From: Candidatus Hydrogenedentota bacterium
GTDB lineage: Bacteria > Hydrogenedentota > Hydrogenedentia > Hydrogenedentales > JAEUWI01
Reading direction: 5' to 3'
Assembly (NCBI GenBank): GCA_024280935.1
Contig: JAJRPE010000529.1
Coordinates: 1 to 36,453 of the forward strand
Length of the DNA: 36,453 nucleotides
Within the stretch, counting starts at the first letter, position 1; every line of letters starts with the position of its first letter. Positions 1 to 36,453 of the stretch are shown here, piece after piece. The notes beneath the pieces are model-generated. The model had not been told where the DNA came from. It worked only from the letters and a program-made list of their open reading frames with translations, and searched no databases. The position numbers were made by a program, and so were the translations under genes.

Positions 1-1
1 C

Positions 2-3000
2 CGCGATCTCCAGGGCAACGTGGGCAACGACCCAACACAGGACGAGCTTCACATCGATACGATTGCACCAACGGTTGCCGTAAACCCCTTGGTGAGCAAT
101 GACAGCCAGCCGCCGCTCACGGGTACCGTGGACGATCCAGGAGCGACCATCACTGTGGATGTGAATGGGGATGTGGGCCTTGCGGTCGTGAACAACGGCG
201 ATGGCACGTGGACCTTGCCGGACAATACCGTGAGCCTGTTGCCAGACAACGCTACAGGGTATGACGTCGTGGCAGCGGCGGTTGATTCCTTTGGGAATGT
301 CGGTGCTGACGGAACGACAAACGAACTTGTGATCGACACGGTCGCGCCGGTGCTTAGCGTGAACAGTTTGACGACGGCGGAAGTTTCGCCTCAATTGACG
401 GGCGTGGTGGACGATTTCCTGGCGACCATTCAGGTGACGGTAAATGGAGAAACGCTGGAGGCCACCAACAATGGCAACGGCACGTGGACCCTTCCTGGCG
501 GTCTCCTGTCGGCGCTGGACAGCGGTGTTTATGATGTAGTGGTGGTCGCCACGGATGGGGCGGGCAATATGGGGTTGGATGCCACAGTCGCGGATCTCGT
601 TGTGGATACGCTCGCACCGGTGATCACGGTGGATTCGCTTGTGACAACGGATACAACGCCGCCCCTTTCGGGCACGGTGGATGATACCGCTGCGGTGATT
701 TCGATTCGTCTTGCGGGCAGCGACTATATGGCCACCAACAATGGCGATGGCACATGGACTGTTTCTGACAATACCGTTGCCCTGTTGGCCGATGGGCAAT
801 ATGATGTGCAGGCTACCGCCACGGACACCTTGGGGAACGTGGGCGCGGACGGTACCGATAGCGAGCTGAATGTCGATACGAACGGCCCGGCGGTTTCCGT
901 GGATATCCTGATAACGAACGACACCACGCCCGCCTTGACGGGCACGGTGGCCGAAGCCGACGCAACCCTGGTCGTTACGGTGGCCGGAACCGATTACACC
1001 GCCACGAACAATGGCGATGGCACGTGGGGCCTGCCCGACGATCTTATCGACCCGCCGTTGGCGGAAGGCGACTATGACATCGCCGTTGTCGCTACGGATG
1101 GCCTTGGAAATATGGGTGCCGACACGGCGGCGGATGAGTTGCGCATTGACGTGACCTCACCCCTTGTCACCGTAACATCGCTGCTGACGAGCTTGGCATC
1201 ACCCGCGCTCGCGGGAACCGTGAATGATCCCACGGCCACGATTATCGTCGTGGTGGATGGCAATGCCTACACGGCCGCAAATATCGGGAACGGCACGTGG
1301 AGCTTGGTGGCGGGGCTGATTAGTCCGTTGGCTACGGGCGTGTTTGAGGTGGCGGTTCAGGCCACGGACCCGGCAGGAAATTCAGCCAATGATGGGACGA
1401 CGAACGAATTAACCGTTGACCTGGATGTGCCTGTTGTTACGGTGGACGTATTGACAACAAACGATAATACGCCGGAATTGACGGGTACAATCGATGATTC
1501 TGCGGCTATTGTCGTCATTTCCCTGGCAGGACAGACCAATACGGCGGTCAACAATGGCGATGGCACGTGGACACTTCCCGACAATGCGCTGACCACCCTG
1601 GCCGACGGCGTTTACAACGTTACCGCCGTGGCCACGGATTCGGCGGGCAACGCCAGCACGGATCCGAGTTTGGTGGATGACCTCTTCGTTATTACCATGG
1701 CACCGGCGGTTACGGTGAACCCCTTAACAACCAGCGATACCACGCCGCAGTTGAATGGCACCGTCAACCAGACGACCTCGACCGTCCGTGTTACGGTTGC
1801 GGGTCAGACCCATGATGCGGTGAACAATGGCGATGGCACGTGGACCTTGCCCAATGATACCTTGTCGGTCTTGGCCGAGGGCACCTATGACGTGGATGTG
1901 CGCGCCACGGATCTTCTTGGCAACGAGGGTGCGGATATCACCACCGACGAGCTGACGATAAGTTTGACCGCGCCGCTGGTGACGGTTGATGTGCTCACAA
2001 GCCGGGATCGGACTCCCGCGCTATCGGGCACTATCGATCAAGCGGGTGTCGTGGTGACTATTCTTGTAGACGGGCAGACCCGTTCGGCAACAAACAACGA
2101 CGATGGCACGTGGACCTTGGCCGATGACAGCCTCAATCCGCTGGCGGACGGCACCTACGATGTCGTGGCTACAGCCAATGGAGCCACGGATGCGACCGTC
2201 AACGAATTGACCATCGATTCCATCGGGCCATCTGTTCTTGTGGGTGGACCCAGCATTGCCGCGACCAAGTCAGGGCCAGTCAGTTTTAACGTGAACTATG
2301 ATGATGCCGCCTTGATCGGGCTGTTGGAAAGCGATATTGAAATATTTGCGCTGGTTGATGCGAATCCCACCGCCCTGAGCAAAAATCTGTTGCGTGCTGG
2401 TGCCAAGGCGTTTCCAATTTCCACCGCGACCGCCAATGGCGTTTTTAGCATCAGCGGTGACGGCAACGTGTTTCGCACCGTAACCATATCCGACATGACG
2501 GGCGATGGCTATCTCGGTATTGCGATAATTGCAGGCAGCGCCATTGACACGGTTGGCAACCCCGCATCGAGTGCGGTGGCGGGCCAACTGGTTTTTGTGG
2601 ACAACACGCCGCCCGCCGTGCTTGCGCTGGGCGTGGTTGACCAGGCGATCGTGGATGTGCGCTACAGCGAGGCCATGGGTGGGACGGCCCTTGAACCGGC
2701 GAATTACACCCTCTCTGGGCCGGGTCTTGGCACCTTGTCGGGTACGCCCGACGGTGTTGCCGAAGTGGAACCGAACCGCTTCCGCTTGACGTGGAATACG
2801 GGCACGCTGGTGAACGGCCAGGAAATTACCGTGACCGTCTCTAATGTCGCCGATGAAGTTGAGAATCTTATTGGCGCAGAGAACCAGGCAACAGCCCTGG
2901 TGGAGGGTATTGGTGTGCCGCCCACGGTTGCGGGCGTTGCGGTTCAGGGAATCCGGGCGCTAAGTGTGCAATTCAGTGAACCCATTGCTGTCGGTGCGCT

Positions 3001-6000
3001 CAACACGCTCAACTATGTCGTAAGTGGACCGGGACGGGGCACCTTGCTCGACAATCCGACGAGCGTTTCAGAATTGCCGCTTAACGATCCTGATGATCCC
3101 GATGTGATTTTGGAAGGAAACCGAAACAGCTATCTGCTCACTTGGACCGAGGGCGAGATGCTCCAGGGCGGTGACATAACGGTCACCGTGTCGGGCGTGG
3201 AAGATAACACCGGCAATAGCCTGGGTGCGCCAAACAGCGGTACGGACGCGGGCGCGGGCATTGGTGTTGCACCGGCCTTGTCCGCAGTTAACGTGTTGAC
3301 CGGCCTCACCGTTGAGGCGATTTTCAGCGAAACCATGGGCGCGGGCGCGGATGATCCTGCCAACTACGCCCTGAGTGGTGTCGGGCGCGGCACTTTGGCG
3401 ATCCAGCCAGACAGCGTTTCGGAAATCCTGCCGGGAATGTATCTACTCACCTGGAACGCCGGTGAAATGCTCAATGGCGGCGATATCACCCTTACGGTCA
3501 GCGGCGTATCCGATGCGGCGGGCAACGGAATTGGCGGCGCCAACACGGCCACGGATCCGAATGGAGGCCGTGACGGACTCATCACGGTGAACATACCTGT
3601 CCGCCGGGACACGACGCTCTATGAGGATAACGTGGGTGCGTTGGCCAATGGCGCGGGCACCACACTCTTCGCGGGTATAAATGACGCGGGCCTGCGTCGG
3701 CGAGGATTGCTTCATTTTGACGTGATCGGTAATATTCCCGAAGGTTCCCTGCTGACGGACGCTACTTTGATGCTCTTCAATGCAGGAAGCGTGGGCGATG
3801 CGGTATCCCGCTCGGTGGGTCTCCACCTGGTGGCCAGCGATTGGGCCGAAGGCTCCGTCGATGCGGGTGAACCCGGTGCGGATGGCGCGCCCGCCCAGGC
3901 GGGTGAAGCCACGTGGCTCCATCGCAGCTTCGACGGCACACTCTGGACCGTGCCCGGCGGCGATTTCGTAACACCGGCCCGGGCCACGGCTGCGGTTTCT
4001 GGACCAGCGTCCTATGAATGGAATTCGGCTGACGTGACCGTGGATGCGCAGGCGTGGCTGGACGATCCCGACAACAACTTTGGGTGGCTCTTGCTGGGTG
4101 ATGAAGTGGCTTCGGGCACCGTGAAAGCCTTCCGTACCAGGGAGCATGGCGTGCTTGCCGAGCAGCCCTTGTTGGAGGTGGTCTTTTCCCTTAATGGCGG
4201 CCCCGGCGGCCCTACCCTGGGCACGATTGGTGACCAGCAATTGGATGAAGGTGAAACCCTGACCCTCAATCTTTCGGCCAATGATACGGGCGGCAATCCG
4301 CTCGTGATCAGTGCCGCGCTGGCAAATCTGCCGCCCTCGAATGACGCGGCGCTGGCCGATAACGGCGACGGCACGGCCGTGTTCCAATGGACGCCCGCAT
4401 TTGTTGATTCGGGTTCCTATGTGGTCACGTTTATTGCGACGCAAGTCGGCGTTGCCAATCCGCTGAGTATTTCGGAGACCATTGTTATCGACGTGCGCGA
4501 GGTTAATCAGGCACCGGCCCTGGCAGACTTTGGCCTTCTCGTGGCCGTCGAAGGCCAGCCCTTTAGCTTCACTGCGGTGGCGCTGGACAACGATGGCGGT
4601 GATACGCACGCCTTCAGTTTGGTGCTTCCCGTTGATGGTGTAGCAATAGACAGCGCCAGCGGAACCTTGACTTGGATGCCGGGTTTCAGTGACGCGGGTG
4701 ACCGCATTATTGGCATCCGTGTCACGGATGACGGAAATCCGCCCCTGTCGGATGAACAGGATCTACAAATTTCGGTGGCGGATGCCAATGGGCCGCCCGC
4801 GCTTAACCCGGTAGGCAACCAGACGGTCGTGGAGGCCGAGGTCTTGTCCTTCCTGGTGACGGCGACCGACCCCGATATGGACGATGTGCTCAGCTACAGC
4901 CTGGAGAACAACCCGGCGGGAAGCACGATTGATCCAGTCACGGGCTTCTTCCAGTGGGTGCCCAATATTGCGTCTGCGGGCGATCATACCGCAACGGTGC
5001 TTGTCACAGATAACGGCGTTCCCATGTTGTCGGCCTCGGAAACCTTCCAGATTACCGTGATCGACGACAACCGTGACCCCACGGCGATTGCCCTGTCGCC
5101 CGCTAACGTGATGGAAAATATACCCGCAGGCGCGCTGGTGGGTGTGTTGACCACGACCGATCCCGATGCGGGCGATGCGCATACCTACATGCTCGTGGAC
5201 GGCGATGGCGACACGGACAACGGACTCTTTACCGTATCGGGCAACGAGATCCGAACGAACGCTACCTTTGATTTTGAGACGCAGTCGTCCTATAGCATTC
5301 GCCTGAATACCTTCGACGGGAAAGACGGCACCTTCGCCCAGCCGATGACTATCAGTATCGTGAACCAGAATGACCTGCCCACGGCTATTGCTCTCGACAA
5401 TGCAGATGTGGTCGAGAATGCGCCTCTGGGCACGGTGGTTGGAACGTTGACGACGGCGGACGAAGATGCGTCCGATGCCCACGCCTACTCGCTTGTTGCG
5501 GGCGATGGCGATGCGGACAACGGACTCTTCGCCATTAGCGGCGGTACCCTGATTGTTAACGGTGCCATCGATTTTGAGGCGCAGACGACCCATACGGTTC
5601 GGGTTCGCAGTGATGATCAGGCGGGTGGTTTTATTGAGGCGATATTCCTTTTGTCCGTCCTCAATCAGAACGATTTGCCCGATGGCCTGTCGTTGACGAA
5701 CACCCAGATAGCGGAAAATGGACCCACCGGCACGGAAGTGGGCCGCTTTATGACCAACGATGATGATGGAGGAAGCCAGGTCTACAACCTGGTGAGTGGC
5801 GAGGGAAGCGGAGACAACGGTGATTTCCAGGTCGTCGGCAACACGCTGATGACGGCTGCGCCGCTCGACTTCGAGGCAGGGCACCTGCGCAGCATTCGTG
5901 TGCGTTCCACCGATGACCAGCAGAGTTCCTTTGAGATGGTGTTCGAGATTGAGGTGCTGGATCGGAACGACGCGCCCACCGATCTGGCTATCAGCGCCAA

Positions 6001-8044
6001 TGGCATTCTGGGCAATGTGGCCGCAGACACGGTCGTAGGCGATCTGCTTAGCGAAGACCAGGATATTGCAGACGATCACACCTATGCGCTGGTTGCGGGC
6101 GACGGCGACGGTGACAATACGCGCTTCAAGGTGCTTGACCAACAACTGCTGACGGATGCACAGGTCAACTTTGACAGCAGCGCAACCTTCGAGATTCGTC
6201 TGCGGAGCACCGACACGGCGGGGGCATCTTTTGAAAAGGCCTTTGTTCTTGTGAACGATGACGTGGATGGCGATGGTATGTCGGATGCTTTCGAGCTGGC
6301 CCATTTTGGAAATCTCCTGGCGACACCGGAGGGGGATGGCGACGCAGATGGCCTGTCCAACCTGGACGAATTCTTGAATGGCACCAACCCCAACATCAGC
6401 GATACCGACGGCGATGGTGTCCTGGATGCTGTCGAGGTGGCGCTGGGCACGGATCCCACGAATAGCGCTGACGCGCCCGCTGTGCTGGACGTGTCGCCCG
6501 CTACGGCTTCCGTGGGCCGCGAGGAAGGTGTCATTACCCTGCGCGTTCGGAACACCGGACTCGCGGTGCTCAACTGGCAAGCCGAAGTGGCTTCCGGCGA
6601 TTTTGTGGAAATTTTGTCAGGCCAGACGGGTGTGAATTCTGGCGAGATCAACATTGTTCTGGCGACCAACTTGTCCAGCGCCGTGCGCCTTGCGACGGTG
6701 CGTGTCACTGCGGACAATGCCGTTGGAAGTCCTGCGGATATTGCTCTGAATCAATCCGCGTGTTCGGCGCCCGGCATACCCAGTGATGTGCTTGCGACCA
6801 ATGGAACCCTGCCGGGACAGGTGCGCGTGCTTTGGAATAACGTGGAAGACGCCGACGAGTACATGGTCTACCGCAGTTTGGGGACCGACCCGAACGGAGC
6901 CGATTTGATTGCCATGGTCGTGGGTACGGCCTTTACGGACGCTACAGCCGCAGTCTTGCCGACTGCGAAGCAGGCCGACGATACGGGCGGTGGCTGCGTT
7001 CCCCTTATTGCTCCGGGGCCTGGCACCGACGAAACCAGCTACCAGTATTGGGTGCGGGCATCAAATATTTGCGGGACGAGCAATTTCAGTGATCCCGACG
7101 ATGGTTTTCCGGGTGCCGGTCCCGCGCCCGCCCTGGCGTTATTTGAACCCGTATTGCCTGCGCTGGAAGCCGATAACCGGTCTCTGCGCGCACGCGTCGA
7201 TTCGGTGCTGGCTATTCGGCTGAAACGCGATTCCGCCATTGACCCGAATTCCATTCGTGGTGAAGTAACGCGTAGCAGCGGCGGCACGAGCACCACGATT
7301 GAATGGCGGGCCATTGACACCGAAGGACTCAGGGACGGCTGGGCACTTTACCGTCCTGGCGATGATTTGTTTAACTTGGGTGAGACGGTGGAGTTTACGG
7401 TTAGTGCCTCGACGGTTGTCGGCGAGACTATTGGCCCCTTGACCTACCGCTTCGCCATTGAGACCGAGCGTGATTTCCTTGACCGAATAGGTGCGGGCGA
7501 AGTACCCATAGGGCAGCCCGCCTATACGGACTTTGATGCCAGCGGTATTGATCTCAGCCTTGAAAGCCAGGAAGAAGTCCTGGTTTATGCCATTGACGAC
7601 ACCCGCGTGCCCGTTTCACTGGCCAACGCGACGGGTTTGGCCTATGCCATTGTGCCGGACGCGCTTTACGATGTGGGACAACGTGTATGGCTGCCCCTGG
7701 CGGATGATATGCGTGCCGATGATGTCGTGGTGAACTACTATTTCGCTGACAAAACAGGAAGCAGTACCGGGTGGCATGCTGCGGGCCAGATCGAAGGTTG
7801 GTCGGACGAATCAAGCTATCTGGAGTTGGAACTGGATGGCGCTCGCTATATCGGATTTACGGTACAGCATGGCGCTCTCGTTCAATTGAGCATGGCTGCG
7901 GCCAAGGACATCCCGGTGTCCGACGCGAGCGCGCTCCCGGCTTTTGTTCTTCGTTTTGGCGGCGACGGGATTATCGTCCTGTTGCTTATCTTTGGACTCA
8001 TTGCGATTTTGCCGAGATTCATTGGATTACGTGGCGCACGTTAG
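2..8044 (+). CDS. giant multidomain Ig/cadherin-like surface protein (5' partial)
   Basis: The reading frame is already open at the window edge and its first residues (GNVGND) match the end of an Ig-like repeat, so the true start lies upstream; about 2680 residues are visible. Module order by nucleotide: eight to nine tandem ~90-residue Ig-like repeats carrying NNGDGTWTLPDN-type motifs (about 30-2220); an Ig-like segment (2220-2610); three repeats containing NYxLSGxGxGTL and GGDITVTVSGV (2610-3570); a DNRLRE-like domain (3590-4190); three putative-Ig repeats (4215-5070); four cadherin-like repeats with VxENxPxGxxVG and NGLFxxxG motifs (5085-6260); thrombospondin-3/dockerin-like calcium loops DxDGDGxxD (6260-6480); a BACON-like segment (6480-6760); an Fn3-like domain (6770-7100); an unassigned C-terminal region; and a hydrophobic segment DGIIVLLLIFGLIAILPRF followed by Arg residues. 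The last part looks like a membrane anchor or sorting tail. Inferred role: adhesion or cell-surface structure. The next gene starts 24 nt downstream. Confidence 0.88.
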   Translation, partial: RDLQGNVGNDPTQDELHIDTIAPTVAVNPLVSNDSQPPLTGTVDDPGATITVDVNGDVGLAVVNNGDGTWTLPDNTVSLLPDNATGYDVVAAAVDSFGNVGADGTTNELVIDTVAPVLSVNSLTTAEVSPQLTGVVDDFLATIQVTVNGETLEATNNGNGTWTLPGGLLSALDSGVYDVVVVATDGAGNMGLDATVADLVVDTLAPVITVDSLVTTDTTPPLSGTVDDTAAVISIRLAGSDYMATNNGDGTWTVSDNTVALLADGQYDVQATATDTLGNVGADGTDSELNVDTNGPAVSVDILITNDTTPALTGTVAEADATLVVTVAGTDYTATNNGDGTWGLPDDLIDPPLAEGDYDIAVVATDGLGNMGADTAADELRIDVTSPLVTVTSLLTSLASPALAGTVNDPTATIIVVVDGNAYTAANIGNGTWSLVAGLISPLATGVFEVAVQATDPAGNSANDGTTNELTVDLDVPVVTVDVLTTNDNTPELTGTIDDSAAIVVISLAGQTNTAVNNGDGTWTLPDNALTTLADGVYNVTAVATDSAGNASTDPSLVDDLFVITMAPAVTVNPLTTSDTTPQLNGTVNQTTSTVRVTVAGQTHDAVNNGDGTWTLPNDTLSVLAEGTYDVDVRATDLLGNEGADITTDELTISLTAPLVTVDVLTSRDRTPALSGTIDQAGVVVTILVDGQTRSATNNDDGTWTLADDSLNPLADGTYDVVATANGATDATVNELTIDSIGPSVLVGGPSIAATKSGPVSFNVNYDDAALIGLLESDIEIFALVDANPTALSKNLLRAGAKAFPISTATANGVFSISGDGNVFRTVTISDMTGDGYLGIAIIAGSAIDTVGNPASSAVAGQLVFVDNTPPAVLALGVVDQAIVDVRYSEAMGGTALEPANYTLSGPGLGTLSGTPDGVAEVEPNRFRLTWNTGTLVNGQEITVTVSNVADEVENLIGAENQATALVEGIGVPPTVAGVAVQGIRALSVQFSEPIAVGALNTLNYVVSGPGRGTLLDNPTSVSELPLNDPDDPDVILEGNRNSYLLTWTEGEMLQGGDITVTVSGVEDNTGNSLGAPNSGTDAGAGIGVAPALSAVNVLTGLTVEAIFSETMGAGADDPANYALSGVGRGTLAIQPDSVSEILPGMYLLTWNAGEMLNGGDITLTVSGVSDAAGNGIGGANTATDPNGGRDGLITVNIPVRRDTTLYEDNVGALANGAGTTLFAGINDAGLRRRGLLHFDVIGNIPEGSLLTDATLMLFNAGSVGDAVSRSVGLHLVASDWAEGSVDAGEPGADGAPAQAGEATWLHRSFDGTLWTVPGGDFVTPARATAAVSGPASYEWNSADVTVDAQAWLDDPDNNFGWLLLGDEVASGTVKAFRTREHGVLAEQPLLEVVFSLNGGPGGPTLGTIGDQQLDEGETLTLNLSANDTGGNPLVISAALANLPPSNDAALADNGDGTAVFQWTPAFVDSGSYVVTFIATQVGVANPLSISETIVIDVREVNQAPALADFGLLVAVEGQPFSFTAVALDNDGGDTHAFSLVLPVDGVAIDSASGTLTWMPGFSDAGDRIIGIRVTDDGNPPLSDEQDLQISVADANGPPALNPVGNQTVVEAEVLSFLVTATDPDMDDVLSYSLENNPAGSTIDPVTGFFQWVPNIASAGDHTATVLVTDNGVPMLSASETFQITVIDDNRDPTAIALSPANVMENIPAGALVGVLTTTDPDAGDAHTYMLVDGDGDTDNGLFTVSGNEIRTNATFDFETQSSYSIRLNTFDGKDGTFAQPMTISIVNQNDLPTAIALDNADVVENAPLGTVVGTLTTADEDASDAHAYSLVAGDGDADNGLFAISGGTLIVNGAIDFEAQTTHTVRVRSDDQAGGFIEAIFLLSVLNQNDLPDGLSLTNTQIAENGPTGTEVGRFMTNDDDGGSQVYNLVSGEGSGDNGDFQVVGNTLMTAAPLDFEAGHLRSIRVRSTDDQQSSFEMVFEIEVLDRNDAPTDLAISANGILGNVAADTVVGDLLSEDQDIADDHTYALVAGDGDGDNTRFKVLDQQLLTDAQVNFDSSATFEIRLRSTDTAGASFEKAFVLVNDDVDGDGMSDAFELAHFGNLLATPEGDGDADGLSNLDEFLNGTNPNISDTDGDGVLDAVEVALGTDPTNSADAPAVLDVSPATASVGREEGVITLRVRNTGLAVLNWQAEVASGDFVEILSGQTGVNSGEINIVLATNLSSAVRLATVRVTADNAVGSPADIALNQSACSAPGIPSDVLATNGTLPGQVRVLWNNVEDADEYMVYRSLGTDPNGADLIAMVVGTAFTDATAAVLPTAKQADDTGGGCVPLIAPGPGTDETSYQYWVRASNICGTSNFSDPDDGFPGAGPAPALALFEPVLPALEADNRSLRARVDSVLAIRLKRDSAIDPNSIRGEVTRSSGGTSTTIEWRAIDTEGLRDGWALYRPGDDLFNLGETVEFTVSASTVVGETIGPLTYRFAIETERDFLDRIGAGEVPIGQPAYTDFDASGIDLSLESQEEVLVYAIDDTRVPVSLANATGLAYAIVPDALYDVGQRVWLPLADDMRADDVVVNYYFADKTGSSTGWHAAGQIEGWSDESSYLELELDGARYIGFTVQHGALVQLSMAAAKDIPVSDASALPAFVLRFGGDGIIVLLLIFGLIAILPRFIGLRGAR

Positions 8045-8068
8045 CATGACAAGGCGGGTTTGGAAGCG

Positions 8069-9571
8069 ATGATAGAATTCAACTGTGAACACTGCGGTAA
8101 AGCGCTACATTTAGCCGACCACTACGCTGGGCGGGATGGGTGGTGCCGTGTTTGCAAGCAGATGGTTATCGTGCCACGCGATGGCCGCTCCCCGCGTGTT
8201 CGTGAACTTTCCAAGGAAGAGGGCTTTGAGCGCCTTCAGCGGTTGCTACAGTATGCGGCGACTAAGGCGGATAAGTTCAAGCGGCACTTGGCCCAACGGC
8301 GTGATGAAGGCAGTATCGTCGCGGCCCGGAAAGAAGCATTGGACGGAGTCCGGGAGCTTCTCTCAGAGAAGGAGAATGCCCTGCAGGCCTTGCGGAAAGC
8401 AGCGGAGTCGCAGCGGAATTCCATGGCCATAGAGCGGGCCGAAATGGCCTCTCGAATCGAGGCGCTGGAGTCGTTGGTAGCGGCGAGACCCGCTGAAAGC
8501 GAAGCGCCGGAAGCGTTGAAGGATGCGTGCGACGAGGTACTCGCACTGAAGCGTCGCATTGATGAGCAAGAGCTGTTGCTGATGCAATTGCGCGAGGCGG
8601 CGCATGCGGAACCTGCGTTGCCAAAGCACGAGGCTGCGGAGAACACGTATACCGAAACGATTGCGCGTCAGCGGGAAGAACTTGCCGCGCAGAAAGAGAC
8701 CTTGGCCGCGCTTCAGAAGTGCCGCAACGTGGGGGACCAGACGACCCGGGAGCAGATTCGCGCACTGGAGGAGCAGGTCGTTATCGTTAATGAGCTCAAG
8801 GAGCGAATGAACAGTTTGCAGAACAGGGTACAGGCGCTGGACAGAGAGCGACTTGATCTGACCCAGAGTGCGGAAGAGGCTGTTCGTATGCACGAGATAG
8901 AAGCGCAAAAGAGCGCGGACCTGGAAGCGCGCCTCCACGATGCCGCCGAGGAAAAATCTGTTCTTCTCGTACAACTGGAAGATTTGCGGCGAGATTGTGT
9001 TTGCAATGAAGAGCAAGTCAAGCAACTGAGCGATGAACTCCAACGCTTGGCCGATGCTCGAAGCGCATCGGATCTTGATCGTGACAGAGCAAGTCAGGCG
9101 ACCAAGGCGGCGGCGGAACGGGTGGCCTCCCTGGTCGAAGACCTGGCGGTGTCCGCGCAGACAAACGACGAACAGGCCTTGGCCTGCGCCGCATTGCTTG
9201 AGCAGTTGACCGCAGCCCAGGCGCGCCAGGCAGCGTTGGAATCGCGTCTGGAGCGGGAAGAAGATGACCGCGCCGCCGCTCATGACGCGCAGGGCCAGGT
9301 GGATCTCCTGACGGCAGAGCGGGAGGCGCTGTCGCGGGATCTTGCCGAGGCGCGCTGTCGCATTCAAGCACTGGAGGCTCGAACGGCTGATGACTATTCA
9401 CTTTCGGAGGAGGTGTTGGACCTGACCGATTCCGTGATCGGCGAGGATTATATTGATGCCGGAGAAGGGGACTTGAGGTCTGCCGATCTTTCGGAACCCG
9501 TCACCGAGATCCAACGCCAGCAAGAGCGGAAACAGATGATGGATGTTCTTTCCGATTTCCTTGATAAGTAG
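8069..9571 (+). CDS. zinc-ribbon coiled-coil protein
   Basis: About 500 residues. The N-terminus has two Cys pairs, CEHC and CRVC, spaced as in the planctomycete-type zinc ribbon, followed by IVPRDGRSPRVREL. Nearly all the rest is Glu/Ala/Leu/Arg-rich with heptad character (for example LEEQVVIVNELKERMNSLQ), which predicts a long coiled coil to about residue 430, then an acidic tail. No signal peptide is seen, so it is probably a cytoplasmic scaffold. Start choice: an in-frame TTG at 8060 is only 1-2 nt from the ribosome-binding site AAGGCGGG (8051-8058), whereas ATG 8069 is 10 nt from it and gives MIEFNCEHC, so 8069 is preferred. It lies 24 nt after the giant surface protein and is probably co-transcribed with it. 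The function is unknown. Confidence 0.85.
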   Translation: MIEFNCEHCGKALHLADHYAGRDGWCRVCKQMVIVPRDGRSPRVRELSKEEGFERLQRLLQYAATKADKFKRHLAQRRDEGSIVAARKEALDGVRELLSEKENALQALRKAAESQRNSMAIERAEMASRIEALESLVAARPAESEAPEALKDACDEVLALKRRIDEQELLLMQLREAAHAEPALPKHEAAENTYTETIARQREELAAQKETLAALQKCRNVGDQTTREQIRALEEQVVIVNELKERMNSLQNRVQALDRERLDLTQSAEEAVRMHEIEAQKSADLEARLHDAAEEKSVLLVQLEDLRRDCVCNEEQVKQLSDELQRLADARSASDLDRDRASQATKAAAERVASLVEDLAVSAQTNDEQALACAALLEQLTAAQARQAALESRLEREEDDRAAAHDAQGQVDLLTAEREALSRDLAEARCRIQALEARTADDYSLSEEVLDLTDSVIGEDYIDAGEGDLRSADLSEPVTEIQRQQERKQMMDVLSDFLDK

Positions 9572-9583
9572 GCTACAATAGGG

Positions 9584-9603
9584 GGCGTCTCATGCGAGAC
9601 GCC
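9584..9603 (+). terminator. short hairpin after the coiled-coil gene
   Basis: A perfect 8-bp stem GGCGTCTC/GAGACGCC with an ATGC loop lies 12 nt after the stop codon. It has no T-run, so it is at best a weak or factor-assisted terminator or an mRNA-stabilising hairpin. Confidence 0.35.
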
Positions 9604-9617
9604 TTCGAGGGGCATCA

Positions 9618-9716
9618 ATGAAACGAAAGTGGCCGGGTCACAGCCAATATCTGGGGTTCTGTTTGGCCTTCGTCCAGGGAGCGTTCCACTGGAGTTTTTT
9701 GCGAAGTAGAATATAA
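9618..9716 (+). CDS. possible 32-residue small ORF
   Basis: ATG 9618 is preceded by GAGGGG (9607-9612) at 5 nt spacing and runs to TAA at 9714-9716. The peptide begins MKRKWPGHSQYLG and has a hydrophobic middle (FCLAFVQGAF). It occupies the gap between the two zinc-ribbon genes. It could be a small membrane peptide, a leader, or chance; only the ribosome-binding site supports it. Confidence 0.2.
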   Translation: MKRKWPGHSQYLGFCLAFVQGAFHWSFLRSRI

Positions 9717-9738
9717 AACACGGGAACCGTATTTCTCT

Positions 9739-10458
9739 ATGCGCAAGCTCTTTATTACCTGTACCTGTGGTCAGCAAATGCAAGTACCCCGATCGGCCAT
9801 AGGCAAGATGGGCCAGTGCCCCTCCTGTGGCGAAAAAATCCCCATCACCCGGGATACGATGTCGCGAACCCGGCGTGCGGCAATGGCAAAGGGCGGTGCA
9901 AACACCAGGCGATGGGGAGGCAGTGGTGCGCCATCGATCGAGGCAAAGCAGCGTTTTGGCCGGGCCGTGGACCTCTATTGTGCGGGAAGCTTCGGGGAGG
10001 CGCTGGTCATATTTGATGCCCTGATGCAAGAGTTCCCCGAGAGTATGGAGATTGAGAAGGCGCGTCATCAGTGCATTGAAGCCCGCAACCGGGATCCCCT
10101 TCATCTGCCAGGGCCCGATTCAGGCCAGGTCATGGGCGATGTGCTGGATGAAAACACCCTCCGTTCGATGCGCCGCATCGTGGTGGAGAAAATGCTCCAT
10201 GGCGCAACCGAACCAGTGCAGTTGCAGGCGGCGGAACTCGTGGCTCGAATGGGCGGTGTTCTGGATACCGCACGGCCTGCCCCAATGAATCATCCGTCCA
10301 CAGAAAAAGACGACCCATCTTCGACGAACGGGTCTGTCGATGATTCCCGGGCAGAAGGGCATCGACCGGGCGGCAAGACACTTGGCGGCAATGATCGCAC
10401 GGAAGCGACGGGTGATGATGCGTCGCTGGATGTGGATGTCGATGAGGTTGCGCGGTGA
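9739..10458 (+). CDS. zinc-ribbon protein with acidic/disordered C-terminus
   Basis: 239 residues. The N-terminus reads MRKLFITCTCGQQMQVP and then GQCPSCGEKIPIT, two Cys pairs that match the zinc-ribbon layout of the neighbour at 8069, including the VP that closes each half. A central helical stretch (about residues 70-115, FGRAVDLYCAGSFGEALVIFD) resembles a single TPR-like helix pair. The C-terminal ~70 residues are rich in Asp, Ser, Gly and Pro and look disordered. There is no signal peptide or membrane segment. No clear ribosome-binding site precedes ATG 9739; TAGAAT (9707-9712) or TATAAA (9712-9717) just upstream could be a -10 element. The function is unknown; the paired ribbons suggest a shared partner with the coiled-coil protein. 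Confidence 0.8.
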   Translation: MRKLFITCTCGQQMQVPRSAIGKMGQCPSCGEKIPITRDTMSRTRRAAMAKGGANTRRWGGSGAPSIEAKQRFGRAVDLYCAGSFGEALVIFDALMQEFPESMEIEKARHQCIEARNRDPLHLPGPDSGQVMGDVLDENTLRSMRRIVVEKMLHGATEPVQLQAAELVARMGGVLDTARPAPMNHPSTEKDDPSSTNGSVDDSRAEGHRPGGKTLGGNDRTEATGDDASLDVDVDEVAR

Positions 10459-10503
10459 ACACCGTGCGCTGGCGTTAGCCAACGGGCGGATGGAGTTCCA
10501 GTG

Positions 10504-11094
10504 ATGCCGATAAAACGAGTTTGTGTATTTGCTGCGTCGAGCGATGCGGCGCGGGCGGTTTTTGGCGATGTGGCCGGGAAATTGGGTCGGCTGATGGCGG
10601 ATCGCGACCTGGAGTTGGTCTACGGCGCGGGCAAAGTTGGCCTTATGGGCGCGGTCGCTGAGGGCATCCACGAAGGCGGCGGCAGGGTCGTGGGGGTTAT
10701 TCCCAAAAAGCTCAATGTGTCTGCTTTGACCTACGGGGCCTGTGATGAACTAATCGTCACAGAAACGATGTCCGAGCGCAAAGCTATCATGACCGAACGA
10801 GCCGATGCTTTTGTCGTGCTTCCCGGTGGCTTTGGTACGCTGGAGGAGTTCTTCGAGGTGCTGGTGCTCAAACAATTGGGCTATCACGAAAAGCCCATCG
10901 TATTCCTGAATACGGAAGGTGCATTCGATGGGCTGATGGCCTGCTTTGCGGATATGGTGGAGGCCGAGCTGGTCAAGGAGGACCAGTGTGATTTGTTCGC
11001 GGTGGCGACAACGCCCGAAGCCGCCTTGAACGCGCTAATGCAATACAAACCGGCCGCAGTGACAGGCAAGTGGACCGAAAATTCAGGCGTGTAA
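10504..11094 (+). CDS. LOG-family nucleotide 5'-monophosphate phosphoribohydrolase
   Basis: 196 residues, normal for the LOG (TIGR00730) Rossmann-fold family, which releases the free base from cytokinin-type and other nucleoside monophosphates. Visible signatures are VYGAGKVGLMGAVAEG (nucleotide-binding loop), MSERKAIM (conserved Arg/Lys) and PGGFGTLEEFFE, the catalytic PGGxGTxxE motif. The ribosome-binding site GGAG (10492-10495) is 8 nt before ATG 10504 and 5 nt before an in-frame GTG at 10501, so either may be used; the ATG is preferred. The family is certain. The physiological substrate in bacteria is usually not known, and neither neighbour points to one. Confidence 0.92.
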   Translation: MPIKRVCVFAASSDAARAVFGDVAGKLGRLMADRDLELVYGAGKVGLMGAVAEGIHEGGGRVVGVIPKKLNVSALTYGACDELIVTETMSERKAIMTERADAFVVLPGGFGTLEEFFEVLVLKQLGYHEKPIVFLNTEGAFDGLMACFADMVEAELVKEDQCDLFAVATTPEAALNALMQYKPAAVTGKWTENSGV

Positions 11095-11218
11095 CGCTCG
11101 CATAAATGCCCCCTTGTTTCCCCGTCCTGTTCGGAAGCGAGATAAATCTGCTCGTATGTTATCATGCTTTTTTTTGGAGCGCAAACAGAGTGCATGAATC
11201 CCAACAGGAGTTTAGTTC

Positions 11219-13939
11219 GTGATCCAAGTTGACGTGCCCCGCAGTACCCGAACGCACGTGCTGTTGTTTCTTCTCGTGCTGTCCTTTTTCTTCGTGTCCG
11301 GGGCATGCGGGCTGTTGTATCAGGTCGTTTGGACCCGAAAACTTGTGTTGCTTCTGGGGACGACTTCCCATGCGGTTTCCACGGTACTGTCCATATTTTT
11401 CCTGGGACTGGGCGTGGGAAGCATCTGGGGCGGGCGTTTGGCGGATCGGACGACACGCCCGCTCAGGGCCTACGGCATTTTCGAGTGTATCATTGGCCTG
11501 TGGGCGCTTGGCTTTATCGTGGCGGTGACCTACGGCGAAGACGCGGTTGTGGTCTTGCTCAAGCAGTTTCATCTGTCCCGTGGCACGGGAACCCTGTTCC
11601 GGGGCCTTTTGGCGCTGCTGCTGCTTTTTGTGCCCGTCTCGCTGATGGGGGCGACGCTGCCCCTTCTTGCCCGCTTCGTCTCGCGGGAGGCGAAGGTCCG
11701 GGGTATGCGAATCGGTGCCTTGTATACCCTGAATACGCTCGGTGCCGTGGCCGGGTGCTTTGTCGCGGGCTTTTTCCTCATACCACGCTTTGGCTACACG
11801 CAGACAACGCTGCTGGGCGCTGCCGCCAATGTGGCTGTGGGTCTTGTGGCGTGGGGGCTATCCCGACATCGAGAGACTGGGGCCGTTGTCGAGCGTGGCG
11901 CGGAAGTGCCGCCGCCATCGGAAGTAGACGCCCAGGCCACCATGCGTGGCCTGGTTATCGCGGCCTTCTTTCTGTCTGGCTTCTGCTCCCTTGGGCTGGA
12001 GGTGCTGTGGACCCGCCTCCTGGCAATCATCTTCCTGGGGACGACCTATGCATACACCACCATGCTCACCACCCTGCTGCTGGGGATTGCGCTGGGCAGC
12101 GCGGTGGCCTCCGCGTTCGTGGATCGACTGGGCCGCCCCGCCCTTTGGCTCGGTGCTGTGTTGGCCCTGACGGGTGTTGGCTGTGTCTATATGCTGGGTA
12201 CCCTGGCCGCAATGCCCGAAGCGGTTATGGCGCTCCAGCTGGACAGCGGCGGAGATTGGGGCGCCGTGATTCGGGGCAAGGTGTGGCTGTCCTTCAAGGC
12301 GCTTTTTCTACCCACCTTTTTCCTGGGTATGACCTTTCCTCTCGTGGTCAAGGCCGTAAGCAATACGCGGGCGACCTTGGGCCGCGATGTGGGGCGCTTG
12401 TATTTCGCCAATACGGTGGGCGGTGTTCTCGGATCACTCGTGGGCGGGTTTCTGTTTATTCCGCTCATTGGCACCCACTGGGGTATCGTGGTCTTTGCCC
12501 TTTTAGTGACGCTGGCGGGCGCGGCGCTGATAGTGGCGAGTCCGCAGACCTCCTTTTTATTCAAGGGACTTTCCTGCGCGACGGTGGCGTTGCTTCTGGC
12601 GGGAAGTTTCTGGCGGGCACCCGTCGATGTGAATCAATCGTTGAATGCGGGCTACATACCCGAGAGTCATCGCGTGATCCACTACAAGGAAGGCGTGGAA
12701 GGCACCGTCGCGGTATCTGAACCCAGAGATGAGCGCGACGGGACGGACCGGGTGCTCTGGATTAACCGGGTACAGGCGACTACGTCCATCGAGAAGGGCG
12801 TGAAAATGAACCGTCTTCAAGGCGTGCTTCCCTTGCTTTTCGACCGGCAGCCCACGGATGTGCTCTTTATGTGTTTCGGATCGGGCATTACGTGCGGCAC
12901 CCTGGCCCTGTCTGATTTTGCGCGCATTGACGCGGTGGACATCAGCCCGGAAGTGCTGGAGGCCGCGCCCTTTTTTGAGGTCGATAACCTGGGTGTTATC
13001 GATCGCCCCGAGGTCACGTTTCACGTGGACGACGGCCGAAACTTCCTCCTGACATCGGAGCGCCGCTACGACGTAATTACCTTTGAGCCCATGCCCCTCG
13101 CCATGTCGGGCGTATCGACCTTCTACACCCAGGAGTACTACAAACTTTGTTTGGAACACCTGAAGCCCGGCGGCATGGTATCACAGTGGATCCCGCTCCA
13201 CGGCTTGACACCGGAGATTGTAAAGTCCCTGGCCTATACCTTTACCACGGTGTTCCCCAACTACACGGCGTGGTTTATTAATGCGGACCTCTTCCTGATC
13301 GGGTCCAACGCCCCGCTCAAGCTGGACGTGGTGGCCTTGCAGGCCCGTCTTGCCACGCCCGCGCTGGAGAAGGCCCTCAAGGATGTGGGCTTTGCCGATA
13401 TCCCTTCCATACTGGGGTGCTACCTGATGGATGAGGCGGGGCTGGATGCTTATACAGCCGGGGGCACGGTCATGCGCGATGACCTTCCCTGGGCGGAGTT
13501 TGAAGCGCCCAAGCTGATCAATGTCCGTACGCAACACAAATCCATGGCGCTCCTTGAACAGCATATGAGCAGCCCCGTCTCACTTTTTCTTCCGGGCGCA
13601 ACACCGGGATTTCTCACCGATGTTGAGCGGCGTCACCGCGCCCGCACCCACGACATGAAAGGGCTGCAGGCCTATTACGGGGGTATGAATATTGGCAACA
13701 AGGCAATTGATTTGTTTGTGGAGTCGTTGGAGATCGATCCCGAGGATAAAAACGCCCAATACTACCTTCGACAGATCGCACGGATGCAGGGGGAAGTTTT
13801 TATTCGGTGGGGCGACTTTGACAAGGTTCAGGCGCTACTGGACAAGCTCCTGCCCTACATGCCCGATGCCCCGGAGCTGCTGGAGGTGCAAGCGGCCCTC
13901 AAGGCGGCCCTGGCGGAAGAGGGCGCGAAGCCCGAATAG
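11219..13939 (+). CDS. fused MFS-like membrane / spermidine-synthase-like protein
   Basis: 906 residues. The first ~480 form about a dozen hydrophobic segments (for example LLFLLVLSFFFVSGACGLLYQ), the integral-membrane half typical of fused MFS/spermidine synthase proteins. Residues ~500-740 form a Rossmann methyltransferase-like domain related to spermidine synthase, with a glycine-rich nucleotide loop (FMCFGSGITCGTLAL), the acidic strand end AVDISPEVLE, and YDVITFEP followed by the FYTQEYYKLCLEHLKPGG segment. Where true aminopropyltransferases have the catalytic Asp in YDxIIxD, this protein has Glu-Pro, so polyamine synthesis is doubtful. A TPR-like tail follows (about residues 820-900). 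The start GTG 11219 has AGGAG (11206-11210) at 8 nt. It converges on the Fic gene. Confidence 0.88.
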   Translation: MIQVDVPRSTRTHVLLFLLVLSFFFVSGACGLLYQVVWTRKLVLLLGTTSHAVSTVLSIFFLGLGVGSIWGGRLADRTTRPLRAYGIFECIIGLWALGFIVAVTYGEDAVVVLLKQFHLSRGTGTLFRGLLALLLLFVPVSLMGATLPLLARFVSREAKVRGMRIGALYTLNTLGAVAGCFVAGFFLIPRFGYTQTTLLGAAANVAVGLVAWGLSRHRETGAVVERGAEVPPPSEVDAQATMRGLVIAAFFLSGFCSLGLEVLWTRLLAIIFLGTTYAYTTMLTTLLLGIALGSAVASAFVDRLGRPALWLGAVLALTGVGCVYMLGTLAAMPEAVMALQLDSGGDWGAVIRGKVWLSFKALFLPTFFLGMTFPLVVKAVSNTRATLGRDVGRLYFANTVGGVLGSLVGGFLFIPLIGTHWGIVVFALLVTLAGAALIVASPQTSFLFKGLSCATVALLLAGSFWRAPVDVNQSLNAGYIPESHRVIHYKEGVEGTVAVSEPRDERDGTDRVLWINRVQATTSIEKGVKMNRLQGVLPLLFDRQPTDVLFMCFGSGITCGTLALSDFARIDAVDISPEVLEAAPFFEVDNLGVIDRPEVTFHVDDGRNFLLTSERRYDVITFEPMPLAMSGVSTFYTQEYYKLCLEHLKPGGMVSQWIPLHGLTPEIVKSLAYTFTTVFPNYTAWFINADLFLIGSNAPLKLDVVALQARLATPALEKALKDVGFADIPSILGCYLMDEAGLDAYTAGGTVMRDDLPWAEFEAPKLINVRTQHKSMALLEQHMSSPVSLFLPGATPGFLTDVERRHRARTHDMKGLQAYYGGMNIGNKAIDLFVESLEIDPEDKNAQYYLRQIARMQGEVFIRWGDFDKVQALLDKLLPYMPDAPELLEVQAALKAALAEEGAKPE

Positions 13940-13977
13940 CGGTTTTGCCAAAAATTGGATTGGTTGTATTTTTAGAA

Positions 13978-15336
13978 TCATGCGTCAGCGGCAAGTTCTT
14001 CCAAGGCATTTTCCAGGTTTTCCACCGGAGTAAAGTGGTAGGTCTTTCCTGATTTTGTTTTGCGCATGAGGCCTCTCTTCTCCAGATCAGAGAGATCCGT
14101 TCGTGCGGTTTGATGGACGACACCATGGTGTGTCTGGTGTGATTTTACGGTATATCGATGGAATGGATGCCGGATAGCGTGACCTAAGAGAGCGGTTTGC
14201 CGGTGATTTAGCGAAACTTGCCCCCGAAGTCTTTGTTCGACTGCTTTTTGTTGTTTGTTTTTTCGGGCGATGTACTCTTGCAGAGCGTTCATTGCCCGAT
14301 TAATGACGGTCAGTTGGTGCAGGATGAAATAGGTCAGATCGTTTTCATCCGTTTCCGTATAGAGAAAGGCCTTTGCGTATTTTCCGGGAGATTTCTTTAA
14401 GATAGGGGAAATCGTTATGAACTCGAAGAGCCAGTATCCATGGTGCAACATGGTCCAGTAAAACAAGGCCCGCGCAGTGCGGCCATTTCCATCGACGAAG
14501 GGGTGATCGTAGGCCAGTATAAAATGGACAATAATGGCCCGGAGAACCGGATGAACGAATCCTTGCGTGCCTGTGCCATTTGCAAAATCACAAAGTACCT
14601 GTAACCGCTGATCCAGCGTATCTGGAGCGGGGGGCTGGTGTTGAATCTCCCCGGTTAATCGATCCTGTACGCAGATCCTGCCATCCATATCGTTTCGGAA
14701 GCGGCCTGCGGCACTTGAATCGTCTAAGGTGCCTTGCGTGATCAAACGGTGAATCTCGAATACACGTTCTTTGGTCAACGGTGCTTCCTTGAATTCGCCA
14801 ATTTTTTTCATCGTTACGAAATTATTCAAGATCATTTGCTCATCTCGATTGCGCGGCGCTCGTTCCGTGCTGAGCATGTCTCGGGCCACTTGCTTTGTGG
14901 TTGATGCGCCTTCGAGTTGACTAGAGGTGATCGCCTCTTCCATAAGCGAACTTACATAATAGCGGTCTCGATTTTCCGAGTTTAGTATTTCTGGTGTCGA
15001 TTCGACGGTACCACCACCCCACAGATCGATATCGTGTAGGTTTTCTGGAACGGGGTCAACAAGTGAATACTGAAAGGGCTTGCCTGCCTTGTCGCGAAAG
15101 GCCATGTTCTTCGTTGATGAGCCGCGATAGAACTTCAGGCCCAGCCACCACTCTTCATGGGTAAGCCCTTCGGGTGGCCGCATGTGCCGGATTGTTTCCC
15201 AGTGCCGGTACTTTCCATTGTCTGTGGGCCCAGAAACTTTTTCTAGGATTTCCATGAGGCCATTGGGTTTGCCAATACTTGTCATCAACGCATAAGCGTA
15301 AGCGCCTTTTTTGGAATGGCCATTCTGTAAGCCCAA
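13978..15336 (-). CDS. Fic-domain AMPylase with inhibitory motif and C-terminal winged helix
   Basis: Up to 452 residues. The Fic motif HPFVDGNGRTAR is complete, including the catalytic His and the phosphate-binding GNGR; Fic enzymes transfer AMP from ATP to a target side chain. Upstream, SSQLEGAST matches the (S/T)xxxE(G/N) self-inhibitory helix, placing it in the class with the inhibitor in the N-terminal part of the same chain. The C-terminal ~80 residues (TALLGHAIRHPFHRYTV... DLSDLEKRGLMRKTKSGKT) look like a winged helix-turn-helix, common in this subfamily. The longest frame starts at TTG 15336 without a ribosome-binding site; ATG 15283-15285 (MTSIGKPNG) is an alternative, also without one. 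The DNA is AT-richer than its flanks, suggesting transfer. An operator-like palindrome lies upstream. Confidence 0.9.
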   Translation of the reverse strand: MGLQNGHSKKGAYAYALMTSIGKPNGLMEILEKVSGPTDNGKYRHWETIRHMRPPEGLTHEEWWLGLKFYRGSSTKNMAFRDKAGKPFQYSLVDPVPENLHDIDLWGGGTVESTPEILNSENRDRYYVSSLMEEAITSSQLEGASTTKQVARDMLSTERAPRNRDEQMILNNFVTMKKIGEFKEAPLTKERVFEIHRLITQGTLDDSSAAGRFRNDMDGRICVQDRLTGEIQHQPPAPDTLDQRLQVLCDFANGTGTQGFVHPVLRAIIVHFILAYDHPFVDGNGRTARALFYWTMLHHGYWLFEFITISPILKKSPGKYAKAFLYTETDENDLTYFILHQLTVINRAMNALQEYIARKNKQQKAVEQRLRGQVSLNHRQTALLGHAIRHPFHRYTVKSHQTHHGVVHQTARTDLSDLEKRGLMRKTKSGKTYHFTPVENLENALEELAADA

Positions 15337-15364
15337 TCATATATGCAGGTTACAATATACTAAT

Positions 15365-15392
15365 TTCATGCTAATTCATGCTAATTTAGCAT
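15365..15392. promoter_or_regulatory. candidate operator upstream of fic
   Basis: TTCATGCTAA occurs twice in tandem (15365-15374 and 15375-15384). The second copy forms a perfect 7-bp palindrome ATGCTAA-T-TTAGCAT (15378-15392). It sits 29-56 bp upstream of the longest Fic start, in an AT-rich promoter-like stretch. The Fic protein ends in a winged helix-turn-helix, so autoregulation is a reasonable inference, but the binding protein is not known. Confidence 0.45.
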
Positions 15393-15576
15393 AAGATTGA
15401 GATGAAGCTGCGATATACACACGGTCCAGCCGGAATGATTCCACACAATTATGGCGTGCTTCCGCAGGTGTGGGGAACTTCGTTGATCCGACACGGCGGG
15501 ATCCGTCCACTCGGCGCGTCTTCGACCAGCACCACCCTGTCGCTACTCTCGTCGGTAGCCTTCCCGCGAATGCCAC
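15393..15576. other. gap between coaD and the fic operator
   Basis: The stretch has no recognised gene. A minus-strand frame opens with GTG directly after the coaD stop (15576) and runs 66 codons to 15376, but it has no ribosome-binding site, resembles no family I know, and runs into the palindrome, so I do not call it. A short inverted pair CCACAC (about 15431)/GTGTGG (about 15468) is visible. Confidence 0.4.
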
Positions 15577-16065
15577 TTATTCCGACTTACACTTCTCTTT
15601 AAGGCGGCGTTCCACGCTGGGGCTGACGAAGTGGCTGAGGGTGCCATTGAAAGCGGCAATCTCTTTCACCAGGCGGGAACTCAGGAAGAGATAGGGTTCG
15701 CTTGGCATGAGGTTCACGGTTTCAATTTCCGGGGCGAGCTTGTGGTTGTTGATGGCCATGGTCAACTCGAATTCGAAGTCCGAAGCGACGCGCAAACCGC
15801 GGATGAGGGCTACCGCGTCCCGCTGCCGGGCCAAATCGACCGTGAGGCCCAGAAAGTGCTCCACCGATACCTGGGGAAGGTGGGTTAGCAGCTCCTGAAG
15901 CATTTCCACCCGCTCTTCTACGCTGAAGAGTCCCGACTTCTCCCGGTTAATCGAAACGGCCACGATAACGTGATCAAAGATGTTTACCGCACGCTCGATA
16001 AGATCCAAGTGGCCGAGTGTTGGTGGATCAAAACTACCTGGATAGATCGCAATGCGTTCACTCAT
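15577..16065 (-). CDS. coaD: pantetheine-phosphate adenylyltransferase
   Basis: 162 residues, the usual bacterial length. It catalyses the fourth step of CoA synthesis, joining 4'-phosphopantetheine and ATP to give dephospho-CoA. The N-terminus IAIYPGSFDPPTLGHLDLI carries the nucleotidyltransferase TxGH motif; RGLRVASDFEFELTMAINN is the family's pantetheine-binding region; and FLSSRLVKEIA is the C-terminal SSxxVKE-type motif. The longer frame to 16203 is only read-through; ATG 16063-16065 gives MSERIAIYPG and matches the family start. It overlaps the end of larC by 8 nt, so it is translationally coupled as the last gene of a larB-larC-coaD operon. That partnership is unusual because the two pathways are not obviously linked. 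Confidence 0.96.
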   Translation of the reverse strand: MSERIAIYPGSFDPPTLGHLDLIERAVNIFDHVIVAVSINREKSGLFSVEERVEMLQELLTHLPQVSVEHFLGLTVDLARQRDAVALIRGLRVASDFEFELTMAINNHKLAPEIETVNLMPSEPYLFLSSRLVKEIAAFNGTLSHFVSPSVERRLKEKCKSE

Positions 16066-17248
16066 GGTCGAATGCTCCCTGCACGGCGGCCGATAGTGCT
16101 GCCTCGTAGACCCGCCGTACCGGCACATTGGCCGATGCCGCGATACACTGGCAATCTTCGTACTCGGGCGAGGTGGTGTAGGTTTGCTCACCCCGGCTGC
16201 CAATTTTTATGCGCACGGATCCCCAGGGTGTTGTGACACGTTTCCATTCCCGTGTCAATGTGCTGCGCCGCTCCGTCCTCATGCGAACACCGAGGGTCGT
16301 GGAATGGGTAAACAGGCGCTCGCAGAGGGCTTGGGCGCTCTCGTTCTTCGCCAGCACCGTAACGAGATGGCCGGGCCGACCCTTCTTTCCAATCACGGGG
16401 GTCAGGAAGGCGTCGAGGGCTCCCCCATCCATAAGGCTCGCCACCAGCGGGGCAAGCAACTCGCCCGACATGTCGTCGAGGTTGGCTTCAAGCACCTGGA
16501 TAGTTTCTTGTGCGGAATCGACGGTATCGCACTCGCCAATCATAATACGGAGCACGTTGGCGCGGTCCGCCAAGTCCCTGGTGCCGCTGCCATAGCCGAT
16601 TGCTTCGGTGCGCATCAGCGGGGCGGGTCCAAAGAGCGTGACTCGCTGGTCAATGAGGGCGGCGCCGGTCGGGGTCACCAACTCGCCCTGGACTTCACCG
16701 CCATGGGTCGGCTTTCCTTGCAGTAATCTGGCCGTGGCGGGCGCGGGCACAGGCATGATACCATGGGCGCATTTTACGGTTCCGGCACCCACATGGAGGG
16801 GCGAGGAAACGAAATGCTCGATGCCGAGGAGGTGGAATCCCAACTGGGCGGCAACAATGTCAACGATGGAATCCACCGCGCCCACTTCGTGAAAGTGTAT
16901 TTTCTCGATGGTTGTTCCATGGACGGCGGCTTCCGCTTTTCCCAACGCCAGAAAGGTGGCATTGGCCGCAGCCTTCACGTCTTGGGGCAGGGTGCTTTCG
17001 TTGATTATCTTCTCGATATGATGAAGGTGGCGGTGGGGATGGTGTTCTTTTTCATCCTCAATGACGCTGAATTGCGTCGCCGTGATGCCCTTCTTCACGA
17101 TCTTTTCGGCGGTGACGGTAAATCCAGGTACACCAAGCGAAGCGAGGCTCGCTTTGATGGTTTTGAAGTCCGCCCCGGCGTCAATGAGCGCGCCAACAGT
17201 CATATCGCCGCTGATGCCGCTGTAGCAATCGAAGTAACACGTTTTCAT
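16058..17248 (-). CDS. larC: nickel-pincer cofactor biosynthesis protein LarC
   Basis: 396 residues. LarC is the CTP-dependent nickel insertase that cyclometallates the pyridinium bis-thiocarboxylate mononucleotide, the last step in making the nickel-pincer nucleotide cofactor of lactate racemase and relatives. The start MKTCYFDCYSGISGDM is the family signature. A His-rich stretch EKEHHPHRHLHHIEK near residue 70 fits nickel binding. LEANLDDMSGE and the C-terminal half (GKKGRPGHLVTVL) are also present. In Lactobacillus plantarum LarC is made from two frames by programmed frameshifting; here it is one uninterrupted frame. Its ATG overlaps the larB stop by 4 nt (ATGA) and its 3' end overlaps coaD. 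Confidence 0.95.
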   Translation of the reverse strand: MKTCYFDCYSGISGDMTVGALIDAGADFKTIKASLASLGVPGFTVTAEKIVKKGITATQFSVIEDEKEHHPHRHLHHIEKIINESTLPQDVKAAANATFLALGKAEAAVHGTTIEKIHFHEVGAVDSIVDIVAAQLGFHLLGIEHFVSSPLHVGAGTVKCAHGIMPVPAPATARLLQGKPTHGGEVQGELVTPTGAALIDQRVTLFGPAPLMRTEAIGYGSGTRDLADRANVLRIMIGECDTVDSAQETIQVLEANLDDMSGELLAPLVASLMDGGALDAFLTPVIGKKGRPGHLVTVLAKNESAQALCERLFTHSTTLGVRMRTERRSTLTREWKRVTTPWGSVRIKIGSRGEQTYTTSPEYEDCQCIAASANVPVRRVYEAALSAAVQGAFDHE

Positions 17249-18006
17249 GAAGAAGTACCGGCCATTCGGTTGATAGTTGATGCGGCGGAGGCCGCACCAA
17301 ATCCGTTATCGATATTGACCACGGTGACTCCCGTGGCACAGGTGTTGAGCATACCCAGCAAGGCGGCAAGGCCGCCAAAGCTGGCACCATAGCCCACCGA
17401 AGTTGGCACGGCAATGACAGGACAATGCACGAGGCCAGCCAATACGGAGGGCAGGGCGCCTTCCATGCCCGCACAGCAGATTATCACATTGGCGGTGTTC
17501 AATTTGTCTTGTTGGTCCAGCAGACGATGAATGCCCGCCACACCAACATCGGTAATACGATCAATCCGGTTTCCCAGCGCCTCGCAGGTTATGGCGGCTT
17601 CCTCGGCCACGGGAAGATCGCTGGTGCCCGCGCAGACCACGGCGATAGTTCCCTTGGAAAGCGGTGGGGCAGCATGGGTAATGGTAAACGCCCGGGCGAG
17701 GGTGTGGTGCTTGGCCTCTGGAAAGGCTTTGCAGACGGCGGTCATGATTTCGGGAGGACAGCGGGTGCCGAGGACGTTGCTCTTTTTTTCATACATGTGT
17801 CGTGTGATGGCCACGACCTGCTCCGGGGTCTTGTTCTGGCAGAAGATGGTTTCGGGGTAGCCCTTGCGGAGTTGGCGATGGTGGTCGATCTTGGCAAAGC
17901 CCAAGTCCTCGTAGGGCAAATGTTCCAGGGAGGACAGGGCCTCGCTTGGACTTCGCTGGCCGTCCGCCACTTCTTGAAGCAGACGTAGAATGGTGTTGTT
18001 GTCCAT
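17245..18006 (-). CDS. larB: nickel-pincer cofactor biosynthesis protein LarB
   Basis: 253 residues. LarB carboxylates and hydrolyses nicotinic acid adenine dinucleotide to pyridinium-3,5-biscarboxylic acid mononucleotide, the first step of nickel-pincer cofactor synthesis. The C-terminal half is PurE (AIR carboxylase)-like, with IAVVCAGTSDLPVAEEAA, TDVGVAGIHRLL, CCAGMEGALPSVLAGLV and PTSVGYGASFGGLAALL; the N-terminal ~100 residues are the LarB-specific part (VLGTRCPPE). It is the first gene of the overlapping larB-larC-coaD set. LarE (sulphur insertion) and a client racemase are not in the window and must be elsewhere if the pathway is complete. Confidence 0.95.
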   Translation of the reverse strand: MDNNTILRLLQEVADGQRSPSEALSSLEHLPYEDLGFAKIDHHRQLRKGYPETIFCQNKTPEQVVAITRHMYEKKSNVLGTRCPPEIMTAVCKAFPEAKHHTLARAFTITHAAPPLSKGTIAVVCAGTSDLPVAEEAAITCEALGNRIDRITDVGVAGIHRLLDQQDKLNTANVIICCAGMEGALPSVLAGLVHCPVIAVPTSVGYGASFGGLAALLGMLNTCATGVTVVNIDNGFGAASAASTINRMAGTSS

Positions 18007-18048
18007 GGCGGATGTTCTCTATGCAGATGAGTTTACGGCTTGCCGATG

Positions 18049-18078
18049 ATGATATTTGCCTTGATGTAGTAAAAACAA
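18049..18078 (-). promoter_or_regulatory. candidate sigma70-type promoter for larBC-coaD
   Basis: On the minus strand TTGTTT (18073-18078) and TATCAT (18049-18054) are separated by 18 bp and lie about 45-70 nt before the larB ATG. The -10 matches the consensus at five of six positions and the -35 at three. No experimental support. Confidence 0.35.
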
Positions 18079-18089
18079 CCCTGGGCGCA

Positions 18090-18117
18090 ACGGGCAAGTT
18101 CAGCGGGGTTTGCCCGT
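18090..18117 (-). terminator. hairpin downstream of the small exported protein gene
   Basis: ACGGGCAA (18090-18097) and TTGCCCGT (18110-18117) form an 8-bp stem with a 12-nt loop, just past the stop of the 18146 gene. On the minus strand a T-run (TTTTT) comes only ~15 nt later, so it is a possible but not classic intrinsic terminator. Confidence 0.35.
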
Positions 18118-18145
18118 GTCCAAACGGGAAATGTGCCGACAGCGG

Positions 18146-18748
18146 TTAGCGTTCGATGCTAACGTCCGTGCGCACCTGAAGGGGCTGTTCCTCGCCGTTC
18201 GGGCTGATTGCCCGCAGGGCGCGTCCATTTCGGTCAAAGGCCGTTACAATAAGTTCGTAACGTCCTGCGGGCGTTGCTTCCATGGGCGTCAGTGAGACCG
18301 ACCAGACGTTGTCCTTGGCCTTCAGATCGCCATGGGTGGCATCATCGTAGAGATCTGTACGCAAGTTGGTGCCCACCACCTGAATGGCCACCGTGTCGAC
18401 ATCGCCGCGATCATCGCGCACAGCGACGGTGATTAATGTGGATTGACCCGGTGTCAGCTTCTCGGCGGATAGTTGGGGCGGGGACAGTTTGACAGGGCGG
18501 GGCATGGAAGCGGGCTTGGTATCCAGCGTGGTCATATCGCCGCTCGTCATGCTGTGAAGGCTGATTTTAAGGGGATTGTCACCATCGTCAGCAGGCCGCT
18601 TGTTGCGTTTCTCAATGAAGCGAAGCAGGGCCTGAATCTCGTCGATATCGCCAGAGACCGTAAGGGACACTTCCAAGGCTGCGGTGGCGATAGGCGCGCA
18701 GGCCAGAAGGGCGATGGCGAGGAACGTGTGAAACAACTTCCGTGTCAT
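18146..18748 (-). CDS. exported protein of unknown function
   Basis: 200 residues. The N-terminus MTRKLFHTFLAIALLACAPIATA is a clear signal peptide (two basic residues, hydrophobic core, cleavage after ATA). The mature part begins ALEVSLTVSGDIDEIQALLRFIEKRN and later contains VAVRDDRGDVDTVAIQVVGTNLRTDLYDDATHGDLKAKDNVWSVSL. That stretch resembles an Ig-like/Ca-binding beta domain of the kind that tracks change over D(D)xxHGDxxAxDG repeats, and RYELIVTAFDRNGR is a final beta-strand pair. It is probably secreted or periplasmic. ATG 18746-18748 is preceded by AGAAGGA about 12 nt away, and a TATACT (18797-18802 on the other strand) may be its -10. No family recognised. Confidence 0.8.
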   Translation of the reverse strand: MTRKLFHTFLAIALLACAPIATAALEVSLTVSGDIDEIQALLRFIEKRNKRPADDGDNPLKISLHSMTSGDMTTLDTKPASMPRPVKLSPPQLSAEKLTPGQSTLITVAVRDDRGDVDTVAIQVVGTNLRTDLYDDATHGDLKAKDNVWSVSLTPMEATPAGRYELIVTAFDRNGRALRAISPNGEEQPLQVRTDVSIER

Positions 18749-19166
18749 GACTGGGACAATTCCTTCTGTCTGGGAACGTGGCGAAGTGAAGGCCGTAGTA
18801 TACGCTATTTAGGCCCTTTTGGGCCTGCTATCGACAATAAATTATGAGTTTGCGATGTCATTTTTGGCCTGAAAGGCCTCAACAGGTTAGCCCAGGGCAA
18901 CGCCCTGGGAAAAAAGGGACTAAAAAACCAAAGCCCTGAAAGGGTGCAATAGATGCACATCACGGCCACTGTGTCGCCCTTTCAGGGCTGTTAATTATTT
19001 CTACATGCTGACCCAGGGCGTTGCCCTGGGCTAATCTGTTAGGCCCCTTCGGGGCGGCCGCTCATGCAACATGGCTGTAACGATTGTATGCGGATTCGCT
19101 CGCTGCACCGTAGGTGCCATTTCTTCCGGGCAAGGTCCTGGAAGAAGCGTAGGCCCTTGTGAACGC
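18749..19166. other. intergenic stretch between dnaX end and the exported protein gene
   Basis: This 418-bp gap holds the leader of the 18748 gene, a small palindrome AGGCCCTTTTGGGCCT (18811-18826), the nested palindrome element at 18866-19059, and the start of a 7-bp hairpin at the dnaX stop. No coding frame is convincing. Confidence 0.7.
18866..19059. repeat. nested palindromic element, copy 1
   Basis: Order of self-complementary blocks: GGCCTGAAAGGCC (18866-18878); TTAGCCCAGGGCAACGCCCT and its continuation to 18909; GCCCTGAAAGGGTGC (18933-18947); GCCCTTTCAGGGC (18976-18988); CCCAGGGCGTTGCCCTGGG (from 19012) with CTAA; AGGCCCCTTCGGGGC (19041-19055). Each block is a hairpin and the right half mirrors the left, so the whole can fold as one long stem or as a row of hairpins. 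A second copy lies at 23530-23717. It is non-coding and intergenic. Confidence 0.85.
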
Positions 19167-19171
19167 CTACG
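19148..19171 (-). terminator. hairpin overlapping the dnaX stop
   Basis: CGTAGGC (19148-19154) and GCCTACG (19165-19171) form a perfect 7-bp stem with a 10-nt loop; the stem covers the dnaX TAG. On the minus strand it is followed by CTTCTTCC, pyrimidine-rich but not a clean T-run. Confidence 0.35.
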
Positions 19172-20918
19172 ACTCGCCGTCCCCTGACGTTACCGATTTG
19201 ATGTCCACAATGCGGCCTTTGAAGACATCGACTATCGTGGCCACGCTGGGATCCTTCAACGCCTCCTTGGCCTCCTCGGCGTTAATGCCTGGAGAGACAG
19301 GAAGATCGCTACCCTTGCCAGCGGAAGAAGGCGCTTCCTTTGCGGAGGTGTCTTCCTGAACTGTAATCGCGATGCTCGTCAGGTTCGTTGTATGACGTGA
19401 CAGCGCCTCGCCCATCGCCTTCTGGTTGCCCCTGTCTTGAACGAAATCCAAAGCCCGTTTATTCGCGCTGGAAAAACTAAGGCGGAGTGTCTCGCCATCG
19501 ATACCCGTGGGCTTGCCGAGCTTGAACCACGTCAGCAAGTTCAGGTCGTCATGGCTGCTGCGTTCAATGATGGCATCCCACGCCCGGATCATGTTTTCCG
19601 GGGTGACTTGAATAGGCGCTTTCGATGCCGGTGCCGCAGGCGCTGGTTTAGCCGGCCCGGCTACCGGAGGGTCCGGCGGTGACTCCGGTTTCGGTGGCGC
19701 TTCTGGCGGTGTGGCCGCCGTTGTACTCGCGGCGGGCGTGGGTTGATCGGTGGCCGCTCCGAGTCCGCCCTGGCCCAGCGCCACCAGCTTGTCCATGATG
19801 GTGTCCAGAGACACCTCCACGCCGACCTTGGAGATCCGAATGAGCATGGATTCCAGTGCGATGCGCTGGGCAAGCTGCGAATCGAAATTGTTGACCAGTT
19901 CCGAGAACTGTTCGACCAGGCGAATGAGATTGGTCAGGGAAATCTTTTCGGCACGCTTGCTGAGCGCGTCAAGCTCTTCTTCGGGCAGGTGGATGAGCAC
20001 ACGGGCATTGGCGGTCCGGCAGACCAGCAAATTACGAAAATAGCGGAGCAATTCTTCCACGAATTGGGTCAAATCCTTGCCCGCAGTCACCACCTCTTCC
20101 ACCAGTACAAGTTGGCGGGTGACATCCTTGGCAAGGATGGCGTCGCAGATATCGTGCATGAGCTGCCAGTCGACCAGGCCCAGCACGTCGAACACGTCTT
20201 TGAAGGTAATTTCACCATCGCAATAGGTGATCAACTCGTCAAGAATACTTTCAGAATCGCGCACCCCCCCTTCGGCGGCGCGGGCAATGGCGTGCAGGGC
20301 CTCATCCGTTGCGGCGAGGCCCTCTTTGTCGAGAATCTTCCGCAAGAGCGTAATAAGCTGGGGTACGGGCACGCGCCGGAAATCGTAGCGCTGGCACCGG
20401 GAAATGATGGTTGCCGGAATCTTATGGGCTTCCGTCGTCGCCAGGATGAAGATCGCGTGGGGCGGCGGCTCCTCCAAGGTTTTCAGCAGGGCGTTAAAGG
20501 CGGCAATGGAGAGCTGGTGTACCTCGTCAATGATGTACACCTTGTAGCGCGCGTTGGTGGGCACCATGCGGATGTTGTCGCGCAATTCGCGCACATCTTC
20601 CACACTGTTGTTGGAGGCACCGTCAATTTCGATTACGTCGATGGCGTTTCCAGCGGCGATGGCGGCGCAATTGGAGCAGACCCCGCAAGGCGTGGGCGTG
20701 GGTCCGTCGGCTTCCAGGCAATTGAGCGCTTTCGCCAGAATGCGTGCCGTCGTCGTTTTTCCGATGCCCCGGGAGCCGATAAAGAGAAAGGCGTGGTGTA
20801 TGCGGCCCGACGTGATGGCATTTTTCAGGGTGCGGGTGATATGGTCCTGCCCGACGACGTTGTCGAATGCCTGGGGGCGCCATTTGCGGGCCAGCACCAA
20901 GTATTGATCGTCTGCCAT
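19167..20918 (-). CDS. dnaX: DNA polymerase III subunit gamma/tau
   Basis: 583 residues. This is the clamp-loader ATPase that loads the beta sliding clamp. The N-terminal AAA+ domain shows ARKWRPQAFDNVVGQDH, Walker A GSRGIGKTT, the zinc module CGVCSNC, Walker B VYIIDEVHQLS, and ALLKTLEEPPPH with the sensor region FILATTEAHKIPATIISRCQ. Domain III follows to about residue 370, then a Pro/Ala-rich linker and a tau-like C-terminal domain (TWFKLGKPTGIDGETLRLSF). ATG 20916-20918 has GGAGG at 5 nt and gives MADDQYLVLARKWRP; an upstream in-frame extension to 20945 is not needed. No obvious slippery A-run for programmed frameshifting was seen. The SRP RNA gene lies 63 nt upstream. Confidence 0.97.
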   Translation of the reverse strand: MADDQYLVLARKWRPQAFDNVVGQDHITRTLKNAITSGRIHHAFLFIGSRGIGKTTTARILAKALNCLEADGPTPTPCGVCSNCAAIAAGNAIDVIEIDGASNNSVEDVRELRDNIRMVPTNARYKVYIIDEVHQLSIAAFNALLKTLEEPPPHAIFILATTEAHKIPATIISRCQRYDFRRVPVPQLITLLRKILDKEGLAATDEALHAIARAAEGGVRDSESILDELITYCDGEITFKDVFDVLGLVDWQLMHDICDAILAKDVTRQLVLVEEVVTAGKDLTQFVEELLRYFRNLLVCRTANARVLIHLPEEELDALSKRAEKISLTNLIRLVEQFSELVNNFDSQLAQRIALESMLIRISKVGVEVSLDTIMDKLVALGQGGLGAATDQPTPAASTTAATPPEAPPKPESPPDPPVAGPAKPAPAAPASKAPIQVTPENMIRAWDAIIERSSHDDLNLLTWFKLGKPTGIDGETLRLSFSSANKRALDFVQDRGNQKAMGEALSRHTTNLTSIAITVQEDTSAKEAPSSAGKGSDLPVSPGINAEEAKEALKDPSVATIVDVFKGRIVDIKSVTSGDGES

Positions 20919-20981
20919 GCGCGCCTCCGGCCTTCGCCTTAACAATCACCCTGATTTCAATCGCGTCTGCATGGTGGAAAA

Positions 20982-21096
20982 GGTGATGACGGCCAGGCAC
21001 TCCTGCAGCACACACGGCAGAAAACTACGGCTGCTTCCGTCAAGACCTGACCGGGTTCGCTAACGCCGTGTTGAGCAGGACCCAACCGTCATCACC
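20982..21096 (-). ncRNA. ffs: signal recognition particle RNA, small bacterial (4.5S) type
   Basis: Read on the minus strand, the sequence contains GGTCAGGTCTTGACGGAAGC followed by AGCC, matching the conserved domain-IV loop of 4.5S RNA (GGTCAGGTCCGGAAGGAAGC in E. coli), the part that binds Ffh. The two ends pair as an 11-bp stem: GGTGATGACGG at 21086-21096 (minus sense) with CCGTCATCACC at 20982-20992. TTTT follows the 3' end, consistent with termination. Length is about 115 nt. It sits directly upstream of dnaX, an arrangement known from other bacteria. Confidence 0.93.
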
Positions 21097-21228
21097 ATTT
21101 ACACCATATCGGAAGCGCGCACCCGCAGGGTGCTAAATCCAGCTTCCAGTGAAAACAGACGGGTGAAGCGTAGCATAGCTTGACGAAAAGTGTCAAACCA
21201 GACAAGGGTCTGCCTGATGCCCGGTGGT

Positions 21229-23352
21229 CTATTGCGACGTTGCGTATTCGTTGTGCAAGCGGTCAACATCGATAATGAGCGCCACAGAGCCGTCACCCAT
21301 GAGCGCGCCGCCCGCAATGGACTCGGATTTGCGCGTAAGGCCGTCAATGTGGCGCAGCACAACCTGTTGTACGCCGACCACCTGGTCTACGGCAACACCG
21401 AAGGTGCCCTGTCTGGAGGCGAGGGTTACCACGAGCTCGTACTCGCTTTTTCCATTGGTGTCAGGAATTAACCCGAGGAGTCGGTCCATGCTGACCAGTG
21501 GAATCACACTGTCGTGGTGCTTGAAGCAGCGCCCCCGATCGGCCACGGTGAGTATCTTGTCGCAATCCAGGCGCGTCGTTTCGAGCACCTTAGTCATGGG
21601 GAACACGAAGCGCTGCCGCCCCGACTCGACCAGGAAACCCGATACGATTTGGGTGGTAACCGATTTGGGCACCGTAACTTCAAAGGTAGAACCTTCCCCC
21701 CGTTTACTGGAAACATGAATGGAGCCCCCCGCCTCCTCCACCATTCGTTTGACCACGTCCATCCCAACGCCGCGACCCGAGACATCGGTGACTTCGGTCG
21801 CCGTGGACACGCCCGACTGGAAGAGGAAGTTTACGATGTCTTCCTCGGTAAGAGGCTTACCTGCTTCCACGATGCCCAATTCGACCGCCTTGCCTTGGAT
21901 CTTATCGTAATCGAGACCCGCGCCGTCATCGCGAATGGTCAAGGAAAGGCTATTGGCAATTTCTGTAACCGAAACCAGGATGGTTCCCGCACGGGGCTTG
22001 CCAGCGGCTTCCCGAACATCGGGTGCCTCAATGCCGTGATCGGCCCCGTTGCGGACCATGTGGGTCAGCGGTGCCTCCAGCAGGTCGATGAGACTCTTGT
22101 CTACTTCAAGATTCTCTCCCTCAATCTCGACGTTAATCTCCTTGTTGGATGCGGTGGCAATATCTCGAACCAGTCGCGGCACCCGCTGCAGAATGGTCCC
22201 AACGGCCACACGCCGTATCGACATGATGCTTTTCTGAAGCTCGTCCGAAAGCGTAGCAAAGGTCTCGTTGACACGGCGAAAATCGGTTCGGAGGGGCCGC
22301 TGTCCTTCCATGCCGGCCAACCGGGTTTCCAAGTGATTGAACATATCCCGCACGACGAGTAGCTCGCCCACATAGGAGAGGAACGTATCGACATGTTTTT
22401 CCGAGACCCGCATGGTTTTTGCGACTTCCTCGTGCGGCGCGGCAGGTTTAGCATCGGTGCCCTTCGGCGTTCCCGTGGCCTTGTCAGGCGGGGACTCATC
22501 GGTTGCGCTTGAATCCGGCGCAGCAGCCGTGGGAAAGCTAATCGGCTGTAGTCCCTCCAGGATAATGTCCTGAAGGAGGTCGTCGAAGCCGAGGGAATCC
22601 ATGAAGGTATTATAGCTGTCCAGGACGTTGTCCAAGCTGGCCTGATCTTCATCCGAGAGGGGTTCTTCCTTGAGCGCGGTCAGGCATTGGCCGACTTCCC
22701 GGGCCAGCGCGTCCTCCAAGCTGCCTTCGATTGTGGCATCGAGAATCTCGAAGAGGCGAATCAGGGCCAAAGGCCCGCCCTCAGCGGTTTTGGCATCGGT
22801 TCCCTGCGTTTCCGCAACGGCGAACTGACCCAGTTTCTGAATGAGTGCGTCCAGGGCGCTGCTTGCTTCTCCGTGCTCGCCGCCAAGAGTCGCCTTAATC
22901 TCTTTGAGGCGGGTCATGACCATCTGGCTGATTTCCGCCGCGCCCATTTCCTGGGCGGCGACATCCTTGACCCGCTGGACCAGCCCATCGAAAAGAGCCT
23001 GATCGCGCACTTCTGCTTCATTGGCCCGCCCGCGTTCCAACATTTCCTTCAGAAGATCAACGCCTGCCAATTCCGCGCCTATGAGCTCTTCCGAGACACC
23101 CAGATTTTTCTGGCGCACAAGGTCCAGGATGGTTTCCATTTCGTGTGCAAGGGTCTTTACGCCAGGGAAGTCGAAGAACGAAGAATTGCCCTTTATCGAG
23201 TGGATGGGCCGAAAGATGTCCTGTACGGTTTCCAGATTTTCTGGATCGCCCTCCAAGGTGACGAACAAGCCTTCCAGCCCGGCCAGCATATCGAGAGATT
23301 CGTCGATGAACTCGGTTCGGAGTGCGGCATCGACGGTGAGTTCGGTATCCAT
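21229..23352 (-). CDS. CheA-type histidine kinase
   Basis: About 707 residues. The N-terminal Hpt domain carries the phospho-accepting His in IFRPIHSIKGNSSFF. A linker follows, then a dimerisation segment (SEKHVDTFLSYVGELLVVRD), an HATPase domain with N box HMVRNGADHGIE, G1 DDGAGLDYD and G2 GRGVGMDVV, and a C-terminal CheW-like domain (GFLVESGRQRFVFPM... VALIIDVDRL). There is a long Pro/Lys/Ala linker near residue 290-330. CheA phosphorylates response regulators in chemotaxis-like pathways. ATG 23350-23352 has AGGAAAG about 9 nt away. No CheW, CheR, CheB or receptor gene lies nearby, so this may belong to a non-motility chemosensory or phosphorelay pathway together with the regulator at 23852. 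Confidence 0.93.
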   Translation of the reverse strand: MDTELTVDAALRTEFIDESLDMLAGLEGLFVTLEGDPENLETVQDIFRPIHSIKGNSSFFDFPGVKTLAHEMETILDLVRQKNLGVSEELIGAELAGVDLLKEMLERGRANEAEVRDQALFDGLVQRVKDVAAQEMGAAEISQMVMTRLKEIKATLGGEHGEASSALDALIQKLGQFAVAETQGTDAKTAEGGPLALIRLFEILDATIEGSLEDALAREVGQCLTALKEEPLSDEDQASLDNVLDSYNTFMDSLGFDDLLQDIILEGLQPISFPTAAAPDSSATDESPPDKATGTPKGTDAKPAAPHEEVAKTMRVSEKHVDTFLSYVGELLVVRDMFNHLETRLAGMEGQRPLRTDFRRVNETFATLSDELQKSIMSIRRVAVGTILQRVPRLVRDIATASNKEINVEIEGENLEVDKSLIDLLEAPLTHMVRNGADHGIEAPDVREAAGKPRAGTILVSVTEIANSLSLTIRDDGAGLDYDKIQGKAVELGIVEAGKPLTEEDIVNFLFQSGVSTATEVTDVSGRGVGMDVVKRMVEEAGGSIHVSSKRGEGSTFEVTVPKSVTTQIVSGFLVESGRQRFVFPMTKVLETTRLDCDKILTVADRGRCFKHHDSVIPLVSMDRLLGLIPDTNGKSEYELVVTLASRQGTFGVAVDQVVGVQQVVLRHIDGLTRKSESIAGGALMGDGSVALIIDVDRLHNEYATSQ

Positions 23353-23851
23353 AGTGGCAATCTTTCCTTCACGCCTTGCTCCCCAAAAGGCATACAAAAA
23401 CAGAAGTCTTCGGTGCTAAGGCTTTTGAGCAAATTAACGTGGCTAAGTTTTCAGTGCGTGCGACATTGCGCCTGAAAGCGTCGTGATCGTTCCTTCTCAA
23501 TTGCACGCCACCTGGGACATTCAGAATTTGGCCTGAAAGGCCTTAACAGGTTAGCCCAGGGCAACGCCCTGGGTATCAGGTCATCCCCCTTTTTCGCCCT
23601 GAAAGGTCATCATAGCACGCTCTCCCATTCCTGTTGTGCCCTTTCAGGGCGTTTCACTTTGTCATTTCAACAACCCAGGGCGATGCCCTGGGCTAACCTA
23701 TTGAACCCCTTCGGGGCAGCGTGTCCAAGACACTATCGCTTCGAAAGTAGGTGGACGAATGGGGAACGCTCCCATTGAACTTGGCAAAGTAATTTCGATC
23801 AAATCCCTAAGGGTCGGCCACAACCATGAGTTCTTGCGGTGGCCTGTCACC
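23353..23851. other. intergenic stretch between the response regulator and cheA
   Basis: About 500 bp. It holds the cheA leader (23353-23475), the second nested palindrome copy (23530-23717), and ~130 bp with no recognised signal before the response-regulator stop. A plus-strand frame across 23759-24382 is an opposite-strand shadow of the response regulator and is not called. Confidence 0.7.
23530..23717. repeat. nested palindromic element, copy 2
   Basis: It repeats the block order of the 18866 copy: GGCCTGAAAGGCC (23530-23542), TTAGCCCAGGGCAACGCCCT continuing to 23573, a GCCCTGAAAGG block (about 23597), GCCCTTTCAGGGC (about 23638), a CCCAGGGCGATGCCCTGGG block with CTAA, and CCCCTTCGGGGC at the right end. 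Spacer sequences between blocks differ from copy 1, while the palindromic blocks are nearly identical. That pattern suggests selection on, or copying of, the foldable parts. Confidence 0.85.
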
Positions 23852-24274
23852 TTACGCGCTTTCGGGTTTCATGGACTGAAGCTGTTTGAGAAGATTCAGC
23901 CAGTGGTTGATATGCCCCACAGCTTTTTCAACGGCCCGCTCCACTTCTTCCAAGTCTTCGAGGGGTTTGAAAATCAGGGTGTCGGCCCCCAGACGCATAC
24001 AGGTCAGGGCGTTGTCCATGGTTACGTAACCCGTCATCATGATGACGTGGACCATGGGATACTCCTTCCGAATCACTTGCAGCATATCGGGACCGGTCAT
24101 CACGGGCATCATGATGTCCGAGATGACAACGTCGTAGCGTTCGCCTTCCATGGCATCGAGGGCTTGTCTGCCGTTCTCTGCCGTATCGACCTGAAATCCG
24201 AGAAACCGAAAATGTCGCTGTATCATCTCTCGGATTTCCTGTTCATCATCCACGACCAAAATCTTCACCTTCAT
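23852..24274 (-). CDS. single-domain response regulator
   Basis: 140 residues, a stand-alone receiver domain with a short C-terminal helix. It shows the acidic pair VVDDEQE, the phospho-acceptor Asp in VVISDIMMPVMTG, the conserved Thr in MMTGY, and the Lys in IFKPLEDLEE. There is no output domain, so it probably passes the signal through protein contact or acts as a phosphorelay intermediate. ATG 24272-24274 gives MKVKILVVDDE. It lies 73 nt after the stop of the receiver-kinase hybrid on the same strand, and both may be co-transcribed. Confidence 0.93.
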   Translation of the reverse strand: MKVKILVVDDEQEIREMIQRHFRFLGFQVDTAENGRQALDAMEGERYDVVISDIMMPVMTGPDMLQVIRKEYPMVHVIMMTGYVTMDNALTCMRLGADTLIFKPLEDLEEVERAVEKAVGHINHWLNLLKQLQSMKPESA

Positions 24275-24347
24275 GACAGCGTTCCCTCTTGTTTGCTGGT
24301 GTCGTTCGTATTTTTTGGCGCACCTTCCGCAGCTTCCGTTCTGCGCG

Positions 24348-25583
24348 CTACGCCGCTTCTTTTCGTATCGGCAGGGTTATAATGAAGCGGGCGCCGCCTT
24401 CATCCCGATTTTCCACCCGATAGCTGCCGCCATGGTTGTCAATAATGCCCAGGCTGATCGACAGACCCAATCCAGTGCCTTTGCCAATACCTTTCGTCGT
24501 GTAGAAGGGGTCCCAGATCTTTTCCAGAATTTCGGCGGGAATGCCAGGCCCCGTATCCTCAAAAACCACCACGATCTCGTCATCCTCATGGCGCGTCGTA
24601 ACCGTTATTTCGCCGGGGGCCTTCGGGCGCATGGCATCACAGGCATTGACGATCATATTCACAAATACCTGTTCCAATTGGTGCGCGGCGGCCATGACTT
24701 CGGGTAAATCCGAGGCCAGTTTCAATTTGGTGGTTGCGGTCCTCTTGAGCGCGTTCTCACATAATTCGAGCGAGGAATGGATAGCGTCGTTGATCTGCAC
24801 GGGTTCCAGGTCGTCCGACTTTTCCCGATGGGAATAGGTCTTGAGGCCCTTTACGATCTTTGATATACGAACCACGCCTTTTCGCATGCCACCGAGGATA
24901 TTGGGTACCTCTTCGAGTATGAAATCCAGGCGAGAGTCTGCGCCTGATTCTCCAGCGGATTGCTCCAGCGATTGTTGTACGACGGGCCAGAACTTTTCGA
25001 GGGTTTGTACATTGCCCGAAAGCAGGGTGGCGGAATTGTTGATTTCATGGGCGATGCCTGCGCTCATGGTGCCCAGGGTAACCATGCGGTCCGCATGCAC
25101 GAGTTGACGTGCCCGATCCTCCGCCAGTGTCTCCATTTGCGTAGCGTAACGCCGAAGCTCTTCGCTTTTGTAGGCCAATTCGCTTTCATAGCCCAAAATG
25201 CGGAGCCCCACCTTAATCTGAGCTTCCAGCTCCGTGGGATCGGTCGGCTTGGTAATGTAGGCGTGGGCGCCCGCCGTCAGCCCGGCGAGCATGTCTTTCC
25301 GCTCGGTCTTACTGGTAAGGAGGATGGTGTAGACGAAAGCGTCCAGTTCCTTTCCTATCCACGCGCATATTTCGGGGCCGGTCTTTCCCGGCATCATCCA
25401 ATCGAGGATGGCAATGCGCGGCCCATCAGGTTTTGCCAGGGCTTCCTGTGCCTGGAGACCATCTTCGCAGAGCACAGGTTCAAAGCCCCAGCGGGTCAGA
25501 AGGCGCTCAATGATCATGCGTGAGGTACGTAAGTCCTCGGCAATGAGCACCTTCGTCTTGGTATTTTCCATGGTATTAGTCAT
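24348..25583 (-). CDS. receiver-histidine kinase hybrid
   Basis: About 411 residues from ATG 25581-25583. The N-terminal receiver domain has Asp in AILDWMMPGKTGPE and Lys in YITKPTDP. A coiled segment (ELRRYATQMETLAEDRARQL) links it to a HisKA-type domain with the phospho-acceptor His in GTMSAGIAHEINNS. The HATPase domain follows: N box VFVNMIVNACDAM, G1 FEDTGPGIP, F box WDPFYTTK and G2 GTGLGLSIS. There are no membrane segments, so it is a cytoplasmic kinase whose activity is presumably set by its own receiver. The longer frame to 25628 and a later ATG at 25569-25571 are alternatives; AGAAGGAAA ahead of 25583 supports the chosen start. Confidence 0.92.
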   Translation of the reverse strand: MTNTMENTKTKVLIAEDLRTSRMIIERLLTRWGFEPVLCEDGLQAQEALAKPDGPRIAILDWMMPGKTGPEICAWIGKELDAFVYTILLTSKTERKDMLAGLTAGAHAYITKPTDPTELEAQIKVGLRILGYESELAYKSEELRRYATQMETLAEDRARQLVHADRMVTLGTMSAGIAHEINNSATLLSGNVQTLEKFWPVVQQSLEQSAGESGADSRLDFILEEVPNILGGMRKGVVRISKIVKGLKTYSHREKSDDLEPVQINDAIHSSLELCENALKRTATTKLKLASDLPEVMAAAHQLEQVFVNMIVNACDAMRPKAPGEITVTTRHEDDEIVVVFEDTGPGIPAEILEKIWDPFYTTKGIGKGTGLGLSISLGIIDNHGGSYRVENRDEGGARFIITLPIRKEAA

Positions 25584-25923
25584 TCTGCAATTAGTTTCCT
25601 TCTGGTGAGCATAGCAGTCTATTGCCAAAAAGGGAAGCGAAAGTGCGCAAACATAGATAATGCCATTGTGAAAGATGGGTCTGCGGTATCAGGTACACGA
25701 TTCGTTGATAAGGGAATATATTGACGCCGCAAGGCCGACGAGGCTCCCCTCCAAGGAGGGGAATCTGGTTTGCCGCAATAGCCCATGAGAAACCGCCTGC
25801 ACGGATGGGTTATACTCTGTGGCTATGATACGGGGTACTCCTATCCCCGAGGCAGTTTACAGATCCTTAACGTTGGTCGCGTCGACTATTTTTCTGCGCT
25901 GGCAAGCAGTGGAGTGTGTATAA
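25584..25923. other. divergent intergenic region
   Basis: 340 bp between the divergent hybrid-kinase and exported-protein genes. It contains an 8-bp hairpin TCCCCTCC-AA-GGAGGGGA (25745-25762) and TATACT (25811-25816) as a possible -10 for the rightward gene, without a convincing -35. An in-frame peptide starting at 25785 has no ribosome-binding site and is not called. Confidence 0.5.
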
Positions 25924-27675
25924 ATGAAAACAATTGCGCGGGATTTTTCGGCGGGCGTATGCTTGGTGCTTCTGCTTTTCGCCTCTGGGTTCGCCGTAGC
26001 CGATCCCAGCCTTCCGTGGGCATTGCGTAACCACTACAGCATCCCCATCGAGGAAGGCGTGCTGATTTACGGGGAGGATAATGCCGAGTGGCGCGTACTA
26101 TTGAAGGATGAGACGGTGCTGGCGGACAGCATCGGTTTCTCCATCACCCTGGGTGACGGAACCGAACTCACGGGCCTCAGCCTGGAGGAAGGAACGTCGA
26201 GCCGAGACGCGTTCACCAACGCAATCGGTGACGGCACCACCTATTCGGTCACCTTTCCGCCCCAGAAAGGCCTGAAAGTAACCCACATCCTTCGGACCTT
26301 TAAGGCGCGCCCCTTCGTATTCGTCGAAATAGAGGTGGAGAATGTTGGCACGACCGACGTTGCGGTGGCCAGCATTCGCCCGGTTGTCTCCGAAAGCTCC
26401 GTGATACAGTCCCTCAGCCCCCAGACGCGGATTCACTATCGGCGGCTGCAGGATGTGGCCGGCCAACCCATCGTTGTGGCCGAGGAAGATGCGCTGATGG
26501 CCGTGATTCACGACCCGGCAAAGCCCATCTGCTTTGGCGTGGGCCTGATCCCCACCGGCCAGGCCCGTTCGACGGTGTCCTTTCGTGAACGGGATGGCGA
26601 ATGGCATGGGGAAATCGCGTGTCGCTATGAACCCGCCCGAAGAATCGCTCCCGGCGAAACGCTGAGCGCCGATCCGTTGTGGATATCCCATGGTATGCCC
26701 GAGGCCCATCGGGTGGATTTGTATTACTCGTGGGCGTACAGCGTGCTCGTGGATTCGCCGGAAAGAAATTTTCCCGCCCGGGGCTGGTATACCTTGGACG
26801 ATGCCAAGGGTCTCAACGACTACGTTGCTGCCGGTACGGCCTGGAATAAGGTGGGTATCAACCACGTTCTGGTCGGACCAGGCTGGGAAGGGCGCCCTGG
26901 TTCACTTCAGGGTGCTGCCTCGCGCTTTCCCAAGAGCATGAAGGGGGCTGTCGGAACGCTGACCCAGGCAGGCATGAAAGTAGGCATTAGCATCGACCCC
27001 CTGGTCGCCAAAGAAGGCGGCCAGCCCTGGACCGTCGATTCCAGCGACGGACAAGCCTGGATCAACCCCACGTTGCCGGGTGCCGCCAAAGCCCTCGCCG
27101 CGAAAATGAAAACGCTGAATTCCTGGGGGGTTGCCTTCGTCGTGGTTGATAAATCCATGATTCCCGACGCGGCATTGGAAAAATTCCAACTCACCCGGTC
27201 GGAAGCGCAGAATGCAGCCTACAAGGCCCTTCGTAATGCGGCGGCCCCGATTCCGGTCTTTCCGGCATCCGTTGGAATGATCCAGGACAACGTGGACGAC
27301 TGGCTCGATGTGGGCAGCGCCGTGGCGCGTATGGCTATCTATGGCATGGTGCCGGGGCCATTGCACTTTCGGGTAAAAGATGCTGCGAATATTTCGGATG
27401 ACCTCGTAACAGCGGCCAGTTTCTGGCCGGGTCCCATCGAGTTTCAGGGCAGGTTAAAACACAAGTCGCGGGACGGCATCGCGACGTTGGTTGCCAGGGA
27501 GCGGGTTCCGGCCCAACCCATGGATGCGGACCGGCGCGCGCCTCGCACGTGGGAGGTGAAGGAGTATGATTCAGAGGGGACGCTGCTTGACGAACGGACC
27601 ATTTCGTTGAGTGGAGCGCGTGCCGCCCTTGCCGAGAAGTCGGCGGGATCGAAGGAGAATGGTGCGGCCTCGTAA
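25924..27675 (+). CDS. exported protein, possible TIM-barrel glycoside-hydrolase relative
   Basis: 583 residues. The signal peptide MKTIARDFSAGVCLVLLLFA with cleavage near AVA-D predicts export. Residues ~30-270 look like a beta-rich domain (EGVLIYGEDNAEWRVLL... FVFVEIEVENVGTTDVAV), comparable to the N-terminal supersandwich of GH36-type alpha-galactosidases. The part from ARGWYTLDDAKGLNDYV through GINHVLVGPGWEG, MKVGISIDPLVAKEG and WGVAFVVVDKSMIPD reads like successive beta strands of a TIM barrel, ending near AIYGMVPGPLHFRV. The expected acidic nucleophile context (KxDF/KWD) is not clear; VVVDKSM may be its degenerate equivalent. ATG 25924 has GGAG (25911-25914) at 9 nt. The substrate is unknown, and a non-catalytic or new subfamily is possible. 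Confidence 0.65.
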   Translation: MKTIARDFSAGVCLVLLLFASGFAVADPSLPWALRNHYSIPIEEGVLIYGEDNAEWRVLLKDETVLADSIGFSITLGDGTELTGLSLEEGTSSRDAFTNAIGDGTTYSVTFPPQKGLKVTHILRTFKARPFVFVEIEVENVGTTDVAVASIRPVVSESSVIQSLSPQTRIHYRRLQDVAGQPIVVAEEDALMAVIHDPAKPICFGVGLIPTGQARSTVSFRERDGEWHGEIACRYEPARRIAPGETLSADPLWISHGMPEAHRVDLYYSWAYSVLVDSPERNFPARGWYTLDDAKGLNDYVAAGTAWNKVGINHVLVGPGWEGRPGSLQGAASRFPKSMKGAVGTLTQAGMKVGISIDPLVAKEGGQPWTVDSSDGQAWINPTLPGAAKALAAKMKTLNSWGVAFVVVDKSMIPDAALEKFQLTRSEAQNAAYKALRNAAAPIPVFPASVGMIQDNVDDWLDVGSAVARMAIYGMVPGPLHFRVKDAANISDDLVTAASFWPGPIEFQGRLKHKSRDGIATLVARERVPAQPMDADRRAPRTWEVKEYDSEGTLLDERTISLSGARAALAEKSAGSKENGAAS

Positions 27676-27776
27676 CAAGAAGGCAACGAGCGCCTTGCGT
27701 AATCTTAATGAATACGGGTTAAACGAGAAAAAGAAATAAATTGGCAAGCCGATCCTGATTGAGAGGACTTGAGTGC

Positions 27777-28706
27777 ATGATGCCATTTCAGATAAACCCG
27801 GCCGAAACCCAAAACAAGGCAAGCCTGCTAAAATACTTCCGCGAGCGCGGAGGGGAAAAGCTTTCTGAACTCAGGGCGGAAGTCGGAAGCCAGAACCACA
27901 AGAAATTGGCATCGGGGCTGAACAAGGCCATTGTTGCCAGTCTTAATGCGTTCCGGGGGGCAATAATCTCGAATTCAAAGCGAGAAGAATGGTCTGACGA
28001 CGACACGCTGCGCTCCATTCTTTCTTCAACATATTGTGCTCAAGCAGCAATGCTTGAGCTCAGAAATGAAGTCTGGCCATACGAATATATGGCCTTTTCA
28101 CGCCGCATTGGAGAACTATGGGAAGATTTTGTTCACATTCCTTTTGCTCATCCGCTGACGGCGGTGTGCCCATTTGTCCCGCCGTTATTCTCAGAAGTTC
28201 GCGCTGATTTACGAGAAGAGGTTGAAGAGTATATCGCTGACCTTAGCTTGGCGGCTGAACAAATAAAAGAGTTGCTGGAGTATTACGAGAAAGTTTGGCG
28301 GTTGGTCGATTCCGGTGGGGTTAGTCTGCAACTTGATCTTCATGCGGAAATTCACGGCAAGAAGGTTAACATTGACTTCAAGAGCGGATTTGGATCGAAT
28401 GAAAAGGGAAACACGAATCGCCTTCTGATGGTTGCGACAATCTATCACAATCTGGAAGACAATTATGAGAACATACTTCTTGTTCGGGCGCGTGAAGATC
28501 TCAATAATCACTATTTTCAGACCCTGAAGAATTCCGACGTGTGGGAGGCTTATTGCGGAATGGACGCCTATCGAAAGATTAGTGATTTTACTGGATTTGA
28601 CCTCGCAACCTGGATCGCGGGAAACATTGATTGGTCATCTGACTTACTTCCTGAAACGTTGGAACATTTCGAGGCAAACGACCTGCTGCGGTATTTGGAA
28701 TGGTAG
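27777..28706 (+). CDS. putative type II restriction endonuclease (PD-(D/E)XK fold)
   Basis: 309 residues. A PD-(D/E)XK-like active site can be read: a conserved-looking Glu in RRIGELWEDF (E113), then QLDLHAEIHGKKVNIDFKSG, giving D187 and D200-x-K202 with 12 residues between the two Asp. Such spacing fits restriction enzymes, and the RIGELWED helix is typical of their first acidic residue. Ahead is an all-alpha region. No known subfamily was recognised, so the recognition sequence cannot be stated. ATG 27777 is preceded by GAGAGGA (27761-27767) at 9 nt; an in-frame TTG at 27759 is too near it. The stop overlaps the methyltransferase start by 7 nt, so the two genes are translationally coupled. 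Base composition is distinctly AT-richer than both flanks. Confidence 0.72.
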   Translation: MMPFQINPAETQNKASLLKYFRERGGEKLSELRAEVGSQNHKKLASGLNKAIVASLNAFRGAIISNSKREEWSDDDTLRSILSSTYCAQAAMLELRNEVWPYEYMAFSRRIGELWEDFVHIPFAHPLTAVCPFVPPLFSEVRADLREEVEEYIADLSLAAEQIKELLEYYEKVWRLVDSGGVSLQLDLHAEIHGKKVNIDFKSGFGSNEKGNTNRLLMVATIYHNLEDNYENILLVRAREDLNNHYFQTLKNSDVWEAYCGMDAYRKISDFTGFDLATWIAGNIDWSSDLLPETLEHFEANDLLRYLEW

Positions 28707-30259
28707 CGCACAAGCGGCATAGAGATCCGTATCGAACTTTTTTTACTGCGGATGAGGTTCTTGGTGACTACATGGCCTCGCTCCTGGATGCGAAAGATAG
28801 TGATACGCTACTGGAACCTTCGGCGGGCGATGGCCATCTGATTGATGCCGTCAAAAGGATTGTCCCGAACATTCCTGTAACAGCGTATGAACTACACCCA
28901 AAGCATGCTGATAATTTGCGTAAGAAGTTTCCAAATGGCAGCGGCGTAGATATTTTTGAGAGAGACACCATACTTTGCCCGGATTTGGATCTACGAGAAA
29001 ATTTTGGGTATAAGTTTGCCAAGATTATTGCCAATCCACCCTACGGCGGATGGCAAGATCATGAAAGACGCGCATGTCTCAAAAAGCGGTTTTCGGGTTT
29101 CTATGTTCGCGAGACGTACACGCTGTTTTTGTTGAGATGCCTCCGCCTGTTAGAAGATCAGGGGAAACTTGTTTTCATTATTCCCGACACCTTCCTTTAT
29201 TTGCATCTCCATTCTCCGCTTCGCAGATTGATTGTGGAGGAATACACGTTCGAGAGTATCGACGTTTTCAAATCCTCTCTCTTTCCGGGTGTGTCATTTG
29301 GCTACGCGAAGTTATGCATTATTGCGATCTCCGCGCGCAATGCGTCTCCAGAGCATTCATTTCGGATTCGATTTCTTGATGCCCTGAGTGAATTTGAGTG
29401 CGCGGCGCAGACGGAAGAAAACTCCAAGCTGGTCTTTCAGAAAGACATTCTGAAAGCGCATAGCTATACAATTCCCGTGTCTCCCAATCAAGAGGCCCTT
29501 CATGAATCCAGTTTGCAGGGAACAACGATGGGGGACATTGCCGAATGTGTTACCGGATTTTATTCGGGAAGGGACAAGGAGTTTCTCCGCAGGGCCTCGG
29601 ACCAGGTAAAGCGTTCAAATGGCTATGAAATTGTTGATCAGGAGTTGGTTGAGCCTCACCCTTCTTCGGTTACAAACGTGCTCGAAGGCATTGAATCGAA
29701 ACGTTCATTTATCCCTGTTTTGAAAGGAGGAGGCTACAATTTCATTAAACCCAATTTATGGTTCGTCGACTGGAGTCGTGAATCTGTTGCACACTATAGA
29801 ACAGATAAGAAGGCGAGGTTTCAGAATCCATCCTTCTATTTTCGAGAGGGGGTTGGCTTCCCGATGGTCACATCAACTAGGCCAACGGCAGCGCTCATTC
29901 AAGATGCCCTCTTTGACCAGTCGATAGTCGGGATATTTCCAAAGACTGAGGTTAGCGTGGAATTCCTGCTTGCCTACTGTAACTCGAAACCATTTTGGGT
30001 GTCCTTGAAAGCGATAAACCCCTCTGCGAACAACTCAGCAAGGTATGTGTTAAGGACCCCAGTGTTTCTGCCAGATGCTGAGGTGCAAGCAAAAATTACG
30101 CAAAGAACGAAGGAACTGATTTACGTGCTCCAGAACGGGGATTCCGCATCAGAGGTTTTAATGAAAGAAATACTCCATTCGATTACTGTATATGTTAAGA
30201 AAATGGCGGACGAGAAGGCCTTGGAGCCAACGGCGTTGCGCGCGGCGGCCCAACTCTGA
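28700..30259 (+). CDS. N6-adenine DNA methyltransferase (gamma class)
   Basis: 519 residues. Motif I, LLEPSAGDGHL (residues 37-47), binds S-adenosylmethionine. Motif IV, NPPYGGW (112-118), is the catalytic N6-adenine motif. The order I then IV places it in the gamma class, as in M.TaqI. Additional class features are FTADEVLGDYM near the N-terminus and the target-recognition region beyond ~residue 270 (TMGDIAECVTGFYSGRDKEF... KPFWVSLKAINPSANNSARY). It protects the host from the nuclease encoded immediately upstream, whose stop codon it overlaps. The protein ends ADEKALEPTALRAAAQL, a tail whose DNA forms an attC-like inverted repeat. It could also be an orphan regulatory methylase, but the overlap argues for a restriction-modification pair. 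Confidence 0.9.
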   Translation: MVAHKRHRDPYRTFFTADEVLGDYMASLLDAKDSDTLLEPSAGDGHLIDAVKRIVPNIPVTAYELHPKHADNLRKKFPNGSGVDIFERDTILCPDLDLRENFGYKFAKIIANPPYGGWQDHERRACLKKRFSGFYVRETYTLFLLRCLRLLEDQGKLVFIIPDTFLYLHLHSPLRRLIVEEYTFESIDVFKSSLFPGVSFGYAKLCIIAISARNASPEHSFRIRFLDALSEFECAAQTEENSKLVFQKDILKAHSYTIPVSPNQEALHESSLQGTTMGDIAECVTGFYSGRDKEFLRRASDQVKRSNGYEIVDQELVEPHPSSVTNVLEGIESKRSFIPVLKGGGYNFIKPNLWFVDWSRESVAHYRTDKKARFQNPSFYFREGVGFPMVTSTRPTAALIQDALFDQSIVGIFPKTEVSVEFLLAYCNSKPFWVSLKAINPSANNSARYVLRTPVFLPDAEVQAKITQRTKELIYVLQNGDSASEVLMKEILHSITVYVKKMADEKALEPTALRAAAQL

Positions 30260-30273
30260 CGCTGGCGTTGGGG
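30225..30273. repeat. attC-like imperfect inverted repeat at the end of the R-M module
   Basis: Four short blocks occur in attC order: AGCCAAC (30225-30231), GTTGCGC (30235-30241), GCCCAAC (30248-30254) and GTTGGGG (30267-30273). The outer pair (CCAAC/GTTGG) and inner pair (GTTGCGC/GCCCAAC, one mismatch) can base-pair as an attC-type folded site. It is shorter than usual, the two spacers are unequal (3 and 12 nt), and the last base is not the expected pyrimidine. No integrase gene is present. Confidence 0.3.
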
Positions 30274-30321
30274 GCATGCCAGAGACTAAAATATTGACTT
30301 AGATTGCGAAAAAGGATTCAG

Positions 30322-31995
30322 GTGTACTATTCCAGACTTGGAAAACAGACCGTAAACGCGGTTCGGCTGGCCGAAGTGCTTCAGGTCTTCGTGAAGCACG
30401 GCTTCGCCGATCTGCTTCAGCGTGCCGGTTTCCATCGAAGTCTTCCCGCCAAGCTGCTGCGCAGTCTGAATCTTATGGAGGCACCCGCCGGGCCACCCCA
30501 CACCTTTGGACAACGCATGCGCGCTGCCTTGGTGGACCTCGGCCCCACCTTTGTGAAGCTGGGCCAGATCCTCAGCACGCGGCCCGACCTGATTCGCATT
30601 GAAACCGCCCGGGAACTGAGCAACTTGCAGGACCGGGTGGACACCCAGCCTTTCGAGATTATGGAGGCTGTCTTGCGGGATGCCCTGGGCGCTTCGGCGG
30701 AAGAACTGTTCGCTGCCTTCGACACCACGCCTGTCGCATCGGCCTCCCTGAGCCAGGTATACCGGGCCACCCTTCCTGAGGGCCAAGAGGTGGCGGTCAA
30801 GATTCAGCGGCCGGGTGTAAAAAAGGTTATTGAGTCGGATCTGAGTCTCATGCGGCAGGTGGCGGAATGGATTGCGGTTCATCTTGAGGATGCCAAATGG
30901 CTGGACCCGCCGGGGATTGTGGATGAGTTCGCCCGGTCCATTCGCCGCGAACTGGATCTCAATATTGAGGCCCGCGTTATCGAGCAATTTCGGGAAAACT
31001 TTGAAGATGATCCCGCCGTCGATATGCCCCATGTGTATCCAGAATTCTCGGGCAAATCCGTGCTCACTATGGACTGGGTCGATGGCGTGCGCGTGGATCA
31101 GGTGGCGGATTTTCCCGAACGTAACTCGGATCCGGCGCAGGTAGCCATCAATGGCTGCGATGCCTTGTGCCGCATGGTCTTTGATTACCACCTGTTTCAT
31201 GCTGATCCCCACCCTGGCAATATCTTCGTAACTCGGGACAACCACTTGGCTTTCCTGGATTTGGGTATGGCCGGGCATCTAGAGCAAAGCGATGTGGCCG
31301 CCATCGGCGACCTCCTTCTCGCCTTGTTTGATCGGGACAGCCGGGCCTGTGTGGACGCTATCCTCGTGTTGACGACGGGCGGGGAGCCTTCCGACGAGGA
31401 GGTGTTGGAGCGGGAGCTTACCGAGTTTATCGCTTTTGAAGCACGGGCGATTCTGAGCGGCGGTCAGGTGGCCCGGGGGCTGGAGCGCACGACCCAGATT
31501 TTGCAGCGGGCCAACATGAAGCTGGCTCCGCGCTTCGCCTTGCTCATCAAGGCCCTGGCAACCATAGAAATGGTGGGGCGCGGCCTTGACCCTTCCCTGG
31601 ATATGGTGCCCATCATGCAGCCCTATGTGGAGCGCCTGATCAAGCGCCGCTACGAACCCCGGTACCTATTTCGCGCATTTCAGCACAATTCTCGGGTCTT
31701 GCTGCGACTTGGGCATCAGGTTCCGCGCGATCTCGCCACGCTCCTGCAGCAGTTGCGGCTTGGGAAACTCAAGTTTTCCATTCACCACGAGCATTTGGAA
31801 GACCTTGCGGCCACCATTGACCGTGCGAGCGGTCGAAACACGGTGGGCATGATCGTTGCCGCGTTGATTGTGGGTTCCAGCTTGTTGATAACCACCGAGA
31901 CGACTATCAGCCGACTGGGCATAGCGGGCTATGTTTTTGCCGGACTCCTGGGCAGTGTCCTGGTGATTTCCATTTTGTGGAAGCGAAAATTTTAG
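30322..31995 (+). CDS. UbiB/ABC1 (AarF) atypical protein kinase family
   Basis: 557 residues from GTG 30322. The family includes UbiB, needed for ubiquinone synthesis and handling. It shows the KxGQ motif FVKLGQILSTRPDLI, the Ala-rich nucleotide loop VASASLSQVYRA with the Lys of VAVKIQRPGV, the catalytic HADPHPGNIFV, and the DLG of AFLDLGMAG (metal site). Two C-terminal membrane helices follow (MIVAALIVGSSLLI and YVFAGLLGSVLVISIL). The longest frame starts at TTG 30304 with no ribosome-binding site, whereas GTG 30322 has AAAGGA (30311-30316) at 5 nt, so the shorter protein is preferred. It starts 62 nt after the R-M module and is probably a resident gene. No quinone-pathway gene is adjacent. 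Confidence 0.93.
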   Translation: MYYSRLGKQTVNAVRLAEVLQVFVKHGFADLLQRAGFHRSLPAKLLRSLNLMEAPAGPPHTFGQRMRAALVDLGPTFVKLGQILSTRPDLIRIETARELSNLQDRVDTQPFEIMEAVLRDALGASAEELFAAFDTTPVASASLSQVYRATLPEGQEVAVKIQRPGVKKVIESDLSLMRQVAEWIAVHLEDAKWLDPPGIVDEFARSIRRELDLNIEARVIEQFRENFEDDPAVDMPHVYPEFSGKSVLTMDWVDGVRVDQVADFPERNSDPAQVAINGCDALCRMVFDYHLFHADPHPGNIFVTRDNHLAFLDLGMAGHLEQSDVAAIGDLLLALFDRDSRACVDAILVLTTGGEPSDEEVLERELTEFIAFEARAILSGGQVARGLERTTQILQRANMKLAPRFALLIKALATIEMVGRGLDPSLDMVPIMQPYVERLIKRRYEPRYLFRAFQHNSRVLLRLGHQVPRDLATLLQQLRLGKLKFSIHHEHLEDLAATIDRASGRNTVGMIVAALIVGSSLLITTETTISRLGIAGYVFAGLLGSVLVISILWKRKF

Positions 31996-32495
31996 GGGGT
32001 AATGTGAGCGTTTACGACAAAGGGGGTTGGGCATTCCTGCCCGACATAAAGGGCGTGCTGGACATAAAGCCCGCCGTCGGCACGTGTAGAGGCTTTGGAT
32101 TCAAACGGCAAAAGACAATATACTGCGTTGAGCCGATTCCGCAGGAGCGGAACGGTATGCATTGCGATGGCGGACCGTCGTAACGAGTAAAAGGACCAAA
32201 CAATGTAGGATAGCCGTCCCGGCTGTCACGACAGACGGTACGTCTGTCAAGAGTCCAAAATTTGCGCAAACTTTTGATGGAGGCCGTAAACGGCCTGTGA
32301 CAACCGGGACGGATGTCCTACATTCGCGCCCTTCGTATTGAAAGTTCATTGAGTTGCTGCCAACGGCTGTCTTGGACTCTTTGCGTTCTTTGAGATTCGA
32401 TCAATTTGCTTGTGGTTAACGATTGCGCTACGTGATCCGTGATAAAGGTATTGGATTGTGGACGTAGCCTACCCTAATTTCGTTGGAGTCATGAA
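31996..32495. other. intergenic stretch between the UbiB gene and ispE
   Basis: 500 bp. It holds a hairpin just after the UbiB gene (GTTGGGCA-TTCC-TGCCCGAC, about 32026-32045, one G-U pair), a 6-bp hairpin TTCCGC/GCGGAA (about 32136), the long inverted repeat at 32202-32324, and ~170 bp ahead of ispE without a clear promoter. Short frames here lack ribosome-binding sites. Confidence 0.6.
32202..32324. repeat. 123-bp imperfect palindrome
   Basis: The left arm AATGTAGGA-tag-CCGTCCCGG-ct-GTCAC matches the complement of the right arm AATGTAGGA-cat-CCGTCCCGG-tt-GTCAC, with mismatches confined to the short lower-case junctions. Inside are two further perfect hairpins, GACAGACG/CGTCTGTC and AGGCCG/CGGCCT. 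Each arm therefore begins with a conserved GTAGGA and holds its own stem. It is unrelated in sequence to the elements at 18.9 and 23.5 kb. Confidence 0.8.
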
Positions 32496-33371
32496 TTGCC
32501 CAGCCTGTCTTACCGCTCCTACGGAAAAGTTAATCTTTATCTCGATATTCTCGACCGACGCGCCGATGGTTTCACCAATATCGAAACCGTGCTGCAGTCT
32601 ATCGACTTGTGGGACCGCCTGGAGGTGCGCAAGGCGACCTCGGGCATCGCGCTGACGTGCAGCGACCCAACGTTGGGCGCTGGACCTGATAATCTGGTTC
32701 ATCGTGCGGCGGCGCTGCTTCGGAAACGCGCGAACATACAATCCGGCGTGGCCCTTCACTTGGAGAAGAATCTGCCCATTGCGGCTGGACTGGCTGGCGG
32801 GTCCGGAAATGCCGCCGCCACCCTCATTGCGCTCAATGATCTTTGGGAATTGGGCTGGGACATCAGACAACTCCGAGAATTGGCCCTGGAACTGGGTTCG
32901 GATGTGCCCTTTTGCCTCGTCGGCGGCACCGTCGCCGCGACCGGACGGGGGGAGAAAATGAAAATTCTTCCGCCGATGAGCACCCGCTGGCTGGTGCTGG
33001 TCCATCCAGTCCTGGCCGTTACTGCGGGTCATGCCTACGGCCACCCGGAGTTGACCCGAAACCGGCATGTGCCAGTGGATGGCATGACCCTCCCCTTCAG
33101 AAAGGCACTGAAACAGCTTGACCAGGGACGGGCCGAAGACATGGTTTTCAATCGTATGGAATCGGGAATCTTCTGTGACCATCCTGAACTGGCCGAAATC
33201 AAGGACCATCTTATGACACTCGGATGCAGCGCAAGCGCCATGAGCGGAAGCGGTCCCACCGTCTTTGGCCTTTGCGATGACAAGACGAAGGCCCGCTCCA
33301 TCGCAAAACAATTCACCGGGATCCGCACCTCCGTCGTTTGCACAGTGCCTTTCGGGGTGCTTCGGGAGTGA
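32496..33371 (+). CDS. ispE: 4-diphosphocytidyl-2-C-methyl-D-erythritol kinase
   Basis: 291 residues, family length. It phosphorylates CDP-methylerythritol at the 2-hydroxyl, a step of the MEP isoprenoid pathway. It is a GHMP kinase: substrate-binding YGKVNLYLDIL (conserved Lys), the ATP loop AAGLAGGSGNAAATLIALN, GSDVPFCLVGG (catalytic Asp) and the C-terminal GCSASAMSGSGPTVFGL. The start TTG 32496 has GGAG (32485-32488) at 7 nt; ATG 32491 is out of frame. It stands alone with gaps on both sides, and no other MEP gene is nearby. It follows a region with a long palindrome. Confidence 0.96.
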   Translation: MPSLSYRSYGKVNLYLDILDRRADGFTNIETVLQSIDLWDRLEVRKATSGIALTCSDPTLGAGPDNLVHRAAALLRKRANIQSGVALHLEKNLPIAAGLAGGSGNAAATLIALNDLWELGWDIRQLRELALELGSDVPFCLVGGTVAATGRGEKMKILPPMSTRWLVLVHPVLAVTAGHAYGHPELTRNRHVPVDGMTLPFRKALKQLDQGRAEDMVFNRMESGIFCDHPELAEIKDHLMTLGCSASAMSGSGPTVFGLCDDKTKARSIAKQFTGIRTSVVCTVPFGVLRE

Positions 33372-33422
33372 ATGGCCAACGTGTTTTTTTTCACAACCCA
33401 ATATTCAAAGAAGGACCGGCAA

Positions 33423-33619
33423 GGGTGCCACCCTCATGCGGGGGAGCGAAGCGGGGGAGCTTGCGGGTGCGATCCACCAGAATAGACTCGATCTCAAAAA
33501 AGATTGCCCAGGTTGCCGGTGCGCGTTCTCAATTCGAGTGATAACAGAACATAGAACGTTTTTGTAAACCCACACCCACAAGCTTAGCCGCGAAGCGGCT
33601 GCGCGTGTAGGTGGCACCC
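33423..33619. repeat. 197-bp nested inverted-repeat element
   Basis: The outer arms GGGTGCCACC (33423-33432) and GGTGGCACCC (33610-33619) are perfectly complementary. A second, inner pair AGCTTGCGGGTG (33458-33469) and CACCCACAAGCT (33573-33584) differs at one position. Each arm carries an internal GCGAAGC block (left ~33445, right as part of AGCCGC-GAA-GCGGCT). The centre is AT-rich, about 100 bp. No transposase or target-site duplication was identified. Confidence 0.75.
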
Positions 33620-33634
33620 CGAAGCTTCTTTTTT
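33620..33634 (+). terminator. short palindrome with T-run
   Basis: GAAGCTTC, a 4-bp self-complementary unit, is directly followed by TTTTTT at the right edge of the inverted-repeat element. The stem is short, so only weak termination could be expected. Confidence 0.25.
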
Positions 33635-33882
33635 GGCCTGAAGGTTGCCACGCTGGAGTCAAAAAAGTGCCAAACCAAATTTCGCCGGGAGCAGGAAGTC
33701 TGACCTGCGTAGAATCGCTGTCCCTGAATCTGTTTCGTCTCCCTCACTGGCAGGAACTACACAGGGCGGCCCGCGAATTTTTATGGGGCGGTGCGAATCA
33801 CGTATGATAAAGCACCTGTGTTGTCTGGTCTTGCGGCCCAAGGCGGTCGGCGCAGCCGCTAACGTAAGAAGGAGAGCATTTT

Positions 33883-34065
33883 ATGGCTCCAACACACTGC
33901 CCCGGATGCGGGGAAGAATTGACCGATACCACCGAGCCGTGCCCCCGGTGCGCCTATAAGAAAGATCCCAAATTTGGCAAGAAACTTGCCATTTTCACCG
34001 CGCTATTTGCGTTTATGGCCGTGCTTTGGCTCCTTTTTCTGACAAAGGATCTCTGGTCCAATTGA
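33883..34065 (+). CDS. small zinc-ribbon membrane protein
   Basis: 60 residues. Two Cys pairs, CPGCGEEL and CPRCAYKK, form a zinc ribbon in the first ~27 residues, then a basic linker (KKDPKFGKK) and one membrane helix LAIFTALFAFMAVLWLLFL. The ribbon should face the cytoplasm. ATG 33883 is preceded by GGAGAG (33871-33876) at 6 nt, which supports translation. It ends 39 nt before the first GTPase and is probably co-transcribed. The function is unknown; it may tether or sense something for the GTPases, which is inference only. Confidence 0.7.
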   Translation: MAPTHCPGCGEELTDTTEPCPRCAYKKDPKFGKKLAIFTALFAFMAVLWLLFLTKDLWSN

Positions 34066-34104
34066 GACCCTGGCTTAACCCCGGAATTCACCGCGCCCAC
34101 ACCT

Positions 34105-35877
34105 ATGGATGATGCATTGAACCACGATCTGGAGGTTTTCGACACCGCCCTGCATGCCTTGGAGGATGCCTTGGCGGGGCAGCCTTCCTTGCAGTGCGCT
34201 GTGTTCGAGGACACCGGTGAATGGCGCAAGTTGCTCACTTTCAAATTGCTGCCCCAACTGGCGGGCAAGGATGTGCTGGTCGCGGCCGTGGCGGGCGGCA
34301 CCAACACGGGCAAGTCGACGATTTTCAATCTTCTGGCGGGCGCCGAACTCAGTCCTGTGCGCGCCACGGCGGCGGCGACATGCCGTCCCCTGCTCGTGGG
34401 CAACCAGCATCGCTTCGACCAAGGCGTGGCGGGCAATCTGGTGCCGGGCTTGCAGGCGCGTTTTCAGGCCCATAAGACCGACCCCATCGACCGAAACGCC
34501 CCGCACGACACACTTTTCATGAAGGCCTGCGAAGATTTGCCGGATCATATGGTTCTCCTTGACGTGCCCGATGTGGATTCTATTGATCTGATCAATTGGG
34601 ATGTGGCGGAGAACATACAGGCCGTGTGTGACGTGCTGGTGGCGGTATTGACGGGCGAAAAGTACCAGGACGATCAGGTTGTCGCCTATTTTCGCCAGGC
34701 CGTCAGCTCCGGGCGGGTCATACTGCCCCTGATGAACAAGGCCCACGAAGCCCAGGATTTCGAGGTGGCCCGGGCGCAGTTGGATGATTTCTGCGAGGCC
34801 GTGGGCATGAAAGAGCGCGTTTATTTCGCCGTGCCCCACGACTTTTCCCTCATGGAAAGCTGCGACCATAGCATCGCATCACTATCCGGCACGGCGTCGC
34901 TCCGCGCCTATCTGGAACAGATGGATGTGGTGGATACGAAGGCGCGTGTTTATCGGGATACACTGACCCACTTTGCCAGCCATTCGCAGGATTTTATCGT
35001 ACGCCTTGACCAGTTTGCCGAAAGTTTCCACAAGGTGGAGTCGCTGTTCAAGAATCGTGCCCATGGGGTCGCCGCCACCTATGACCCCGAGCCTGATGCC
35101 CAAGTGGGCAAAATGCTCCACAGCTATATTAAGGCCCGGCGCGGCACCCTGAGTCGGACCGTTGGCAATGTTGGCTCAACGATCCTGGAGGGCGTGTCCT
35201 TCGTGGGCAGGAAGCTGAGCCGTGCGGTGCAGCAGCGCCTTTCCCTGGAGCGTGTGGGCACACCCCCGTCCGACGATGAGGTCCGCGCCCACCATACGCG
35301 GGAGCTCGAAATCAGGACGCGGGATTTTATTCGTGCGTGCGTCGAAATGGCGCAGAACCTGGAGCAGCCGGTCCGGGACTTGCTCGCGAAGCGTTTTGAA
35401 GAACTGGATGTGGCAGTGGTGGTTCAGGCCGTGGACGAAGCTACGCTGGTAGACGACAATATTTCCGAGGCCTTTCGCGCCCATGCCGAAAAAACGCTCA
35501 CGGAGTGGTGGGACGACAACAAGGTGCGACGGATTTTTCTAGTGCAATTGGATGCCCTGCTCATGCTGGCCCCCACAGCGGTGGCGGTGCCCCTGGCCTT
35601 CCATACCGGGGGCGTGGGTGTGCCGGAAGTGGTGGCGGCGACGAGTCCCCTGGCGGGTGAATTTTTCGCCCGCATTATGGAGCACCAGTTTGCGGACAAG
35701 TGGCTGGACCTTATCGCCCCGTGGCACGAGGAGCAGCAGGCACGCTTCGAGAATGCCCTCATTGAACACGTATTGGATGGGGCGCTCAAGCCGCTGTCCG
35801 AAGGCCAGGCCGCCCTGAATGGTGACGCGGCGGAGACCCTTCGAAGGATACACGCCCAGTGTCTGAAAGTATCTTAA
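34105..35877 (+). CDS. dynamin-like / large GTPase, first of a tandem pair
   Basis: 590 residues. The P-loop GGTNTGKS (residues 64-71) follows AAVAGG. A G2-like Thr lies in RATAAATCRP, G3 is DVPDVDS (normally DTPG/DTPD), and NKAH serves as G4 (normally NKxD). After the ~270-residue G domain the protein is largely helical. It ends with a hydrophobic stretch (LLMLAPTAVAVPLAF and following Gly/Ala-rich sequence) that could contact membranes. The last residues run over the start of the next gene, overlapping it by 19 nt. Size and helical stalk resemble bacterial dynamin-like proteins, but sequence identity cannot be measured here; a septation or membrane-remodelling role is inference. ATG 34105 has no strong ribosome-binding site. 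Confidence 0.78.
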   Translation: MDDALNHDLEVFDTALHALEDALAGQPSLQCAVFEDTGEWRKLLTFKLLPQLAGKDVLVAAVAGGTNTGKSTIFNLLAGAELSPVRATAAATCRPLLVGNQHRFDQGVAGNLVPGLQARFQAHKTDPIDRNAPHDTLFMKACEDLPDHMVLLDVPDVDSIDLINWDVAENIQAVCDVLVAVLTGEKYQDDQVVAYFRQAVSSGRVILPLMNKAHEAQDFEVARAQLDDFCEAVGMKERVYFAVPHDFSLMESCDHSIASLSGTASLRAYLEQMDVVDTKARVYRDTLTHFASHSQDFIVRLDQFAESFHKVESLFKNRAHGVAATYDPEPDAQVGKMLHSYIKARRGTLSRTVGNVGSTILEGVSFVGRKLSRAVQQRLSLERVGTPPSDDEVRAHHTRELEIRTRDFIRACVEMAQNLEQPVRDLLAKRFEELDVAVVVQAVDEATLVDDNISEAFRAHAEKTLTEWWDDNKVRRIFLVQLDALLMLAPTAVAVPLAFHTGGVGVPEVVAATSPLAGEFFARIMEHQFADKWLDLIAPWHEEQQARFENALIEHVLDGALKPLSEGQAALNGDAAETLRRIHAQCLKVS

Positions 35878-36453
35878 ACGTTCTGGAACACCTGGACGCC
35901 CTGGCCGCCTATGACGGTCCATGGAAGGCGTTGCGCCAGGAAAGCGCACGGTTGCAGGAGCGTGTCGACGAGCTGCGCACCCGCGAAAACCGTTTGGACG
36001 ATGTGCTGATGGTGGCCCTGGTGGGTGGTTCGGGCGTGGGCAAATCAACCTTGCTCAATGCCATTGCCGGGGACCAGATTGCCCTGACCTCCGCCATGCG
36101 CCCCTGCACGACCAAGCCCACGGCCTATCATCCGCCGGGCACCGAGCTGCCCTTCCATGAGTGGAACGGCGTGCCCCGTTCGGCCCTGGAAAACCTCGTG
36201 CTGATCGATACCCCCGACTCCGACAGTATCGCCCATGCCCACCGCGAGCGGACGGTCGAAGTCCTCAAGCAATGCGATTTGATCATCCTGTGCGCGAGCA
36301 CGGAGAAATATTTGGACGAGGCGACGTGGTCTCTCTTGCGGCCCCTGCGCGGACAGCGGGCCATGATTTGTGTGGAGACGAAAGCAGGGTCCCACCCTTC
36401 GGTGCAGGAACATTGGCTGGCGCGTTTGAAGGAGCAGGGCTTTGAGATTGGAC
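35859..36453 (+). CDS. dynamin-like GTPase, second of the pair (3' partial)
   Basis: Runs off the window; 198 residues visible. GTG 35859 begins MSESILNVLEHLDALAAYDG, with AAGGAT (35844-35849) at 9 nt, and lies inside the end of the first GTPase (19-nt overlap, translational coupling). The P-loop GGSGVGKS (residues 56-63) is canonical, G3 is the regular DTPDSDS, and a G4-like ETKAGS follows. It shares with its neighbour the patterns D-x-PD-x-DSI, a CD before the hydrophobic strand, and EKYxD, so the two are paralogs. The first has DVPD in place of the second's DTPD. The 3' end and any membrane tail are not visible. Confidence 0.85.
   Translation, partial: MSESILNVLEHLDALAAYDGPWKALRQESARLQERVDELRTRENRLDDVLMVALVGGSGVGKSTLLNAIAGDQIALTSAMRPCTTKPTAYHPPGTELPFHEWNGVPRSALENLVLIDTPDSDSIAHAHRERTVEVLKQCDLIILCASTEKYLDEATWSLLRPLRGQRAMICVETKAGSHPSVQEHWLARLKEQGFEIG

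What the first reader, a model, noticed from the sequence alone, without database searches (positions are those of the whole stretch)
27777..30273. AT-richer restriction-modification module with an unassigned PD-(D/E)XK nuclease
The nuclease has E113, D187 and D200-x-K202 in suitable order, overlaps a gamma-class methyltransferase, and no known restriction subfamily is recognisable. Base composition drops visibly relative to both flanks, indicating recent transfer into an otherwise resident region.
Basis: partly seen in the sequence, partly recalled or inferred. Interest (0 to 1): 0.6.

Follow-up and report, generated by a model that had tools for sequence, protein, structure and literature searches.

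The report
Transferred type II restriction-modification gene pair
Two overlapping genes, a DNA-cutting restriction enzyme and the methyltransferase expected to protect the host's own DNA from it, were inserted from outside into an otherwise conserved stretch of this bacterial chromosome; this is a real but ordinary anti-virus gene pair whose target sequence is not yet known.

Summary
Window 27777-28706 (+) encodes a 309-aa nuclease and 28700-30259 (+) a 519-aa gamma-order N6-adenine methyltransferase; they overlap by 7 nt. E113, D187, D200 and K202 are conserved across homologs, and the AlphaFold model (pLDDT 90) has the PD-(D/E)XK order of elements. Closest folds, though weak, are mostly PD-(D/E)XK enzymes (EcoO109I, Kpn2I, Ecl18kI, Card1). 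GC is 47% against 57% (no equal-sized stretch in 124 kb of the same genome is that low), both genes are codon-usage outliers, and all three congeners have the flanking genes without the pair. Only this genome of 68 in its phylum has either gene.

"No known restriction subfamily" is wrong: PADLOC's REase_II model PDLC03405 matches the whole protein (446 bits). Pfam, NCBIfam and PDB sequences have no relative. Every intact nuclease homolog examined with its flank on the contig sits beside a cognate methyltransferase, and the gene trees agree: a standard type II R-M system, probably with a palindromic site (inferred). "Recent" is unproven: the nearest intact nuclease is 57% identical.

Side result: two phage lineages carry the methyltransferase intact beside a broken nuclease gene, fitting anti-restriction capture. 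New member of a known kind; recognition site unknown.

The parts
27777..28706 (+). Type II restriction endonuclease gene (R), 309 aa, PD-(D/E)XK type: E113 (helix 104-124), D187, D200-x-K202 and the family signature DFKSGFGSNEKGN (200-212)
   Evidence: (PADLOC REase_II, 446 bits, full length)
28700..30259 (+). Cognate N6-adenine DNA methyltransferase gene (M), 519 aa, gamma motif order, Eco57I family; overlaps R by 7 nt
27762..27778 (+). Ribosome-binding site and start region of R (AGAGGA then ATG at 27777); 14 of 17 bases match the leader in front of the ubiB-like gene at the empty site of congener G037, so a possible duplicated insertion-point leader
   Evidence: single match in the window; expected by chance 0.05
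27676..30310 (.). Extent of the inserted DNA: three congeners go straight from the upstream gene (25924-27675) to the ubiB-like gene (30304-31995)

Best explanation
A horizontally acquired type II restriction-modification system. R would be a homodimeric (inferred) metal-dependent PD-(D/E)XK endonuclease that binds a short, probably palindromic site and cuts both strands, with D187 and D200 holding the metal, K202 in the active site and E113 on the neighbouring helix. M methylates an adenine in the same site on host DNA and blocks cutting; incoming unmethylated phage or plasmid DNA is cut. Shown: gene pair, conserved catalytic residues, predicted fold order, R-M linkage and congruent R and M trees, insertion at a site that is empty in congeners. 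Inferred: cleavage, shared specificity, palindromic site, defence function.
For: PADLOC REase_II PDLC03405 over residues 2-309, 446 bits. M is an Eco57I-type methyltransferase. R and M are adjacent in every intact homolog checked, in Desulfobacterota, Deinococcota, Bacteroidota and Enterobacteriaceae plasmids; in the plasmids a C (controller) protein precedes R, a hallmark of type II systems. Residues conserved down to 32-35% identity. Model pLDDT 90.4 with helix - strand - strand(D187) - strand(D200, K202) - helix - strand. A second model, of a homolog 35% identical, gives EcoO109I (E 0.005, prob 0.93), Kpn2I, Cdn1, Ecl18kI, BspD6I, Card1, BstEII and Bse634I among its top 15. R and M trees agree on the main groups. 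Empty site in three congeners; 1 of 68 phylum genomes has R or M.
Against: No Foldseek match reaches E 0.001 and TM-scores are about 0.3, so fold assignment rests on topology plus residues plus weak matches. No recognition site known; no methylome or cleavage data. No sigma-70-like promoter found in the module (weak test).
Confidence: 0.93

Rival explanations
1. The methyltransferase is in effect solitary and the nuclease is inactive: only a regulatory or protective methylation function remains.
For: In Bacillus phages BSP10/BSTP3 and in IMG/VR contigs L023/L024 the R gene is broken while M is intact, so M can persist alone.
Against: In this window R is full length, without stops, with all catalytic and signature residues conserved; intact R is kept across several phyla.
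Confidence: 0.04
2. Part of a larger or different methylation-linked defence system (BREX/PglX-like, MADS or type IIG) rather than a two-gene type II system.
For: M has weak matches to PglX/BrxX, type IIG and MAD2 models, all sharing Eco57I-type methyltransferase domains.
Against: Those matches are 11-96 bits, far under the curated cut-offs of 500-900; no BREX, DISARM or MADS partner lies next to the pair; homolog loci contain only R and M (plus C protein in plasmids).
Confidence: 0.02

Closest known systems
PADLOC REase_II PDLC03405 (type II restriction enzyme family model; PADLOC cites REBASE)
   Same: Full-length match over 2-309, 446 bits; it also matches the homologs tested here
   Different: The model gives no enzyme name, recognition site or tested function
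EcoO109I and related PD-(D/E)XK enzymes (Kpn2I, Ecl18kI, Bse634I, SgrAI)
   Same: Best solved-structure neighbours of the models; a PD-(D/E)XK core and similar size
   Different: About 10% identity, E 0.005 or worse, TM about 0.3; no sequence-level relation. Not a basis for membership or for guessing the site
R and C protein with convergent M on IncFIB plasmids of Klebsiella pneumoniae and E. coli (e.g. NZ_CP028544)
   Same: Same R family (32% identity, PDLC03405 at 3e-45) and same M family (33%)
   Different: R and M convergent, with a controller protein gene upstream of R; R annotated only as hypothetical protein
Eco57I-family gamma-class adenine methyltransferases (M.TaqI, CamA, BrxX folds)
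   Same: Pfam PF07669, NPPY motif IV, C-terminal recognition region
   Different: Not fused to a nuclease and not part of a BREX locus

Membership tests
Type II restriction-modification system | Separate nuclease and methyltransferase genes, linked | tested here: met
   R 27777-28706 and M 28700-30259; linkage kept in homologs
Type II restriction-modification system | Nuclease belongs to a recognised type II restriction enzyme family | tested here: met
   PADLOC REase_II PDLC03405, 1.5e-134; none in Pfam or NCBIfam
Type II restriction-modification system | Both enzymes act on the same short sequence; methylation blocks cutting | not testable with these tools
   needs methylome and cleavage assay
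PD-(D/E)XK nuclease superfamily | Conserved D and (D/E)xK residues | tested here: met
   D187, D200-F-K202 invariant; E113 conserved in all rows covering it
PD-(D/E)XK nuclease superfamily | Alpha-beta-beta-beta-alpha-beta core | tested here: met
   H104-124, E130-132, E188-192, E195-202, H207-226, E230-236 in a pLDDT 90 predicted model; same order in a second homolog
PD-(D/E)XK nuclease superfamily | Significant fold match to a solved member | tested here: inconclusive
   Top matches are mostly members, but best E is 0.005 and none reaches 0.001
Gamma-class N6-adenine DNA methyltransferase (Eco57I type) | Motif I before NPPY motif IV, recognition domain at C-terminus | tested here: met
BREX (PglX/BrxX) | Above-cut-off PglX methyltransferase with BREX partner genes | tested here: not met
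   96 bits against a cut-off of 500; the gene on the left has no Pfam match above cut-off (best a sub-threshold melibiase hit) and the gene on the right is an ABC1/ubiB-like kinase

The most novel reading that the evidence does not exclude
The nuclease family defined by D-x12-DFKSGFGSNEKGN is a structurally distinct branch of PD-(D/E)XK restriction enzymes with an uncharacterised recognition site, and phages have at least twice captured the pair, lost the nuclease and kept the methyltransferase as protection against it.
Probability: 0.35. Interest if true: 0.35.

Novelty: new member of a known kind. Interest (0 to 1): 0.2.

Why it matters
It adds an intact, clearly transferred member to a restriction enzyme family that lacks a Pfam model and a solved structure, so expressing R and M would give a new restriction site or a new isoschizomer. 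The phage copies with a broken nuclease gene and an intact methyltransferase gene offer a simple test of whether phages take R-M methyltransferases as shields. Otherwise it is an ordinary defence gene pair.

Tried and rejected
Kpn2I as the identity of the plasmid homolog: rejected, because in Kpn2I M and C are divergent and C starts with TTG (PMC6237814), whereas here M is convergent with R and C starts with ATG. Integron cassette idea for the odd M C-terminus (EKALEPTALRAAAQL, inverted repeat at 30247-30275): the sequence occurs once in the genome, no integron integrase passes the cut-off and the RNA fold is no better than shuffles (z 0.04). Larger defence system (BREX, MADS): matches far under cut-offs. 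Weak Pfam hit of R to Lip_C (E 0.046) and PDB hits at E about 1: chance. Foldseek against viral models: nothing at E 0.001.

Full report
What is there. R (27777-28706, +, 309 aa) starts at ATG 27777 behind AGAGGA; the longer TTG start listed mechanically at 27759 is unlikely, because homologs begin at about the same place as ATG 27777. M (28700-30259, +, 519 aa) begins inside the last codons of R (ATGGTAG overlap, 7 nt). M has Pfam Eco57I and N6_Mtase domains, with EPSAGDG (39-45) before NPPYG (112-116), and sequence matches to CamA, M.TaqI and BrxX structures (the CamA name for 7lni/8cxz is from my own knowledge).

But PADLOC's type II restriction enzyme model PDLC03405 matches residues 2-309 with 446 bits, E 1.5e-134, so the family is already recognised as a type II restriction enzyme. 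Homologs at 46-58% identity occur in Desulfatirhabdium, Deinococcales and Bacteroidota, and at 32-37% on Enterobacteriaceae plasmids and one IMG/VR contig. D187, D200 and K202 are invariant and E113 is present in every row that reaches it; the strongest conservation is the signature DFKSGFGSNEKGN around D200-K202.

Fold. An AlphaFold model from 11 sequences has mean pLDDT 90.4 and pTM 0.86 and shows helix 104-124 (E113), strand 130-132, strands 188-192 and 195-202 (D187 at the start of the first, D200 and K202 at the end of the second), helix 207-226 and strand 230-236: the PD-(D/E)XK order, with extra helices at the N-terminus and between the first two strands. A second model, of the homolog on L025 (about 35% identical), gives the same order. 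Fold, residues and genomic context together make the clan assignment very likely; the fold search alone does not prove it.

Linkage. R and M lie next to each other in all intact homologs whose flank is on the contig: tandem R then M in L001-L006, L018 and L019; convergent in the plasmids (L010, L011) and in L025. On the plasmids a 70-aa protein matching PADLOC control-protein models (3e-28) precedes and overlaps R by 4 nt. R and M trees agree on the main groups: plasmid and L025 apart; window with Desulfatirhabdium and Deinococcales; the four close Bacteroidota copies together. The pair has therefore travelled as a unit across phyla. The window copy has no separate controller gene; the space upstream of R is only 101 bp.

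Transfer. The module's GC is 0.472, against a mean of 0.570 (sd 0.021, minimum 0.529) for 949 equally long windows from other contigs of this genome. Codon-usage scores of both genes lie below all 63 reference genes. The three congeners in the collection carry both flanking genes, 25924-27675 (56-66% identical in protein) and the ubiB-like 30304-31995 (79-87%), directly next to each other, with nothing like R or M between. Of 68 genomes of the phylum only this one has R or M. A 17-bp stretch at R's start (27762-27778) matches the leader of the ubiB-like gene at the empty site of G037 at 14 of 17 bases, which may mark the insertion point; this is weak. No integrase or insertion sequence was seen beside it. 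'Recent' is not demonstrated.

Phage copies. In Bacillus phages BSP10 and BSTP3 (identical over 2,268 bp in this region, so one lineage) only residues about 165-309 of R remain, in two frames, while M is a complete 506-aa gene. In IMG/VR contigs L023 and L024, M (521 aa, 55% identical to the window's, its closest relative in the tree) is intact but R lacks about 130 N-terminal residues and is interrupted around D187 in L023; L023 also has a D12-class adenine and a C5-cytosine methyltransferase upstream. Independent loss of R with retention of M is what selection for protection from this restriction specificity would give; that is inference.

Mechanism and limits. The most likely working is that of a classical type II system: M marks an adenine in the host's sites, R cuts unmarked DNA. 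A single methyltransferase suggests a palindromic site; this is inference from general knowledge of type II systems. The recognition site cannot be obtained with these tools.

Noticed in passing
L009 3001-3433 and 3437-4957 (Bacillus phage BSP10); L050 (BSTP3): Phage copy of the pair: nuclease gene reduced to a frame-broken C-terminal remnant, methyltransferase intact, next to a gene annotated terminase small subunit in BSTP3.
   Followed up: partly
L023 2596-7268; L024 65-2058 (IMG/VR): Second phage lineage with broken R and intact M (closest relative of the window's M); L023 also carries D12-class and C5-cytosine methyltransferase genes upstream.
   Followed up: partly
L010 4783-7349 and L011 (Klebsiella and E. 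coli IncFIB plasmids of about 100-218 kb): Unannotated type II R-M system: controller protein, R annotated as hypothetical protein, convergent M.
   Followed up: partly
window 13978-15336 (-): Fic protein (PADLOC SoFic, 140 bits) in the window's other AT-richer patch and third-worst in codon usage; a 70%-identical homolog is on another contig of congener G037 and none in the other two congeners.
   Followed up: partly
window 30205-30256: M ends with an extension (EKALEPTALRAAAQL) absent from homologs, with a short inverted repeat at its end; origin unknown.
   Followed up: partly
window 20-8044 (+): 2,674-aa surface-type protein with seven Big_13 stretches plus cadherin, TSP3 and Ig-like domains.
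   Followed up: no
window 11219-13939 (+): Fusion of a major facilitator transporter and a spermine-synthase-like domain in one 906-aa frame.
   Followed up: no
L020 (G436): Nuclease homolog with an in-frame stop in a genome of the Roseivirga (L003) phylum that also has a second partial copy at a contig end beside M (L022).
   Followed up: no
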